Assembly (NCBI RefSeq): GCF_034387475.1
Contig: NZ_JAXCIL010000002.1
Coordinates: 1,116,001-1,180,000 of the forward strand
From: Pseudomonas sp. Teo4
GTDB taxonomy: Bacteria; Pseudomonadota; Gammaproteobacteria; Pseudomonadales; Pseudomonadaceae
Length of the DNA: 64,000 bases
Direction of reading: 5' to 3'
Shown piece by piece: positions 1 to 64,000 of the stretch; the stretch's first letter is position 1, and the number at the start of each line of letters is the position of its first letter. Position numbers and translations under genes: made by a program. Under the pieces are notes generated by a model. The model did no database searches, was not told where the DNA came from, and saw only the letters and a list, made by a program, of their open reading frames with translations.

Positions 1-380
1 AGCGATCTCTTCTCGACTAATTCATCACCACGCCGCTGCAGCGAACGGATACGAGCGAGCAGCTCTGGGAATTCAAAGGGTTTGACAAGGTAGTCGTCAG
101 CGCCGCCATCCAAGCCTTTGAGCTTGTCGTTGATGCGACCGCGGGCGGTTAGCATGATGATGCGGACCCGGCTGGTTTTCCTGATGGTTTCCAAAAGGTC
201 CCAACCGTCGATGCCTGGAAGGTTGACGTCCAGCAGAACCAATGAATAGACGTTAGTATTGAACAAGTGCAGGGCGTCGACACCATTGTGCACGATATCT
301 ACGACATACCCGCTTTCGGATAAGCCCTGCTGAAGATATTCGGCAGTTTTAATTTCGTCTTCCACAACTAGAACGCGCAT
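1..380 (-). CDS. Heavy-metal response regulator, CopR/CzcR/CusR type (partial)
   Basis: Minus-strand reading from ATG 380 gives an OmpR-family receiver domain. It opens MRVLVVEDEIKTAEYLQQG, has the acidic pocket VVEDE, the phospho-acceptor Asp in LLDVNLPGIDGWDLL, the conserved Thr in IIMLTARG and the Lys in DYLVKPFEFPELLARIRSL. The window edge cuts it after about 126 codons, so the C-terminal winged-helix domain is not visible. The wording matches the copper/zinc/cadmium regulators of Pseudomonas (family knowledge). The metal genes to its right (czcD, zinc-ribbon, ars) fit that role. The partner histidine kinase, if present, lies outside the window. Which metal it senses cannot be told from the receiver alone. 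Confidence 0.85.
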   Translation of the reverse strand, partial: MRVLVVEDEIKTAEYLQQGLSESGYVVDIVHNGVDALHLFNTNVYSLVLLDVNLPGIDGWDLLETIRKTSRVRIIMLTARGRINDKLKGLDGGADDYLVKPFEFPELLARIRSLQRRGDELVEKRS

Positions 381-556
381 AACTTATCTCAAGGTGTGAG
401 GAAGGATTTGGCCTAATCCGTCAAGACTATGGTTGCAGGCAGTTTGAAGGTTCGGCTGATATGCATGGCATCTGGAAGTCGCTACCTCTATCCATACGCC
501 GGGGTCACCTGAGGACGCTTGAATCTTAACGCGAAGACGCTGGCCGCGGCGAAATC

Positions 557-575
557 CTACAAATTTGTAATGTAG
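557..575. promoter_or_regulatory. Probable CopR/CzcR-type operator
   Basis: CTACAAATTTGTAATGTAG contains the 10-bp perfect palindrome ACAAATTTGT and overlapping TACA/TGTA halves. It lies about 180 bp upstream of the response-regulator start. Heavy-metal OmpR-type regulators of this family bind TTACA/TGTAA-like dyads, so autoregulation is plausible (inference). Confidence 0.4.
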
Positions 576-856
576 CCGCAAGATTGCTGACAGTCATGAC
601 GGCTCTCCCTAGTGAGCTTAGCGGATTCTGTGGCCTTCAGCGGTTTGCAGCCTTCACGCCTGACAAGCGAATTCGGCCGAGAGGGGTGGTGTTTCTGCCA
701 AGCTGCTCTGCTTTGTGGCGTTTAATCCTTCAAGCTCAAGCTCAAGCTACGAGTGATGACAAGCCACCGATCATTCTACCCATTGAAACGGGCTTCAACC
801 GGCGATCATGCTTGGCTTTTCATCTTACTTGAGCAAGGATAATTACTTTACAAACT

Positions 857-877
857 ATTACATGTCCAAATTGTAAT
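857..877. promoter_or_regulatory. Second ATTACA-N9-TGTAAT dyad
   Basis: ATTACA and TGTAAT are separated by nine bases. It lies about 210 bp upstream of the DUF2790 pseudogene. Its similarity to the site at 557-575 suggests the same regulator serves both directions (inference). Confidence 0.4.
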
Positions 878-1005
878 TTCACAATCATCTTATCGTTAGC
901 CGCTTTTGCTAGTTTAACAACAGCACACAGGCAGCGCTGCTTTGGGCCAGTCTCATCTGAAGCAGCATGGCGGGAGTAACGGAACCCTGCTCACGCCAAT
1001 GCATT

Positions 1006-1070
1006 CACCTTGGAACCATACGCTCCTTTGGTAAGGTGGATTTTAGCGCCCCGCCATGGGCGCTTTTTTA
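1006..1070 (+). terminator. Hairpin followed by a Rho-independent terminator in a leader
   Basis: A first hairpin at 1006-1038 pairs CACCTT with AAGGTG, with an inner ACCA/TGGT pairing. A second at 1045-1064 pairs AGCGCCC with GGGCGCT around CGCCAT and runs into TTTTTT. The terminator ends 15 bases before the DUF2790 ATG. It could be an attenuator for that gene or could end an unrecognised short transcript. Confidence 0.6.
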
Positions 1071-1084
1071 TTAATGGACTTCTC

Positions 1085-1398
1085 ATGAAAGCAACTATAT
1101 CGGCTATTGCTGCGTTCATGCTTTCTCTGCACTGTCGAAAAATGCCCAAAGTAGCGTTCAGATCAACGACGATCTTTAGCAGTCTGCCAGAAAGGCCAGA
1201 AAGGCTACAGAACGCTATGCTCAGAGCGTGAAGAAACCCATTCCCGAGCTTGAAGACTACGCTTACGGTATGGATTTGGACGCTGGCAAGCTGGTGTATG
1301 TCTCGCCTAGCGTTCGGTACTGCGGGAATGTGAGAAGCATGATGACTTACGAGGACTCCAAGGGCGAACTGCACATGGTTCGCTACCTCGTAAGGTGA
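1085..1398 (+). pseudogene. DUF2790-family small secreted protein, frameshifted and with an internal stop
   Basis: A signal-peptide start (MKATISAIAAF) is open from ATG 1085. The mature DUF2790-like part, with YAYGMDLDAGKLVYVSP, a Cys, then MMTYEDSKGE and HMVRYLVR, is in another frame ending at TGA 1398. In that frame the upstream segment (ALSKNAQSSVQINDDL) meets a TAG at 1177. So at least a one-base shift near 1117-1128 and one nonsense codon separate the parts. DUF2790 proteins are short, periplasmic and often copper-induced in Pseudomonas (family knowledge). The gene is probably dead, unless the sequence contains errors. Confidence 0.65.
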
Positions 1399-1446
1399 GT
1401 GCATCAACAACCGGTAAGCGGACACCGAGTGCTTTCTGCACCCGGG

Positions 1447-1797
1447 TTATAGCAACTCGATGCCAAATCGCCTCAGGAGCAGGGCAAATCCTCCGAAGCT
1501 TGCCATAGTGATGAGGATGCTGGTGATAAGTGTCGGCCAGAAGCCCAACTTGGGCAGCAGTGCCGGAAATGCGATAAACATCGGCAGCGTTGGAATCACA
1601 TACCAGAACGTGTACCAGGCATGATTGGAAATTTTCTCCATGCTTTGGTTGTCCAAGTAAAGCCAGATGAGCGTCAAGACGGTGACCAATGGCAGGGCGG
1701 CAACCAAGCCGCCCAGCTTGTCACTGCGCTTTGCCAGCTCAGACACGAGAACCACTATTGCGGCAGTGACCAAGTACTTCGTGATGATCCAAGACAT
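1447..1797 (-). CDS. DUF3147-family inner-membrane protein
   Basis: This is a 116-residue protein from ATG 1797 (MSWIITKYLVTAAIVVLVSE). It has four hydrophobic stretches, including residues about 5-21, 28-46 and 60-83, and a C-terminal helix pair ending GGFALLLRRFGIELL. Size and pattern fit DUF3147, a small membrane family of unknown function. An in-frame upstream extension lacks membrane character, so I use the internal ATG. It lies downstream of czcD on the same strand, with about 157 bp between them, and may be co-transcribed. A role in metal handling is only suggested by position. Confidence 0.7.
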   Translation of the reverse strand: MSWIITKYLVTAAIVVLVSELAKRSDKLGGLVAALPLVTVLTLIWLYLDNQSMEKISNHAWYTFWYVIPTLPMFIAFPALLPKLGFWPTLITSILITMASFGGFALLLRRFGIELL

Positions 1798-1954
1798 CGC
1801 TGAACCTACTTGAGCTAGTGGAATGGATCTGCCGGGATCATTCACCAGGCACTCATGAAGTGCTTCTGCTGTCGCCAATCCATCCTTACCTCATCCTCGA
1901 CCACACTACCCCCGACGTTGAAGGCGGTGTGTTGATCAGGTGTCTACCGGCCGA

Positions 1955-2860
1955 TCAATGCGACGGCGAAGGGACGTTCTCGTGGAAAGCTGCGCGCTCG
2001 ATCTGAATGGTGCAGTGATGGATTTCGAACGCGTCGCTGACTGCATCCACGACGGCCGCTAGCACAGCATCTCCATCTGCTGCGTCTCGGACGACCACGT
2101 GCGACGTCATCACGTTGCTTCCGCTGCTGACGGCCCAAACGTGCAAGTCATGGACATCCGTGACGCCGTCGACCTTGAGGATCGTGGCCTCGATTGCCGC
2201 CACGTTGAGTCCCCGGGGTACACCTTCCATAAGAATTCCCAAGCTCTCTCGAAGCAATTGCCAAGTCCGCGGCAATACCCAAAGGCCGATCGCTACGGCG
2301 ACAACCGTGTCGACCCAGGTCCAGCCGGTAAAGCGGATAATGAGGGCGGCGATGATCACACCCAACGATCCGAGCATGTCGCTCCAGACTTCGAGGTAGG
2401 CGCCTTTGACGTTGAGGCTCTCGTTGCTGGCAGATGCCAGCAGTCGCATTGAAATCAGGTTGATGATCAGGCCGGCAATCGCGATCCACATCATTGTCCC
2501 GGTGGCGATCTCCGCTGGCATGAAGAAGCGCTGGTAGGCCTCGTACAAGATGTACATCGCCACCAGGAAGAGCAGCACGGCGTTGAACGTGGAGGCTAGG
2601 ATCTCCAACCGCGCATAGCCAAAGGTTCTTTTCTGATCCGCCGGCCGCTTGGCGATCTGAAGCGCAATCAACGAAATTGCCAAAGCGGCTGTGTCGGTGA
2701 ACATGTGAGACGCATCCGACAGCAACGCCAGGCTGCCGGTAATCCATGCGCCGATCACTTCAGCGATCATGAAACTACCGGTCAGGACCAATGCCATGAC
2801 TAGTTTCTTCTGATGCCCCTCACGAACCGCGGCGCTGCTATGATCATGATTCGATCCCAC
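1955..2860 (-). CDS. czcD: Cation diffusion facilitator CzcD (Zn/Cd/Co efflux)
   Basis: This 301-residue CDF transporter exports divalent cations such as zinc, cadmium and cobalt in exchange for protons across the inner membrane. The N-terminus carries SNHDHSS. Six membrane helices run from about residue 20 to 200. The metal site in helix 2 is SLALLSDASHMFTD and in helix 5 EVWSDMLGSLG. The cytoplasmic domain (about 205-301) includes DVHDLHVWAVSSG and EIHHCTIQIE. Length and motifs match CzcD. The His-rich zinc-ribbon gene is just upstream on the same strand. Confidence 0.93.
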   Translation of the reverse strand: MGSNHDHSSAAVREGHQKKLVMALVLTGSFMIAEVIGAWITGSLALLSDASHMFTDTAALAISLIALQIAKRPADQKRTFGYARLEILASTFNAVLLFLVAMYILYEAYQRFFMPAEIATGTMMWIAIAGLIINLISMRLLASASNESLNVKGAYLEVWSDMLGSLGVIIAALIIRFTGWTWVDTVVAVAIGLWVLPRTWQLLRESLGILMEGVPRGLNVAAIEATILKVDGVTDVHDLHVWAVSSGSNVMTSHVVVRDAADGDAVLAAVVDAVSDAFEIHHCTIQIERAAFHENVPSPSH

Positions 2861-2915
2861 GTATTTCTCCTTCCACAGGGTGGTGGTTGCGTTGGATTTC
2901 CAGTGTGGCCAAGCG

Positions 2916-3263
2916 CTAAGGGGTTGCCTGGCCGCACTGGCTGCAGAATTTTGCTCCTGCTGTCAGGGACGAGCCGCAGGCCGTGCAATCACTCGATAGT
3001 GGTGTTCCGCAGTTTAGACAAAAGCGTGCAGACGGGGCGTTCGCGGTCCGGCAGTGCCTGCAAGTCTGCAGATCTTTGACTGGGGCTTGAGCTATTGCGC
3101 GCCCACCCCCAATCACCTGGTCATTACCGTCGCAGGTTTGCTGCTGCTCATAACGACCATGCCGGTCATGTCGATCACTCCCGTGCCCACTACCGTGGTG
3201 CTTGCCACCGCCGTGGGTTCCGCGGCCGTGGTGGCCCCCCAGTAAATTTTTGAGAAAACTCAT
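2916..3263 (-). CDS. His-rich double zinc-ribbon protein
   Basis: This is a 115-residue protein from ATG 3263. Residues about 11-38 are rich in His and Gly (GGHHGRGTHGGGKHHGSGH and more). Residues about 67-113 hold paired CxxC knuckles: CRHC, then CLNC; CTAC, then CSQC, the pattern of zinc-ribbon domains. No signal peptide or membrane segment is seen. It lies 55 bp upstream of czcD and probably heads that transcript. A cytoplasmic zinc-binding or buffering role is likely, but no characterised homologue is recognised. Confidence 0.7.
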   Translation of the reverse strand: MSFLKNLLGGHHGRGTHGGGKHHGSGHGSDRHDRHGRYEQQQTCDGNDQVIGGGRAIAQAPVKDLQTCRHCRTANAPSARFCLNCGTPLSSDCTACGSSLTAGAKFCSQCGQATP

Positions 3264-3747
3264 GGTATTCGTCCCTCATCGACAGGTGACATCAGCACGG
3301 GCAAAGGTGAAAGAAGTGTTCTGCTCGCTAGAATGACTTTTAAGTTAAAGTAAAGGTTCAAAATTAGCGTATGGCAAAACGTAGCTGGTTTGTTTGTGAG
3401 TTTTAATTTAATTAATCGGGCGGCATTAACCACCCAAAGAGTCAGACCTATCCATTTTTTATCATAGCCTGGGCAGTTCCAATCAAAAAAGTCATTATCG
3501 CGATCATGTCAGCATTGTAATCGCGAAGTCATCATGACGTTATCGTGTAGCGGAAATAATGCGCCTGGCGAGAGTTTATTTCTCATCAATCCCATGCCTC
3601 ACACATCTTAAGCGTCCTCAGGCTAAAGGGACCAAGGTCTCAGACCTTCTCTACGCCCTGATTCGCTATGTCTGTCGGAGGCTTGCCATTTAGCTCCCGG
3701 CTATTCATGACCAGCGCCATGGATGAGCAGCTTCTTAGAGTTTGATA
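3264..3747. other. AT-rich intergenic region between divergent metal and lipid A genes
   Basis: About 480 bases hold the divergent promoters for the zinc-ribbon/czcD group (left) and eptA (right). The stretch 3330-3450 is clearly AT-rich. I could not assign a metal-regulator box with confidence and saw no gene. Confidence 0.5.
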
Positions 3748-5442
3748 ATGACACCTTCTAAATCCATTCATACCCTGTTCAGTAAATGGATCCATGCTAT
3801 TCGCAATGTTAGACAGGAAGGCATCAGCACCAACTTACTCATCGCGCTAGTAACTTTCTGGTTATTGCTATTCGCGAACGCTGAGTTTTGGCGTGTGCTC
3901 TGGCGCCTGGCATTCAACACCGAGGAAGTAAACTGGCCGCTCGCCGCCAGCCTGCCAGTCGTGGTATTCGTTTGGGTGTTCACCGTACTTAGCTTGGGGT
4001 CATGGTCAAGATTCGCAAAACCTATGCTATGTCTAGTGCTGATCAGCGCGGCGTTAGCCAGCTACTTCATGAGTGCTTACGGAATTGTCATTGATTACAC
4101 GATGTTCACCAACGTCGTGGAGACCGACGTCAGTGAGGTATCTGAGCTACTGAACTGGAAACTTGGCCTTTGGGTGGCAATGGTAGGGGTATTGCCCGTC
4201 TACCTGATCTGTCTGGTGCCCCTGCGACGCAAGCCCTGGACCAACGCGTTGGGTAGCAGACTCATCGTCCTGGCGCTCGCACTGGTAGCCCTTGCTGGTA
4301 TCGTGCTGAGCCAGTACCAATCTTATGCCTCCCTCCTACGCAACAACCGGGAGATCCGGCTCATTCTGGTTCCCACCAATTTGTTTGCTGCCGGTCATGG
4401 TTACCTGAAACGCAAGCTGGCCACACCGAAAGCGCTGACCTCCATCGGTACCGACGCCGTGGTGACCAGGCAGGGAGCGGCTCGTAAACCCAAGCTGCTG
4501 GTACTGGCAGTCGGGGAGACCGCACGTTCCGCCAACTTCTCCCTGAATGGCTACTCCCGCGATACCAATCCTGAGCTGGAAAAGCGCAATGTCATCAGCT
4601 TCTCGAATGTGAGTTCTTGCGGCACCGCCACCGCGGTTTCGCTGCCATGCATGTTCTTGGACGTCGGTAGGGATGATTACAAGGACGGTTTGGCCAAGAG
4701 CCGCGAAGGGCTGCTCGATGTGCTTCAGCGCGCAGGCATCAGTATCATGTGGGCTGATAACAATTCGGGCTGCAAAGGGGTCTGTGATCGGGTGCCAAAC
4801 CACAAGGCTACCCAACACGCAGATGCTCAGCTGTGCAGTAGCGACGAGTGCAAGGACGGTGTATTGCTCTCTGAGATGGAGGGCTTCATCAAGCGTCAGG
4901 AAGGCGATGCAGTCCTGGTGCTCCACTACAAGGGTAGTCACGGCCCGGCCTACTACAAGCGCTACCCCACGCAGTTCGAGAAATTCGGGCCGGTTTGCGA
5001 GACCAATGAGCTCGACAAATGTGAGCAGCAGGAAGTGATCAATGCCTATGACAATTCGATCCTCTACACCGACTACGTCACGGCTGGGCTGATCGATATT
5101 CTGGCCGCGAACAGCAAATTCGACACTGCGCTGATGTACGTTTCGGACCACGGGGAGTCACTGGGAGAGGGTGGTCTTTACCTGCATGGGCTGCCCTATG
5201 CGATGGCCCCAGATGAGCAAACCAAGGTGCCATTGGTGCTCTGGATGTCTGATTCTCTCGCGAAAAGCGAACGCCTCAATGTGGGCTGCTTGAAAGCACA
5301 GACGAGCTCGCCACTGAGCCACGACAACCTGTTCCACACCGTACTCGGGATGATGAACGTCCAGACATCCTCGTATCGCTCAGCTCTTGATTTTACTGCC
5401 CCTTGCAAGACTTTGACCGGAAGCACCTACTCAGGCCTCTAA
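3748..5442 (+). CDS. eptA: Lipid A phosphoethanolamine transferase
   Basis: This inner-membrane enzyme transfers phosphoethanolamine from phosphatidylethanolamine to lipid A, lowering surface charge. It is 564 residues from ATG 3748; an in-frame TTG two codons upstream is less likely. Five N-terminal helices (about residues 24-215) precede the periplasmic sulfatase-like domain. That domain has the nucleophile region VGETARSANFSLNGYSRDTNP, SSCGTATAVSLPCMF, HYKGSHGPAYYKRYP and the metal-binding SDHGESLGEGGLYLHGLPY. Cysteine pairs fit the disulfides of this family. It lies beside metal genes; regulation by a metal-responsive two-component system is possible but not shown. Confidence 0.9.
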   Translation: MTPSKSIHTLFSKWIHAIRNVRQEGISTNLLIALVTFWLLLFANAEFWRVLWRLAFNTEEVNWPLAASLPVVVFVWVFTVLSLGSWSRFAKPMLCLVLISAALASYFMSAYGIVIDYTMFTNVVETDVSEVSELLNWKLGLWVAMVGVLPVYLICLVPLRRKPWTNALGSRLIVLALALVALAGIVLSQYQSYASLLRNNREIRLILVPTNLFAAGHGYLKRKLATPKALTSIGTDAVVTRQGAARKPKLLVLAVGETARSANFSLNGYSRDTNPELEKRNVISFSNVSSCGTATAVSLPCMFLDVGRDDYKDGLAKSREGLLDVLQRAGISIMWADNNSGCKGVCDRVPNHKATQHADAQLCSSDECKDGVLLSEMEGFIKRQEGDAVLVLHYKGSHGPAYYKRYPTQFEKFGPVCETNELDKCEQQEVINAYDNSILYTDYVTAGLIDILAANSKFDTALMYVSDHGESLGEGGLYLHGLPYAMAPDEQTKVPLVLWMSDSLAKSERLNVGCLKAQTSSPLSHDNLFHTVLGMMNVQTSSYRSALDFTAPCKTLTGSTYSGL

Positions 5443-5565
5443 TGCTGCAACGGGCTGAACACGTGAGGTCGATAGCGATTCCACATCGAGCTGCTTTGAC
5501 AGCAGCCAGAAGCTCGACTAACTACATAGCAGTACTCAACAACCCAAGCGGAAAAGGAAATTTGC

Positions 5566-5694
5566 ATGAGCATCAAGCCAGGCCCTAAACGCACCAACGA
5601 AGATGGCACTCCGGACAAGAGGCAGCGGGTCACGCCTGAGAAGCAGAAGGATCACCCAGACCTGAAACCCCACAAGCATAAAAAGGGGGAGTAG
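5566..5694 (+). CDS. Small very basic hydrophilic protein (42 aa)
   Basis: ATG 5566 opens 42 codons ending at TAG 5694. A GGAAA site sits seven bases upstream and a strong terminator follows at once. The protein starts MSIKPGPKRTNEDGTPDKR and ends in a Lys/His-rich tail (KPHKHKKGE). It has no hydrophobic segment and is probably disordered. A clean start, ribosome site and terminator argue for a real gene. I do not recognise its function. Confidence 0.55.
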   Translation: MSIKPGPKRTNEDGTPDKRQRVTPEKQKDHPDLKPHKHKKGE

Positions 5695-5700
5695 GGCAGA

Positions 5701-5729
5701 AAAGCAGCTCTTCGGAGCTGCTTTTTTAT
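5701..5729 (+). terminator. Rho-independent terminator
   Basis: AAAAGCAGCTC pairs with GAGCTGCTTTT around a TTCG tetraloop and is followed by T residues. It ends the 42-aa gene and borders the break point of the truncated flavoprotein on the other strand. Confidence 0.9.
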
Positions 5730-5730
5730 C

Positions 5731-6194
5731 TGCAGACAGTGTCCTGAAAAGCTCTCTAGCCCAGGAATGTCAGGCATGAAAGGACGGCTGAAGCCACCTG
5801 ATGCCACTACCACAGCACGCGTAGTGAAATTCGCTCCGTTGGCGGTGCGAACCTCAAATGCCTTGCCCTTCTGTACGACCGCCACCACTCGGGTACCGCC
5901 CTGAAAAGGGAGCTGAAACTCGGCGGCGTATGCCTCCAGGTACTGCACCACTTCATTTCGCACCGGGTAGTCCTTGGGATCGCCAAGAAACGCTCGCCCC
6001 GGCAGCGCTGAGTACTCCGATGGTGAGAACAACTGCAAGCTTTCGTAGTAGTTACGCCAGTTACCGCCCGGGGATGTCTGCTCATCCAAGATGAGGTAAT
6101 CCAAGCCGTGCTGCTGTAAATGCCAGCCAGTCGCCAAACCTGCTTGCCCACCACCGATAACGACCACATCCAGAACGCGATCCAACTCATTCAT
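5731..6194 (-). pseudogene. 5' fragment of an ArsO-like flavin monooxygenase
   Basis: From ATG 6194 the frame reads MNELDRVLDVVVIGGGQAG, a Rossmann FAD motif, then ILDEQTSPGGNWRNYYESLQLFSP and VVVASGGFSRPFMPDIPGLESFSGH. It parallels the intact ArsO at 12578-13654 for about 150 residues. The similarity stops at FSGHCLQ, just where the terminator of the 42-aa gene begins. The NADPH-binding and C-terminal halves are missing. A recombination event has fused the fragment to unrelated DNA. No Shine-Dalgarno is seen: an ArsR-like operator abuts the start codon. It is very unlikely to be functional. Confidence 0.85.
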
Positions 6195-6214
6195 ATATGC
6201 GCACTCATGCATAT
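6195..6214. promoter_or_regulatory. ArsR-like operator ATATGC-N8-GCATAT
   Basis: This perfect 6-bp inverted repeat with an 8-bp spacer lies directly before the flavoprotein-fragment start. The same half-site spacing recurs at 6587-6606 upstream of arsR, which points to a shared ArsR-family repressor (inference). Confidence 0.5.
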
Positions 6215-6236
6215 TTAAAGGCAAAAAAAGGCCGGA

Positions 6237-6575
6237 CTACGGACAGCAGATCGATACTAGACCTTTGGTTCGCTGGAGCAGGCCCTCCAGTCGCTCGACG
6301 ATCGACCCACCATTTACTTCATAGAACACCTGCCGACCCACCTTGGTGGCCTTCACGATCTTGGCGTCATGCAATACCTGCAGGTGCCTGGAGATCACCG
6401 AGCGCTCCTGTGGCAGCTCTTTGGCGATTTCGCCGACATCCGCCCGGCCGAGCAAAAGTACGCGCTTGAAAACCGCGACTCTGGAAGGCTCGCAAAGCGC
6501 TTTGAAGAAGGTCTCGTCTAGCGACTCGATGGCGGCTTCGATGGCTTGAGCACGGAGATTTTGGTTGGTCGTCAT
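6237..6575 (-). CDS. arsR: ArsR-family repressor (C-terminal cysteine type)
   Basis: This 112-residue winged-helix repressor starts at ATG 6575 (MTTNQNLRAQAIEAAIESL). The core FKALCEPSRVAVFKRVLLLG, the recognition region LPQERSVISRHLQVLHDAKI and the wing KATKVGRQVFYEVNG are typical of the SmtB/ArsR family. It lacks the ELCVCEL arsenite site of classical ArsR; its cysteines are in CEPSR and a C-terminal CCP. Arsenic sensing by those cysteines is therefore an inference. It is divergent from the ars operon and is followed on its strand by the broken flavoprotein gene. Confidence 0.85.
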   Translation of the reverse strand: MTTNQNLRAQAIEAAIESLDETFFKALCEPSRVAVFKRVLLLGRADVGEIAKELPQERSVISRHLQVLHDAKIVKATKVGRQVFYEVNGGSIVERLEGLLQRTKGLVSICCP

Positions 6576-6586
6576 GCAGCCAATAT

Positions 6587-6606
6587 ATGTGCATGAACGC
6601 GCACAT
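6587..6606. promoter_or_regulatory. ArsR-like operator ATGTGC-N8-GCACAT
   Basis: This perfect inverted repeat of six bases with an 8-bp spacer lies 12 bp upstream of the minus-strand arsR start. It has the same architecture as 6195-6214. It probably mediates autoregulation. Confidence 0.5.
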
Positions 6607-6639
6607 GTAAAGCCACCCATCATCGAGGGGTTGCGACAC

Positions 6640-6671
6640 ATTCGAAAAAGCGTATATTCGAAAAACCATAT
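6640..6671 (+). promoter_or_regulatory. Tandem 16-bp repeat in the ars operon promoter
   Basis: ATTCGAAAAAGCGTAT is followed at once by ATTCGAAAAACCATAT, with 14 of 16 bases the same. The junction also creates GTATAT-N10-ATATAC. It lies 20-50 bp before the first arsC, where an ArsR repressor of the operon would bind (inference). Confidence 0.5.
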
Positions 6672-6690
6672 ACACTCAGGGTACCAAGTG

Positions 6691-7104
6691 ATGACTGGCA
6701 AGACCCGCGTTCTGTTTGTTTGCACCGCAAACGCCGCTCGCTCCCAGCTCGCCGAAGCTTTGCTCCGGCACACAGACCCTGTGCATTTCGAAGCTTTTAG
6801 CGCAGGTACCCAGCCTGGCCAAGTCGATCCGCGCACCTATGACGCCCTCGAATATCTCGATATCGATACCAAGGCTCTACGCAGCAAGTCCATCGACGAG
6901 TTTGCAGGGGAACGGTTCGACTACTTGATTACGCTCTGCGACAAGGCAGCCCATGAGTGCCTTACTTTGCCTGCCCTCGGCGAGGTTCTGGCGTGGAACT
7001 TCGAAGACCCTGTTACCAGTGACCAACACGATGCCTTCCGACGCACGCTTCACGAGATTCATGAGCGCATCAAAATGTTCGTCCTCGTGAAAACTAAACA
7101 CTGA
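6691..7104 (+). CDS. arsC: Arsenate reductase, low-molecular-weight phosphatase type
   Basis: This 137-residue protein would reduce arsenate to arsenite in the cytoplasm. The P-loop VLFVCTANAARSQLAEALLR matches the CX5R(S) signature, and the loop ITLCDKAAHECLTLP carries the further cysteines used by the thioredoxin-coupled type. Asp in NFEDPVTSD is the general acid of this fold. ATG 6691 is used; GTG 6688 is in frame. It is the first gene of the ars operon, 8 bp before the second arsR. It is shorter than and divergent from the arsC at 7489-7959, so the two are not recent duplicates. Confidence 0.88.
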   Translation: MTGKTRVLFVCTANAARSQLAEALLRHTDPVHFEAFSAGTQPGQVDPRTYDALEYLDIDTKALRSKSIDEFAGERFDYLITLCDKAAHECLTLPALGEVLAWNFEDPVTSDQHDAFRRTLHEIHERIKMFVLVKTKH

Positions 7105-7112
7105 GAATTGCT

Positions 7113-7469
7113 ATGACTGACTCGCTGACACCTACCAAGGTTTTCAAATGCCTCGCCGACGAGAACCGCATTCGGATGATGCTGCTGATCGCTCGCGAGG
7201 AAGAACTCTGCGTCTGTGAACTGACCTGCGCGCTGGAAGAAAGCCAGCCCAAGGTTTCCCGCCACCTGGCGCAACTGCGCACGTGTGACCTGCTGGAAGA
7301 CCGGCGTCAGGGCCAGTGGGTTTATTACCGCCTGCATCCATCGCTTCCCGGCTGGGTACGTGAGGTCCTGGCGACGACGCTGGAGGCCAACCGCGAATGG
7401 CTGAGTGCTAGCACTAAACGACTGGACACAATGGGTGACCGCCCTCAACGCGTCGCCTCCTGCTGCTGA
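7113..7469 (+). CDS. arsR: Classical ArsR arsenite-responsive repressor
   Basis: This 118-residue SmtB/ArsR repressor carries the arsenite site ELCVCELTCALEESQPKVSR in the recognition helix, so As(III) binding would release DNA. The DNA-binding helix SQPKVSRHLAQLRTCDLLEDR and wing RQGQWVYYRLHP are intact. A C-terminal CC is also present. It is inside the operon, between two arsC genes, and probably represses the promoter upstream of 6691. Confidence 0.94.
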   Translation: MTDSLTPTKVFKCLADENRIRMMLLIAREEELCVCELTCALEESQPKVSRHLAQLRTCDLLEDRRQGQWVYYRLHPSLPGWVREVLATTLEANREWLSASTKRLDTMGDRPQRVASCC

Positions 7470-7488
7470 TCATTGCCGAGAAAAACCG

Positions 7489-7959
7489 ATGAAAGTTCTG
7501 TTCCTCTGCACCGCCAATAGCTGCCGCAGCATCCTCTCCGAGGCTGTTTTCAATCATCTGGCCCCGGCCGGCATGAAGGCCTACAGCGCCGGCAGCCAGC
7601 CAAAGGGTGATGTGCACCCGCTGTCCATCACCGCGCTGCAGCGTGCTGGTATCTCCACCGAGGGCCTCAGCAGCAAGTCAAGTGACGCGCATGCCGAGCT
7701 GGCACCGGACTTTGTCATCACCGTCTGCGACAAGGCCGCTGGCGAAGCCTGCCCCGTGTTCTTCGGACCAGCAGTGAAAGCCCACTGGGGGCTTTCTGAC
7801 CCTTCTGACCAGCAGGGCAACACCGCCGAACTGGACGCAGCGTTCGACGTCACGCTTGAGCAGATCAAACGACGCCTCAATGCATTCCTCGCGCTGCCTT
7901 TCGAACAATTGGATGCCGCCCAGCTTAAGGCCGAGCTGGCCCGTATCGGAACGCTCTGA
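7489..7959 (+). CDS. arsC: Arsenate reductase, low-molecular-weight phosphatase type
   Basis: This is a 156-residue protein from ATG 7489. The catalytic P-loop is VLFLCTANSCRSILSEA. FVITVCDKAAGEACPVFFGP supplies the downstream cysteines and HWGLSDPSD the catalytic Asp. It matches the full-length Pseudomonas ArsC that precedes acr3 or arsH. It reduces arsenate so that Acr3 can export arsenite. It lies 19 bp after arsR and 18 bp before acr3, in one transcript. Confidence 0.93.
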   Translation: MKVLFLCTANSCRSILSEAVFNHLAPAGMKAYSAGSQPKGDVHPLSITALQRAGISTEGLSSKSSDAHAELAPDFVITVCDKAAGEACPVFFGPAVKAHWGLSDPSDQQGNTAELDAAFDVTLEQIKRRLNAFLALPFEQLDAAQLKAELARIGTL

Positions 7960-7977
7960 CGTTTAGGGAGATCCACC

Positions 7978-9039
7978 ATGAGCAAAAGCCGACTTTCCTT
8001 TCTAGACCGCTACCTGACGGTGTGGATCTTTCTGGCCATGGGCCTGGGCATTGGTCTGGGCAGCCTGTTCCAGGGATTGCCTGCGTGGCTGAATAGCCTG
8101 TCGGTAGGCTCGACAAACATCCCCATCGCCATTGGCCTCATCGTAATGATGTACCCACCTCTGGCGAAGGTGAAATACGAGGAGTTGCCACAGGTATTCA
8201 AGGACAAGCGCATCCTTGCCCTGTCGCTGATCCAGAACTGGGTGATCGGCCCGGTCCTGATGTTCGGGCTGGCCGTTGTCTTCCTTTCCGACAAGCCTGA
8301 GTACATGACCGGCCTGATCCTCATCGGCTTGGCACGCTGCATCGCCATGGTGCTGGTGTGGAACCAGATCGCCGGTGGCAACAACCAGTACGTGGCGGGT
8401 CTGGTCGCCTTCAACAGCATTTTCCAGATCCTGTTCTTTAGCGTGTACGCCTGGATCTTCCTGGGGCTGTTGCCGCCGCTGTTTGGCCTTGAAGGTAGCG
8501 TCATTGAGACCAGCTTCCTCGATATCGCCCAATCGGTGCTGATCTACCTGGGCATCCCGTTCCTGGCTGGTTTCCTGACCCGCAAGATCCTGATCAGCAG
8601 CAAGGGCGAGACCTGGTACCAGGAGCGATTCATCCCGAAGATCAGCCCGCTGACCCTCGTGGCGTTGCTGCTGACCATCGTCGCCATGTTCAGCCTGAAA
8701 GGCGACATGGTGCTGCAACTGCCGCTGGATGTGCTGCGCATCGCTATCCCGCTGACCATCTACTTCGTGGTGATGTTCTTCATCAGCTTCTGGATGGGCA
8801 AGCTGTTGGAAGCTGACTACCCACGTACCACTGCGCTGGCGTTCACTGCAGCGAGCAACAATTTCGAACTGGCCATTGCCGTGGCCATCGCCACCTTCGG
8901 CCTTGCCTCGCCGGTCGCGTTTGCCACCGTCATCGGGCCCTTGGTGGAAGTGCCGGTACTGATCTCCCTGGTGGGCGTGGCCTTGTGGCTCAAGCGCCGC
9001 TGGTTCGATCAGCCATCTGGCGCCTTGACTCAGGAGTAA
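7978..9039 (+). CDS. acr3: Arsenite efflux permease Acr3
   Basis: This is a 353-residue inner-membrane carrier with ten predicted helices. Signatures are [33 protein letters not shown] (the conserved Cys of Acr3 transport), and [20 protein letters not shown]. Acr3 exports As(III) using the proton gradient (family knowledge). A GGGAG site precedes ATG 7978. It sits between arsC and arsH in the operon. Confidence 0.95.
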
Positions 9040-9042
9040 ATC

Positions 9043-9759
9043 ATGACCGAACACCATATCCCGAATATCGACAACGATCTGGTCGACCTGCCGACAGCAG
9101 ACAAACTGGCAGTCGAGCAAAAGTCCACCCATAACCCTCGCATCCTGCTGCTGTACGGATCGACCCGCGAACGCTCGTTCAGCCGCCTGCTGACGGAAGA
9201 AGCGGCACGCCTGCTGGAGCACTTCGGTGCCGAGACGCGGATCTTCAATCCGACCGGGCTGCCACTGGCGGATGACGTGCCCAATGACCACCCCATAGTC
9301 AAGGAGCTGCGCGACCTGGTGCTGTGGTCGGAAGGCATGGTCTGGTGCTCGCCAGAGCGCCACGGCGCGATGACTGGCGTGTTCAAGTCGCAGATCGACT
9401 GGATTCCACTGAGCATGGGCGCCGTGCGCCCCACTCAAGGCAAAACCCTCGCGGTGATGCAGGTCTGCGGCGGCTCGCAGTCTTTCAACGTGGTCAACCA
9501 GCTGCGCGTCCTCGGCCGCTGGATGCGCATGTTCACCATCCCTAACCAGTCGTCCGTGCCGAAGGCCTATCTGGAATTCGACGAGGCGGGTCGCATGAAA
9601 CCCTCTTCGTACTACGACCGTGTTGTCGACGTAATGGAGGAGCTGGTGAAGTTCACCCTGCTGCTTCGTGATCGCTCCGACTACCTGGTCGATCGCTACT
9701 CCGAACGTAAAGAGTCGGCTGAAGAACTATCCAAGCGTGTCAATCAACGATCCATTTGA
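9043..9759 (+). CDS. arsH: NADPH-dependent FMN reductase / organoarsenical oxidase ArsH
   Basis: This is a 238-residue flavodoxin-like protein. The phosphate-binding [20 protein letters not shown], the loop [21 protein letters not shown] and [14 protein letters not shown] are hallmark ArsH segments. Family members oxidise trivalent methylarsenicals and reduce quinones or Cr(VI). It starts 3 bp after the acr3 stop, so translation is probably coupled. Confidence 0.95.
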
Positions 9760-9765
9760 GGCTTT

Positions 9766-10275
9766 GTGAGCATGCAATTGCACCCGTATTCAGTGTTGGC
9801 TAATTCCGAACTGGTCGGCCAGCTGATCTTCACTCCGTGCCCAGGTACCAAGGAGACATCGGTATCTCAGGCTCTGGCAACGTTGCACGATGCCGGCGCA
9901 AGCGCGCTGGTAACCCTGATGCCGAGTGAAGAACTGCTGCAGAACGAGATCGATCTGCTTCCCGAGGAGTGCCAACTGCTGGGCCTCGAATGGTTCCACC
10001 TGCCGGTCGAGGATGACGAAGCGCCCGGTGAGCCGTTTGCGGCCGCCTGGAAGGCTCACCGGGAACGCCTGAAAGAGCTGGTGATGACCGGTAAGACGAT
10101 CGCCATTCACTGCAAGGGCGGCTCTGGCCGCACCGGCCTGTTTGCCGCCCGCCTGATGATCGAGTGCGGCATCCCTGTGCAGGAAGCTGTTTCCCAGGTC
10201 CAGGCCCTGCGTCCACGTGCGATCCAGAACCCTGCGCACGTTGGGTATATCAACCAGTTCAGCGACACCCTCTGA
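9766..10275 (+). CDS. Dual-specificity/tyrosine-type phosphatase of the ars operon
   Basis: This 169-residue protein carries the cysteine-phosphatase signature IAIHCKGGSGRTGLFAARL (HCX5R) and an upstream general-acid loop around WFHLPVEDDEAPGE. It resembles the CDKN3-like phosphatases sometimes found in Pseudomonas ars clusters. A GAGG motif precedes GTG 9766; ATG 9772 is an alternative. It lies between arsH and the ars-type GAPDH. Its substrate is unknown. An oxyanion-sensitive or arsenate-reducing role is speculative. Confidence 0.8.
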   Translation: MSMQLHPYSVLANSELVGQLIFTPCPGTKETSVSQALATLHDAGASALVTLMPSEELLQNEIDLLPEECQLLGLEWFHLPVEDDEAPGEPFAAAWKAHRERLKELVMTGKTIAIHCKGGSGRTGLFAARLMIECGIPVQEAVSQVQALRPRAIQNPAHVGYINQFSDTL

Positions 10276-10307
10276 CCTTTCGCTAATCGCGATTCGAGAA
10301 CAAGAAC

Positions 10308-11312
10308 ATGGCTATCAAAGTAGGTATCAATGGGTTTGGCCGTATTGGTCGCTTGGCGCTTCGCGCCTCCTGGGACTGGCCGGAATTCGAGTTTGTGCAG
10401 ATCAATGACCCGGCCGGTGACGCCGAGACCCATGCCCATCTGATCAACTTCGATTCGATCCACGGACGCTGGCACCGTGAAGCCCGCGCAGAGGGCGACG
10501 CGGTAGTGATCGAGGGCAAGCGCATCAAGGTCACCGCCAACAAGACCATCGCTGACACCGACTGGTCGGGCTGCGACTTGGTCATCGAGGCCAGCGGCAA
10601 GATGAAGTCGGTAGCCGTACTCCAGGCCTACCTGGATCAAGGCGTCAAACGTGTGGTCGTCTGCGCTCCACTGAAGGAGAAAGGCGCACTGAACGTGGTG
10701 ATGGGCGTCAACCAGCACCTATTCGAGCCGGCGCAGCATCGTATCGTCACCGCCGCTTCCTGCACCACTAACTGCCTGGCCCCGGTGGTCAAGGTGATTC
10801 ACGAGAACCTGGGCATACGCCACGGCTCGATCACCACCATTCACGACCTCACCAATACCCAGAGCATTCTGGATACACCGCACAAGGACCTGCGTCGCGC
10901 CCGAGCCTCGGGCATGAGCCTGATCCCGACCACCACGGGATCTGCCACCGCAATCGCCGAGATCTTCCCCGAGCTACGCGGCAAGCTGAATGGTCACGCC
11001 GTACGTGTACCACTGGCCAACGCCTCGCTGACCGACTGCGTGTTCGAAGTGGAACGTGAGACAACGGCTGAAGAGGTCAACGCGCTGCTGAAAGCCGCAA
11101 CCGAAGGACCGCTGAAGGACATCCTGGGCTACGAAGAACGCCCCTTGGTGTCCATCGACTACCGCACCGATCCGCGGTCCTCGATCATCGATGCGCTGTC
11201 CACCCTCGTAGTCAACGGTACCCAAGTGAAGATCTACGCCTGGTACGACAACGAGTGGGGCTACGCCAACCGTGCGGTTGAACTAGCACGCCTGGTCGGC
11301 GCAGCGGAGTAA
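10308..11312 (+). CDS. Arsenate-associated glyceraldehyde-3-phosphate dehydrogenase
   Basis: This is a 334-residue GAPDH with the NAD fold [17 protein letters not shown], catalytic Cys in [12 protein letters not shown], and [17 protein letters not shown] near the C-terminus. Beside arsJ, such GAPDHs make unstable 1-arseno-3-phosphoglycerate from arsenate and glyceraldehyde 3-phosphate, which ArsJ exports (established for the GAPDH-ArsJ pair). The stop codon touches the arsJ ATG. A glycolytic role is unlikely given this context. Confidence 0.93.
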
Positions 11313-12554
11313 ATGGCGACCATGAAGGCGTTGTCAGCCCTGTCTGCGGAAGTGCGTCAGTACCTGCTGGTTACCGGCAATTACTGGGCCTTCACCCTTA
11401 CCGACGGCGCTTTGCGCATGCTGGTGGTACTGCACTTCCATTCGCTGGGCTACACGCCGCTGCAGATCGCGGCGCTGTTCCTGTTCTACGAAGTGTTCGG
11501 CGTGATCACCAACCTCGTGGGCGGCTACCTCGGCGCCCGCCTGGGGCTCAACCGCACCATGAACATCGGTCTTGGCATGCAGGTTGTCGCCCTGCTGATG
11601 CTCACGGTACCAGCAGCCTCGCTAACGGTGCCGTGGGTGATGGCCGCCCAGGCGCTCTCCGGCATCGCCAAGGACCTGAACAAGATGAGCGCCAAGAGCT
11701 CCATCAAGCTCCTGGTACCGGACAGCCAGCAAGGCACCCTCTACAAATGGGTGGCCATCCTAACGGGCTCGAAAAACGCCCTCAAAGGTGTGGGTTTCTT
11801 CCTCGGGGGAGCATTGCTAGCGCTGCTCGGTTTCACCCTGGCGGTGCTGGCCATGGCAGCAGCCTTGGCCCTCATTTGGATCTGCAGCTTGATCCTGCTG
11901 AAAAAGGACTTGGGCAAAGCCAAGGCCAAACCGAAGTTCCGCGACATGCTGTCCAAGAGCCGGGCGATCAACATTCTCTCGGCCGCACGGCTGTTTTTGT
12001 TCGGTGCGCGGGATGTCTGGTTTGTTGTGGCACTGCCGGTGTACCTGAGCTCTACGTTTGGCTGGGACTTCTGGCTGGTCGGCGGTTTCTTGGCCGCGTG
12101 GGTCATCGGCTACGGCATCGTCCAGTCGTTTGCTCCACATATCACCGGTAAGAAGCGCGGACATGTACCCGATGGTCGAGCAGCCTTCATCTGGGCAATC
12201 GCCCTGGCCGGGCTGCCTGCGCTCATTGCCGTGGGCCTGGCGGCAGGCTGGTCAGCGCAGGTAGTCTTGCTCGGCGGGTTGATGCTGTTCGGCGTGCTGT
12301 TCGCCGTGAACTCATCGCTGCACAGCTACCTGATCGTCAGTTACGCCAAGGAAGACGGCGTGTCCTTGGATGTGGGCTTCTACTACATGTCCAACGCCCT
12401 CGGGCGCTTGGTCGGCACGCTGCTGTCAGGTTGGGTATTCCAAGCCTATGGGTTGGAAGCTTGTTTGTGGGTCTCCAGCATCCTCGTATTGGCTGCCGCG
12501 CTCATCTCGATCGCACTGCCCAGGCACAGCGAAATGGCACAGCAGACGCACTGA
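11313..12554 (+). CDS. arsJ: ArsJ, 1-arseno-3-phosphoglycerate efflux permease
   Basis: This is a 413-residue MFS-type permease with about 11-12 helices. Characteristic segments are VTGNYWAFTLTDGALRMLVVLHFH, GYTPLQIAALFLFYEVFGV and LNKMSAKSSIKLLVPD. It directly abuts the GAPDH stop (TAA then ATG), which fits the coupled function. Together they give arsenate resistance without reduction. It is the last plus-strand gene of the cluster and converges on arsO. Confidence 0.93.
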   Translation: MATMKALSALSAEVRQYLLVTGNYWAFTLTDGALRMLVVLHFHSLGYTPLQIAALFLFYEVFGVITNLVGGYLGARLGLNRTMNIGLGMQVVALLMLTVPAASLTVPWVMAAQALSGIAKDLNKMSAKSSIKLLVPDSQQGTLYKWVAILTGSKNALKGVGFFLGGALLALLGFTLAVLAMAAALALIWICSLILLKKDLGKAKAKPKFRDMLSKSRAINILSAARLFLFGARDVWFVVALPVYLSSTFGWDFWLVGGFLAAWVIGYGIVQSFAPHITGKKRGHVPDGRAAFIWAIALAGLPALIAVGLAAGWSAQVVLLGGLMLFGVLFAVNSSLHSYLIVSYAKEDGVSLDVGFYYMSNALGRLVGTLLSGWVFQAYGLEACLWVSSILVLAAALISIALPRHSEMAQQTH

Positions 12555-12577
12555 TCCGTGAGGAAATGCGGAGGCCA

Positions 12578-13654
12578 TCAGGCCTCCGCTTTCACCACAA
12601 ACTGCTCGATCTCAGTTGCACTACTGCGGGCAGTGCGGGTCACCCCGATCAAGGTTGCTGATGCAGAACCTGTCCACTCGCCATAGCCCACCAACCAAAG
12701 TCTCGGCTCACTCACAGATCGGGTCCCTTCGACCTCTACACGTCCTTGCTCAGTAACAACCCCAAGGCTGGCGAGGTGTCCCAAGGCGGGTTTGAACCCG
12801 GTGCACCAGATCACTGCATCCACTGCGGTTTCCGAGTCGTCTGCCCAGACCACGCCGTTAGGGGTGAAACGAACGAAGGGTCTCACCGCGTGCAGAACGT
12901 CTCGCTCACGCGCCTCCACCACAGGCGGGACCATTACCACATCGCCCAACCCGCCGACCGGCTGCTCAATTACACGCCCCTCCACCTGCGCTTTCCAGCG
13001 CTCTGTGGCCCGCTCGAACAGCACTCGGCCATCTACATCATCAGGTAGGAAAACTGGATCGGTAGGGGTTACCCAGGTCGCAGCAGCTACTTTGGAAACC
13101 TCTGCGAGAATCTGAGCGCCGGAGTTGCCGCCGCCGACGACTAGCACGCGCTTGCCCGAGAAGGCCTGCGGTTCAACGTAGTGAGCCGAATGCAGCTGCT
13201 GGCCACGGAACAGCTCAGCGCCGGGGTAAGAAGGTATGTTCGGATTGCTCCAAGTGCCTGTAGCACTGACCACAGCTTTGGCATCCCAATGGCCAGACTC
13301 TGAATGGACACGTAACGCGCCGGCTACTCGCTCGACTGAGGTGACACGTACCGGCCGTTTAATCGGAAACTGATAGCGCGCCTCATACTGGGTGAGGTAG
13401 TCGATGACATGTTCGCGAGACGGATAGCCATCCTGAGCAGGCGGCATCATCCAACCGGGAATGGAGCTCCAGGTGGCTGGCGAGAACAGTCGCAGGGAAT
13501 CCCAGCCGTGTCGCCAAGCCCCGCCGGCGCCCTGCTCGGCATCGAGGATGATGAACGAGAGATCTGTCCGGCGCAGGAAGTACGCCGTTGCCAGGGCGGC
13601 TTGTCCTCCGCCAATGATGGCTACATCCCACAAGCGCTCTGCATGGGCTTTCAT
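12578..13654 (-). CDS. arsO: ArsO flavin-dependent monooxygenase
   Basis: This is a 358-residue class B-like flavoprotein monooxygenase. The FAD motif is [21 protein letters not shown], then [17 protein letters not shown]. The NADPH motif is [17 protein letters not shown], and VIWCTGFKP lies in the C-terminal part. ATG 13654 follows a GGAGGG site about eight bases upstream; longer in-frame starts are rejected. ArsO proteins occur in ars operons of Gram-negative bacteria; the reaction is not firmly settled. It is convergent with arsJ and is a paralogue of the fragment at 5731-6194. Confidence 0.88.
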
Positions 13655-14086
13655 TTCACTCCCTCCGGCCATGGTCAGGCCCCATTTTCTCAGGTGCTGC
13701 GGTAAGTGACTTGATGTAGGTCGTCTGAAGCCAGAGTCTGACAAAGAGCTGGACGTACTAGCAGGGGAGTATGTACTGCTTGTCGACCGAGCAACATGTC
13801 ATGCTGACCGAACGCCTGGCCACCGATACCTTTCTGCGACTAGCCGTGGATGGCTTTCTCCGGCCTAGCTCCAATTGATATGCGTATGCTCTCCAGAAGC
13901 GAGGAACTCTATACTCAAACTAGTAGTCAAAATGCCATTACAGCGCGCTGTGGTGCGTCAGGTAACAGTCAACTCTTGAAGGGAGGATGGTTGAGGCCTA
14001 GCGCGTCAACGTATGGTTCTCACTCAGTCATGGTTGTCATTGGCACCCCAGTGCTGCTTGCCACTGCTAGCTCAAGAGCCAAAAAC
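13655..14086. other. Intergenic region without a clear gene
   Basis: This stretch carries the arsO promoter and the leader of the receiver-domain gene. A 35-codon frame at 13771-13878 has a GGGGAG motif too close to its ATG and no recognisable family, so I leave it unannotated. Confidence 0.5.
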
Positions 14087-14500
14087 ATGAACTCGGAACA
14101 CGAAATGCTCGGACTCCTCCTGATCGTCGAGGACGAGCCAATTCTGCGATCAATGATGGTTGAGGTACTGCAGGATTCGGGCTTTCTACTTCTCGCCGTA
14201 GCTACAGCAGACGAAGGTTTGGAGATACTCAAACGAACACCGGTGACCATGCTCATTACTGATGTAGAAACGCCCGGACAACTGAATGGCTGGGAACTTG
14301 CTCAGATCGCTAGTCAGCAGGATCCCAAAACCTCAATAGTCATTTCTAGTGGATGCGTCAGACATGAAACAGACCTCATACCCGAAGGCGCTCAGTTCCT
14401 CGCGAAGCCATGGTCAATTGACCTACTCCTGAGCCTCGTGACCGAACACCGGCAGCTCCTCTTGCAAAAATCAACCTCGGGAGAGCATGGGAACTCATAG
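14087..14500 (+). CDS. Stand-alone receiver-domain response regulator
   Basis: This is a 137-residue protein consisting of one CheY-like receiver. It has the acidic pair in LLLIVEDEPILRSMMVEVL, the phospho-acceptor in MLITDVETPGQLNGWELA, Ser/Thr in SIVISSG and Lys in FLAKPWSIDLLL. There is no output domain, as in single-domain regulators that act by protein contact or serve hybrid kinases. ATG 14087 is chosen; upstream in-frame sequence is not receiver-like. No kinase gene is adjacent, so its partner is unknown. Confidence 0.8.
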   Translation: MNSEHEMLGLLLIVEDEPILRSMMVEVLQDSGFLLLAVATADEGLEILKRTPVTMLITDVETPGQLNGWELAQIASQQDPKTSIVISSGCVRHETDLIPEGAQFLAKPWSIDLLLSLVTEHRQLLLQKSTSGEHGNS

Positions 14501-14797
14501 CCGCATTCCCATAGGCCAACCATGCCAACGTGTCGAGCGGAGGCAAAACGGCTAGAGAGACTGCTGGACATCATTTTGAATTGCCCGTTGCCAAGGTACC
14601 GGTGAGGTGCAATATCAAAGCCTTGACGGCTCCATCTCAAGCACGGTCATAAAGAAAGCCCCACATCATCCTGCGTCACCTCTTGTGATAGTGATACTTC
14701 GCGGCACTAAGCGTCATTGATTCGTCTCGATGAGTCATATTGATGCTTTTCAATCCTGGGACTAATACTAAGGTATCCGCCTGGAGAGACACGCGCC
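14501..14797. other. Intergenic region
   Basis: I see no gene. The stretch supplies the promoter for the small gene at 14798, with a GGAGAG ribosome site at its right end. Confidence 0.4.
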
Positions 14798-15049
14798 ATG
14801 CAAAAGAGATTTGTTATCGTTCCGGCTGTGCCGATCGACAAAGAATGCTTCCAATCTGGTTCTCGATACTATGCCGCTACCGTATCAGGCGGATTCGACA
14901 TTTACGACAATCAGGAAAAATTACGATTGAAGCCAAGCTACTCCACGAGGTCGCTCGCAGAAGCCACCTGTGAGGAGTTGAACGGGGAATGCGGCAATCC
15001 AGGCGAACTTTTTCCATTCTTGCGGGTGGACTGCTCTCCCAATGAATAG
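14798..15049 (+). CDS. Small hypothetical protein (83 aa)
   Basis: ATG 14798 follows a GGAGAG site nine bases upstream. The protein begins MQKRFVIVPAVPIDKECF and has a soluble, mixed alpha/beta composition with four cysteines (including CEELNGEC). There is no signal peptide or membrane segment. It is not recognised. It lies in accessory DNA next to the gene disrupted by the mercury transposon. Confidence 0.55.
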   Translation: MQKRFVIVPAVPIDKECFQSGSRYYAATVSGGFDIYDNQEKLRLKPSYSTRSLAEATCEELNGECGNPGELFPFLRVDCSPNE

Positions 15050-15236
15050 TGATGTGGGCTGGCGACTGTGGGCGCTACAACATAGTTTGACACAAGCAGA
15101 CAGGAGTCCGATCTTGTTCATTACGGAGTACGATATTCGGTGAAGCCACCCTCGAGCCGACCTCTATGAGGCAGCCATTACGTATGACAGTGAAATGCTA
15201 GGACCCTGGGGACACGGCTAAGGAGATTTCATCGTC

Positions 15237-15266
15237 GAGCTACCTCCGGAAGTCCTGAGGTAGCTC
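15237..15266. repeat. Perfect 10-bp stem inverted repeat
   Basis: GAGCTACCTC and GAGGTAGCTC flank a 10-base loop. There is no T-run, so it is not a standard terminator. It overlaps the end of a short minus-strand frame downstream of the split gene. Confidence 0.6.
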
Positions 15267-15377
15267 GGTGTCACAGTTGGTGACCAGAGCATCGAACTCA
15301 TCGCTGGCGTAATTGTCCTGAAGCCAGTCTATATAGCTACTCCTGAGTAGCTGCTGGCTCTTGCTGACTGATTTCAC
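15240..15377 (-). CDS. Possible small protein overlapping the split gene's end (45 aa)
   Basis: A GTG at 15377 opens a minus-strand frame that overlaps the split gene by 41 bases in another phase and ends at TAG 15240. The downstream part (SSYIDWLQDNYASDEFD, then LVTNCDTELPQDF) looks protein-like. No good ribosome site is seen. It could be a coupled small gene, or the original C-terminus of the split gene reached by a frameshift. Confidence 0.3.
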   Translation of the reverse strand: MKSVSKSQQLLRSSYIDWLQDNYASDEFDALVTNCDTELPQDFRR

Positions 15378-15571
15378 TGAGTGGGGTCTGGGCACGAACC
15401 TCTATCATTTCGATCAGCTCCAAATGCTTGGGGAACTCACGCTTCAGCCAATCGCTGGGCACAAAGTGATGATCTAGGTGCACCGCCGTGCTCTGTCCGT
15501 CATCGCAAGCACAGAGCATTACGTTCATCTCCGTCTCATCACCCGCCATTGCTGCAGGTACAAATATAGTA
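15337..15571 (-). pseudogene. 3' part of a small gene split by the mercury transposon
   Basis: This is the C-terminal part of the gene whose 5' end is at 23927-24020. Removing the transposon and one TAGTA copy joins SFGVSDSGT to IFVPAAMAGDETEMNVM in the same frame. The result is one 107-codon gene ending SQQEPAATQE at TAG 15337. An internal ATG (15549) could still start a 70-residue product. The family is unknown; it is soluble, with a CACDDGQ motif. Before insertion it was translationally coupled to the gene now at 24017-24385. Confidence 0.8.
15567..15571. repeat. Target-site duplication TAGTA (left copy)
   Basis: TAGTA here and at 23927-23931 flank the transposon exactly. Five-base duplications are the rule for the Tn3 family, so this insertion happened as one intact unit. 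Confidence 0.95.
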
Positions 15572-15609
15572 GGGGGGCTCGCAGAATTCGGAAAAAATCG
15601 TACGCTAAG
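15572..15609 (+). repeat. Terminal inverted repeat at the tnpA end (38 bp)
   Basis: It begins GGGGGGCTCGCAGAATTCGG and ends TACGCTAAG. It differs from the other end at four consecutive positions (6-9: GCTC against AACC). The tnpA stop codon (15605-15607) lies inside it, as is usual in this subgroup. Confidence 0.95.
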
Positions 15610-18571
15610 GTTTTCCGGGCATCCGTAGGGGCCGAAACTTCCCGTCTTCCAGTCTGCGGCTCTGCCGCCAGACGTAATCGCCGGTGAGGTTGATGTGCTC
15701 CCAGCCCAGCGGCGACAGGAATTGCAGCAGCTCGCCGTCCACCGGCTTGCCGGCCTCGACCAACCCCTGGGTGGCGCGCTCCAGGTACACCGTGTTCCAC
15801 AGCACGATAGCCGCCGTCACCAGGTTGAGGCCGCTGGCCCGGTAGCGCTGCTGCTCGAAGCTCCGATCCCTGATTTCCCCAAGGCGGTTGAAGAACACCG
15901 CCCTGGCCAGCGAGTTGCGCGCCTCACCTTTGTTCAGGCCGGCATGCACGCGGCGGCGCAGCTCAACACTTTGCAGCCAGTCTAGGATGAACAGCGTGCG
16001 TTCGATCCGGCCCAGCTCGCGCAGGGCCACGGCCAGGCCGTTCTGGCGCGGATAGCTGCCGAGCTTGCGCAGCATCAGCGAGGCAGTGACGGTGCCCTGT
16101 TTGATCGAGCTGGCCAGGCGCAGGATGTCGTCCCAATGGGCGCGGACGTGCTTGATGTTCAGGGTGCCGCCGATCAGCGGCCGCAGCGTCGGGTAGGTCT
16201 GCACGCCCTGCGGCACGTACAGCTTGGTTTCGCCGAGGTCGCGGATGCGCGGCGCGAAACGGAAGCCCAGCAGGTGCATCAGGGCGAAGACGTGATCGGT
16301 GAAGCCGGCCGTGTCGGTGTAGTGCTCCTCGATCCGCAGGTCGGACTCGTGGTACAGCAGGCCGTCGAGCACATAGGTGGAATCGCGCACGCCGACATTC
16401 ACCACGCGGGTGCTGAACGGCGCGTACTGGTCGGAGATATGGGTGTAGAACAGCCGTCCCGGCTCACTGCCGTACTTCGGGTTGACGTGTCCGGTGCTCT
16501 CGCCCCGGCCGCCAGCCCGGAAACGCTGGCCATCGGAGGATGAGGTGGTGCCGTCGCCCCAGTGGGCGGCGAAGGCATGCTGGTACTGGTGGTTGACCAG
16601 CTCGGCCAGGGCCGCCGAATAGGTCTCGTCGCGGATGTGCCAGGCTTGCAGCCAGGACAGCTTGGCGTAGGTCAGACCGGGGCTCGACTCGGCCATCTTG
16701 GTCAGCCCGAGGTTGATCGCATCACCGAGGATCGCGGACAGCAGCAACGTCCGGTCTTTGGCCTCGGCCCCGTCCTTCAGGTGGGTGAAGTGGCGGCTGA
16801 AGCCCGTCCAGTCGTCCACGTCCATCAGCAGTTCGGTGATCTTGATGCGCGGCAGTAACTGACTGGTCTGGTCGATCAGCGCCTGCGCCCGATCCGGCAC
16901 CGCCGCATCCAGCGGGGTGATCTTCAACCCGGACTCGGTGAGGATGGCATCGGGCAGCTCGTTGTCCTTGGCCAGGCGGGCGACAGTGGCCAACTGCTCG
17001 TCCAGCAGCTGCAAGCGCTCTTCCAGATACTGGTCGCTGTTCGGGTTGATCGCCAGCGGCAGGGCCTGTTCCCGCTTGAGCGCGGCGAACTTCTCGGCCG
17101 GCAACAGGTAGTCGTCGAAGTCGCGGAACTGCCGCGAGCCCTTGACCCAGATGTCGCCGGAGCGCAGGGCGTTCTTCAGCTCGGACAGGGCGCAGATTTC
17201 GTAGAAGCGCCGGTCGAGGCCTTCCGGGGTGATCACCAGTGGCTTCCAGCGCGGCTTGATGAAGGCGGTGGGAGCATCGGCCGGCACCTTGCGCAGGTTG
17301 TCGGCGTTCATCTCGCGCAGCGTCTGCACGGCTGCCAGCACGCCCTGCGCGGCCGGGGCGGCGCGCAGCTCCAATACCTCCAGCAGAGCCGGCGTGTAGC
17401 GGCGCAGGGTGGCGAAGTTCTCGCCGACCAGGTGCAGGTGGTCGAAGCCCTCCGGCCGGGCCAGCAGCTCGGCTTCGCTGACGCTCTCGGTGAACTCGTC
17501 CCAGGGGATCACCGCCTCGATGGCGGCATAGGGGTCGCTGCCGGCTTCCTTGGCCTCCAGCAGCGCCTGGCCGATCTTGGAGTACAGGCGCACCTTGTCG
17601 TTGATCGCCTTGCCCTGCTTCTGGAACTGCTGCTGATGCTTGTGCTTCGCGCCGCTGAACAGCTTGACTAGGATGCGGTCGTGCAGATCCACCAGCTCAT
17701 CAATCACGGTTGCAGTGCTCTCCAGCACCACGGCGGCCAGGGTCGCATAGCGCCGCTGCGGCTCGAACTTGCCGAGGTCTTTGGGCGTCATCTGCCCACC
17801 CTCGCGGGCCAGCTTGAGCAGGCGGTTCTGGTGGATGTGCCGGCCCAGGACTTCGGGCAAGTCCACCAGCTGAAATGTCTTCAGCCGCTCGATGTGCTCA
17901 AGCATGTGCCGAGAGTTGGGTTTCAGCGGTGCCTGGCGCAGCCAGGTCAACCAGGTGATGCTGCTGCCGGCCTTGAGCTTCAACAGCTCGTCCAGCTTGG
18001 CCCGATGCGAGTCCGTGAGCGGTTCAACCAGGGCGCGGTAGACCCGCCGATTGGCCCGTGCAATGGCCTCCGAGCAAGCCCGGTCGATCACGCTCAACGC
18101 CGGCAGGATGCGTCGCTTCTGCCGCAGGCTCTCCAGCGCCTGGCCGGCCAGCAGCAAGCCCTTGTCGGTCTGCTGGGCCAGTTCGGTCAGCTCGCGCACC
18201 AGGGCGCGGAAGTCGGACAGGCCGAACGGGGCCAGTTGAAGGTAGGTGCGCAGTTCCTGGGCGTGCTCGCGACGGGTCACATCGCGCTCGCCGTACTTCG
18301 TCCAACTCGCCGGATCGGTCTGGACTTGCTTGGCCACCCACAGGATGACCGGTTCGGGCAGCTCGCTGTCAGTGCCCAACGCATAGCCGGGGTAGCGCAG
18401 CAGGCAGAGTTGCACGGCGAAGCCGAGGCGGTTGGCGTCGCCGCGCCGCTGACGGATCAGCGACAGGTCGGAGTCGTTGAAGGTGTAGTAGCGGATCAGG
18501 TCATCCTGGCTTTCTGGCAACGCGAGCAGGGTGCCCCGCTCCGTGGCCGAGAGGATCAAGCGACGCGGCAT
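15605..18571 (-). CDS. tnpA: Tn3-family transposase TnpA
   Basis: This 988-residue DDE transposase cuts the 38-bp ends and drives replicative transposition through a cointegrate. Length is standard for the Tn21/Tn501 branch. The three acidic residues are recognisable in [29 protein letters not shown] and [12 protein letters not shown]. The N-terminus ([20 protein letters not shown]) is the DNA-binding region. It starts 3 bp after tnpR and is co-transcribed with it. No frameshift is seen. Confidence 0.97.
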
Positions 18572-18574
18572 GTG

Positions 18575-19135
18575 TCAGTCGTCCGTGCGGAGGTACTGGT
18601 AGAGGGTTTCCCGGCTGATGTTGAACTCGCGGGCAAGCTGCGCCTTGGGCTCGCCGGCCGTCGCTCGCTGCCGCAGGGTAGCAGCCTGCTCATCGGACAG
18701 GGCTTTCTTGCGGCCCCGGTACGCGCCACGCTGCTTGGCCAAGGTGATGCCCTCACGCTGCCGCTCGCGGATCAGGGCGCGCTCGAACTCAGCGAAGGCC
18801 CCCATCACCGACAGCATCAGGTTGGCCATCGGCGAGTCCTCGCCAGTGAACACCAGGCCCTCCTTCAGGAACTCGATGCGCACGCCGCGTTGAGTCAGCT
18901 TCTGTACCAAGCGACGCAGGTCATCGAGGTTGCGGGCCAGCCGGTCCATGCTGTGCACCACCACTGTATCGCCTTCGCGGACGAAGCTCAGCAGCGCTTC
19001 GAGCTGGGGGCGCTGGGTGTCCTTGCCCGATGCCTTGTCGGTGAACACCTTGCTCACCTGTGTCTGTTCCAGCTGGCGTTCCGGGTTCTGGTCGAAGCTG
19101 CTGACCCGGACGTAGCCGATGCGGTGCCCCTGCAC
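18575..19135 (-). CDS. tnpR: Serine resolvase TnpR
   Basis: This 186-residue site-specific recombinase resolves cointegrates at res. The catalytic Ser is in RIGYVRVSSFDQNPERQ; VVVHSMDRLARNLDDLRRLV and GAFAEFERALIRERQREG are conserved resolvase segments. The C-terminal helix-turn-helix (AQLAREFNISRETLYQYL) binds res. It lies directly upstream of tnpA. Confidence 0.97.
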   Translation of the reverse strand: MQGHRIGYVRVSSFDQNPERQLEQTQVSKVFTDKASGKDTQRPQLEALLSFVREGDTVVVHSMDRLARNLDDLRRLVQKLTQRGVRIEFLKEGLVFTGEDSPMANLMLSVMGAFAEFERALIRERQREGITLAKQRGAYRGRKKALSDEQAATLRQRATAGEPKAQLAREFNISRETLYQYLRTDD

Positions 19136-19309
19136 GATGTCTCCTTGGTTGAAGGCGGCTTAAGTGCTCCTTCTGTTCCGTTGTGCCTCAAACCCCGTTT
19201 CTGTCAGGCTGAAATCTATGACCTTCGCAGGCATGTGTCAAAAATGCGAAAGATGACTCTATTCTGACTAAGCGGCGCGGCCCTGCCTGACATCCAGTTA
19301 GGGTATGCC
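19136..19309. promoter_or_regulatory. Probable res site and tnpR promoter
   Basis: This 174-bp gap between tnpR and the EAL gene is where Tn501 carries res. It has AT-rich patches and TGTCA/TGACA-type half-sites. I did not delimit the three resolvase subsites individually. Confidence 0.6.
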
Positions 19310-20299
19310 TCAATCTGACGGTAGCGAGTCGCAGGCGTTCGGATCGGCATCGGTTTCGTTCCCTGTCTTGGCACGCGCTTCGAAGCGTTGATAACACTCC
19401 AACCCGCAGAAGTGCTCGACGTATTCCGCGCCTTCCGGGGTGAAGGCGGCATCGAGCGGGATTTCCTTGCAGCACACGCAGCAACTGGTGGTGGTCGAGT
19501 CACTTGCATTCATGGTGGCACCCCTCCATTGACTGACGAAGACGGCGAATGCCGCCGCCGGCATTGGCTTCGCGAACAGGAAGCCTTGTCCTGTGTCGCA
19601 GTCCGCTTGTCGCAATAGATCAAGACTCGCCGATGTTTCCACGCCTTCAGCCACCACATCCATGCCCAGCCCGTGCGCAAGCTGAATCACGGTGTGCACG
19701 ATGGTTTGGTCGCGGCGGTCGTTGGCGAGCCCGGCGACAAACGATTGGTCGATCTTGAGCGTGCTGATTGGGCAGCACTTCAGATGTTGCAGACAGGAAT
19801 ACCCCGTCCCGAAGTCATCGGCGGCGAAGCGCACACCGATCTGCCGCAAGGCGTCCAGGGCGGGGAAGATCGCCGGATCACCAAACGCGACCGATTCGGT
19901 CAGCTCGATTTCGAGATACTCGGCGGGCAACTCGGCATCAGCCAGCACGCCCTTTACCCACCCGTCGAAGTCCGGTCCCACTTGGCTCGCCGAAGCATTG
20001 ACGGCCAGCCGGAACGGTCGCCATGCCAGCATTCGCCAGTCACGCATCTGGCGGCAGGCTTCGCCCAGCACCCAAGCGCCGATTTCAGGCATCAGGCCGG
20101 ACGATTCGACCACGGGCAGGAACTGGCCCGGTGGCAATAGTCCAAGCGTCGGATGACGCCAGCGCAACAGGGCTTCCGCGCCGACAATCCCACCACTGCG
20201 CAGATCGACGACGGGCTGGTAGTGCAGTTCAAGCTGCCCGCGCTCGACCGCTTGGGCCAGTTCCGGCGTCGTCCATCCATCCGGCCGGAAAGCGCTCAT
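19310..20299 (-). CDS. EAL-domain protein with C-terminal DUF3330 (mer operon urf2)
   Basis: This is a 329-residue protein starting at ATG 20299, which overlaps the merE stop (ATGA). Residues about 1-255 are an EAL c-di-GMP phosphodiesterase domain. Its catalytic motifs all look intact: [44 protein letters not shown] and VAEGVETSA. Residues about 265-329 are a cysteine-rich DUF3330 module ([20 protein letters not shown]). Known as urf2 in Tn501/Tn21-type elements; its role in mercury resistance is unknown. It may alter host c-di-GMP (inference). Confidence 0.92.
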
Positions 20300-20532
20300 T
20301 CTCTTTCCCTGAATGCCCGCAACGCCCGCGACAGGGACAGAAGGAACAGGCCGGTCAAACCGAGCGCCGCGATGACCCAATGCTCGCCGAGGAAAGCACC
20401 GGCGGTTGTGCCGGCCAGCACGACAGCGAGGATGGGCAGGTGGCAGGGGCAAGTCAGCACAGCCAGTCCGCCCCACAGGTAGCCGGTGATCGGTTTGTGC
20501 GTCTCGGACGGCAAGCGCTCGGGGTTGTTCAT
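20296..20532 (-). CDS. merE: Mercury transport protein MerE
   Basis: This is a 78-residue membrane protein with two hydrophobic helices (about 18-42 and 50-68). CPCHLP in the first helix is the likely Hg(II)-binding site. MerE takes up Hg(II) and methylmercury. Its start overlaps the merD stop (ATGA), and its stop overlaps the EAL gene start. It is part of the single merTPADE transcript. Confidence 0.94.
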
Positions 20533-20894
20533 GGCAGACTCTCCGCGTGCTGTGCCGGCTCGGTCGGCAGGGTGGCCAACTGCACTTCCAGATCGGCCAA
20601 CGCTTCGCGCCGACGCTCGACGAACTGACGCAGCAGGGCAAGCTGCGCGGCCGCTTCGTCGCCGTCCGCCGCATCCAGCGCCCGGCACAGCCGCGCCAGC
20701 GCGTCGAGGCCGATGCCCGCCTCGAAGGCCGCCCGCACGAAGCACAGCCGTTGCAAGGCGGCGTCATCGAACAAGCCGTAGCCGCCTGGTGTGCACGCCA
20801 CCGGGCGCAGCAATCCGCGCAGCAGGTAGTCGCGCACGATATGCACGCTCACCCCGGCATCAAGAGCCAGCCGGGACACCGTGTAGGCGTTCAT
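20529..20894 (-). CDS. merD: Mer operon co-regulator MerD
   Basis: This is a 121-residue MerR-like protein. The N-terminal helix-turn-helix ([21 protein letters not shown]) is followed by a coiled-coil. It lacks the mercury-binding cysteines of MerR. MerD binds the mer operator and lowers expression after mercury is cleared. ATG 20894 is preceded by AAGGAGGTG; the longer in-frame start is rejected. Confidence 0.95.
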
Positions 20895-20911
20895 TGAACA
20901 CCTCCTTTTTC

Positions 20912-22609
<1,698 letters not shown>

Positions 22610-22668
22610 TTATCGTTTGTGGCGCCAGACAATGACGTCCGTTGTGCTGCGGTGCCGTTTTCAGTGAC

Positions 22669-22944
22669 TCACTGCTTGACGCTGGACGGATAGCCCGCGT
22701 CTGCGGTTGCCTTGGTCAGCTTCTGCACGCTGGTCTTGGCATCGTCGAAGGTGACGACCGCTTGGCGTGTCTCGAAAGTCACGTCAACTTTGCTGACGCC
22801 TTCGACCTTGGAAATCGCCTTCTTGACAGTGATCGGGCAGGCGGAGCAGGTCATGCCCGGTACGGACAGCGTGACGGTCTGGGTGGCGGCCCAGACGGGG
22901 GCAACAACGGCGGCGAGGGCGAGGGAGGCAAACAGTTTCTTCAT
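22669..22944 (-). CDS. merP: Periplasmic mercury-binding protein MerP
   Basis: This is a 91-residue protein with signal peptide (MKKLFASLALAAVVAPVWA). The heavy-metal fold carries GMTCSACPITVKKAISKVEG. It captures Hg(II) in the periplasm through its two cysteines and hands it to MerT. It lies 12 bp downstream of merT. Confidence 0.97.
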   Translation of the reverse strand: MKKLFASLALAAVVAPVWAATQTVTLSVPGMTCSACPITVKKAISKVEGVSKVDVTFETRQAVVTFDDAKTSVQKLTKATADAGYPSSVKQ

Positions 22945-22956
22945 GGTGAACTCCGA

Positions 22957-23307
22957 TCAGTAGAAAAATGGCATGACGTAGGGAAATCCGAGCGCGACCA
23001 GAACCAGCGCGGCCACGATCCAGAAAATGAGCTTGTAAGTAGCTCGCACTTGGGGAATCGCGCAGACCTCACCCGGTTTGCAGGCCGCTGCCTGCCGGTA
23101 GATGCGCCGCCAGGCGAAGAACAACGCCACCAGCGCCACGCCGATAAAGATGGGGCGATAGGGTTCCAACACCGCCAAGTTGCCGATCCAAGCGCCGCTG
23201 AACCCCAAGGCGATCAGAACCAACGGCCCGAGGCAGCAAGCCGAGGCGAGGATGGCGGCAAGCCCTCCAGTGAAGAGCGCGCCGCGCCCGGTTTTTGGTT
23301 CAGACAT
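22957..23307 (-). CDS. merT: Mercury transporter MerT
   Basis: This is a 116-residue inner-membrane protein with three helices. The first-helix pair [14 protein letters not shown] receives Hg(II) from MerP. A second pair is in the cytoplasmic loop [10 protein letters not shown] 23307 gives the standard length; the upstream extension overlaps the promoter. It is the first gene after the mer promoter. Confidence 0.97.
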
Positions 23308-23342
23308 GCGCTTGTCCTTTCGAATTGAAATTGGATAGCGTA

Positions 23343-23373
23343 ACCTTACTTCCGTACTCATGTACGGAGTCAA
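23343..23373 (-). promoter_or_regulatory. mer operator-promoter bound by MerR
   Basis: On the minus strand a -35 TTGACT and a -10 TAAGGT are 19 bp apart, the long spacer typical of MerR promoters. Within it lies the dyad ACTTCCGTAC-TCAT-GTACGGAGT (plus-strand reading). MerR-Hg(II) would untwist this spacer to activate merT. Confidence 0.95.
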
Positions 23374-23378
23374 GCGAT

Positions 23379-23813
23379 ATGGAAAACAATTTGGAGAACC
23401 TGACCATTGGCGTTTTCGCCAAGGCGGCCGGGGTCAATGTGGAGACCATCCGTTTCTATCAGCGCAAGGGCTTGTTGCTGGAGCCTGACAAGCCCTATGG
23501 CAGCATCCGCCGCTATGGCGAGGCGGATGTAACGCGGGTGCGCTTCGTGAAATCAGCCCAGCGGCTGGGCTTCAGCCTGGATGAGATCGCCGAGCTGCTG
23601 CGGCTGGAGGATGGCACCCATTGCGAGGAAGCCAGCAGTCTGGCCGAGCACAAGCTCAAGGACGTGCGCGAGAAAATGGCTGACCTGGCGCGCATGGAGG
23701 CCGTGCTGTCTGAGTTGGTGTGCGCCTGCCATGCGCGAAGGGGGAACGTTTCCTGCCCGCTGATCGCGTCACTACAGGGTGGAGCAAGCTTGGCAGGTTC
23801 GGCTATGCCTTAG
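23379..23813 (+). CDS. merR: Mercury-responsive regulator MerR
   Basis: This 144-residue repressor-activator has the DNA-binding region [24 protein letters not shown] and a coiled-coil dimer helix. The mercury ligands are in [25 protein letters not shown]. It is transcribed divergently from merT. Its TAG stop lies inside the Tn21-type repeat at 23809-23846. Confidence 0.97.
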
Positions 23814-23846
23814 CGTGCTTTATTTTCCGTTTTCTGAGACGACCCC
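23809..23846 (-). repeat. Nested Tn21-type 38-bp inverted repeat
   Basis: On the minus strand it reads GGGGTCGTCTCAGAAAACGG through AAAGCACGCTAAG. This is the end sequence of Tn21, not of the outer element. It begins 80 bp inside the right end. It suggests the mer module once had its own end and was captured by a second transposon. Confidence 0.9.
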
Positions 23847-23888
23847 TTAGAAAGCCTAGTCAAAGAGCTGTCACGAGAACACCGTTAG

Positions 23889-23926
23889 CTTAGCGTACGA
23901 TTTTTTCCGAATTCTGCGGTTCCCCC
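23889..23926 (-). repeat. Terminal inverted repeat at the mer end (38 bp)
   Basis: On the minus strand it starts GGGGGAACCGCAGAATTCGG and ends TACGCTAAG. It pairs with 15572-15609 over 34 of 38 bases. Confidence 0.95.
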
Positions 23927-23931
23927 TAGTA
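23927..23931. repeat. Target-site duplication TAGTA (right copy)
   Basis: Identical to 15567-15571, immediately outside the terminal repeat. Confidence 0.95.
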
Positions 23932-24020
23932 CCGCTGTCACTGACGCCAAACGACCGGCGCCACTCGGGAAAGCGCTTGCCGTCTGGGTTGGAAACCGCG
24001 AACCAATTGATCTTGTTCAT
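23927..24020 (-). pseudogene. 5' part of the small gene split by the mercury transposon
   Basis: ATG 24020 overlaps the stop of the upstream gene (ATGA). The frame reads MNKINWFAVSNPDGKRFPEW and RRSFGVSDSGT up to the duplication, then enters the transposon. It continues in frame at 15571-15337 when the element is removed. See that entry for the whole protein. Confidence 0.8.
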
Positions 24021-24385
24021 TTGTCATTCTCGAATGGAATCAGAGTGGAGTACGGAAGCTCTTCGTCTTCGACCGCAGCAAACACCTGATCCAGCACTGC
24101 AGTTGGGGCATCAAAAGCTCCAAGGATCACGTATAGCTCGCACATGAGGTTAGCCTTGGCCTGCCGGTCAAAACCAGCATCACCGGCTACCTTTTCAGCC
24201 GAGTCGAATGCCTGGCTTACTGACGTTTCTGCGATCAAGTAGCGAGCACCGCAGTCACACAGCAACGGGTGGTTTGAGCGAGGGGCAGTGCTCGCAGGAG
24301 CGGAGGAGAGAGGCCTCACCGGCTCCTGCGACAGTTTTAATTCTCTAAATCCAACGATGCAAGAGCGCCCACACGGGTTACCCAT
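24017..24385 (-). CDS. Hypothetical protein coupled to the split gene
   Basis: This is a 122-codon frame from ATG 24385. The first 40 residues are Ser/Pro-rich and may not be translated. The core has LLCDCGARYLIAETSVSQAF and a helical, acidic C-terminus ending LPYSTLIPFENDK. It is soluble and has no recognised domain. Its stop overlaps the start of the split gene, so both formed one operon. The direct-repeat array 80-240 bp upstream probably controls it. Confidence 0.5.
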   Translation of the reverse strand: MGNPCGRSCIVGFRELKLSQEPVRPLSSAPASTAPRSNHPLLCDCGARYLIAETSVSQAFDSAEKVAGDAGFDRQAKANLMCELYVILGAFDAPTAVLDQVFAAVEDEELPYSTLIPFENDK

Positions 24386-24464
24386 CCCAAAAAGATACCA
24401 TCATAATTTTTTTGGGGGTTTTGCACGGTACATTCCTGCGATTTTTCTGTGGCTGAACCTTTGC

Positions 24465-24620
24465 TGTGACAACCTTTATTGTTGTGACAACCTTTATTAA
24501 ACGAAAAACCCCGAGAATTTTTGAAAAGCTATGCTTTGTGACAACCTTTATTTTCTCTTCCCCAGGATCAATCTCCCCGCTAGGCCGCGAATTTCAAGAG
24601 GTTTTGGGACAAAGTTTATT
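24465..24620 (+). repeat. Direct repeats TGTGACAACCTTTATT (three exact copies, one degenerate)
   Basis: Exact 16-base copies start at 24465, 24483 and 24537; a degenerate one (TGGGACAAAGTTTATT) starts at 24605. The first two are 18 bp apart and the third is 54 bp further, three times 18. The second and third copies lie within the near-palindrome TTGTGACAA. They look like iterated binding sites upstream of the minus-strand operon. Confidence 0.75.
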
Positions 24621-24640
24621 AATCAGCAACAAAAAACGTG

Positions 24641-24667
24641 AGCCCCGGCTAAATGCCGGGGCTTTTT
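24641..24667. terminator. Rho-independent terminator
   Basis: AGCCCCGGC and GCCGGGGCT pair around TAAAT and are followed by TTTT. It lies just beyond the doxX stop; the plus-strand side has the better T-run. Confidence 0.8.
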
Positions 24668-24689
24668 CATTTACACAGTTCGCAAAGTT

Positions 24690-25124
24690 TCAGGCGGTCT
24701 TCAGCAAGGCCTTTTCAGTTGCCCGCGCTTTCAGGTTCAACAGCCATGCATCCACGCTGATTGCACCACCACCAAAGGCTGCGATTTGCAACAGGCCGCC
24801 GGCGATCGAGATGTTCTTGAAGAAGTTGATGAACTGCCCTTGGTCCGCCAGGTTGTTGTGGAAGGCGAAGGCGGCCATCACGGTGAATCCAGCCATGACC
24901 ACAGCGACGATGCGTGTTTGAAAACCGACGATCAGCAGAGCTGCGAGGCCCAGTTCAACGCCCAGTGCTGCCAGGTAGCTCAGGACCGGGAAGGGCAGGC
25001 CGCTCGATTCGATATAGGCGATGGTGCCTTCGGGCGAAGCCAGCTTGCTGAGGCCGCTGAGCAGGAAAAGAACGGCTAGCAATACGCGACCGATAACTGC
25101 AGTGGTGTCTTTCAGAGAGTTCAT
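24690..25124 (-). CDS. DoxX-family membrane protein
   Basis: This is a 144-residue protein with four helices: about 8-27 (AVIGRVLLAVLFLLSGLSKL), 47-67, 73-92 and 104-124. DoxX-like proteins are quinone-linked or redox-associated membrane proteins, and most have no proven activity. It is divergent from the LysR gene at 25345, which probably regulates it. Confidence 0.85.
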   Translation of the reverse strand: MNSLKDTTAVIGRVLLAVLFLLSGLSKLASPEGTIAYIESSGLPFPVLSYLAALGVELGLAALLIVGFQTRIVAVVMAGFTVMAAFAFHNNLADQGQFINFFKNISIAGGLLQIAAFGGGAISVDAWLLNLKARATEKALLKTA

Positions 25125-25344
25125 CTTATTGCTCCTAAGTTTCTAGTGTTTGCCAGCGTGGCGGGCGATGGAGAAATAGTAAAAGCTCCCATTAGTTGCA
25201 ACAATATAGCGATTTTTGATTTTACTGTTTCTAAAACAGGGACAATAGCCGAGCACCCTTAGGGAGCACAGACCTGCAAGAAACAACCCGGCAGGAAGTT
25301 TATTCTCGCGCCGGGTATCGTCCCCCTGACCAAAGGAAATTCGA

Positions 25345-26250
25345 GTGGACCGAATTGAATGCATGCGGGCCTTTATCGCCACTGTCGACGCCAGCGGATT
25401 CGCCGCAGCCGCGAGGGTCTTGCATGTACCAAGATCGAAGGTAAGCAAGCAGATACAGGCGCTGGAAGAGGCGCTTGGCGTCCAGTTGCTGCACAGAACG
25501 ACCCGCAGCCTGCACCTGACCGAGGCCGGTTGTGAGTATTACGAAGCCTGCCGGGAAGTCGTGGCGTCGCTTGAGGAAGCAGAGCAGCGAGCACGCAGTG
25601 GCTTGGCAGAGGTGCAAGGCGTACTGCGGGTAAATGCGCCGATGTCGTTTGGCCTTTGCCGGCTCGGTCCGTTGCTGCCGCAATTTCATGCCCTGTACCC
25701 GAAGGTGGAACTGCAACTGGTTTTGAGCGACCAGCAGGTCGACCCTATCAAGGGTGGATTCGATGTGACGATTCGTATTGCCAGCCTTGCAGATTCGTCG
25801 CTGATTGCGAAGCAGCTATCGCCGGCGCCGAGAGTCTTGGTCGCATCACCGGGTTATTTGGCTCAACACGGCGTTCCCGAGACTCCCAAAGATCTGGCTT
25901 GCCACAAATGCTTGAACTACGGCTACCTGCAAAGTGGGGCCAGTTTGCAGTTGAGCAATGGCAAGGAAATTCAACGTGTTCACGTGACAGGGCCTCTTCA
26001 CGCCAACAATGGTGACCTGCTGGCGCAAGGCGCGGAGGCTGATATGGGAATTGCTCTTCTGCCGCTGTTCATCGTCGAGAAGGCGTTAGCAGAAGGACGC
26101 TTGGTGCAAATCCTGAAGGAATGGGAGGCACCTCCTATCTCGATCAATGCCGTGTACCCATCAGCTCGCCGAGTGCCTCTTAAAACCCGAGCGTTCCTGG
26201 ATTTCCTCGCTGCAGAACTGCGGATTCCAGAGACCGCGGCGGTTTCGTAG
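25345..26250 (+). CDS. LysR-family transcriptional regulator
   Basis: This is a 301-residue regulator. The winged helix (MRAFIATVDASGFAAAARVLHVPRSKVSKQIQALEEALG) is followed by a periplasmic-binding-like effector domain. GTG 25345 has AAAGGA seven bases upstream. It resembles the CrgA/PA2758-like branch that controls stress-induced oxidoreductase genes. DoxX genes flank it on both sides; it is divergent from the first and convergent with the second. Confidence 0.9.
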   Translation: MDRIECMRAFIATVDASGFAAAARVLHVPRSKVSKQIQALEEALGVQLLHRTTRSLHLTEAGCEYYEACREVVASLEEAEQRARSGLAEVQGVLRVNAPMSFGLCRLGPLLPQFHALYPKVELQLVLSDQQVDPIKGGFDVTIRIASLADSSLIAKQLSPAPRVLVASPGYLAQHGVPETPKDLACHKCLNYGYLQSGASLQLSNGKEIQRVHVTGPLHANNGDLLAQGAEADMGIALLPLFIVEKALAEGRLVQILKEWEAPPISINAVYPSARRVPLKTRAFLDFLAAELRIPETAAVS

Positions 26251-26289
26251 ACGTCAGTACTGTACAAACCGATGGGATCGTCCAATGGA

Positions 26290-26736
26290 TCAGGCAAGGC
26301 TGCGTTTTGCCGAAAACGTTGGAGTCTTGAAGGTCCAGGCACCTGGACCCGTGATGGCCAAGCCTATAAACAGCACGGTGAACAGCCAAGCGAACTGCGC
26401 TTGCTCCAACGTCCACTCTGGATGAACCACTACCAGCGCGACACCAAGCACGGCGAGAACTGGCAGACACGCAAGACGCGCAAATACGCCCAGCATCAGC
26501 AATACCGGGCAAACCACCTCGGCGAAAACGGCCATTGTGAGCGTCAACGTTGGCCCCAAACCGAATGGGTCCTCGATACGTTGCAGCTCGGTGCTCCAGT
26601 TGAGCAGCTTGGGAAGGCCGTGAATTTGCAGCAGTAGCAATGCAGCAGATACACGGAGAAAGAGCAGGCCAAGTGGCATTGAGATGTCTGCCAAGCGCTT
26701 TGGCTGATCTTGAATCTCAGGCGTAGCCATTTTCAT
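26290..26736 (-). CDS. DoxX-family membrane protein
   Basis: This is a 148-residue protein with four helices, beginning GLLFLRVSAALLLLQIHGLPKL. GAGG precedes ATG 26736. It differs clearly from the DoxX at 24690 in sequence and is not a recent duplicate. It follows the isochorismatase-type hydrolase by 118 bp on the same strand, so the two probably form an operon. Confidence 0.82.
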   Translation of the reverse strand: MKMATPEIQDQPKRLADISMPLGLLFLRVSAALLLLQIHGLPKLLNWSTELQRIEDPFGLGPTLTLTMAVFAEVVCPVLLMLGVFARLACLPVLAVLGVALVVVHPEWTLEQAQFAWLFTVLFIGLAITGPGAWTFKTPTFSAKRSLA

Positions 26737-26854
26737 GAATCCTCGTTTCAAGACGGTAAAAAACCTTGGGCCACTCAGCGCATCGCGACGAGTCAGCGTA
26801 AAACCGTCAGCCCGAGCGCGGCTGCTGCTCAGGCTGATGGCCGATGTCTAACGG

Positions 26855-27499
26855 TCAGGACAGCTTACGTTGCGGGGCCTTGTGCACCATGGTGTAGGCG
26901 TAATCAACACCCATGCCGTACGCACCGCTGTGCTCCAGAACCAGGTCCATCACGGGCTGGTAGGTGTCCTTGTGCGCCCAGTCACGTTGGTACTCGAGCA
27001 GAACTTGCTGCCAGGTCACCGGGATCGCGCCAGCTTGAATCATGCGCTGCACGGCCATGTCGTGGGCTTCCTGAGTGGTGCCACCGGAAGCGTCGGTAAC
27101 GATGTACACCTCGTAGCCGGCTTCCATGGCTTCCAGTGCCGGGAAGGTCAGGCAGACCTCGGTCCACAGTGCCGCCATGATCAGTTTCTTGCGGCCGGTG
27201 GCCTTCACCGCTTCGACCAGCTTGGCGTCTTCCCAGCTGTTCATCGAAGAGCGCTCGATCGGCTGGGCGCCTGGGTTGACCGCCAGCAGCTCTGGCCAGA
27301 TGTAGCCGCTGAAACTCTCGGTTTCGACCGAGGTGTAAATGGTCGGCACGTTGAAGATCTTGGCCGCCTTGGCCAGGCCAACGGTGTTGTTCTTCAGCGT
27401 CTGGCGGTCGATCGATTGAACGCCGAAAGCCATTTGCGGCTGATGGTCGATCAGGATCAGGGCGGAGTTGGTTGGGTTCAGCAGTTCGCGTTTGGACAT
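26855..27499 (-). CDS. Isochorismatase-like (YcaC-type) cysteine hydrolase
   Basis: This is a 214-residue member of the isochorismatase-like fold. Catalytic Asp is in SALILIDHQPQMAFG, Lys in TGRKKLIMAALWTEVCLTFPAL and the nucleophile Cys in TEVCLTF. The substrate is not predictable; YcaC homologues are induced by stress. ATG 27499 has GAAGAG nine bases upstream. It heads the pair with the downstream DoxX gene. Confidence 0.88.
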   Translation of the reverse strand: MSKRELLNPTNSALILIDHQPQMAFGVQSIDRQTLKNNTVGLAKAAKIFNVPTIYTSVETESFSGYIWPELLAVNPGAQPIERSSMNSWEDAKLVEAVKATGRKKLIMAALWTEVCLTFPALEAMEAGYEVYIVTDASGGTTQEAHDMAVQRMIQAGAIPVTWQQVLLEYQRDWAHKDTYQPVMDLVLEHSGAYGMGVDYAYTMVHKAPQRKLS

Positions 27500-27853
27500 G
27501 GTCGTCATCTCTTCAGAATGGTTGAAAGCATTGGGTTTCAAGTAAGTCACCGCGCGGTGCCGGTGGCGTTGTCTGCGGTATGGGGGCCATTCTGAAGTTG
27601 GAAATGAATCAAGACAATTAGGCAAAAACGGGAATGATTGTCCCTAAAATTGAGACAGACTTTGGGCTTAACTTGCCTTGGATGAATTTAGGAGAAGGCC
27701 TTTGGTGTGACCAGTGATCGCGCCGGATCAGCGCGGCCCCGTTGAGTTTGCCGACGGAGCGCAGCGGTAATCCGTGAAACCCGCTCTATAGTCAATAACG
27801 CGGTGAAGGCAGTGAGCCATGCCGTGATTGTCGACGACAGGGAGGTCTTGTTC
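27500..27853. other. Intergenic region between divergent genes
   Basis: This holds the promoters of the hydrolase (left) and the DUF2182 gene (right, with GGGAGG before its ATG). An upstream GTG-initiated extension of the DUF2182 frame has no support. No other gene is visible. Confidence 0.5.
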
Positions 27854-28606
27854 ATGGCCAGCACCTACCGCTCTCGCCCGCCACTGGCGGCATGGGCTCG
27901 CGAAAACTGTCAGGACCCTCTCAAGTGCGCCTTATGGGCTGTCAGCCTGGCCGCCTTCGCCCTGATGGCTTTCAGCAACGACATCCACGACGAACTCGAA
28001 TCCTTCTGCATCAGCGGCTCGCCATCGATGCTCGCCGAAGGCTGGGTTTACGTGCGTCTCTACTATTCCACCCTGGACGTCATCGCATTCGCCGCTGCCA
28101 TGGGCCTCATGCTGATTGCAATGATGCTGCCAGCGCTTCAGGGGCCTTTGCGACATCTCTGGGTGCGGTCACGTCTTCACCAACGGGGACCGGCCGTAGT
28201 GCTGTTTCTGATGGGGTACTTTTGCGTATGGCTGTTGGGCTGCCTGGCACTGCTGACGCTGGCACTGCTGCTGATTTCCTTTACCGGCTCACAGCTGATG
28301 GCAGGGCTCCTGGCGTTGGCGACGGCGGTGGGTTGGCAGTTCAGCGGCGTGAAAACTCGTTCCCTGACGCGCTGCCATCTGCACGTCAATCCAAGAAAAA
28401 CGGGGCTGCTGGAGAGGGTGGGGCCGGTGGCCTCAGGTGCCTTGCATGGCCTGTGGTGCTTCACCACCTGCTGGCCATTGATGCTTATCGCATTTTGTCT
28501 GCCATCCATCCACCTGCCGGTGATGGTTGTCGGCGCAATCTTCATCGCCTATGAGCGCGGCGACCGAAAAACAGCTTCGGCCGCCGCGCCAGCGGCAGAT
28601 CAGTAA
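27854..28606 (+). CDS. DUF2182 metal-binding integral membrane protein
   Basis: This is a 250-residue protein with about seven helices. DUF2182 hallmarks are MGLMLIAMMLPAL, FLMGYFCVWLLG, the loop CHLHVNPRK and the Cys-rich GLWCFTTCWPLMLIAFCLP. The family is annotated as predicted metal-binding but has no proven role. ATG 27854 follows GGGAGG. Its stop overlaps the stop of the convergent tyrosinase gene by three bases, a conspicuous pairing with a copper enzyme. Confidence 0.82.
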   Translation: MASTYRSRPPLAAWARENCQDPLKCALWAVSLAAFALMAFSNDIHDELESFCISGSPSMLAEGWVYVRLYYSTLDVIAFAAAMGLMLIAMMLPALQGPLRHLWVRSRLHQRGPAVVLFLMGYFCVWLLGCLALLTLALLLISFTGSQLMAGLLALATAVGWQFSGVKTRSLTRCHLHVNPRKTGLLERVGPVASGALHGLWCFTTCWPLMLIAFCLPSIHLPVMVVGAIFIAYERGDRKTASAAAPAADQ

Positions 28607-30207
28607 GTCTCCAGCTTGAAGGGTGCGTCAGTTGCCGCCGCGGCGCCGGTGCTGAGCAGACGCGCTGCCTCTGGCCGCGTCAGAACCGTGTCACGGGTCT
28701 GCACTTCGACCTCGATCGTGCTCTCGTCAATTGCCGAACTATCGGCATTGAGCGGCAGCTTGAACGTGGCCGTGGCTTCCAGGTGGGTCTGGCAGTTCAT
28801 GCACCCCTCGACGTGCCAACGGCTCAGGATCGGCCGGGTGCCCAGGTACTCACGCTTGCCGTCCACCTTCGCATAGGCGCTGATCAGAAACGACCCGCGA
28901 ATTTTCCCACGGTTGATTCGGCTGACTCGCAGCGTCTTGCCGGACGGTTGGATTGCCTCGGCCTTGAACAGCAACGGGTGAGCCGGTTGGGCATAGGCAT
29001 CGAGTGAGCCTTTGCCATAGACGTAGCCCAGTTGCTTCTCGATGTTGATGCAGTCCTTGGTGGTAAAGGGCGTGCCATCGGCCTTCCTGAACGGATCCAA
29101 CGAGGTGTCCAGGCTCAGGATGGCATTGGGGTCCAGGCCTGCGGCACCTGCCGGGGGCTGCACACCATCGGGCTTGTAGTAGCTGGCGCCCGGGTCGCTG
29201 GCGTCGATGCTGAATTCATCGGTGGTGCCTTGCCGACGTTGCCAGGTCCAGAACACATAGTCGATGAAGCAGTGGTGGAAGAAGAAAATCGGGTCCAGCC
29301 CGGCCGTTTCGTTCTCGCCCATGTCGCCGTTGGCCCCAGGAATCGCCGAACTGTCTCCCTGACCGGGGTAGTCGAAACCACCGACCGCCAGGTGCATGAA
29401 GTTGTGGGGCTCTTCCAGGGATACGTAGTGGGTGCCGGCTGGCGCGGTCTTGTTTTTCTCGCCGGCCGAGGTGGTATTGGAGAACAACGTGTAAGTCGGG
29501 GCGTCGAGGCAGTTTTCAAAGCGACTGAACACCTCGCCACGCCACTTGCCACCGATCTTGATCTTGCCGCTCAGCCAGGTGCTGATGTTGTCATTGAGGT
29601 AGCCGACATTCTTGACCGGGTCCGGAAAGCGCTTGTTGTGCGCATCGGTCGCCAGGCTATCGGCCTCGGTGCCCACCAGTCCGGACAGCGGATAGCGCAC
29701 GGTCTCGTACCCCTCCGGCTTGCTGTAGACGATGGGGGTGCCCGTGACTTCATCGGTGATGGCCTGTGGGAACACGAATGAGCGCAACGGGTTTTCGATC
29801 TTCTGGCCGTCGAGCACGAAATACTCTTGTGTCAGGGCCGAAGGAATTCCTTTTTCCCGTGATTCATCACTGCATTCATCCCAGAACGGCAAGGTGACGT
29901 TTTCACATTTCGGGATGCTGCGCAGTGCCTCTTCCAGACGCCAGAGATAAGCGCGATGCCAGCTTGGGAAAAGCACCGTTCCGTGCTGGCAGTAGCCACC
30001 CCACCAGTTGGGGTCGGTCTTGCCCTTGTCACGGAACGGCTCGCCATGCAGGCCACCGAGGGTGAAGAAGGAATTGGGGTGGTTGGCGGGAAGATCCTTG
30101 ATGCCCTTCCAGGCACGCATCAGCGCTTCAAGTTCTTCTTTCTTGCCATGGTCGTAGTCGTACTGGATATCACTGAGGGAACGGCGTACACGCGGGGCGG
30201 ATGACAT
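28600..30207 (-). CDS. Tyrosinase (type 3 copper oxidase)
   Basis: This is a 535-residue enzyme that would oxidise monophenols and o-diphenols to o-quinones. CuA ligands lie in LGGLHGEPF and CQHGTVLFPSWHRAYLWRLEE. CuB ligands lie in EEPHNFMHLAVGG and FFHHCFIDYVFWTWQ. The C-terminal third (about 380-535) is beta-rich and holds CMNCQTHLEATATF. No signal peptide is seen, so it is probably cytoplasmic. AAGGAGG precedes ATG 30207. No small caddie gene is adjacent on its strand; DUF2182 is the neighbour. Confidence 0.93.
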   Translation of the reverse strand: MSSAPRVRRSLSDIQYDYDHGKKEELEALMRAWKGIKDLPANHPNSFFTLGGLHGEPFRDKGKTDPNWWGGYCQHGTVLFPSWHRAYLWRLEEALRSIPKCENVTLPFWDECSDESREKGIPSALTQEYFVLDGQKIENPLRSFVFPQAITDEVTGTPIVYSKPEGYETVRYPLSGLVGTEADSLATDAHNKRFPDPVKNVGYLNDNISTWLSGKIKIGGKWRGEVFSRFENCLDAPTYTLFSNTTSAGEKNKTAPAGTHYVSLEEPHNFMHLAVGGFDYPGQGDSSAIPGANGDMGENETAGLDPIFFFHHCFIDYVFWTWQRRQGTTDEFSIDASDPGASYYKPDGVQPPAGAAGLDPNAILSLDTSLDPFRKADGTPFTTKDCINIEKQLGYVYGKGSLDAYAQPAHPLLFKAEAIQPSGKTLRVSRINRGKIRGSFLISAYAKVDGKREYLGTRPILSRWHVEGCMNCQTHLEATATFKLPLNADSSAIDESTIEVEVQTRDTVLTRPEAARLLSTGAAAATDAPFKLETY

Positions 30208-30683
30208 GGTGAACCTCCTTGTTGCCAGTGGTCCCGAGTAGCTCGGGGGGTACAGCTCCATCGTCCAGCATATCCGCGAACCAAAAATCTGCCTGGGCGG
30301 GCGCCAAACGGTTGGTCATCCTTGCAACCGCCTGGCATTGGGCCTCGTGGGAGGGTCAGATCTGCATCGCCATCCTGTCTACATTCATTGGTGTTGGGAT
30401 TGGCGATGACCTTTGAACGGTACCGGGCTTCGCAGGGTATTTAACAATAAATATGAATTACACCCACAGCCAGACTTCCATCAGTTCGGTTATCTCATCG
30501 GCTCTTAAAGTTTTCAGGTCATAACTATAAGTATTTGAAAGGAAAATAAAAGTTTAAACAATAAATGTTTCCTACGTGGCGACAAGAATTTTCCCACAGT
30601 TATTTGCCGTATTTCCTCTATGGATTTGTACTAGGATCCGCTTTTCATGCGAATTATCCAACATTTATTCAAAGAGAGATTAT
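30208..30683. other. Intergenic region with lpd 3'-end debris and AT-rich leader
   Basis: The left half holds pieces of the lpd 3' end (30356-30413, perhaps also 30328-30355). From about 30420 to 30683 the DNA is strongly AT-rich and leads into the four-gene cluster, with AAAGAGAGA before its first ATG. No other gene is seen. Confidence 0.7.
30356..30413 (-). pseudogene. Decayed fragment of an lpd 3' end
   Basis: Bases 30356-30388 match 34508-34540 at 30 of 33 positions, including TCAGATCTGCATCGCCATCC without mismatch. Bases 30386-30413 match 34690-34717 at about 24 of 28. The two blocks are in lpd order with some 150 bp deleted between ACATTCAT-type short repeats. On the minus strand the remnant still reads MNVDRMAMQI then stop, against MNVDGMAMQI in intact lpd. 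A weaker third block (30328-30355) resembles 34541-34570. Confidence 0.85.
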
Positions 30684-31478
30684 ATGAAAAATATACATGT
30701 GCTCGGTGCGGGCCATATGGGTGGTGCGATCTTGCGTGCTCTCAAAAAAAATCAAAACAGTTCCGCGAACTTACGGGTTATTGAGACAGACTCGCAACGC
30801 GCTCGGAGTTGGCAAAAACTTGGCTACAAGGTTGCGCCGAAATTAGATGAACTCAGCTCGGAAGACTGCGTGGTATTGGCTGTACCACCTCAACAGTTCG
30901 AGAACGCATTGACCCTAAACCCTGCGCTTACCAGGCATTGCGGGCCGGTTATTTCGGTCATGGCAGGTATCACTCATGCCTCCTTGGTGCGATTTTTGGG
31001 GCATGACGCCATCGTCCGAGCCATTCCAAACACGCCTTCCGAGGTGTCGCAGGGCGTGACGATGTACTACGCACCGCAAAGCTCGAGTAGTGCCTTGCTT
31101 GAAGAAGCCCGGCAGATTTTCGATGCGATCGGTATTTCGCTGCGGGTCGAGGAGGAATGGCAGATTGATACAGGCACAGCATTGGCCGGCGGTGGCCCGG
31201 CGTTGGTTGCCTATTTCGCCGAAGCCCTGCAGGACTATGGTCTTCGTAGCGGCTTGGATCGTGAACAAGCGGCACTGGTTGCCTTGCAATTACTCAGCGG
31301 GACCACAGCGCTTATCCGTGCTCAAGGAAAGACCGTCAGCCAGATCTGCCAAGAGGTCCAGACGCCTGGCGGCACTACCGAACATGCAATCGGCACACTT
31401 GCCAATGCAGGTTTCAAAGGGCTGATCGGCAGCGCGCTGGACTCGGCTGCCAGACGCTCGATGCAACTTGGCCAGTAG
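30684..31478 (+). CDS. Pyrroline-5-carboxylate reductase-like protein
   Basis: This is a 264-residue ProC-family reductase, NAD(P)H-dependent and acting on cyclic imines. The Rossmann motif is IHVLGAGHMGGAILRAL; GTALAGGGPALVAYFAEAL and the signature TPGGTTEHAIGTLANAGF are present. It uses less GC-rich codons than its neighbours. It is first of four co-directional genes, 15 bp before the methyltransferase ATG. Housekeeping proline synthesis is unlikely in this setting; a dedicated imine reduction is inferred. Confidence 0.85.
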   Translation: MKNIHVLGAGHMGGAILRALKKNQNSSANLRVIETDSQRARSWQKLGYKVAPKLDELSSEDCVVLAVPPQQFENALTLNPALTRHCGPVISVMAGITHASLVRFLGHDAIVRAIPNTPSEVSQGVTMYYAPQSSSSALLEEARQIFDAIGISLRVEEEWQIDTGTALAGGGPALVAYFAEALQDYGLRSGLDREQAALVALQLLSGTTALIRAQGKTVSQICQEVQTPGGTTEHAIGTLANAGFKGLIGSALDSAARRSMQLGQ

Positions 31479-31493
31479 TCGGTGGAGGCCAAC

Positions 31494-32348
31494 ATGATTA
31501 TCCAATCTGAATCAGGACGGCATGCCACTGCCGGCTGCGAACAGCCGAAAAACGATGTCTACGCGCTGTACTTTGGCATGGGGCAACGGATTAGTTTGAT
31601 CGATGATCCACGGGTATTCAGGGTCAGTCCAGCCGGCGAGGCATTTGCTGAACTGATCACAAGACGCTTTGGCGGGCGTCATCGTGATGCGCGATTCCTC
31701 GACTTGGGCACGGGTAGTGGAGTCCATGCCATATTGCTGCGCCAACTGGGTATGCGAAATGTCACCGCGAGCGATATTTCGCAGAAAGCCGTGGAGACGG
31801 CCAGGGCCAATGAGTTGCTTAACATGGGCGAACCTCGAATCGAATTCGTCCACGGCGACTTGTTCGACGCTGTTCTGCCGGGGGAGGGCTTCGATGTAAT
31901 TCTATTTAACCCTCCGGGGTGGCAGACACCGTCGGCGACATTCATTAGCGCCCTGCAGAAAAGTACGGTAGCCGAAGGGCTGGCGTTGGAGACAATGTTC
32001 TATGGCGAGCAAACTCTGCGACAGTTTTTCCGGGAGGCCCCGCGTTACTTAAAGCCTGGGGGTAAGCTTATTGTTGGGCTCAACTCGTTAGTCGGCATAG
32101 CTGATGTGATGCGCGACCTGTATCAGATGCACGAGGGCTGTCTGCATATCGACTGGTCATTGCTCGACCGCCAAGAGTTCCCACTGCTGCTCTACACCGA
32201 GCAATGGCAGGCGCTGCGCCCCTTGCTGAACGAGGAGGTCGCACGATGGACCAGCCAAGGCCGGGCACATTGTCGCTTCACCGCAGAAGGTGAGTTGTTC
32301 TGGTCCTATGAGGTCATCGAGTTCTCCTTCAAGCCTCTCAAAGGGTGA
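31494..32348 (+). CDS. SAM-dependent methyltransferase, PrmC/HemK-like
   Basis: This is a 284-residue class I methyltransferase. Motif I is ARFLDLGTGSGVHAILLRQLG; the catalytic-type motif DVILFNPPGWQTPS is NPPx as in enzymes that methylate amide or amine nitrogen. GGAGG lies five bases before ATG 31494; an upstream GTG is rejected. Its stop overlaps the transporter start (ATGA-type). The substrate is unknown; small molecule or protein cannot be told apart from sequence. Confidence 0.82.
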   Translation: MIIQSESGRHATAGCEQPKNDVYALYFGMGQRISLIDDPRVFRVSPAGEAFAELITRRFGGRHRDARFLDLGTGSGVHAILLRQLGMRNVTASDISQKAVETARANELLNMGEPRIEFVHGDLFDAVLPGEGFDVILFNPPGWQTPSATFISALQKSTVAEGLALETMFYGEQTLRQFFREAPRYLKPGGKLIVGLNSLVGIADVMRDLYQMHEGCLHIDWSLLDRQEFPLLLYTEQWQALRPLLNEEVARWTSQGRAHCRFTAEGELFWSYEVIEFSFKPLKG

Positions 32349-33232
32349 TGGCCATGTCTTCCAGATCTTTTTCCACGGTCGCAGGTTTGTCGGCCGCGTT
32401 GGTCTCCAATTGTTTGCTAGGCCTTTCGTCGCTGTATTGGAAGGCCCTCGGTGTGCTGCCTGCGTTAGTCTTGCTGGGATATCGGGTGTTGATTTCGCTG
32501 TTGTGCGTCACCTTGGTATTGGCGTTGCGCCGTGAACTGGCGCCGGTGCTGCGAGGACTAACCCGACGTGACTTGCTGCTGCATGGGGCGGCTGCGTTGT
32601 TCGTGGCCGTGAATTGGGGCACGTTCATATGGGCCTCCATCCATGGTCACGTACTGGAAAGCGGAATGGGTTACCTGATCGCGCCAGTACTGGTCATCGG
32701 TCTAGGTATTCTGCTCTACCGTGAACGGCTGTCGCTGCGACGGGGTCTGGCGTTGGCGTTGGTGGTGGGAAGCGTGCTGTACCTGATCATCGACGCAGGT
32801 AGCCTCGACAACAGAGTCTTCCTGGCAATCGGTATTACCTGGGGCGGGTATGCCTGGCTGAAGAAATTGGCGCGACTATCTCCGTGGTCTGGGCTTTTTA
32901 TTGAATCTTTGGTGCTGGGTGTGTTGTCAGTTCCGTTGATCCTGTTGTTCGACGCGCCGATGCAGGACATCACAGTGCTCGGAGCTGCTGATATGAGCCT
33001 GCTGTTGCTGTGCGGAGTGGTTTCGCTGTTGCCGCTGGCGCTGTTCTCGTTTGCGACGCGACACCTGCCGTTGAGTGTCATGGGCCTGATGCAGTTTGTC
33101 CTGCCTTTGACTCAGTTCTGTCTTGCCCTGGGCTTCTATGGTCAAGCCCCATCCCCGGGTACTTTGTTGGCGTTTTCGCTGATTGCGCTCGCCATGTTGC
33201 TGGTGATCCTCGAACCCATGCTCAAACCCTGA
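32348..33232 (+). CDS. RarD/EamA-type drug-metabolite transporter
   Basis: This is a 294-residue protein with ten membrane helices. The RarD-like pattern is visible in SNCLLGLSSLYWKALG, LLHGAAALFVAVNWGTFIWA and GHVLESGMGYLIAPVLVIGLG. Such proteins export or import amino acids and small metabolites. Start ATG 32348 overlaps the methyltransferase stop, so the two are translationally coupled. It would carry the product of the neighbouring enzymes (inference). Confidence 0.87.
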   Translation: MAMSSRSFSTVAGLSAALVSNCLLGLSSLYWKALGVLPALVLLGYRVLISLLCVTLVLALRRELAPVLRGLTRRDLLLHGAAALFVAVNWGTFIWASIHGHVLESGMGYLIAPVLVIGLGILLYRERLSLRRGLALALVVGSVLYLIIDAGSLDNRVFLAIGITWGGYAWLKKLARLSPWSGLFIESLVLGVLSVPLILLFDAPMQDITVLGAADMSLLLLCGVVSLLPLALFSFATRHLPLSVMGLMQFVLPLTQFCLALGFYGQAPSPGTLLAFSLIALAMLLVILEPMLKP

Positions 33233-33261
33233 TCGAACAGCACAAGATGGAGTTGTTGAAG

Positions 33262-34410
33262 ATGCTTCATACCTATAGTGCTGTGGTTGTTGGGCTGGGC
33301 ATTCTTGGTAGCGCCACGCTGTGGAGGTTGTCACAACAACAATCCTCCGTGCTGGGCCTGGAGGCTAGCGGGCCGATCAATTTGCAGGGTAGTTCCTACG
33401 GAGGCTCGCGCATCTTTCGCCAAGCTTATTGGGAAGGCGAGGACTACCTCCCTTTACTGAACAAGGCCGAGCGCGGCTGGCACGAGTTGCAGGCCAGTTG
33501 TCATCGGACATTGCTCCACCAAAGTGGAGGCCTTTTCATTGGGCCTGCTTGCTCGGGGGTGGTATCTGGCAGTGTGGCCACTGCCCGAGCCGGTGATATA
33601 GCTCATCGGCGCCTGACCGCTGTGCAAGCTAGCGGAGAGTTTCCGATGTTCCAGATTGGCGGGCAGATGGAAGGCTTATTCGAGGAAGGGGCGTTCACCA
33701 TAGCCGCCGACGACGCACGGCTGCAGATGCACAACCAAGCGGTAGCCAACGGCGCCGAGCTGCGCTTCGGTAGCCAGTTGCAGGAGATCACCCGTATCAA
33801 GGATGGCCTATATCTTCGCCTTGCCAATGGCCAGGTGCTTCATACCCGAAAGTTGGTATTGGCGACAGGCGCAGGCTTGGGCGGAACGTTGATTCCTGAC
33901 CTTGTCGGCCTTGTGCGTTCATGCAGCGTGCCAGTCTATTGGTGTGCTTTCAAGCCCGGTAAAGAGTCATGCTTTACCGACTTTCCAGCGTTTCTTTACG
34001 AACTCGAAGACGGTCGTCTGCTGTATGGCACGCCGCAGATCGATAACGCCGAGCCGGGAATCAAGATCGGCTTTCACAACCACCAGCAGGTGCCTTTGGA
34101 TCTCGAAACGCAATTGCAACGGGTACCCGAGGTGCTCATTGATGAAATGACTGCTTGTGTTGAGCAGGTGCTCCCAGATCTAGTTGCCAGGCCTTATGCT
34201 TCGCGCAAGTGCGTGTACACACTTACTCCGGACGAGGCCTTCGTGCTGGGCGAATCGAAGGAGTTGCCGGGAGTGTTCTACGCTTCGGCATGCTCTGGCC
34301 ACGGCTTCAAGTTCGCCCCGGCGCTGGGAGAGTGCTTGGCTAAAGCGGTAGCCGGCCAAGCGTTGGAGGATTTGGTACCAAAATTTACCCGAGAGCGATT
34401 TGCCTTTTAG
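33262..34410 (+). CDS. FAD-dependent amine/amino-acid oxidase, MSOX/SolA family
   Basis: This is a 382-residue flavoprotein. The FAD motif is AVVVGLGILGSATLWRL; SSYGGSRIFRQAYWEGEDYLPLL is the MSOX-type active-site region. KCVYTLTPDEAFVLGE carries the Cys that binds FAD covalently in monomeric sarcosine oxidase and N-methyltryptophan oxidase. GGAG lies nine bases before ATG 33262; ATG 33247 is possible. Family members oxidise N-methyl or cyclic secondary amino acids to imines. It is last in the four-gene cluster. Confidence 0.85.
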   Translation: MLHTYSAVVVGLGILGSATLWRLSQQQSSVLGLEASGPINLQGSSYGGSRIFRQAYWEGEDYLPLLNKAERGWHELQASCHRTLLHQSGGLFIGPACSGVVSGSVATARAGDIAHRRLTAVQASGEFPMFQIGGQMEGLFEEGAFTIAADDARLQMHNQAVANGAELRFGSQLQEITRIKDGLYLRLANGQVLHTRKLVLATGAGLGGTLIPDLVGLVRSCSVPVYWCAFKPGKESCFTDFPAFLYELEDGRLLYGTPQIDNAEPGIKIGFHNHQQVPLDLETQLQRVPEVLIDEMTACVEQVLPDLVARPYASRKCVYTLTPDEAFVLGESKELPGVFYASACSGHGFKFAPALGECLAKAVAGQALEDLVPKFTRERFAF

Positions 34411-34463
34411 TGGATCGTTTGCTTTGGCATGCACTTAAGCCAGTTAACACGCTCTCCCTACGA

Positions 34464-34489
34464 ACAAAGCCCCCGATAGGGGGCTTTGT
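34464..34489. terminator. Bidirectional Rho-independent terminator
   Basis: ACAAAGCCCCC and GGGGGCTTTGT pair perfectly around GATA. It separates the four-gene cluster (plus) from lpd (minus). Confidence 0.9.
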
Positions 34490-34507
34490 TTCTCTGGCGG
34501 TTGCGAA

Positions 34508-35908
34508 TCAGATCTGCATCGCCATCCCATCCACATTCATCGCCGCCTGGCGCAAGGCCTCGGAGCGGGTCGGGTGTGGGTGGCAGGTGAGGGCGATGTC
34601 TTCGGCCGAGGCTGAGAACTCCATGGCGACACAGAATTCGCCGATCATCTCGCTGACACTCGGGCCGACCAGATGAACGCCCAGCACTTCATCAGTGTTG
34701 GCATCGGCGATGACCTTGGCGAAGCCTTCGGTCTCGTGGTTGATCTTGGCTCGGCTGTTGGCGGTGAAGGGGAACTTGCCGACCTTGTAGGCACGGCCCT
34801 CGGCCTTGAGCTGCTCCTCGGTCTTGCCGACGCTGGCCAGTTCGGGGCGGGTGTAGATCACGCCTGGGATCAGGTTGTAGTTGACCTCATGCGGCTTGCC
34901 GGCGATTCGCTCGATGCACGCAACCGCTTCGTCTTCGGCTTTGTGCGCCAGCATCGGGCCGGAGGTGACGTCGCCGATGACCCAGACGCCGGGCACCGAA
35001 GTACGATGGTGCTGGTTGTCGAGCATGCCGCGCTTGTCGGTTTCCAGGCCCACGCTTTCCAGGTTCAGGCCCTTGGTATAAGGACGGCGGCCGATGGCGA
35101 CCAGTACGTAATCGGCTTGCAACGTTTCGGCGGCACCACCAGCGGCAGGCTCTAGGGTGAGGCTGACGCCGTCGGCCGAGGCGTTGGCCTGGGTAACCTT
35201 GCTGCCCAGCTTGAAGGCCATACCTTGTTTGGCCAGGGCCTTCTGCAGGGTCTTGGCGGTTTCTTCGTCCGTGCCCGGGCAGATGCGGTCGAGGTACTCG
35301 ATGACGGTGACTTGGGCGCCAAGACGTCGCCATACCGAACCCAGTTCCAGGCCGATCACCCCAGCGCCGATCACCACCAGGTGCTTGGGCACCTGTGGCA
35401 GGGCGAGGGCACCAGTGGAGTCGATGATGCGCTGGTTATCGATGGTTACACCGGGCAGCGGAGTCGGCTCGGAGCCGGTGGCGATGACGATGTCCTTGGC
35501 TTGCAGTGTGGTTTCGCTGCCGTCTTCTGCCTTGACGATAACCTTGCCTACGCCATCCAGACGGCCCCAACCTTTGACCCAGTCGACCTTGTTCTTGCGG
35601 AACAGGTATTCGATGCCCTTGGTCAGGCCGGTCACGCTCTCGTCCTTCTGCTTCATCATCTGGGCAAGATTGAGGGTGGGTTTCACCTCGATACCAAGGT
35701 GCGCGAACTCGTCGCCGCTGGCGGCTTCGTAAAGTTCAGAGGCATGCAGCAGCGCCTTGGATGGCATGCAGCCAACATTCAGGCAGGTGCCGCCCAAGGT
35801 CGAGCGGCCTTCCACGCAGGCCACGCTCATGCCCAGCTGACCGGCACGGATCGCCGCGTTGTAGCCGCCGGGGCCGCCGCCGATGATCACTACGTCGTAG
35901 GATTTCAT
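34508..35908 (-). CDS. lpd: Dihydrolipoyl dehydrogenase
   Basis: This 466-residue E3 flavoenzyme reoxidises dihydrolipoamide of 2-oxoacid dehydrogenases or the glycine cleavage system with NAD. The FAD motif is YDVVIIGGGPGGYNAAIRAG, the redox disulfide GGTCLNVGCMPSK, the NAD motif VVIGAGVIGLELGSVW, and the C-terminal HPHPTRSE has the His-Glu pair. It stands alone, away from any E1/E2 operon, as the third P. putida Lpd does. A decayed copy of its 3' end lies at 30356-30413. Confidence 0.95.
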   Translation of the reverse strand: MKSYDVVIIGGGPGGYNAAIRAGQLGMSVACVEGRSTLGGTCLNVGCMPSKALLHASELYEAASGDEFAHLGIEVKPTLNLAQMMKQKDESVTGLTKGIEYLFRKNKVDWVKGWGRLDGVGKVIVKAEDGSETTLQAKDIVIATGSEPTPLPGVTIDNQRIIDSTGALALPQVPKHLVVIGAGVIGLELGSVWRRLGAQVTVIEYLDRICPGTDEETAKTLQKALAKQGMAFKLGSKVTQANASADGVSLTLEPAAGGAAETLQADYVLVAIGRRPYTKGLNLESVGLETDKRGMLDNQHHRTSVPGVWVIGDVTSGPMLAHKAEDEAVACIERIAGKPHEVNYNLIPGVIYTRPELASVGKTEEQLKAEGRAYKVGKFPFTANSRAKINHETEGFAKVIADANTDEVLGVHLVGPSVSEMIGEFCVAMEFSASAEDIALTCHPHPTRSEALRQAAMNVDGMAMQI

Positions 35909-35966
35909 GGGTTCTACTCCAGGATTAAGAAGCGCGAGAGGGGCACAAGGTTAGTCTGAGCGCACG

Positions 35967-35982
35967 AGATTGTATACAATCT
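35967..35982. promoter_or_regulatory. 16-bp perfect palindrome AGATTGTATACAATCT
   Basis: It lies 58 bp upstream of the lpd ATG and 133 bp from cfa. TTGTATACAA is typical of operators bound by GntR-family regulators of the FadR/FCD branch (family knowledge). No GntR gene is nearby. Confidence 0.6.
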
Positions 35983-36115
35983 ATGAGTCTTTCATGTCTG
36001 TTAGTTCTAGACCATGGTCGTGTTTAGAGGAAACTTCGTACCAATGAACTACCCTTTTGCGGTGGCGTCCCAATTGTTAGGTGTCACGCCCGCTACATGA
36101 AAGGGAGGGTCATCG

Positions 36116-37300
36116 ATGCTTGCGCAACTTCCACCCGCGTTGCAAAGCCTGCACTTACCTTTGCGTCTGAAGTTGTGGGACGGTAACCAGTTCGATCTTG
36201 GGCCAAGCCCACACGTCACGATCCTGATCAAGGAGCCTCAGCTGATTACCCAATTGACTCACCCCAGCCTGGGTGAGTTGGGCGAGGCGTTCATTGAAGG
36301 CAAGCTGGAGCTTGAGGGCGACATCGGGGAAGTCATTCGGGTTTGCGACGAGCTCAGTGAGGCCTTGCTCACCGATGAGGATGAAACCTCGCCGCAGCGT
36401 AAGTCCCATGACAAGGATACGGACGCTGAAGCCATTTCCTATCACTACGACCTGTCCAACGAGTTCTATCAGCTGTGGCTCGATCCGGACATGGCGTATT
36501 CATGCGCCTACTTCAAAGAGGTGGACAACACCCTCGCCCAAGCCCAGCAAGACAAGTTCGATCACCTGTGCCGCAAGTTACGTCTGCAGGCTGGGGACTA
36601 TCTGCTTGATGTCGGTTGTGGGTGGGGTGGGCTTTCACGTTTTGCTGCGCGAGAGTATGGCGCCAAGGTGTTCGGTATCACGTTGAGCAAAGAGCAGCTC
36701 AAGCTTGCGCGTCAGCGGGTGAAGGAGGAGGGGCTGGCCGACAAGGTCAATCTGCAGATTCTCGACTACCGCGACTTGCCTCAGGACGGCCGCTTCGACA
36801 AGGTGGTCAGCGTCGGCATGTTCGAGCACGTTGGGCACGCCAACCTCGACTTGTACTGTCAGCGTCTGTTCGGTGCCGTGCGTGATGGAGGCCTGGTGAT
36901 GAACCATGGCATCACCGCCAGACACGTGGATGGTCGCCCGGTCGGGCGGGGCGCTGGCGAGTTCATCGACCGCTATGTATTCCCTAACGGTGAGCTGCCG
37001 CATCTGTCGATGATCAGCGCCAGTATCGGTGAGACCGGCCTTGAAGTGGTGGATGTGGAGAGCCTGCGTCTGCATTACGCCAAGACTCTCAACCACTGGA
37101 GCGAAAACCTTGAGAACCAACTGCACAAGGCTGCAGACCTGGTTCCGGAAAAGACCTTGCGCATCTGGCGCCTGTACTTGGCGGGTTGTGCCTATGCGTT
37201 CCAGAAGGGCTGGATCAACCTGCACCAGATTCTGGCAGTGAAGCCCTATGCCGATGGCCACCACGACCTGCCTTGGACCCGTGAAGACCTTTACCGCTAA
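36116..37300 (+). CDS. cfa: Cyclopropane-fatty-acyl-phospholipid synthase
   Basis: This 394-residue enzyme transfers a methylene from SAM to unsaturated acyl chains of membrane phospholipids. Key segments are ISYHYDLSNEFYQLWLDPDMAYSCAYF, LDVGCGWGGLSRFAAREYG (SAM), VSVGMFEHVGHANL and MNHGITARH. AAGGGAGGG precedes ATG 36116. It is divergent from lpd and convergent with cls. Confidence 0.94.
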   Translation: MLAQLPPALQSLHLPLRLKLWDGNQFDLGPSPHVTILIKEPQLITQLTHPSLGELGEAFIEGKLELEGDIGEVIRVCDELSEALLTDEDETSPQRKSHDKDTDAEAISYHYDLSNEFYQLWLDPDMAYSCAYFKEVDNTLAQAQQDKFDHLCRKLRLQAGDYLLDVGCGWGGLSRFAAREYGAKVFGITLSKEQLKLARQRVKEEGLADKVNLQILDYRDLPQDGRFDKVVSVGMFEHVGHANLDLYCQRLFGAVRDGGLVMNHGITARHVDGRPVGRGAGEFIDRYVFPNGELPHLSMISASIGETGLEVVDVESLRLHYAKTLNHWSENLENQLHKAADLVPEKTLRIWRLYLAGCAYAFQKGWINLHQILAVKPYADGHHDLPWTREDLYR

Positions 37301-37304
37301 CCCC

Positions 37305-38744
37305 TCACAGAATCGGTGAGATCAGTCGGGCGATTCGCATCCCCAGTTGTTGAAGGCGATGCGTATCCCGGCTGTCTTCCGCAGTGATTTCCCTGGCATG
37401 TTCAAAGTCATGGATCAGCATGCTCTCGACTTGGTCTGCGAATACGCGGTCGATGGTGAGCAGGGTGATTTCAAAGTTCAGGCGGAACGAGCGGTTGTCC
37501 AGGTTCGCACTGCCGATGGCGCTGACTTCGTCGTCCACCAACACCACCTTCTGATGAAGAAAGCCTGGCAGGTAGCGGAACATGCGCACGCCTGCTCGCA
37601 CTGCCTCGAAGGCGAACAGGCTCGAGGCAGCGTAGACAATTCTATGGTCCGGTCGCGATGGAATCAGAATGCGTACATCCACCCCCCGCAGGACGGCCAG
37701 GCGCAAGGCGGCGAACACGGCCTCGTCGGGGATGAAGTAGGGGCTGGTGATCCACACGCGTCGGGTCGCAGAGTGAATGGCCTCGATGAAGAACAGCGAA
37801 CAGGTTTCTTGAGGGTCCGCCGGGCCGCTGGCCAAGGCTTGGCAAAGCACGCCGTTTTCCGGGTAGGCATCCGGCAAGATCAGTGGGGGTAGCTGGCGCG
37901 TGGCCCAGTACCAATCTTCGGCAAATGACTCTTGCAGGCAGGCCAGCACCGGACCACTCACTTGCACATGGGTGTCGCGCCAAGGTGATAAACGCGGATG
38001 CCCTCCAAGGTATTCGTCACCGACATTGTGACCGCCGATGAACCCAAGCAGGCCATCCACCACGACGATCTTGCGATGGTTGCGGAAGTTGACCTGGAAG
38101 CGGTTGAACCAGCCGCGTCGGGTTGCGAATGCATGTATCTGAACACCGCCATCACGCAGTACCTGGCTGTAGGCCGCGGGCAAGGCATGGCTGCCAACCC
38201 GGTCATACAGCACGAAGACCCTCACCCCCTCGGCAGCCTTGCGTAGCAACAACTGCTGAAGCTCTTTGCCGATGACGTCATCGTGGATAATGAAAAATTG
38301 CACCAGCACCGCTTGCTGTGCGTTGGCGATGGCCGCAAAGATGGCATCGAAGGTCGCTGTTCCGTTGATCAGCAGTTTCACCTGGTTGTTCGCCAGGCAC
38401 GGCATTCGCCCGAGCTTGGGCATCGCCCGCAAGGCTGCGTAACTTTCCGATTCTCTCGCTGTAAGGGCTTCCTCTACCCAGGGCCGCCAATTGAGGTTGG
38501 CCATGGCCACGTGCATTTCCTGGTTGGCCTGCCGGCGAGCGTGGATGTAGGCATAGAAGGAGCGTGCGCCGAAGACCAGGTAAGGGACCAGGGTGAGGTA
38601 GGGAATGAAGAACAGCGACATGGCCCAGGCAATGGCGCCTTGGGCGGTGCGTACGGTGAACACCGCATGCAGGGCAGCGAATATGCCGACCAGGTGAATC
38701 ACACCCAGCACGTAACCGAAGAAGTAGGGGCTGTGGTAATCCAT
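37305..38744 (-). CDS. cls: Cardiolipin synthase
   Basis: This is a 479-residue phospholipase D-family membrane enzyme that joins phosphatidylglycerols to cardiolipin. Two N-terminal helices (about 5-60) precede two HKD motifs, [24 protein letters not shown] and [27 protein letters not shown] 38744 ([14 protein letters not shown]) has AGGA five bases upstream; longer starts are possible. It ends 4 bp from the convergent cfa stop. Confidence 0.92.
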
Positions 38745-38875
38745 ACGCATCCTGCTTGCCGAATACACTTGGGATAACAGAACACGTTCAGGGTATGGCT
38801 TGCAACCCGCGAACGGATTTAGCGTCTAAGGCACAGTCCGGCCCGTTGGCCGGCTTTCTCGAGGAGCGTTCGTCC

Positions 38876-39403
38876 ATGAAGATTCGTCTGCCACTGTTGG
38901 TTCTGGCCCTGGGCCTGAGCAGCCCTGTGGTGCATGCGCAGATGTTGCAACCTGGCCTGTGGGAGTTGACCACCAGCAACATGCAGGTCGATGGCAAGCC
39001 TTTGCCCGACATGGAATTCATGCTTGGCCAATTGAAGAACCTGCCACCGGAGCAGCGGGCGATGATGGAGGGTGTGCTGGCCAAGCAGGGTGTCACTGTG
39101 GGCGGAAAGGGCGTGCGTTCTTGCCTCACTCCCGAGCAGGTCAAGACCGATGACATTCCGCTTCAGGACCCTAAGTCCGGGTGCACGCAGAAGGTTACCG
39201 ACCGCACTGGCAATGTCTGGAAGTTCCAATTCAGCTGCCCACGAGCCCAAGGCACTGGGCAGGCTACCTTCCTCAGTGATCGGGAGTTCCACACTCAGGT
39301 CAGCGGTACCTTCAATGCTTCGGGTGTTCAGCAGCAAGGCAGCATGAACACCAAAGCGGTCTGGCTGGGTAGCGATTGCGGTACCGTCAAACCTCGCAGC
39401 TGA
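38876..39403 (+). CDS. DUF3617 secreted protein
   Basis: This is a 175-residue protein with signal peptide (MKIRLPLLVLALGLSSPVVHA). The DUF3617 pattern is visible in LQPGLWELTTSNMQVDGKPLPD, a conserved Cys in RSCLTPEQV and C-terminal NTKAVWLGSDCG. It is periplasmic, of unknown function. GAGGAGCG precedes ATG 38876. It is divergent from cls. Confidence 0.85.
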   Translation: MKIRLPLLVLALGLSSPVVHAQMLQPGLWELTTSNMQVDGKPLPDMEFMLGQLKNLPPEQRAMMEGVLAKQGVTVGGKGVRSCLTPEQVKTDDIPLQDPKSGCTQKVTDRTGNVWKFQFSCPRAQGTGQATFLSDREFHTQVSGTFNASGVQQQGSMNTKAVWLGSDCGTVKPRS

Positions 39404-39407
39404 GTCT

Positions 39408-40295
39408 TCACCATTGCCACTGGCTTGTGGCGACTGCGTCGTGGGCGTGCAGGCTTTCTGCATGTTCCACGCGCACGGTGAAAGCCGAGCTCCAACTCAA
39501 CTGCCGCAGCGATAGGTGAATACGTCGTGCGGCATCTTCACAGAACATCAGGTTCTGTCCGTTGGCCAGTGCGAAGGCCTGTTCGTCAGCACGCTTGACC
39601 GCCGTCTGAACGGCAGTGCCCAAACTGGATTCGATGCTGTCGATCAACTCGGTCACGGGAATCCGGTCCAGTTTGTCCTGCAGTCGCACGCGAACCAACG
39701 CCTGGCTGCGTTGGCTATGGGGTGTTGCGACAATACCCTGCGTGCTCCCAAGCCACTGCAGCACGGCATCATGGCTAATTTCCTGGTCGCCAAAATCCGC
39801 CTGAAACTGCCGCTGAATCAACTGTCTGGCAAGGGCTGCCGAGCATGGGCAGGTGGATGAATACGGCACGCGGATGGATAGTTCCACGTGGAACATTTCA
39901 TTTTCAATCTTTGCATCGATCGTTACTGCATAGCTTTTCCAGCCTGTTAACGGGCTGACCAGAGCAGGCCGCTTCAGCAGATGATCGAAGTTCAGGCGCA
40001 GGTAAGCGGCTGAAGACAGACCTTCATGGCTGCTGAGGAAATCCGCTAGTAAACGACGAATGGAAAGCGGTGTAAGTGTTTGCTGTTCCAATGTCTCTAG
40101 CGAGAGGTACAGCCGCGACATGTGAATGCCACGCGAAGTTTCGTCCACCAGGCTGACACCCGCGTCGGCCGTTGCCGCCACGCTACGTCCCTCGAATTGG
40201 ATGGGCAAGGCGATGCCGCACATGCCGACCCAGTCCAAGGGTATGGCGTGCTGTTGGGTTTGCGCAGCGATATCGGGAAGCGTCAGGCTGGTCAT
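39408..40295 (-). CDS. folE2: GTP cyclohydrolase IB (FolE2)
   Basis: This is a 295-residue zinc-independent alternative to FolE that makes dihydroneopterin triphosphate for folate. Conserved FolE2 parts include the metal-ligand Cys region PYSSTCPCSAALARQL and the Glu/His-rich AFALANGQNLMFCEDAARRIHLSL. FolE2 is used under zinc starvation and is commonly Zur-regulated. The Zur-like box at 40752 and the cobW genes beside it fit. It follows the small secreted-protein gene by 23 bp. Confidence 0.92.
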   Translation of the reverse strand: MTSLTLPDIAAQTQQHAIPLDWVGMCGIALPIQFEGRSVAATADAGVSLVDETSRGIHMSRLYLSLETLEQQTLTPLSIRRLLADFLSSHEGLSSAAYLRLNFDHLLKRPALVSPLTGWKSYAVTIDAKIENEMFHVELSIRVPYSSTCPCSAALARQLIQRQFQADFGDQEISHDAVLQWLGSTQGIVATPHSQRSQALVRVRLQDKLDRIPVTELIDSIESSLGTAVQTAVKRADEQAFALANGQNLMFCEDAARRIHLSLRQLSWSSAFTVRVEHAESLHAHDAVATSQWQW

Positions 40296-40318
40296 CTGTT
40301 AGTCCAGGAAAAGTGTCG

Positions 40319-40699
40319 TCAGCGGCAACCGCCGACCAGGCTGCAATGCAGATTGAACCGTTCTCCGCTGGAACTCGACACACGGTTCAGTGTGGTCCAG
40401 CCAACACGGCGGCTGTAACCGACCCAGGCTTCACCGTCGCTGGCTACCCCGGTGAAGAATGTCAGCGTGCCGAAGCGGCTGTTGGTCTGTGCCCAAAAGC
40501 GGCGGCTGGCGCGGTCATAACCTCGCAGGTACAGGTTGCTGTGATCTGTGCGCACACTGTAGTAACTGCCCTTGCCGTCATGACAGGCCAGCAGGGTGGC
40601 GCTGCGTGTGCACAACGCGAGGTTGCCGCCACTGGGCATGGCGAACAGTGGCGACGGCACGATGAGCAACAGCAGCACGACTGCGCGTGACAGGTTCAT
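40319..40699 (-). CDS. Small secreted protein of the zinc cluster
   Basis: This is a 126-residue protein with a signal peptide (MNLSRAVVLLLLIVPSPLFA). The mature part is polar, with four cysteines (LALCTRS, LLACHDG, LHCSLVGGCR) probably in two disulfides. It shares the divergent promoter region with cobW and precedes folE2. I do not recognise a domain; co-regulation suggests a role in zinc shortage. Confidence 0.7.
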   Translation of the reverse strand: MNLSRAVVLLLLIVPSPLFAMPSGGNLALCTRSATLLACHDGKGSYYSVRTDHSNLYLRGYDRASRRFWAQTNSRFGTLTFFTGVASDGEAWVGYSRRVGWTTLNRVSSSSGERFNLHCSLVGGCR

Positions 40700-40751
40700 T
40701 TTCCAACTCCGGGCAACGCATCCGACGAGAACGGCTTGGCGAAATTGTATT

Positions 40752-40764
40752 GTTACTTTATAAC
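40752..40764. promoter_or_regulatory. Probable Zur box GTTACTTTATAAC
   Basis: The site matches the pseudomonad Zur consensus GTTATA-N2-ATAAC except at two positions, within TGTTA-N5-TAACA. It sits between the divergent secreted-protein/folE2 and cobW genes and could repress both when zinc is plentiful. Confidence 0.6.
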
Positions 40765-40812
40765 ATTATGCAATGCATCGCTTCGAATGCGTCCGCCTGA
40801 AGAGGTTTCGCC

Positions 40813-42021
40813 ATGTCCAATCGTTTACCCGTTACCGTGTTGTCCGGCTTTCTTGGCGCCGGCAAAAGCACGCTGCTCAACCACGTACTGCGTAATCGCG
40901 ACAACCTGCGGGTCGCGGTGATCGTCAACGACATGAGCGAAATCAACATCGACGCCAGTGAGGTGCAGCGCAACGTCAGCCTGAACCGCGCAGAGGAAAA
41001 GCTGGTGGAGATGAGCAACGGCTGCATCTGCTGCACCTTGCGCGAGGACCTGCTTGAGGAAGTTGCACGGTTGGCTCAGGACGGCCGCTTCGATTACCTG
41101 CTGATCGAGTCCACTGGCATTTCCGAACCCCTGCCGGTTGCTGAGACGTTCACCTTCCGCGACGAGCAAGGTCGCAGCCTTTCCGACATGGCGCGCCTGG
41201 ACACCATGGTCACGGTTGTCGACGGCCTGAATTTCCTGCGCGACTATCAAGCTGCCGAGAGCCTGGCCAGCCGCGGTGAAACGCTAGGCGAAGAGGATGA
41301 GCGTTCGATCAGCGACCTGTTGATCGAGCAGGTGGAGTTTGCCGATGTGTTGCTGTTGAGCAAGATCGACCTGATCAGCCAGCACGAGCGTGAAGAACTC
41401 ACGGCCATTTTGCGTAGCCTCAACGCACGTGCGCAGATCGTACCGATGGTCATGGGCCAGGTACCGCTGGCGCAAATTCTGGATACGCGTCTGTTTGATT
41501 TTGACCAAGCGGCGCAGTCGCCGGGTTGGCTGCAGGAACTGCGAGGCGAGCATATGCCGGAGACGGAGGAGTACGGAATCGCAGCCACCACCTGGCAAGC
41601 GCGCCGGCCCTTGCATCCACAGCGCTTCTTCGACTTTATCCACAACCCTTGGAATAACGGCCGTCTGCTGCGCTCGAAAGGCTTCTTCTGGCTGGCCAGC
41701 AAATTCCAGGAGGCCGGCAGTTGGTCACAGGCCGGCGGCATGATGCGTCATGGCATGGCGGGTCGCTGGTGGCGGTTTGTGCCACAGGAGCAGTGGCCGC
41801 AGGATGAAGAGAACACTGCCGCCATTCTCAAACTGTGGACAGAAGAATGCGGGGACTGCCGACAGGAGTTGGTGTTTATCGGGCAGCACATAGACTTCGA
41901 TAAGTTATCCACAGAACTGGATGCCTGCCTGTTGACCGACGAAGAAATGAACCTCGGCCCTATGGCCTGGCTGCGTCTTCCGGACCCCTTCGGACCCTGG
42001 CATGAGGAGGCGGCAGCATGA
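40813..42021 (+). CDS. COG0523/CobW-family zinc GTPase (ZigA-like)
   Basis: This is a 402-residue G3E GTPase. The P-loop is [18 protein letters not shown]; the metal motif [13 protein letters not shown] (CxCC) and the guanine-recognition SKIDLIS follow. COG0523 proteins of this type act as zinc metallochaperones under deficiency. It directly follows the Zur-like box. Its stop overlaps the next start (ATGA). Confidence 0.92.
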
Positions 42022-42644
42022 GGCTGGCCCAGAAGCCTGTGGATATCCACCAGGTCTTTGGTGAATCGCCCCAGAGCCTGGCCGACATTCTGCTCGAAGG
42101 CGTCAACCTTGCGGTCTGGCAACGCCGCTTACCTGCGCAGATCGAGGACTTTGCAGCGCTGGTGCTCAGCCTTGAACAACCGCTGGCGGATGAACGAGTG
42201 TTGGAGGTGGACGAACATCAGCCCCCACGCTTGAACAATCTGCTGCCTGAAGCTGCCGATTTACATGGGTACGAAAGTTTCGTCGCCGATGTGGCCTGGT
42301 TGGTTGCGGCGTTCACCTGCCTGCTGGGTGCACGCCGGGTTGGTTTGCGTCTGCGGGTACTGCAAGGTGCCATGTGCCCGCGCTTTCATGTCGACCACGT
42401 GCCATTGCGCTTGCTCACGACCTACGTCGGGCCGGGTAGCGAGTGGCTGCGCGAAGGTGCAATCAGGCGTGAGGGCTTGCACCTCGCTCCCGCACCTGTG
42501 GATAACATCGAGTGCCTCAAGGCGGGCGAGGTTGCCATTCTCAAAGGCGAGAAATGGCTGGGCAACGAAGGTGCCGGGCTGGTCCATCGTTCTCCTTCGG
42601 GCAGCGAGCGGCGCCTGCTGTTCAGCCTTGACTGGTTGGCATGA
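42018..42644 (+). CDS. DUF1826 protein
   Basis: This is a 208-residue protein starting inside the cobW stop. DUF1826 features include [26 protein letters not shown], where HxD could bind a metal, and [18 protein letters not shown] near the end. The arrangement resembles 2-oxoglutarate-dependent dioxygenase folds (inference). It is co-transcribed with cobW and probably belongs to the zinc-starvation response. Confidence 0.82.
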
Positions 42645-42684
42645 AGGGGCATAGTGGGCGGCATATCTGTCTCGAAGCCATAGC

Positions 42685-43656
42685 ATGCTGCAGAACATTC
42701 CCACACATGTCATCGCGGGCCCGCTGGGCGCCGGCAAGACCAGCCTGATCCGCCAGTTGTTGGCCCAGCGTCCAGCAAACGAACGCTGGGCCGTACTGGT
42801 CAATGAATTTGGCCAGGTTGGGCTGGATGCTGCGCTACTGCATCAGGATCAGGACGGCATTGCCATAGGTGAAGTGGCCGGCGGCTGCCTGTGCTGTGTC
42901 AATGGCATGCCGTTTCAGGTTGGATTGGGCCGGCTTCTGCGCAAGGCCCGACCCGATCGTCTGTTCATCGAGCCTTCGGGGCTCGGCCACCCCCTGCAAC
43001 TGCTGAACCAGCTCGGGCAAGCGCCCTGGATTGGGGTGCTGGCAGTGCAGCCACTGTTGATGGTTGTGGATGCCTTGGCGCTGGCCCGCGCAGAGCCCTT
43101 GCCGGAGGCTCAAACACAAGCCTTGCAGGCTTCCGGGCTGGTGGTTTTCAACAAGTCGGAGTCTGTGGATGAAGAAAACCGGCTGTTGATAAGTAATCGG
43201 CTGGTAGGAAAGCAGGGCTTTTGGACCGATTACGGCGTGCTGCCGTTGAGCATGCTTCCTGTTTCGTCCACAGGCAGCGAGCAGGTACAGCCTGTGGAAA
43301 ACCTGGTTGTGGGTAATTTACCGTCACCACCTACAGCCCTGTGGACAGATCCGCAGCTGCCAATTTGTCTTTTCCACAAGGGTGAAGGTGGCTGGAGTAT
43401 CGGCTGGCGTTGGCATCCCAGCCAGTGCTTCGATCCGCCGCGTCTGCGAGCGTTTCTTCAAGCCTGGCCATGGCGTCGTGCCAAGGGGGTTATCCACAGC
43501 GCTCAAGGTTGGCAGTCGTTCAATGGCCTCAACGGCGTGGTGCAGGACTGGCAGCCAAGCGATTGGCGAAAGGACTCACGAATCGAACTGATCTTCGAGC
43601 AAGCTCAGCCCCAGCAGGCCCTCAACGATGCGCTGAGTGATTGCCGAATCAGCTGA
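42685..43656 (+). CDS. Second COG0523/CobW-family GTPase
   Basis: This is a 323-residue GTPase. The P-loop is VIAGPLGAGKTSLIRQLL, the metal motif GGCLCCVNGMPFQ (CxCC), and FNKSESVDEENR is in the place of the NKxD motif, with Ser for the usual second position. It is shorter and divergent from the first cobW. It follows DUF1826 by 40 bp and completes the group. Confidence 0.87.
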   Translation: MLQNIPTHVIAGPLGAGKTSLIRQLLAQRPANERWAVLVNEFGQVGLDAALLHQDQDGIAIGEVAGGCLCCVNGMPFQVGLGRLLRKARPDRLFIEPSGLGHPLQLLNQLGQAPWIGVLAVQPLLMVVDALALARAEPLPEAQTQALQASGLVVFNKSESVDEENRLLISNRLVGKQGFWTDYGVLPLSMLPVSSTGSEQVQPVENLVVGNLPSPPTALWTDPQLPICLFHKGEGGWSIGWRWHPSQCFDPPRLRAFLQAWPWRRAKGVIHSAQGWQSFNGLNGVVQDWQPSDWRKDSRIELIFEQAQPQQALNDALSDCRIS

Positions 43657-44055
43657 TCAATTGCGCCAGCGATTGTGCTCCTGGCGCCACTGCTGCATCT
43701 CGATCACATTGTCGCCCCGAGGCGGAGTCTTGATCTCGAACGGGTAGGGGGCCAGTTCGATCTGCACGCTATGGGCACCAAATTGAGTCACGGTGCCTGG
43801 GTGGCGTTGCTCGCCGGTGACCGTGAATTCGAAAGCATAGACCCGCGCCAGGCGTTTTCTGCCGTTTGCATCGCGGATGAAGGCGATACGTTTGAGTGCA
43901 ACGGCGTCGTCGAGCAATTCAAGGTCGAGCTTGGCGCAATGCTGCTTGACCCGCTCCAGGGCTTTTTCGCGCAGCCCGTGGTTGTGCCACAACCAAGCGC
44001 CTGCCGTGGCCACCAGCATCAGGACGAGAAGGTTCTCAAGGGTCAACATTTGCAT
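43657..44055 (-). CDS. DUF3301 membrane-anchored protein
   Basis: This is a 132-residue protein with one N-terminal helix (about 6-22, [19 protein letters not shown]) and a polar domain ending [32 protein letters not shown] fits DUF3301. GGAG precedes ATG 44055; ATG 44049 is also possible. It is divergent from pdxY and convergent with the cobW group. Function unknown. Confidence 0.8.
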
Positions 44056-44169
44056 ATGCTCCAAACAGGTCGAACCAGCTTAACTGCGTCCCTGGCCTGT
44101 CGTACAGGTGGCAATCGAGTTCATACTGCGCTGCGCACAATTCTTGAAACAGCTTTGGAAACCTCCCGC

Positions 44170-45042
44170 ATGAAACGTACTCCGCACCTGCTCGCAATCC
44201 AGTCCCATGTGGTGTTCGGCCATGCCGGAAACGGCGCTGCGGTGTTTCCCATGCAGCGTATCGGGGTCAACGTGTGGCCGCTCAATACTGTGCAGTTCTC
44301 CAATCACACTCAGTATGGCCAGTGGGCTGGAGAAGTGCTTGCCCCAGCGCAAATTCCTGCGTTGGTGGAAGGTATTTACAACATTGGTGAACTGGGGAAT
44401 TGCGACGCCGTGCTTTCCGGTTACCTGGGGAGCGCCGAGCAGGGGCGAGCGATTCTGGCAGGAGTCGAGCGGATCAAGGCGGTGAACCCGAATGCCCTGT
44501 ACCTGTGCGACCCGGTCATGGGGCATGCGGAAAAGGGCTGCGTCGTTCCTGTCGAAGTGAGCGAGTTCCTGCTGGAGCAGGCGGTGGCCAAGGCAGACAT
44601 CCTTTGCCCGAACCAACTGGAACTGGACAGCTTCTGCGGTCGTCGCGCCGAGTCCCTGGAAGACTGCGTGGCCATGGCTCGCAGCCTGCTTGAGCGTGGC
44701 CCGCAGGTGGTATTGGTCAAGCACCTGGCCTACCCCGGACGTGCCGAAGACATGTTCGAGATGCTGCTGGTGACCCGCGAGCAGAGCTGGCACCTGCGCC
44801 GTCCCTTGTTGGCGTTCCCGCGTCAGCCGGTGGGGGTGGGTGACCTCACCTCCGGCCTGTTCCTGGCGCGCGTGCTGTTGGGCGACAACTGGCTGCAGGC
44901 GTTCGAATTCACTGCAGCGGCCGTGCACGAAGTGCTGCTGGAAACCCAAGCCTGCGCCAGCTATGAGCTGCAACTGGTGCGGGCGCAGGACCGCATTGCC
45001 CACCCGCGCGTGCGCTTCGAGGCACAGCGGCTGGTGGGCTAG
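44170..45042 (+). CDS. pdxY: Pyridoxal kinase PdxY
   Basis: This is a 290-residue ribokinase-family enzyme of the vitamin B6 salvage route. It begins [26 protein letters not shown], has [16 protein letters not shown] and ends its active site with [20 protein letters not shown] 44170 gives the standard length. Its stop overlaps that of the convergent thioesterase by four bases. Confidence 0.93.
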
Positions 45043-45524
45043 ATCGAATCTGTCTTGAGGTCTTGGTAGCGCTTTTCCAGCTCCTGGCGAATCTGACGGC
45101 GCTGCTGGCCTTGCAGGAAGCGGCGCTTCTCTTCGCTGGTCTGCGGTTGGCGCGGCGGTACCTGCACCGGGCGGCGGTTGTCGTCTACCGCCACCATGGT
45201 GAAGAAACAGCTGTTGGAATGGCGCACGGAGCGTTCACGGATGTTCTCGGTCACCACCTTGATGCCGACCTCCATCGAGGTATTGCCGGTGTAGTTGACC
45301 GACGCCAGGAAGGTCACCAATTCGCCAACATGTACCGGCTCGCGGAAAATCACCTGATCCACCGACAGGGTCACCACATAGCTGCCGGCGTAACGGCTGG
45401 CGCAGGCGTAAGCCACTTCATCGAGATACTTGAGCAGGGTGCCGCCATGTACGTTGCCGGAGAAGTTGGCCATGTCCGGGGTCATCAGGACGGTCATAGT
45501 CAGCTGGGCGTTTCCAGGTTCCAT
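45039..45524 (-). CDS. Acyl-CoA thioesterase, hotdog fold (YciA-like)
   Basis: This is a 161-residue hotdog thioesterase. [27 protein letters not shown] carries the catalytic Asp region. [16 protein letters not shown] and a basic coiled C-terminal tail follow. It would release CoA from medium or long acyl-CoAs. ATG 45524 is preferred to the long upstream extension, which lacks homology. Confidence 0.88.
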
Positions 45525-45846
45525 AGTGTGCTCACGGTGAGGTTGCGCTGGATCGGGGCGGGTATCTGCAGACACTTCTGTTCCCCTCTTGATGTTTGCC
45601 ATCCTGATACGGGACGTTGGCTGACGCTCCATCGTCACGCCGATCACGCCATCGGCGACGGTTAAGTAGCCGATCTGTTTCTGCATATTGCACCGGCATT
45701 TTGCGGCGGGGTGCGATGTTAACCTGAGTACGCCCACGCAACATGGGCTTTCCGGCATTCAAAACAGTATGTACTTGCTGCTCGCTCGGGGCTGCCTTGG
45801 CAGAGGAGCGGTCTGCCCTGGCATCGAGAAAAAGGAGAATCGCGCC

Positions 45847-47607
45847 ATGCATGCCATAAGCTTCATTCAGGATTTGGCAGTGATCATGCTGGTCGCCGGC
45901 GTTGTCACGATTCTCTTTCATCGGCTCAAGCAGCCCGTGGTGCTGGGCTACATCGTGGCGGGTTTCATCATTGGCCCGCACACGCCGCCATTCGGCCTGA
46001 TCCACGATGAAGACACCATCAAGACCCTGGCCGAGCTGGGGGTGATCTTCCTGATGTTCTGCCTGGGCCTCGAGTTCAGTTTGCGCAAGCTGTTCAAGGT
46101 CGGAGCCACGGCATTCATCGCAGCATTCCTGGAAATCGTTCTGATGATCTGGATCGGTTTCGAGATCGGCCGCTGGTTCGGCTGGAGCACCATGGATTCG
46201 CTGTTCCTCGGGGCGATCCTGGCGATCTCTTCGACCACCATCATCGTCAAGGCGCTCAACGACCTGAAGATGAAGAACGAGCGCTTTGCCCAGCTGATTT
46301 TCGGCGTACTGATCGTTGAGGACATACTCGGCATTGGCATCATTGCCTTGCTGTCGGGGATCGCAGTCAGCGGCACGGTCAGTTCAGGTGAAGTGTTCTC
46401 CACGGTGGGCAAACTGTCGTTGTTCATGATCGTGGCGCTGGTCATCGGCATTCTGCTGGTGCCGCGGTTGCTGGCCTACGTCGCGAAGTTTGAAAGCAAC
46501 GAGATGTTGCTGATCACGGTACTGGGTCTGTGTTTCGGGTTCTGCCTGCTGGTCGTCAAGCTTGAGTACAGCATGGTGCTGGGGGCCTTCCTGATTGGCG
46601 CGATCATGGCTGAGTCGCGGCAGTTGCTGAAGATCGAGCGCCTGATCGAACCGGTGCGCGACCTGTTCAGCGCCATTTTCTTCGTTGCGATCGGTCTGAT
46701 GATCGACCCTCAGGTACTGGTCGATTACGCCTGGCCGATCGTGGTCATCACCCTGGCGGTGGTGCTGGGCAAAATGTTGTCCTGCGGCATGGGGGCATTC
46801 ATCGCGGGCAATGACGGCCGCACTTCGCTGCGCGTCGGGATGGGGCTTTCGCAGATCGGCGAATTCTCGTTCATCATCGCTGCCCTGGGCATGACGTTGC
46901 AGGTCACCAGCGACTTCCTCTATCCGGTCGCCGTGGCAGTTTCGGCCATTACCACGTTGCTGACACCGTACCTGATCCGCGCGGCCGATCCGCTCTCGAT
47001 CAAGCTTGGTCATGTGGTGCCCCGCCGCCTGGCGCGGGTGTTGTCGTTGTACGGTGAGTGGCTGCGCAGCATTCAGCCGCAAGGTGAGGGCGCGATGCTG
47101 GCGGCGATGATCCGCCGTATCCTGCTTCAGGTGGGTGTGAACCTGGCATTGGTAATCGCGATCTTCTTCAGCGGAGGCTATTTTGCAGGGCGCATTGGCA
47201 CTTGGCTGATGGAGTGGGTGAGCGATGTCAGCCAGCAGAAGGCGGTGATCTGGGGCGCTGCGCTGCTGCTTTCGCTGCCGTTCCTGATTGCGGCTTATCG
47301 CAAGCTCAAGGCGCTGTCGATGTTGCTGGCAGAGATGGGTGTGAAACCGGAAATGGCCGGGCGCCATACTCAGCGCGTGCGGCGGGTGATCGCTGAGGTG
47401 ATTCCGCTGCTGTCGCTGTTGGTCATCTTCTTGCTGTTGTCGGCGCTATCGGCAAGCATTCTGCCCACCAGCGAGTTGCTGCTGGTGATCGCAGTGGTGG
47501 CGGCATTGGTGGTGGCATTGCTTTGGCGCTGGTTCATTCGCGTTCATACGCGCATGCAAATTGCCTTGCTGGAAACCCTGGAAAACAGCCGCGACCACTC
47601 GCACTGA
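45847..47607 (+). CDS. Kef/CPA2-type monovalent cation:proton antiporter
   Basis: This is a 586-residue membrane protein. Residues about 5-380 form the Na/H-exchanger-type transport domain with LGYIVAGFIIGP, GVIFLMFCLGLEFSLRKL and the active VLIVEDILGIGIIAL region. Residues about 420-560 add four more helices. It lacks the cytoplasmic RCK/TrkA-N domain seen in KefB and KefC. K+ or Na+ exchange cannot be told from sequence. Confidence 0.87.
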   Translation: MHAISFIQDLAVIMLVAGVVTILFHRLKQPVVLGYIVAGFIIGPHTPPFGLIHDEDTIKTLAELGVIFLMFCLGLEFSLRKLFKVGATAFIAAFLEIVLMIWIGFEIGRWFGWSTMDSLFLGAILAISSTTIIVKALNDLKMKNERFAQLIFGVLIVEDILGIGIIALLSGIAVSGTVSSGEVFSTVGKLSLFMIVALVIGILLVPRLLAYVAKFESNEMLLITVLGLCFGFCLLVVKLEYSMVLGAFLIGAIMAESRQLLKIERLIEPVRDLFSAIFFVAIGLMIDPQVLVDYAWPIVVITLAVVLGKMLSCGMGAFIAGNDGRTSLRVGMGLSQIGEFSFIIAALGMTLQVTSDFLYPVAVAVSAITTLLTPYLIRAADPLSIKLGHVVPRRLARVLSLYGEWLRSIQPQGEGAMLAAMIRRILLQVGVNLALVIAIFFSGGYFAGRIGTWLMEWVSDVSQQKAVIWGAALLLSLPFLIAAYRKLKALSMLLAEMGVKPEMAGRHTQRVRRVIAEVIPLLSLLVIFLLLSALSASILPTSELLLVIAVVAALVVALLWRWFIRVHTRMQIALLETLENSRDHSH

Positions 47608-47616
47608 GCGCAGTAG

Positions 47617-47686
47617 GCTTTCTGCGCCAGCGTTCACCGAAGTCCGAGGGGATGGAGCGGTAACGGTGTCGCCAAGCGCAGAAAGC
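47617..47686. repeat. Long-loop inverted repeat GCTTTCTGCGC / GCGCAGAAAGC
   Basis: Perfect 11-base arms lie 48 bases apart, just past the antiporter stop. There is no T-run. It could be a mini-repeat element or part of a structured 3' UTR. Confidence 0.6.
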
Positions 47687-47705
47687 TTGGCGATTTTACG
47701 GTGCT

Positions 47706-47728
47706 TAATGGCTATGAGCCATTATTTT
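47706..47728 (+). terminator. Probable terminator after the antiporter gene
   Basis: TAATGGCT and AGCCATTA pair around ATG and run into TTTT. A second small hairpin (GTGAG/CTCAC) follows, before the SMI1/KNR4 stop. Confidence 0.6.
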
Positions 47729-47745
47729 GTGAGTTTAATTCTCAC

Positions 47746-48153
47746 TCAGCTTTCGAGCCAGACGTCTCGGGCCCAGTGCCAGACCGACTCCCAGCTGTCT
47801 TCACCCACGGCTTCTTCATCGCCATCCCACAGTACGACAGTGCCGTCTTCCTCGACACAGTAGTAATTGTCGCCGTCTTGGCAGAGTGGAATCAGATCGC
47901 GCGGTACACCGGCATCCCATGCGTTTGCCGCGACGTCGGGCAAGTAGGTGTGCGACTGCGGGTCGGTGACGGTCACGGGTTCAAGCGAGCCGTACACCAC
48001 GTCGCTGACGGTCAGCAGGAATTCCTTGAACACGAAGGGAATGTTGATGAACAGCTGTTCCTCGATTTCGACCAGTTGGTCCTCATCGGGAAGCTCCAGG
48101 GGTACCGGTACCGGCTCATTGGCTTCACGGAGTTGTTCGATCACTTCTTCCAC
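47746..48153 (-). CDS. SMI1/KNR4-family protein
   Basis: This is a 135-residue acidic protein with the SMI1/KNR4 (SUKH) pattern: DQLVEIEEQLFINIPFVFKEFLL near the N-terminus, VPRDLIPLCQDGDNYYCVEEDG and VVLWDGDEE. SUKH proteins often act as immunity proteins or chaperones, but a toxin partner is not seen here. The start is GTG 48153 with AGAGGA eight bases upstream. Confidence 0.85.
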   Translation of the reverse strand: MEEVIEQLREANEPVPVPLELPDEDQLVEIEEQLFINIPFVFKEFLLTVSDVVYGSLEPVTVTDPQSHTYLPDVAANAWDAGVPRDLIPLCQDGDNYYCVEEDGTVVLWDGDEEAVGEDSWESVWHWARDVWLES

Positions 48154-48220
48154 GGCTCACATCCTCTGACCTTGATGAACGCTGCGCGTTATACCCTAGT
48201 ATCCCGCTTTGGCAAAAGCA

Positions 48221-48249
48221 AAAACCCCGGGGCAAGCCCGGGGTTTTTT
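48221..48249. terminator. Bidirectional Rho-independent terminator
   Basis: AACCCCGGG and CCCGGGGTT pair around GCAAG with A- and T-runs outside. It lies between the minus-strand Tim44-domain and SMI1 genes. Confidence 0.85.
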
Positions 48250-48265
48250 GTACAACGTGCGTCGG

Positions 48266-49120
48266 TTAACCGTTTTGGCGGATACCGGCGACCAGCCACG
48301 GCTGGTTTTCGCCTTGGGCGCGCACCATGTGCCAGCTTTCGCTGAAAGCTTCACCCTGGTCGAAGCGCGAGTTCTTCGACACGCCACGGAAGGTCAGGGT
48401 GGCGTCGGTACGGTCGGAGCGATCGTCGACACCGTCCAGCTGCACATCGAGGTTGTCGATGTAGGTGGACTGGAAGCCATCACCCAGCTCGGCACGTTCG
48501 CGCTTGAGGAACTCGAGCATTTGCGGCGTCACGAACTCGGCGATCTTGTCCATCTCGTTGGCATCCCAGTGCTGCTGCAGCGACTGGAAGTGGTTGCGGG
48601 CGGCAGCCAGGAAGCTTTGCTCGTTGAACCAGGCTGGTGCGTTGATCACCGGAGCGGCTGCGGCAGCTGGCGCGGCCGAGCCACCGAAGATGTTCGGCTG
48701 GGCAGGCTGGGCGTGAGCTTCACGCTGGAACGGTGCATTGCCAGGCATGGCCATTTGCGGCTGCTGCTGGCGACGACGCGCCGCGATGAAGCGGAACACC
48801 AGGAAGGCGATCAAGGCGACGATCAGGAAGTCCATGATCTGGAAGCCTTCGAAGCCGTCACCCATGAACATGGAAGCCAGCAGGCCACCGGCGGCGAGGC
48901 CGGCCAGTGGGCCCAGCCAGCGCGAAGCACCGCTGGCAGCGGCCGGAGCACGGCCAGGAGCGGTCGGCGCGGCGGCAGGCGTGGTTGGCGTGGCCTGGCG
49001 GGTCTGGTGGATAGGCGCGGAGCCCGAGCTCTTGCCGCCGCCGAAACGCTTGGCGTTGGCGTCCAGGCTCAGCGTCAGGCCGACGCAGAGCGCCAGAGCG
49101 ATGCTAAGAAAACGTTGCAT
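48266..49120 (-). CDS. Tim44-domain membrane protein
   Basis: This is a 284-residue protein. A signal/anchor (MQRFLSIALALCVGLTLSLDA) is followed by a Gly/Ser/Pro/Ala-rich linker, two helices (about 68-86 and 95-110) and a Tim44-like C-terminal domain (FLAAARNHFQSLQQHWDANEMDKIAEFVTP through SESWHMVRAQGENQPWLVAGI). Bacterial Tim44-like proteins are inner-membrane associated, of unclear role. ATG 49120 is chosen over longer starts because of the signal sequence. Confidence 0.85.
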   Translation of the reverse strand: MQRFLSIALALCVGLTLSLDANAKRFGGGKSSGSAPIHQTRQATPTTPAAAPTAPGRAPAAASGASRWLGPLAGLAAGGLLASMFMGDGFEGFQIMDFLIVALIAFLVFRFIAARRRQQQPQMAMPGNAPFQREAHAQPAQPNIFGGSAAPAAAAAPVINAPAWFNEQSFLAAARNHFQSLQQHWDANEMDKIAEFVTPQMLEFLKRERAELGDGFQSTYIDNLDVQLDGVDDRSDRTDATLTFRGVSKNSRFDQGEAFSESWHMVRAQGENQPWLVAGIRQNG

Positions 49121-49232
49121 AAATGGGATTTCCCCTGTTGTGGATTGCACGCGCGTCATGTTGCACAGGTTCATGGGCACATGACCAGCGACATAATGTT
49201 TCCAGCTTTTGCCTAAATGTTACGAGGGTGCC

Positions 49233-49314
49233 TGTACCGGCCCTTTCGCGGGCAAGCCCGCTCCCACAGGTTCACCTTGGCGCCACGCGTGGCAGGGAAC
49301 CTGTGGGAACGGCC
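49233..49314. repeat. P. putida-type REP element pair
   Basis: CGGCCCTTTCGCGGGCAAGC continues into CCGCTCCCACAGG, the familiar extragenic REP of P. putida. An inverted partner ending CCTGTGGGAACGGCC follows. The outer arms (CCCACAGGTTC/GAACCTGTGGG) can pair. It lies between the Tim44 and uvrD genes. Confidence 0.85.
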
Positions 49315-51504
49315 TCAGATGGCCTCGAGCTTGGCATACCCCAGCATCAGCCACTTGCTACCTTCGGCGAAGTTGACCTGCACCCGTGCCTGGGCGCCAG
49401 AACCTTCGAAGTTGAGAATCACACCCTCGCCGAACACCGCGTGCTGCACACGCTGGCCAAGGTTGAAGGCGGTCTGTGGAATGCTGGCATTGGCGAACAG
49501 GCTGCTGGAGGTCGTGCTCTTCGCGCCACCGAACGGGCGGCTGACGCTGTTGGACAGGCGCACTTCCTGAACCAGGCCAGCCGGAATCTCCCGTACGAAA
49601 CGCGAAACCTTGTTGTAGGTCTCGCTGCCATATAAACGCCGGGTTTCGGCGTAGGTCATGATCAGCTGGCGCATGGCGCGGGTAATGCCCACGTAGGCCA
49701 GGCGACGTTCTTCTTCAAGGCGGCCAGGTTCTTCCAGGCTCATCTTGTGCGGGAACAGGCCTTCTTCCATGCCCACCAAGAACACGTAGGGGAATTCCAG
49801 GCCCTTGGCGCTGTGCAGGGTCATCAGCTGGATGCTGTCTTCGTGCTCGTCCGCCTGGGCATCGCCAGCCTCCAGTGAGGCATGGCCAAGGAAGGCCGAC
49901 AGCGGCGTCAGGTCGGCATCATCCTCGCCGGCTTCGAAGTTACGCGCCGCGCTGACCAGTTCCTCAAGGTTTTCTACCCGTGCCTGGCCCTTTTCACCCT
50001 TTTCTTCCTGGTGATAGATGATCAGGCCGGACTGCTCGATGGCCGTTTGGGTCATGGTGTGCAGCGGCATGTCAGCGACCTTGCTGGCCAGGCCCTCGAT
50101 CAACTCGATGAATGCACCCAGGGCGGAAGCGGCGCGGCCTTTCAGCGCCTTGGCGGCGAGCAGCTGGCACATGGCCTCCCACATCGACAGCTGGCTGTGG
50201 CGGGCATGCTCGCGAATGGCTTCGACGGTTTTCTCGCCGATACCGCGTGGCGGCACATTGATCACCCGCTCCAGCGCCGCATCGTTGCCACGGCCTTCGA
50301 TCAGGCGCAGGTAGGCCATGGCATTCTTGATTTCGGCGCGTTCGAAGAAGCGCTGACCGCCGTAGATGCGGTAGGGGATGCGCTCGCGCAGCAGGGCCTC
50401 TTCCAGCACCCGTGACTGGGCGTTGGAGCGATACAGGATGGCGATGTCGTTACGTGAGCTGCCTTGCTTGATCAGGCTCTCGATGGTCTCGACCACATAG
50501 CGCGCTTCATCGTGTTCGTTGTAGGCGGCGTACAGCGTCAGAGGCTCGCCTTCACCCATGTCGGTCCACAATTCCTTGCCTAGGCGCCCGCTGTTGTTGG
50601 CGATCAGCGCGTTGGCAGCCTTGAGGATGCCGCCGGTGGAGCGGTAGTTCTGCTCCAGACGGATCATTTCCGCGTCAGGGAAGTCGGCGGTGTACTGGTG
50701 AATGTTTTCGATCTTGGCGCCGCGCCAGCCGTAGATCGATTGGTCATCGTCGCCCACGGCCATCAGGCTGCCACCGTTCTTGCCCGCCAACAGGCGCAGC
50801 CAGGCGTACTGCACGGCGTTGGTGTCCTGGAACTCGTCCACCAGCAGGTGGCGGAAGCGCCGCTGGTAGTGTTCCAGCAGGCCAGGATGGTCGCGCCACA
50901 GGTCGAGGGCACGCAGCAGCAATTCGGAGAAGTCGATGACTCCGGCGCGCTCACAGGCCTGTTCATAGGCGCTGTAGACATCGCGCATGGTTTGCAGGAA
51001 CAGGTCGCCGCTGGCCTGGATATGATGCGGGCGCAGGCCCTCGTCCTTTTGCCCGTTGATGAACCACTGGGCCTGGCGCGCCGGCCATTTTTGCTCGTCC
51101 AGGCCAAGTTCGCGCATGACGCGCTTGATCAGCCGCTGCTGATCGTCGCTGTCGAGGATCTGGAAATTCTGCACCAGGCGGGCTTCCTGCCAGTGCGCAC
51201 GCAGCAAGCGGTGAGCCAGGCCGTGGAAGGTACCGACCCACATGCCGGCCGGGTTGATGCCCAGCAGTTGCTCGATACGCTGGCGCATTTCCGCTGCGGC
51301 CTTGTTGGTGAATGTCACCGACAGGATCGAATGCGGCGAAGCCTGCTCGACCTGGATCAGCCAGGCGATACGGTGCACCAGCACGCGGGTTTTACCGGAG
51401 CCGGCGCCAGCAAGCACCAGTTGACGCCCCAGCGTGGCCGCTACGGCCTGGCGTTGGGCATCGTTGAGGGAGTTCAGCAGGAGGGAGAGGTCATCATTGT
51501 GCAT
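49315..51504 (-). CDS. uvrD: DNA helicase II UvrD
   Basis: This is a 729-residue superfamily 1A helicase for nucleotide-excision and mismatch repair. Motif I LVLAGAGSGKTRVLVHRI, motif II LLVDEFQDTNAVQY, motif III VGDDDQSIYGWRGA, motif V LMTLHSAKGLEFPYVFLVG and motif VI RRLAYVGITRA are intact. The C-terminal GQRVQHAVFGEGVILNFEG is UvrD-specific. Confidence 0.96.
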   Translation of the reverse strand: MHNDDLSLLLNSLNDAQRQAVAATLGRQLVLAGAGSGKTRVLVHRIAWLIQVEQASPHSILSVTFTNKAAAEMRQRIEQLLGINPAGMWVGTFHGLAHRLLRAHWQEARLVQNFQILDSDDQQRLIKRVMRELGLDEQKWPARQAQWFINGQKDEGLRPHHIQASGDLFLQTMRDVYSAYEQACERAGVIDFSELLLRALDLWRDHPGLLEHYQRRFRHLLVDEFQDTNAVQYAWLRLLAGKNGGSLMAVGDDDQSIYGWRGAKIENIHQYTADFPDAEMIRLEQNYRSTGGILKAANALIANNSGRLGKELWTDMGEGEPLTLYAAYNEHDEARYVVETIESLIKQGSSRNDIAILYRSNAQSRVLEEALLRERIPYRIYGGQRFFERAEIKNAMAYLRLIEGRGNDAALERVINVPPRGIGEKTVEAIREHARHSQLSMWEAMCQLLAAKALKGRAASALGAFIELIEGLASKVADMPLHTMTQTAIEQSGLIIYHQEEKGEKGQARVENLEELVSAARNFEAGEDDADLTPLSAFLGHASLEAGDAQADEHEDSIQLMTLHSAKGLEFPYVFLVGMEEGLFPHKMSLEEPGRLEEERRLAYVGITRAMRQLIMTYAETRRLYGSETYNKVSRFVREIPAGLVQEVRLSNSVSRPFGGAKSTTSSSLFANASIPQTAFNLGQRVQHAVFGEGVILNFEGSGAQARVQVNFAEGSKWLMLGYAKLEAI

Positions 51505-51744
51505 CCGGCCATTCTAGGGCCGCGCGGGGGAGAGGGGCAAACGTCGACAAGGGAAATCTTGCCGTTCGTCTGCTGCCGTTCATCCGGCCTTGTGTGAGGG
51601 CGGCGCAGTTGAGCGGTTTTGGGTTGGATGGCCGGTGATTTTACAAATCATGATCCAGAGCAGTTTGGTCTGGCGCGGCGCTTGTGTATTCTCCCAGCAG
51701 TTTTGCGGTCATCCATAACAAAAACAGCAAAAGAACCCAGCCAT

Positions 51745-54102
51745 ATGACCCAGGATTGCGTGGCGATCGGAGCATCGCCGGAAACGACACGGAGTGTTCG
51801 CAGGCAATTCGCCACCCAGCTTTCGATCGAACGCACCCGTCTGCTCTACCAGGGCTCTTTGTTGCCCACCCTGTTCATGCTGCTCAACGGCCTGCTCTGC
51901 GCCTGGTTGTTGTGGAGTCCTGCGCGCTATCTGCTGGTCAGTGTGTGGCTGGTCTGGTTGCTGGCGCTGGTGGCCTTGCGGGTCATTCAGGTGGCGGCCT
52001 TCGAGGCTGCCGACACCCAGCGTCAGGCCCGGCCTGTGTGGTGGCGAATGTTTCTGCTGGGCTCGGGGTTCAGCGGCCTGACCCTGGCCTGTGCGGCCAT
52101 TGCCTTGGTTCCCGCTGAAAATTTCGTCCAGCAGGCCTGGGGCTTTGGTCTGCTGGGTGCGGCGACGCTATCGGCCAGCGTCGCCTATGCAGTCAGTTTG
52201 CCGGCGTTCCTCAGCTTTGCCTTGCCATGCCTGTTGCCGCCGGTTGCGTTCCTGTTCTATTACGATGCCGGTGAGCAAAGGGGCTGGGGCTGTTTTGGCC
52301 TGATTCTGCTGGCGGCACTACTGGTCGTGGCCTGGCAGGTCAATCGGCTGATCGAGAGGGGCCTGCTGCGGCGTTTCCAGAACCAGGCGTTGACTGAGGA
52401 CTTGCAGCGCATCCAGGCGCAGAAGGCCCTGGAAGACCATCAGCGGCTGGCGGCTTCCGTGTTCGAGGCCTCCAGCGAGGGCATCGTCATTCTGGGGCCA
52501 GACTTCACACTGCTTACCGTCAACCGGGCGTTTTGCCAGATGACTGGCTACTCACGCAGTGAACTGCTGGCGCGCAATGTGCTGGATCTACCCTGCAGCA
52601 GTGACGCCAGGCGGCACTACGGAGTCATCGAGCAGTCGCTGCGCCAGCAGGGGTATTGGCAGGGCGAGTTGGTGGAGGCACGCAAGACTGGCGAGCTGTA
52701 CCCGCAATGGCTGCAGTTCACAGGCGTGCTCGATGCTTCGGGAGAGTTGAGCAACATTGTCGGCTTCTTCACCGATCTTTCAGCCAGAAGGGCGTCTGAA
52801 GAGCGCATGCGCTACCTGGCCCACCATGACGATCTGAGCGGCCTGGCCAATCGTGCATTGTTCCGCATGCGCCTGCATGAAGCCGGGCGGCGGGTGCGTC
52901 TGAGTGGCCGCAGCTTGGCTCTGCTGCACATCGACCTGGACCGTTTCAAGCTGCTCAACGAGAGCCTGGGCCATGAAAGCGCGGACCAGTTGCTGAAGAA
53001 GATCGCCCAGCGTATTGCCAATGCCGTACCCGAGGCCGATACCGTGGCGCGCCTTTCTGGCGACGAGTTTGCCGTGTTGTTCGATGGCTACAGCAACTTG
53101 TCCAGCCTGGTGCGAGTCACTACGCGGCTGCTGGACAAGCTACGCGTGCCGCTGCGGCTGGGCGAGCATGAAGTGGTCATCAGCGCGTCGGTGGGCATCA
53201 GCCTGGTGTCCGATGGCAGTTTCGAGCCGAACGTGTTGATCAGCCAGGCCGACATGGCCAAGCAGCATGCCAAGCACCTGGGAGGGGACAACTTCCAGTT
53301 CTATACCGAAAGCCTGCGAGCCAGCACCCTGGAGCGTCTGCAGTTGGAGAACCAACTGCGTAAGGCCATTGATGAAGGGCAGCTGCTGGTCTACTACCAG
53401 CCCAAGCTCTGCTTGCGTACCGGGCGCCTGCACGCGGCTGAAGCCCTGGTGCGCTGGCTTCACCCTGAATGGGGCATGGTGCCGCCGGGCGACTTCATTG
53501 GCCTGGCCGAGGAAACCGGGCTGATTGCGCCCATGGGCGAATTCGTTTTGCGACGTGCCTGCTGGCAGGCTTGCCAGTGGCAGCGCCAGGGGCTGGACGT
53601 GCGTGTGTCGGTCAACCTCTCGGTGTACCAGGTGCGTCAGGGCAAGATCGTCAGCCTGGTGCGCCAGGTGCTCGAAGAGACTGGCCTGCAGCCGCATCTG
53701 CTGGAACTCGAACTGACCGAGAGCCAGTTGCTGGAAAACGTCGAGCACATCATTACGACCTTCAGGCAACTGCACGAATTGGGCGTGAAGCTCGCCATCG
53801 ACGATTTCGGTACCGGCTACTCCTCACTGAGCTACCTGAAGCGCCTGCCCGTGGACTATGTGAAGATCGACCAGGCCTTCATCCGTGGCTTGCACGAAGG
53901 CAGCCAGGATGCAGCGATAACCCGGGCGATCATCGCCATGGCGCGTAGCCTGAATCTGAAAGTGGTAGCGGAAGGGGTGGAGACCCAGGAGCAGTTGGCG
54001 TTCCTGCGAGAGCAAGGGTGCGACGAGGCCCAGGGTTATCTGATCAGCCGACCGATACCCGAAAAGGACTTCGAACGCTTGATCAGCGCCCGCCAGGCCT
54101 GA
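51745..54102 (+). CDS. Membrane PAS-GGDEF-EAL cyclic-di-GMP protein
   Basis: This is a 785-residue protein. Several N-terminal helices (about 35-215) lead to a PAS domain (about 240-350, ASSEGIVILGPDFTLLTVN), a GGDEF domain and an EAL domain. The GGDEF signature is changed to SGDEF (ARLSGDEFAVLF). The EAL motifs are intact: [43 protein letters not shown] and VAEGVETQEQ. It is probably mainly a phosphodiesterase, with GGDEF activity uncertain. ATG 51745 is chosen. It diverges from uvrD. Confidence 0.92.
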   Translation: MTQDCVAIGASPETTRSVRRQFATQLSIERTRLLYQGSLLPTLFMLLNGLLCAWLLWSPARYLLVSVWLVWLLALVALRVIQVAAFEAADTQRQARPVWWRMFLLGSGFSGLTLACAAIALVPAENFVQQAWGFGLLGAATLSASVAYAVSLPAFLSFALPCLLPPVAFLFYYDAGEQRGWGCFGLILLAALLVVAWQVNRLIERGLLRRFQNQALTEDLQRIQAQKALEDHQRLAASVFEASSEGIVILGPDFTLLTVNRAFCQMTGYSRSELLARNVLDLPCSSDARRHYGVIEQSLRQQGYWQGELVEARKTGELYPQWLQFTGVLDASGELSNIVGFFTDLSARRASEERMRYLAHHDDLSGLANRALFRMRLHEAGRRVRLSGRSLALLHIDLDRFKLLNESLGHESADQLLKKIAQRIANAVPEADTVARLSGDEFAVLFDGYSNLSSLVRVTTRLLDKLRVPLRLGEHEVVISASVGISLVSDGSFEPNVLISQADMAKQHAKHLGGDNFQFYTESLRASTLERLQLENQLRKAIDEGQLLVYYQPKLCLRTGRLHAAEALVRWLHPEWGMVPPGDFIGLAEETGLIAPMGEFVLRRACWQACQWQRQGLDVRVSVNLSVYQVRQGKIVSLVRQVLEETGLQPHLLELELTESQLLENVEHIITTFRQLHELGVKLAIDDFGTGYSSLSYLKRLPVDYVKIDQAFIRGLHEGSQDAAITRAIIAMARSLNLKVVAEGVETQEQLAFLREQGCDEAQGYLISRPIPEKDFERLISARQA

Positions 54103-54135
54103 CGCCCATTGGCTACCGGGTGAGCAGCAGCGTAA

Positions 54136-55593
54136 TCAGCTGTGCCACGCACGTCCCTGATGGGCCAGCAGGGCATTGGCTTGTTCGGGGCCATTGGCGC
54201 CAGCCGAGTAATGGCGTGGTGCCTGGAAATGCTCCTCCCAGCCCTTGATGATCGGGTCGATCCAGGCCCAGGCCGCTTCGACCTCGTCGCGCCGCATGAA
54301 CAGGGTCGAGTCGCCTTCGAGCACATCCAGCAGCAGGCGTTCGTAAGCCTCCCAACGTCGGGTCTGGCCGAATACCTGAGCTAGGTTCAGGTCCAGGTCG
54401 ACCGGCTCCAGGCGCATCCCCTTGCCCGGGGTCTTGGTCATCATGCGCAGGCTGATGCGTTCTTCGGGTTGCAACTGGATCAACAGTTGGTTGACCTGGC
54501 CGCCGTTGAACAGCTCGTGGGGCACCGGCTTGAACTGGATGACGATTTGCGATGAGCGCCGCGCCATGCGCTTGCCGGTGCGAAGGTAGAACGGCACCCC
54601 CGCCCAGCGCCAGTTGTCGATGTGAGCCTGAACGGCGACGAAGGTCTCGGTATCGCTGTCGTTGTCGACATCTTTCTCGAAGTAGTAGGCCGGCACTTCC
54701 TGGCCACCGATGCGCCCAGCGCCGTACTGGCCACGTACGGTCTTGTCCTGGACGTCCTGGCCGGTGATCGGCTTGAGGGCACGCAGAATCTTCACTTTCT
54801 CATCGCGCACTGCCTCGGCTTCGAATTGCGCGGGTGGTTCCATCGCCACCAGGCACAACAGCTGTAGCAGGTGGTTCTGCAGCATGTCACGGGTGGCACC
54901 GGCGCGGTCGTAGTAGGCGCCACGGTTTTCTACACCCAGCGTTTCGCAGACGCTGATCTGTACGTGGTCGACCTGGCCATTGCGCCATACCGGCTCCAGC
55001 AGGGCATTGGCGAAACGCAGGGCCATCAGGTTTTGTACGGTTTCCTTGCCCAGGTAGTGATCGATCCGGAACACCTGGGGTTCGGCGAAAACCGCGCCAA
55101 TGGCTTCGTTGATGGCGGTGGCCGATTCCAGCGAATGACCGATGGGTTTTTCCAGCACGATTCGGGCTTCGCTGTCAGCCAGGCCGGCGATGCGCAGGTG
55201 GTTGGCGATCGGCACGAACAGGTTGGGCGCGGTGGCCAGGTAGAAGATGCGGGTCAGCCCGCCCGGTTCGCCAAGGTAGCGGGCCAGACGTCCGAAGTCC
55301 GCGCTCTGTGAGGCGTCCATGGTGAAATAGTCGAGGCGTGCGGAAAAACGCCGCCACACTTCTTCATCGAAGTCGTTACGGGCAATCTGCGCTCGGCAAT
55401 GGCGTTCGGCGAGCTTGACGTATTCGCTGCGTGGCAGGTTGCGCCGGGCCAGTGCAATGATGCGCACGGCGTTGTTCAGGCGAGCCTCGCGATACAGGTG
55501 ATAGAGCGCCGGCAGCAGCTTGTGCAGGGCCAGATCGCCCGTGCCACCGAATACCAGAATGTCGCAAGGAATAGTCAAACCACCACTCTCCAC
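54136..55593 (-). CDS. zwf: Glucose-6-phosphate 1-dehydrogenase
   Basis: This is a 485-residue NADP-dependent first enzyme of the Entner-Doudoroff/pentose phosphate route. The nucleotide motif is DILVFGGTGDLALHKLLPAL, the active site RIDHYLGKETVQNLMALRFAN. GTG 55593 gives the longest frame; a TTG at 55578 with GGAG nine bases upstream is an alternative giving about 480 residues. It is divergent from hexR, with a HexR operator between them. Confidence 0.94.
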   Translation of the reverse strand: MESGGLTIPCDILVFGGTGDLALHKLLPALYHLYREARLNNAVRIIALARRNLPRSEYVKLAERHCRAQIARNDFDEEVWRRFSARLDYFTMDASQSADFGRLARYLGEPGGLTRIFYLATAPNLFVPIANHLRIAGLADSEARIVLEKPIGHSLESATAINEAIGAVFAEPQVFRIDHYLGKETVQNLMALRFANALLEPVWRNGQVDHVQISVCETLGVENRGAYYDRAGATRDMLQNHLLQLLCLVAMEPPAQFEAEAVRDEKVKILRALKPITGQDVQDKTVRGQYGAGRIGGQEVPAYYFEKDVDNDSDTETFVAVQAHIDNWRWAGVPFYLRTGKRMARRSSQIVIQFKPVPHELFNGGQVNQLLIQLQPEERISLRMMTKTPGKGMRLEPVDLDLNLAQVFGQTRRWEAYERLLLDVLEGDSTLFMRRDEVEAAWAWIDPIIKGWEEHFQAPRHYSAGANGPEQANALLAHQGRAWHS

Positions 55594-55622
55594 GTTCGTT
55601 TAACTGGGCGGGTTGGCGTGCA

Positions 55623-55637
55623 TGTAGTATAACTACA
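55623..55637. promoter_or_regulatory. HexR operator TGTAGTATAACTACA
   Basis: This perfect palindrome matches the HexR consensus TGTARTNNNAYTACA. It lies between zwf and hexR, 30 bp from zwf and 45 bp from hexR. A further half-site (CTACA) follows. 2-keto-3-deoxy-6-phosphogluconate would release HexR (family knowledge). Confidence 0.85.
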
Positions 55638-55681
55638 AGAAAGCTACATCCCGGCCAGCCGATCATAACCGAGTCCAGCCT

Positions 55682-56548
55682 GTGAATCTGTTGCAACATA
55701 TCGCTCAATCGCGCCACCTGCTGCGCAAATCGGAACTGAAAGTGGCTGACCATGTGCTGCTTGATCCGGCTGCCGTCATGCACAGCTCGATGGCCGACCT
55801 GGCTCACAGCGTGGGTATCAGCGAACCGACCATCGTGCGCTTCTGCCGCGCGATCGGCTGCTCGGGCTTCCAGGACCTGAAGTTGAAGCTGGCGCAGAGC
55901 CTGGCGGCCGGTGCCAGTTTCGGCCAGTTCGCGATCCACGAGGACGACTCGGTCGCCGACTACAGCCTGAAGATTTTCGACACTACCCTGCACACCCTCA
56001 TGGAAGTGCGCGAACACCTCGACCCGCACGCATTGCAGCAGGCGGTGAGTGCCATGGCGCAGGCGCAGCGCGTGGAGTTCTACGGGTTTGGTGCCTCTGG
56101 CGCGGTGGCCGCCGATGCCCAGCACAAGTTCTTCCGCCTGTTGCTAAGTGCCGCCGCGTATTCCGACCCACATATGCAGGCGATGTCTGCAGTCACCCTG
56201 AAGCCAGGTGATGTCGCGGTCTGCATTTCGCAGTCGGGGCGTTCCAAGGACTTGCTGATTACCGCCAACCTGGTCCGTGAGAGCGGTGCCAACCTGATTA
56301 CCCTGTGCCCAAGCCAGACGCCATTGGCCGAGCTGTCGACCGTCAACCTGGCGATCGATGTGCATGAGGACACTGAAATCTATACGCCGCTGACCTCGCG
56401 TATCGCCCACCTGGTGGTGATCGACGTGCTGGCCATGGGCGTGGCCATGGCGCGGGGGCCGAGCCTGGTCAACCACCTCAAGAGCGTGAAGCGCAGCTTG
56501 CGCAGCCTGCGGTTGTCGCCGAAGTCGATCAAGGCGATGGACGACTGA
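55682..56548 (+). CDS. hexR: HexR carbon-metabolism repressor (RpiR family)
   Basis: This is a 288-residue regulator. The N-terminal RpiR helix-turn-helix (SMADLAHSVGISEPTIVRFCRAIGCSGFQDLKLKLAQ) is followed by a SIS sugar-phosphate domain (about 120-260, VEFYGFGASGAVAADAQHKFFRL; ISQSGRSKDLL). It represses zwf and other Entner-Doudoroff genes and itself. Start is GTG 55682. Confidence 0.93.
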   Translation: MNLLQHIAQSRHLLRKSELKVADHVLLDPAAVMHSSMADLAHSVGISEPTIVRFCRAIGCSGFQDLKLKLAQSLAAGASFGQFAIHEDDSVADYSLKIFDTTLHTLMEVREHLDPHALQQAVSAMAQAQRVEFYGFGASGAVAADAQHKFFRLLLSAAAYSDPHMQAMSAVTLKPGDVAVCISQSGRSKDLLITANLVRESGANLITLCPSQTPLAELSTVNLAIDVHEDTEIYTPLTSRIAHLVVIDVLAMGVAMARGPSLVNHLKSVKRSLRSLRLSPKSIKAMDD

Positions 56549-56559
56549 TCGCGATTGTC

Positions 56560-56583
56560 TGTACCGGCCTCATCGTCGGTACA
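56560..56583. repeat. Hairpin after hexR
   Basis: TGTACCG and CGGTACA flank a 10-base loop. It resembles a degenerate REP or a Rho-independent terminator without a T-run. Confidence 0.5.
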
Positions 56584-56681
56584 GGCGCCACAAATTTCAC
56601 GGTTTTGTCACCATTCCACAGCCAAACCGTAAACCGCCAAGGCCAGTCTGAAACTCCCGCATCCTATCTGGGAGACAGGCA

Positions 56682-56900
56682 ATGGCTCGTGACTACGACG
56701 GTACGTACCAACCCAACGCCAAGGCTCGCAAGCAGCAGGAAAAAGATCAGCGCCGCATGGAATATCGTCGCGCGATCGAGAGCTACTGCGACCAACGTCA
56801 ATTGCTCCGCGACCTGGCGGATTACCCCGAACTGCAAGAGCTCACGGTGTGGCAGGCGTCGGCGGCAGTTTCCCCGAAAAACGCTCCACAAGCGCGCTGA
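56682..56900 (+). CDS. PA3496-family small protein
   Basis: This is a 72-residue basic protein (MARDYDGTYQPNAKARKQQE) with a GGGAGA ribosome site. The pattern fits the PA3496 family described as putative envelope-integrity proteins. A long charged helix (about 15-50) is predicted. Its 3' end overlaps the convergent pyc LysR gene by 59 bases. Confidence 0.8.
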   Translation: MARDYDGTYQPNAKARKQQEKDQRRMEYRRAIESYCDQRQLLRDLADYPELQELTVWQASAAVSPKNAPQAR

Positions 56901-57804
56901 TCAACGCACGTTCGCTGCGGATGAACGCCAAAAACGCCAAGGCCACCGGCGACTGCCGCTTGGCCTTTGACTGCACTACGCACCAGCTGCGGTACAGGGG
57001 CAACTCTTCGACCGGCAGCTCCTTCAGCACCCCCGTGGCAAGCTCCAGATTCAGCGCATGGCGGGTCAGCAAGGCGATGCCAAGACCTGCGATCACGCAT
57101 TCGCGCTGGGCGTCGGCAGAGGCGACTTCAAGGGTCTGGGTGAAGTGCACGCGCTTGTCCTTGAAGTACTCCTCGCAGGCCTTGCGCGTGCCTGAGCCTT
57201 GTTCACGGACCAGCAGGGTATGAGGCTCAAGGTCCTGCAAACGCAAGTGTTCGAGCTTGCACAGCGGGTGGTCCGGGGGAGCCACGGCGACGATCGGGTT
57301 GTTGAGGAACGGCAGGAACTCCAGGCCCATGTCCTGCGGCACCATCGACATGATGATCAGGTCGTCGCGATTGTCCGAAAGGCGCCGGATCGCCTGGGCA
57401 CGGTTGACCACCGTGAGGGTCAGGTTGACCTCCGGGTGACGTTGCTTGAAGGCGGCGAACAGGTGTGGCACGAAGTACTTGGCGCTGGACTCGATCGCCA
57501 GCTTCAACTGCCCCTGCAGTGAACCCTGCATGTCCGACAGCTGCATGTCGAGGCTTTCCAGCCGGCCGAAGATATCCCGGCTGGCGCGCTGCAAGGCTTC
57601 GGCCGCCTCGGTCAGGTAAAGCTTCTTGCCGACATACTCGAACAATGGCTGGCCGATCAGCTCTTCCAGCTGGCGAATCTGTAGACTAACGGCGGGTTGC
57701 GTCAGCGCCATCTCCTCCGCCGCCCGGCTGTACGAGCGCAGATCACACACCTCGTTGAAGATCTGCAGTTGACGCAAAGTCATACGCATCAAGGACTTAC
57801 GCAT
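56842..57804 (-). CDS. LysR-family regulator beside pyruvate carboxylase (PycR-like)
   Basis: This is a 320-residue LysR protein. The winged helix is LRQLQIFNEVCDLRSYSRAAEEMALTQPAVSLQIRQLEELIGQPLFE; the effector domain resembles the CbbR/CysB-like group. It is divergent from pycA. In P. aeruginosa the homologue in this place is PycR (established). ATG 57804 is used; ATG 57786 (MRMTLRQLQ) is an alternative. Confidence 0.9.
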   Translation of the reverse strand: MRKSLMRMTLRQLQIFNEVCDLRSYSRAAEEMALTQPAVSLQIRQLEELIGQPLFEYVGKKLYLTEAAEALQRASRDIFGRLESLDMQLSDMQGSLQGQLKLAIESSAKYFVPHLFAAFKQRHPEVNLTLTVVNRAQAIRRLSDNRDDLIIMSMVPQDMGLEFLPFLNNPIVAVAPPDHPLCKLEHLRLQDLEPHTLLVREQGSGTRKACEEYFKDKRVHFTQTLEVASADAQRECVIAGLGIALLTRHALNLELATGVLKELPVEELPLYRSWCVVQSKAKRQSPVALAFLAFIRSERALISALVERFSGKLPPTPATP

Positions 57805-57993
57805 TTTTATCCGGGCTCCGGCAAAACCTTGTTACTGCACTATAAGCTTTTGCTAATACTGCCTCTAACAAATATTGATTTTTGTTTATCGTCCTTCAGC
57901 GCTAGGGTGAATACGCGACTGGCCAACAACGTCTGGTCACGCGCCGACCGGTAGAACCGGCTCGTCTGTTCCTACGGCTTTGGGAAGACTCCA

Positions 57994-59409
57994 GTGATAA
58001 AAAAAATCCTGATCGCCAACCGGGGTGAAATCGCAGTTCGGATCGTGCGTGCTTGCGCCGAGATGGGCATTCGCTCGGTTGCGATCTATTCCGACGCCGA
58101 CCGTCATGCCTTGCACGTCAAGCGCGCCGATGAGGCCTACAGCATTGGTGCCGAGCCGCTGGCCGGTTATCTGAACCCGCGCAAGCTGGTCAACCTGGCT
58201 GTGGAAACTGGCTGCGATGCCCTGCACCCGGGTTACGGTTTCCTGTCGGAAAACGCTGAACTGGCAGAGATCTGCGCTGAGCGCGGAATCAAGTTCATCG
58301 GGCCGGCAGCCGATGTCATTCGCCGCATGGGCGACAAGACCGAAGCGCGCCGCACCATGATCGCCGCTGGCGTGCCGGTGACCCCAGGCACCGAAGGCAA
58401 CGTTGCCGACATTCATGAAGCGCTGAGCGAAGGCGACCGCATCGGTTACCCGGTCATGCTCAAGGCCACCTCCGGCGGTGGCGGCCGCGGTATTCGCCGC
58501 TGCAACAGCCGTGAAGAGCTGGAACAGAACTTCCCTCGGGTTATCTCCGAAGCCACCAAAGCTTTCGGTTCGGCCGAAGTGTTCCTGGAAAAGTGCATCG
58601 TCAACCCAAAGCACATCGAAGCGCAAATCCTCGGTGACAGCTTCGGCAATGTCGTGCACCTGTTCGAGCGCGACTGCTCGATCCAGCGCCGTAACCAGAA
58701 GCTCATCGAAATTGCCCCAAGCCCGCAACTGACCCCTGAACAGCGCGCCTACATCGGTGACCTGGCAGTGCGTGCGGCCAAGGCGGTGAACTACGAAAAC
58801 GCTGGTACCGTGGAGTTCCTGCTCGCCGATGGCGAGGTGTACTTCATGGAGATGAACACCCGGGTGCAGGTGGAACACACCATCACCGAGGAAATCACCG
58901 GCATCGACATCGTCCGTGAACAGATCCGCATCGCCTCGGGCTTGCCTCTTTCGGTCAAGCAGGAAGATATCCAGCACCGCGGCTATGCCTTGCAGTTCCG
59001 TATCAACGCCGAAGACCCGAAGAACAACTTCCTGCCAAGCTTCGGCAAGATCACCCGTTACTACGCCCCCGGCGGCCCGGGCGTGCGCACCGATACGGCG
59101 ATCTACACCGGCTACACCATTCCACCGTTCTATGACTCGATGTGCCTGAAACTGGTGGTGTGGGCGCTGACCTGGGAAGAAGCCATGGACCGTGGCCTGC
59201 GGGCCCTGGATGACATGCGCGTGCAGGGGGTGAAGACCACCGCTGCGTACTACCAGGAAATCCTGCGCAATCCGGAATTCCGTAGCGGCCAGTTCAATAC
59301 CAGCTTCGTGGAAAGCCACCCGGAACTGACCAACTACTCGATCAAGCGCAAACCCGAAGAGCTAGCCCTGGCCATCGCCGCCGCCATCGCCGCCCACGCA
59401 GGCCTGTGA
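57994..59409 (+). CDS. pycA: Pyruvate carboxylase subunit A (biotin carboxylase)
   Basis: This is a 471-residue ATP-grasp enzyme that carboxylates biotin of the B subunit. It opens IKKILIANRGEIAVRIVRACAEMG, has the glycine loop KATSGGGGRGIRR and the active site EMNTRVQVEHTITEEITGID. Start is GTG 57994. It ends 11 bp before oadA. Confidence 0.94.
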   Translation: MIKKILIANRGEIAVRIVRACAEMGIRSVAIYSDADRHALHVKRADEAYSIGAEPLAGYLNPRKLVNLAVETGCDALHPGYGFLSENAELAEICAERGIKFIGPAADVIRRMGDKTEARRTMIAAGVPVTPGTEGNVADIHEALSEGDRIGYPVMLKATSGGGGRGIRRCNSREELEQNFPRVISEATKAFGSAEVFLEKCIVNPKHIEAQILGDSFGNVVHLFERDCSIQRRNQKLIEIAPSPQLTPEQRAYIGDLAVRAAKAVNYENAGTVEFLLADGEVYFMEMNTRVQVEHTITEEITGIDIVREQIRIASGLPLSVKQEDIQHRGYALQFRINAEDPKNNFLPSFGKITRYYAPGGPGVRTDTAIYTGYTIPPFYDSMCLKLVVWALTWEEAMDRGLRALDDMRVQGVKTTAAYYQEILRNPEFRSGQFNTSFVESHPELTNYSIKRKPEELALAIAAAIAAHAGL

Positions 59410-59420
59410 GGAACTCCATA

Positions 59421-61229
59421 ATGTCCAAGAAAATTCACGTAACCGACACGATCCTGCGCGACGCCCACCAGTCCCTGCTGGCTACCCGCATGCGTACCGA
59501 AGACATGCTGCCGATCTGCGACAAGCTCGACAAGGTCGGCTACTGGTCGCTGGAAGTCTGGGGCGGTGCCACCTTCGACGCCTGTGTACGCTTCCTCAAG
59601 GAAGACCCGTGGGAGCGCCTGCGCAAGCTGCGTGCCGCGCTGCCCAATACCCGTCTGCAGATGCTGCTGCGCGGCCAGAACCTGCTGGGCTACCGCCACT
59701 ACAGCGATGACGTGGTCAAGGCTTTCGTGGCCAAGGCGGCGGTCAACGGTATCGACGTGTTCCGCATCTTCGACGCCATGAACGACGTGCGTAACCTGCG
59801 TGTGGCCATCGAAGCGGTCAAGGCTGCGGGCAAGCATGCCCAGGGCACCATCGCCTACACCACCAGCCCAGTGCACACCATCGACGCGTTCGTCGCCCAG
59901 GCCAAGCAGATGGAAGCCATGGGTTGCGACTCGGTGGCGATCAAGGACATGGCCGGCCTGCTGACCCCGTTCGCCACGGGCGAGCTGGTCAAGGCACTGA
60001 AGGCCGAGCAGTCGCTGCCGGTGTTCATCCACTCCCACGACACCGCCGGCCTGGCCGCCATGTGCCAGCTCAAGGCAGTCGAAAACGGTGCCGACCACAT
60101 CGACACCGCCATCTCCAGCTTCGCCTGGGGCACCAGCCACCCGGGCACCGAGTCGATGGTTGCCGCGCTCAAGGGCAGCGAGTTCGACACCGGTCTGGAC
60201 CTGGAGCTGCTGCAGGAAATCGGCCTGTACTTCTATGCCGTGCGCAAGAAGTACCACCAGTTCGAAAGCGAATTCACCGCGGTGGACACCCGCGTGCAGG
60301 TCAACCAGGTGCCGGGCGGCATGATTTCCAACCTGGCCAACCAGCTTAAGGAGCAGGGCGCGCTCAACCGCATGAACGAAGTGCTGGCTGAGATCCCGCG
60401 TGTGCGCGAAGACCTCGGCTTCCCGCCGCTGGTTACCCCGACTTCGCAGATCGTCGGCACCCAGGCGTTCTTCAACGTACTGGCTGGCGAGCGCTACAAG
60501 ACCATCACCAACGAAGTGAAGCTGTACCTGCAAGGCGGTTATGGCAAGGCACCAGGTGTGGTGAGCGAGCAGCTGCGTCGCCAGGCCATCGGCAGCGAAG
60601 AAGTGATCGACGTTCGCCCGGCTGACCTGCTGAAGCCGGAAATGGCCAAGCTGCGTGAAGACATCGGTGCCCTGGCGCGCTGCGAGGAAGACGTACTGAC
60701 GTTCGCCATGTTCCCGGACATTGGCCGCAAGTTCCTCGAAGAACGTGAAGCCGGCACCCTGGTACCAGAAGCCTTGCTGCCGATTCCGGAAGCTGGCGCT
60801 GTGGCTTCGCATGGCGGCGAAGGCGTGCCGACCGAGTTCGTCATCGACGTGCACGGCGAAACCTACCGCGTCGATATCACCGGTGTGGGCGTCAAGGCCG
60901 AAGGCAAGCGTCACTTCTACCTGTCGATCGACGGCATGCCGGAAGAAGTGGTGTTCGAGCCGCTCAACGAGTTCGTCAGCGGTGGCGGTAGCAAGCGCAA
61001 GCAGGCCAGCGCACCGGGCCACATCAGCACCACCATGCCAGGCAACATCGTCGATGTGCTGGTCAAGGAAGGCGATGTGGTCAAGGCCGGCCAGGCCGTA
61101 CTGATCACCGAAGCCATGAAGATGGAGACCGAAGTGCAGGCAGCCATTGCTGGCAAGGTCGTGGCCATCCACGTGGCCAAGGGCGACCGTGTAACGCCGG
61201 GTGAGATCCTGATCGAGATCGAAGGCTGA
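59421..61229 (+). CDS. oadA: Pyruvate carboxylase subunit B / oxaloacetate decarboxylase alpha-like
   Basis: This is a 602-residue protein. An HMGL-like carboxyltransferase domain (VTDTILRDAHQSLLATRMRTEDM; FIHSHDTAGLAAMC) occupies about 1-280, then the conserved domain, then a biotinyl domain with ITEAMKMETEVQA. With PycA it makes oxaloacetate from pyruvate. ATG 59421 is used. No beta/gamma decarboxylase subunits are present, so the carboxylase role is favoured. Confidence 0.94.
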   Translation: MSKKIHVTDTILRDAHQSLLATRMRTEDMLPICDKLDKVGYWSLEVWGGATFDACVRFLKEDPWERLRKLRAALPNTRLQMLLRGQNLLGYRHYSDDVVKAFVAKAAVNGIDVFRIFDAMNDVRNLRVAIEAVKAAGKHAQGTIAYTTSPVHTIDAFVAQAKQMEAMGCDSVAIKDMAGLLTPFATGELVKALKAEQSLPVFIHSHDTAGLAAMCQLKAVENGADHIDTAISSFAWGTSHPGTESMVAALKGSEFDTGLDLELLQEIGLYFYAVRKKYHQFESEFTAVDTRVQVNQVPGGMISNLANQLKEQGALNRMNEVLAEIPRVREDLGFPPLVTPTSQIVGTQAFFNVLAGERYKTITNEVKLYLQGGYGKAPGVVSEQLRRQAIGSEEVIDVRPADLLKPEMAKLREDIGALARCEEDVLTFAMFPDIGRKFLEEREAGTLVPEALLPIPEAGAVASHGGEGVPTEFVIDVHGETYRVDITGVGVKAEGKRHFYLSIDGMPEEVVFEPLNEFVSGGGSKRKQASAPGHISTTMPGNIVDVLVKEGDVVKAGQAVLITEAMKMETEVQAAIAGKVVAIHVAKGDRVTPGEILIEIEG

Positions 61230-61261
61230 GATAAGCCTTCATCTACAAGCGGTTAACCTCT

Positions 61262-61287
61262 GGGGAGCGGATGCTCCCCTTTTTTTA
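61262..61287 (+). terminator. Rho-independent terminator of the pyc operon
   Basis: GGGGAGC and GCTCCCC pair around GGAT and are followed by seven or more T residues. Confidence 0.92.
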
Positions 61288-61297
61288 TTTATATAGG

Positions 61298-61436
61298 TGC
61301 ATTTTAGTGCAGATGATAGGTATGAAGACGGTCTGTTTCTGCACTAAAATACAGATGTGAGATGGATCCGAAAGAAAATCTGCACTATGCTGCAGATCGA
61401 TTGCTGAAGGTGGTCGAAAACATGCAGTAAATTGCA
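61298..61436. promoter_or_regulatory. Four phased TGCA-N6-TGCA operators upstream of hipA
   Basis: Fourteen-base dyads start at 61298 (spacer TTTTAG), 61340 (CTAAAA, right half TACA), 61381 (CTATGC) and 61423 (GTAAAT). Start-to-start distances are 42, 41 and 42 bp, about four helical turns. The last ends nine bases before the hipA ATG. They are the likely binding sites of the HipB antitoxin. Confidence 0.8.
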
Positions 61437-61445
61437 GGTGACCAA

Positions 61446-62771
61446 ATGTATAGACTCACACTCCAGCTACATGACCAAGGTCAGTGGCACGATGCTATTG
61501 CCATCGCCTTTGCCGAGCCGGAAAGAAGCTTTTCCAGCCCCTGCGAGTTCGGATACACATCCAACTATGTCAAAACCAATCTTAATGCGTACGACAGCGT
61601 GTTCTGCCAGGCGGCCAGCGCCAAGCTGCCGGTGGACTTTGGCTCCCATCGTCTGTCGCATGCTCCCGCATTCCTATACGACATCGCGCCTTCAGGAGCT
61701 GCCAAGCGTTTTCTGATGAGGCATATCGGTCGTGAGAAACCGACCGGCATGGGGGAAGACTTGTTTCTGCTGGGGCGCTCCACCCCGGCCCCGATTGGCA
61801 ATCTGCGCATCAAGGAGTCGGCTGAGTTACTGGACCTTGCGGACCCCATCGGTTTTACCCGCCAGGATGTCATAACTCGCGATCAACGTTTTCTGGAATA
61901 TGCCTATGAGCAGGGAGCGGCCATAGGTGGCGCGACGGGCGCAGGAGGGGAAGCGCCAAAGCTGTTGATGACCGAAGGTGAAAGCGGCCAGCTTTATCCG
62001 GACGCGGTGCTCGCCGATGAAGAGGCCCGTCGCCACTGGTTCATCAAGTTCGCCAGAAACCAGGCCTTGGCCGATGATCAGGATATCCTGCGGGCCGAGT
62101 ATCTGTATTACAGGGCGTTGCAGCAGCTTGGCATCGAGACAGTGGCCAGTGAACACATGGCGCTGGAAGAGGGAATCAAGCCCAGCCTCTGGGTGGAACG
62201 CTTCGACCGCCAGGTTGGCGCTCAGGGGGTACAGCGCTTTGCCGTGGAATCGATGTATTCCTTGTGTGGTGTCACCGAACCCGGTAGCCGGATGATGCAT
62301 CTGGAAGTGATCGAGACGCTCGTCGGTTTGTGGAAGACGGTCGGGCAGGGTAGAGAGGTTCCTGATCTGATTGCTGACTACCTGCGGCGCGACCTAATCA
62401 ACAAGATCCTGGGTAACGCCGATAACCATGGGCGTAATACAGCGATCATTCGCACCCGTGACAAGGTGCGTCTCGCACCGATTTACGACCTGGCGCCGAT
62501 GGTGATGGATCAGGAAGGGATAACCAGAACGACGAAGTGGCCCGCCTCAATCGAAAGAGCAGGCGAAATCGACTGGCGGGCAGTCTGTGTTGCGTTAGCT
62601 GAGTTCATCGATCCGGACGAGGCTTACCAGCGTTTGCGGCAGGAAGCCCGGAACCTGTTGGCATTGCCGGATATCCTGTCCGGCCTTGGGCTACCTGAGG
62701 CAGTGATGAATCACCCGGCGATCGCGCTGGGCAAGCTTGAACGCCGGATGGCGGAATGGGGGTTGGCATGA
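61446..62771 (+). CDS. hipA: HipA-family serine/threonine kinase toxin
   Basis: This is a 441-residue HipA-like kinase. Kinase features are the Gly-rich GGATGAGGEAPKLLM, the Lys in HWFIKFARN, the catalytic ILGNADNHGRNTAII and the metal-binding LAPIYDLAPMVMD. In E. coli HipA phosphorylates glutamyl-tRNA synthetase; the target here is unknown. It precedes its antitoxin gene, the reverse of the E. coli hipBA order. Confidence 0.9.
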   Translation: MYRLTLQLHDQGQWHDAIAIAFAEPERSFSSPCEFGYTSNYVKTNLNAYDSVFCQAASAKLPVDFGSHRLSHAPAFLYDIAPSGAAKRFLMRHIGREKPTGMGEDLFLLGRSTPAPIGNLRIKESAELLDLADPIGFTRQDVITRDQRFLEYAYEQGAAIGGATGAGGEAPKLLMTEGESGQLYPDAVLADEEARRHWFIKFARNQALADDQDILRAEYLYYRALQQLGIETVASEHMALEEGIKPSLWVERFDRQVGAQGVQRFAVESMYSLCGVTEPGSRMMHLEVIETLVGLWKTVGQGREVPDLIADYLRRDLINKILGNADNHGRNTAIIRTRDKVRLAPIYDLAPMVMDQEGITRTTKWPASIERAGEIDWRAVCVALAEFIDPDEAYQRLRQEARNLLALPDILSGLGLPEAVMNHPAIALGKLERRMAEWGLA

Positions 62772-63046
62772 CGGTTTCCATCGATGCCCGAGGTCTGATG
62801 ATCGATGGCGTGCGTGAAGGCATTGCCGACGGAACAATCGAGTTGGGTGCTGGTGTTCGCCGCCTGCGCGTGGAGGTTGCAAAGATGCAGCAGACCCAGT
62901 TTGCGCGGATGTGCAAGATTTCCGTGCGAACGCTGATTCAGATCGAACAGGGGGACAGTAACCCCACGCTCAAGTCGTTGAACGCGGTATTCAAACCATT
63001 CGGTTTGCAGATGGGTGTCGTCAAGCGCGCGAGCCAGATCAGATAG
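62768..63046 (+). CDS. hipB: HipB-like antitoxin (Xre family)
   Basis: This is a 92-residue protein whose ATG overlaps the hipA stop (ATGA). The helix-turn-helix is LRVEVAKMQQTQFARMCKISVRTLIQIEQGDSNPTLKSLNAVF. An N-terminal extension of about 30 residues (MTVSIDARGLMIDGVREGI) is longer than in E. coli HipB and may contact the kinase. It probably represses the operon through the four upstream dyads. Confidence 0.87.
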   Translation: MTVSIDARGLMIDGVREGIADGTIELGAGVRRLRVEVAKMQQTQFARMCKISVRTLIQIEQGDSNPTLKSLNAVFKPFGLQMGVVKRASQIR

Positions 63047-63096
63047 TTTCTCTTACACCGACCGCGGGCCTGCCAGCCCGTGATCGGTCATGGATA

Positions 63097-63768
63097 TTAA
63101 CCTCTGCGGCATGCTTCCAAGGTCTGAACCTGTCCTTCAGGTCGCTGGTTGTCTTCGCTCAACCACCGCTCGAACCCGGCAGCCACCTGTGGCCACTCAT
63201 CATCGGTAATCGAGTACCAAGCCGTGTCCCGGTTGTGGTCCTTCACCACCAGGTGCTTGCGGAACACCCCTTCGAACTGGAATCCGAACCGCTCCGCTGC
63301 GCGCTTGGAGCGGGCGTTGGCGTTGTTGCATTTCCACTCCAGGCGGCGGTTGCCCAGCTCGAAGCCGAGTTTGCCTAGCAGATACACCGCTTCGGTGCCC
63401 TTTGGCGTGCGCTGCATGGCGGCGCCGAAGGCGATGTGGCCAATTTCGATGCGGCCATGGTCGGGCACGATCGACATCAGGCTGAGAATGCCTTGGGCCT
63501 GGCCGGAGCGGCGGTCGATGACGGTGTAGAAGAACGGGTCGCGGCCTGCTGCGTTACCCTCCAGCCAGCGGTCGAAGGCGCTGCGTTCGCTGAAGGGCCC
63601 ATAAGGCAGGTAGTCCCACAACACCGGGTCCGAGCCCGGCCCTTGCAGCACCTCCCACAGGTCGTCGCCATGTCGGGCCGGGTCGAGCTTTTCCAGGCGG
63701 ATGAAACGGCCGTCGATGGGCTCGGCCGTTGGGGTTGCGGCGGGTTTCCAGTTCAATGCGTCGGTCAT
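63097..63768 (-). CDS. GNAT acetyltransferase, RimJ/RimL type
   Basis: This is a 223-residue GNAT protein. FIRLEKLDPARHGDDLWEVL, IEIGHIAFGAAMQRTPKGTEA and RLEWKCNNANARSKRAAERFGFQFEGVFRKH are RimJ/L-like; the last contains the acetyl-CoA contacts of this subfamily. Substrate unknown. ATG 63768 is chosen. It follows another GNAT gene by 7 bp. Confidence 0.88.
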   Translation of the reverse strand: MTDALNWKPAATPTAEPIDGRFIRLEKLDPARHGDDLWEVLQGPGSDPVLWDYLPYGPFSERSAFDRWLEGNAAGRDPFFYTVIDRRSGQAQGILSLMSIVPDHGRIEIGHIAFGAAMQRTPKGTEAVYLLGKLGFELGNRRLEWKCNNANARSKRAAERFGFQFEGVFRKHLVVKDHNRDTAWYSITDDEWPQVAAGFERWLSEDNQRPEGQVQTLEACRRG

Positions 63769-63775
63769 GGTCGGC

Positions 63776-64000
63776 TTACAACCCTTTGCGGAATTGGATG
63801 AAGCCCGGGCGCTCGGCAACCTGCTGATACAGGCTGATGGCGGTGGCGTTGGTTTCGTGGGTCAGCCAGTGCACCTTGATGCAGCCTGCTGCCTTGGCCG
63901 TGGCATACACGTGTTCGATCAGCTGGCGGCCGATGCCCAGGCCGCGCTGGTTGCTGTCCACGTACAGGTCCTGCAGGTAGCAGGAGTTCTCGATGCTCCA
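63776..64000 (-). CDS. GNAT acetyltransferase (partial)
   Basis: The minus-strand frame is open to the window edge. It reads SCYLQDLYVDSNQRGLGIGRQLIEHVYATAKA, with the acetyl-CoA loop QRGLGIGR, and ends FIQFRKGL at TAA. The first half is outside the window. It is co-directional with the next GNAT gene and probably co-transcribed. Confidence 0.87.
   Translation of the reverse strand, partial: WSIENSCYLQDLYVDSNQRGLGIGRQLIEHVYATAKAAGCIKVHWLTHETNATAISLYQQVAERPGFIQFRKGL

Follow-up and report, generated by a model that had tools for sequence, protein, structure and literature searches.

A laterally mobile four-gene cassette in Pseudomonas and distant bacteria with predicted N-methyl amino acid chemistry

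What would a ProC-like reductase, a methyltransferase, a RarD-like carrier and a sarcosine oxidase-type flavoenzyme do together? These four genes lie tightly packed in the window, the whole stretch of 64,000 nucleotides of Pseudomonas sp. Teo4 that we analysed. We propose that they are probably a laterally mobile, self-contained biosynthetic unit for a small exported amino-acid derivative. The best overall reading of its chemistry, offered tentatively and with close to balanced confidence, is N-methyl amino acid chemistry combined with predicted export. The locus has the following features.

30356..30413, no strand assigned: left direct repeat, a decayed copy of the lpdA 3' end; reverse strand reads MNVDRMAMQI-stop
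30684..31478, + strand: proC-like imine (imino-acid) reductase, first cassette gene; from the ORF, the family match and grouping with other cassette copies
31494..32348, + strand: class I SAM methyltransferase (MT) of the NPP type, predicted N-methyltransferase; from family, FNPPGW and fold model
32348..33232, + strand: RarD-like EamA/DMT transporter, predicted exporter; from the family match
33262..34410, + strand: monomeric sarcosine oxidase / N-methyl amino acid oxidase-like flavoenzyme; from the family match and the MSOX site alignment
34508..34717, no strand assigned: right direct repeat, the 3' end of intact lpdA; reads MNVDGMAMQI-stop
34508-35908, - strand: lpdA, intact, recognised by eye

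A recurring gene order bracketed by flank repeats

The positions, strand and spacing of the four genes are as a preliminary description of this DNA gave them, with a gap of 15 bp between the proC-like and MT genes, an overlap of one base between the MT and RarD-like genes and a gap of 29 bp before the oxidase gene. Profile scores match its four family calls (ProC-like, NPPx methyltransferase, RarD-like, MSOX-type oxidase), the NPPx motif being FNPPGW. The first protein matches P5CR_dimer and reaches the TIGR00112 cut-off (201 bits against 196.75), and the carrier belongs to the EamA family, scoring under the cut-off of the RarD model TIGR00688 (112.1 against 130.15 bits). The oxidase is a member of the DAO family that scores above the threshold of NF008425, the N-methyl-L-tryptophan oxidase model (276.8 against 257). 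The MT gives an MTS / PrmC-like match; its score with the PrmC model TIGR03534 (66.7 bits) is far under the cut-off of 199.1, on which ground we reject a PrmC release-factor methyltransferase.

Relatives of the cassette were found by an alignment-based scan of genome contigs, a single-protein scan having given none. The order proC-like, MT, RarD-like, MSOX-like oxidase is present in 19 of the 20 fetched Pseudomonas loci, and in the exception the contig stops after the MT gene. Collimonas, Bordetella, Polyangium and two Streptomyces-group genomes have the same order at about 40-50 % identity. Because the order recurs at this identity in other genera and phyla, the grouping goes beyond chance and the genes form a conserved unit, as had been suggested. 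Across the 19 regions compared, and with antisense shadows excluded, any additional family turns up in 4 at most. Several Pseudomonas copies are broken and the trait is therefore dispensable. At the Micromonospora locus the proC gene (L104:5531-6316) adjoins a TauD dioxygenase ORF. The preliminary description knew of no named pathway with this four-gene set, and our search of the literature (open PMC subset) likewise found none.

The Pseudomonas alignments drew on 19 MT, 18 ProC, 15 oxidase and 17 carrier sequences out of 21. L065 (split) and L066 (cut by the contig end) were left out for the MT, and mostly short, split or late-starting ORFs for the other three. For residue conservation we used Pseudomonas proteins longer than 340 aa for the oxidase and longer than 225 aa for the MT and ProC, further Pseudomonas loci from the alignment scan not being included.

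The cassette is laterally mobile between distant bacteria, given that it is lower in GC than its flanks (0.40-0.49 against 0.60-0.64 at 18 of 20 loci) and lies between directly repeated pieces of its flanks at 13 of 30 loci, compared to 2 of 138 control windows. These flank duplications present a case of a metabolic cassette moving without an evident recombinase. The gene hglS adjoins 11 of 21 Pseudomonas cassettes. It was considered as a fifth pathway gene and dropped: the remaining 10 lack it among their flank ORFs, and at four hglS loci the repeat bracketing the cassette begins after this gene, for which reasons we take hglS to be a landing site.

Reductase and oxidase

The first gene resembles housekeeping proC in family, in conserved Thr residues and, for the window copy, in TIGR00112 score. 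The cassette copies nevertheless occupy their own branch, on which the ProC sequences of 26 cassettes separate from 17 others with a support of 90/99, a value under the star level of the tree tool, and in 91 % of 200 bootstrap trees. They also differ from the housekeeping enzyme in having GGGPA in place of SGSGPA in 26 of 28 copies. T227/G230/T231/T232 are invariant, and this Thr and Gly-Thr-Thr are spaced like Ser231/Thr235/Thr236 of E. coli ProC. A separate ProC above the TIGR00112 cut-off is found in all 12 cassette genomes checked, and 5 of the 12 cassette copies checked fall under that cut-off. Given the separate group and the second ProC, we reject the first gene as housekeeping proC. 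With a ProC-like protein that stands apart and is not the sole copy, and four genes that co-occur elsewhere, neither outcome named in the preliminary description as telling against its proposal was found.

The preliminary description credited the oxidase with the covalent-FAD Cys of sarcosine oxidase. C317 of the window protein does align with MSOX residue 315, and a Cys is kept there in all 22 cassette oxidases; Cys315 of MSOX is the covalent-FAD residue. Ten of the 12 MSOX/SoxB sites tested are identical in 22/22 oxidases by alignment, among them those corresponding to MSOX Arg52, Tyr55, Tyr254, His269 and Lys348. Arg52, Tyr55 and Lys348 bind the carboxylate in SoxB (PMC12582975). The cassette enzymes thus resemble the SoxB/SolA family in these anchors and in the NF008425 score of the window protein, and differ from it in their biosynthetic-looking setting and at two sites: in all 22, SoxB Phe100 is replaced by V, I, L or M (V100 in the window) and Met245 by L or V. 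Since MTOX has Thr239 at the Met245 position (PMC12582975), the Phe100/Met245 pair bears on specificity among family members and does not define the family.

Which substrates this site would accept bears directly on the chemistry. In SoxB, Tyr254 is a hindrance to cyclic imino acids (PMC12582975), and its retention in 22/22 sequences would therefore favour N-methyl substrates. The loss of Phe100 and Met245 means that the pocket may be roomier, which would weaken the Tyr254 argument; L-proline, too, is slowly oxidised by wild-type SoxB (PMC12582975).

In two Azospirillum cassettes a heterotetrameric sarcosine oxidase (TSOX) replaces the MSOX-like oxidase. The enzyme filling this slot is of the SoxBDAG kind and is unlike the MSOX-like oxidase in having a different architecture with a folate-binding domain (GCV_T). 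These cassettes have metK behind and luxR-luxI in front; a published Azospirillum quorum-sensing link was not found in the literature. Both the cassette TSOX and metK are second copies in the one Azospirillum genome checked, where the two TSOX share 60 % (beta) and 46 % (alpha) identity. With its folate domain, the TSOX is easier to reconcile with demethylation than with ring closure.

Could the cassette be a catabolic or detoxifying operon for uptake and demethylation of N-methyl amino acids? MSOX and TSOX are best known from sarcosine breakdown. We consider this very unlikely, as the dedicated MT and the Azospirillum LuxI/LuxR pair with metK both point to synthesis and the Azospirillum genome checked holds a second TSOX.

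Methyltransferase and the azetidine-synthase comparison

All 30 cassette MTs have FNPPGW, and 27 of 30 have YFG. The structure model of the window MT (pLDDT 85.4) has as its nearest folds, among the best 50 of 1000 chains, MJ0882, N6AMT1, RsmC and RlmG, followed by PrmA and PrmC. The model is thus closest to families known as N-methyltransferases, which favours N-methyl chemistry at the level of a predicted fold. Because RlmO and PH1915 are also among these 50 chains, the fold leaves N versus C methylation unfixed.

The preliminary description proposed a comparison with the azetidine-carboxylate synthases AzeJ and VioH, and in sequence motifs it has turned out negative. The motif PFNxxGN as printed in PMC11794875, RxxYYxxC, and FY within the first 60 residues are each present in 0 of 30 cassette MTs. 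The AzeJ/VioH structures 8RYD, 8RYE and 8RYG are not in the best 50 of 1000 chains, a subset from which absence excludes nothing. Likenesses are the class I methyltransferase fold, scattering by lateral transfer and, in some neighbourhoods, DMT transporters (PMC11794875); the azeJ neighbours named in a section and legend of that article include, unlike the cassette, no ProC and no sarcosine oxidase. An MT that is itself an azetidine-2-carboxylate (AZE) synthase, with the cassette making an AZE derivative, would agree with the DMT transporter reported beside azeJ-like genes (PMC11794875) and with a supply of SAM by the Azospirillum metK. Set against the missing signatures, and against the report that E. 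coli ProC gave no detectable reaction with AZE when assayed for oxidation (PMC12899673), this appears extremely improbable.

Possible chemistry of the cassette

From these comparisons we infer substrates, order of steps, export and product as follows. The ProC-like enzyme would reduce the C=N bond of an imino acid, the NPP-type MT with SAM would N-methylate that amino or imino acid, the sarcosine oxidase-type flavoenzyme would form a methylene iminium by oxidising the N-methyl amino acid, and export of the product would fall to the RarD-like carrier. The iminium may be trapped by the side chain of the substrate itself, closing a ring by analogy with fungal FsqB, a fate that is possible, if on the unlikely side. 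Alternatively it could be hydrolysed or handed to folate, the oxidase then turning over surplus product or protecting the producer, which we regard as doubtful. Of the N-methylated or cyclic amino acid proposed in the preliminary description, the N-methyl alternative is favoured, short of proof, by oxidase active-site conservation, the Azospirillum TSOX swap and the MT fold.

Two known systems offer partial parallels. Opine metallophore operons combine CntL and CntM with an EamA exporter; they share with the cassette a SAM-using enzyme, an imine reductase and a DMT exporter in a small operon, and differ in that the four cassette genes include no nicotianamine-synthase or opine-dehydrogenase family. 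Nor was a gene for an outer-membrane receptor noticed next to the window cassette. FsqB has the N-methyltransferase FsqC as a partner and is not known to have a ProC-like one. FsqB, the fumisoquin oxidase, belongs to the sarcosine oxidase family and takes an N-methyl amino acid as substrate within a pathway, as predicted for the cassette oxidase, and closes a ring via the N-methyl carbon (PMC6222107); unlike the cassette enzymes, it is fungal.

Some points sit uneasily with the N-methyl reading. Were the oxidase only to strip off the methyl added by the MT, the pathway would be a futile one outside the two fates of the iminium above, and the role of ProC would stay loose. RarD-like carriers could also import.

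A redox sandwich would give every one of the four genes a necessary role: the oxidase makes a Delta1-pyrroline-5-carboxylate-type imine from a proline-like cyclic amino acid, the MT C-methylates its enamine tautomer, the ProC-like enzyme reduces the methylated imine and RarD exports a methylproline-like product. MrsA, with its role in 3-methylarginine, exemplifies an analogous keto-acid C-methyltransferase route. SgvM-type keto-acid C-methyltransferases provide the same analogy for primary amino acids (PMC10502145), the C-delta of L-proline lies 4.0 A from flavin N5 in SoxB crystals, at the bond that ProC reduces (PMC12582975), and the replaced Phe100 and Met245 may give space for a ring. On the other side stand the Tyr that hinders cyclic imino acids, the folate domain retained by the Azospirillum TSOX and the nearness of the MT model to N-methyltransferases, and we judge the scheme unlikely.

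It is also conceivable, though improbable, that ProC and the MT suffice to produce an N-methylated amino acid toxic to competitors, from which the exporter and the oxidase, as an N-demethylase, protect the producer. Two of the genes would then serve synthesis and two protection, and the variant that has metK and a TSOX with folate domain would recover the methyl group; the MT and the oxidase would, however, compete in the same cell.

Returning to N-methyl chemistry with export, we speculate, as a quite remote extension, that the cassette may encode a bacterial pathway of minimal size, with a SAM methyl placed on N and MSOX-type ring closure yielding a secreted proline-like antimetabolite or signal. 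Such a pathway would be quorum-sensed in some hosts and spread as a unit of about 4 kb that lacks its own recombinase and duplicates part of the host flank on landing. The use of TSOX for MSOX, with metK, in Azospirillum is a sharp clue to the chemistry, and one open to test. Because the cassette is small, occurs in Pseudomonas species that can be cultured and is scattered far across the phylogeny, one heterologous expression experiment could uncover a new class of secreted amino-acid derivatives.

Composition and distribution of the cassette

The four genes of the cassette lie in the second contig of the 6.5-Mb Teo4 genome (window G000:C2:1116001-1180000). The coordinates agree with the genes and spacings claimed in the preliminary description, and its family assignments for all four are backed by Pfam and NCBIfam profile matches.

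Genes of the window cassette (open reading frames with Pfam and NCBIfam matches)
30684-31478, + strand, proC-like reductase
31494-32348, + strand, methyltransferase
32348-33232, + strand, RarD-like carrier
33262-34410, + strand, oxidase resembling monomeric sarcosine oxidase (MSOX)

Left of the cassette, at 26855-30261, Pfam and NCBIfam profiles also recognize a YcaC-like isochorismatase-fold hydrolase and the two genes listed below. Their profile matches suggest a polyphenol oxidase pair, since the copper chaperone adjoins the tyrosinase.

Neighbors in the window (profile matches)
27803-28606, PpoB2 copper chaperone
28600-30261, tyrosinase-domain protein

We found proC and the methyltransferase gene in all 20 Pseudomonas loci fetched besides the window, and the carrier and oxidase genes in 19, in identical order; the contig of the remaining locus (L066) stops there. 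All four families are present in 20 of the 26 loci from an alignment-based scan of named genomes, which overlap partly in genomes with the earlier 20. Outside Pseudomonas, four of eight loci have the full set (Collimonas, Bordetella ansorpii, Polyangium fumosum with a transposase gene inserted between proC and the methyltransferase gene, and Streptomyces bambusae), and a second genome of the S. bambusae group, G1252, holds all four families. Among 19 regions compared, including one locus of the site next to hglS, no further gene family recurs with the cassette in more than four, antisense shadows of the four genes excepted. The gene hglS is beside 11 of 21 Pseudomonas cassettes as the neighbor of a common landing site.

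The cassette family is rare. The methyltransferase query matches 27 of 298 family genomes at E <=1e-10, only five of them strongly (E <1e-60), and 21 of 398 genus genomes at E <=1e-25, Teo4 counted. With known carriers included, the family is found in 2/398 genomes of a phylum-wide sample, 2/295 of the Streptomyces group, 2/150 of the Micromonospora group, 1/250 of the Bordetella order and 2/82 of the Azospirillum group.

Damaged copies were seen in L033, L055, L061, L064, L065, L066 and L068. The oxidase gene is split in L033 and L061 and shortened in L055 and L064, proC is short in L055 and in two pieces in L066, the methyltransferase gene is split in L065, and in L068 proC was not found and the methyltransferase start is missing. 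The split and shortened genes reflect decay or draft errors. At 9319-14876 of L031, with families common to L051, a LysR gene lies directly upstream of the cassette; the divergent set beside it (radical SAM protein, phytanoyl-CoA dioxygenase, FkbO/Hyg5-chorismatase-like protein) is possibly a separate small gene cluster of two close relatives.

Lateral transfer and border repeats

The window cassette proteins are about as close to those of Polyangium (identity 0.40 for ProC, 0.40 for the methyltransferase, 0.43 for the oxidase) as to those of Pseudomonas locus L034 (0.34, 0.40 and 0.45), despite housekeeping ProC identities of 0.39 and 0.80 for the same pairs. Identities to nearest relatives are higher, in L031 for example 0.71, 0.70 and 0.75, with 0.90 for housekeeping ProC. 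Across 21 cassettes the pairwise identities of oxidase, methyltransferase and ProC correlate at 0.85-0.92, the pattern expected if the three had moved jointly. Cassette GC is 0.398-0.489 against 0.598-0.635 in the flanks for 18 of 20 Pseudomonas loci and near flank values in L031 and L051; in the window it is 0.563 against 0.59-0.60, and 15 % of the window's 3.7-kb stretches are equally low.

Direct repeats border the window cassette.

Repeat pairs of the window
30356-30388 and 34508-34540, 33 nt, 91 % match
30384-30413 and 34688-34717, 30 nt, 87 % match

Read on the reverse strand, the left repeat encodes MNVDRMAMQI-stop, and the intact product of lpdA, the right-hand flanking gene that ends at 34508, terminates in MNVDGMAMQI-stop; judged by this match, the left repeat is a remnant of the lpdA C-terminus. 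A repeat pair occurs in the 1.5-kb flanks of 13 of 30 loci (two Streptomyces-group matches being marginal, E 0.002 and 0.007) and is absent from 17, compared to 2 of 138 shifted, mutually overlapping control windows of the same sequences. Four distinct Pseudomonas sites carry such repeats: lpdA in the window; directly after hglS (36-59 nt, 97-100 %, 4 of the 10 loci tested there); next to a gene judged by eye to be mechanosensitive-channel-like (L058 and L060, 2 of 4 loci); and the site of L032, L052, L069 and L070 (230-357 nt, 90-95 %, 4 of 4 loci). Inside one genome, the paired repeats next to hglS differ by 0-1 bases, and the repeats of L034, L054 and L064 differ more between genomes than within one. 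A circle that shares a stretch of homology and integrates by a single crossover could produce such repeats, as could homology-assisted illegitimate recombination.

The post-hglS repeat (6071-6106 and 10058-10093 in L034; likewise in L054, L063 and L064) recurs behind the oxidase gene and holds, by eye, an inverted, terminator-hairpin-like sequence, CCGGCTC / GAGCCGG, seen in L054. Because it follows both genes, this one hairpin may terminate both the hglS and the cassette operon.

The cassette ProC and variant loci

Each of the 12 carrier genomes checked encodes one or more further ProC proteins above the TIGR00112 cut-off. Teo4 has two: besides its cassette and housekeeping-like copies, a third, divergent ProC (G000:C1:3066837-3067601, 221 bits) forms a long branch. 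Of the 43 ProC proteins placed in a tree, the 26 cassette copies fall on one side of a branch with support 90/99, below the tree tool's star level of 95/80. With one change, 91 % of 200 bootstrap trees show this branch; long branches lead to the Azospirillum cassette ProC and one other. Of 28 cassette copies, 26 carry the motif GGGPA, which none of 17 other ProC proteins has; SGSGPA is present in 15 of these 17 and in two cassette copies, by elimination those of Azospirillum. T227, G230, T231 and T232 are invariant in cassette ProC, at the spacing of E. coli Ser231, Thr235 and Thr236, residues that PMC12899673 singles out in its docking analysis; cassette ProC therefore probably still acts on a carboxylate-bearing imino acid.

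Both Azospirillum loci (L090 and L092) hold luxR, an autoinducer synthase gene (profile-scanned in L090, homologous in L092), proC and the methyltransferase gene. The LuxR- and LuxI-type genes, at 5261-7003 of L090, immediately precede the operon and are kept in L092. Carrier and MSOX are replaced by a heterotetrameric sarcosine oxidase (TSOX), with a DAO-family protein (SoxB), SoxA alpha subunit and SoxG, and SoxD recognized by eye; the alpha subunits retain folate-binding GCV_T domains. A metK gene follows; it is complete in L090, whereas the L092 contig breaks off at what looks by eye like its beginning. TSOX and metK look like dedicated second copies, because G1023, the Azospirillum genome tested, carries another metK and a TSOX elsewhere. 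That other TSOX matches SO_alpha_A3 strongly and shares 60 % (beta) and 46 % (alpha) identity with the cassette enzyme.

The oxidase and proC genes of Micromonospora antibiotica are ~12-14 kb away from the methyltransferase gene, within a larger cluster that also encodes a TauD dioxygenase, adenylation proteins, an adenylation-carrier fusion, a reductase, an aminotransferase, a ThDP enzyme and an MFS carrier. A related cluster in G1373 includes methyltransferase and oxidase. Around these two genes the cluster common to both genomes (L103/L104 and L115/L116) also holds a PIG-L deacetylase and an M20 peptidase, and a cytidylyltransferase homologue was scanned in L089. Methylobacterium nodulans plasmid pMNOD02 carries proC, the methyltransferase gene and a split oxidase gene. 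Adjoining this broken cassette is a gene annotated as isonitrile synthase family (L095 14754-16547), with transposase-like remnants seen by eye in between.

Oxidase active site and predicted chemistry

The nearest solved relatives of the oxidase are, in order, sarcosine oxidases, N-methyltryptophan oxidase and NikD. In an alignment of 22 oxidases, MSOX positions Arg49, Arg52, Tyr55, Tyr254, Lys265, His269, Cys315, Tyr317, His345 and Lys348 are identical in all; Phe100 is replaced by V, I, L or M and Met245 by L or V. In PMC12582975, Arg52, Tyr55 and Lys348 are given as carboxylate anchors of SoxB and Phe100, Met245 and Tyr254 as its pocket, and Tyr254 is reported to hinder cyclic imino acids. 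Retention of Tyr254 thus favors an N-methylated over a cyclic substrate, an argument weakened by the replaced Phe100 and Met245.

We tentatively favor N-methyl amino acid chemistry with predicted export. After oxidation, the iminium may undergo ring closure through the N-methyl carbon or demethylation; both are precedented, since FsqB, of the same family, is reported to close the ring of N-methyl-dopa and only to demethylate N-methyl-tyrosine (PMC6222107). The TSOX folate domain counts against ring closure because it would remove the methylene.

A 'redox sandwich', in which the methyltransferase methylates carbon between the oxidase and ProC steps, would make the most economical use of the four genes and has favorable geometry, proline C-delta facing flavin N5 (PMC12582975). 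We nevertheless consider it unlikely: the conserved Tyr254 and the folate-linked Azospirillum oxidase both oppose it.

We found no published description of the four-gene cassette among the matches listed from the open PMC subset. Its enzymes belong to known families; to our knowledge their combination is new. The cassette is real, conserved, mobile and probably biosynthetic.
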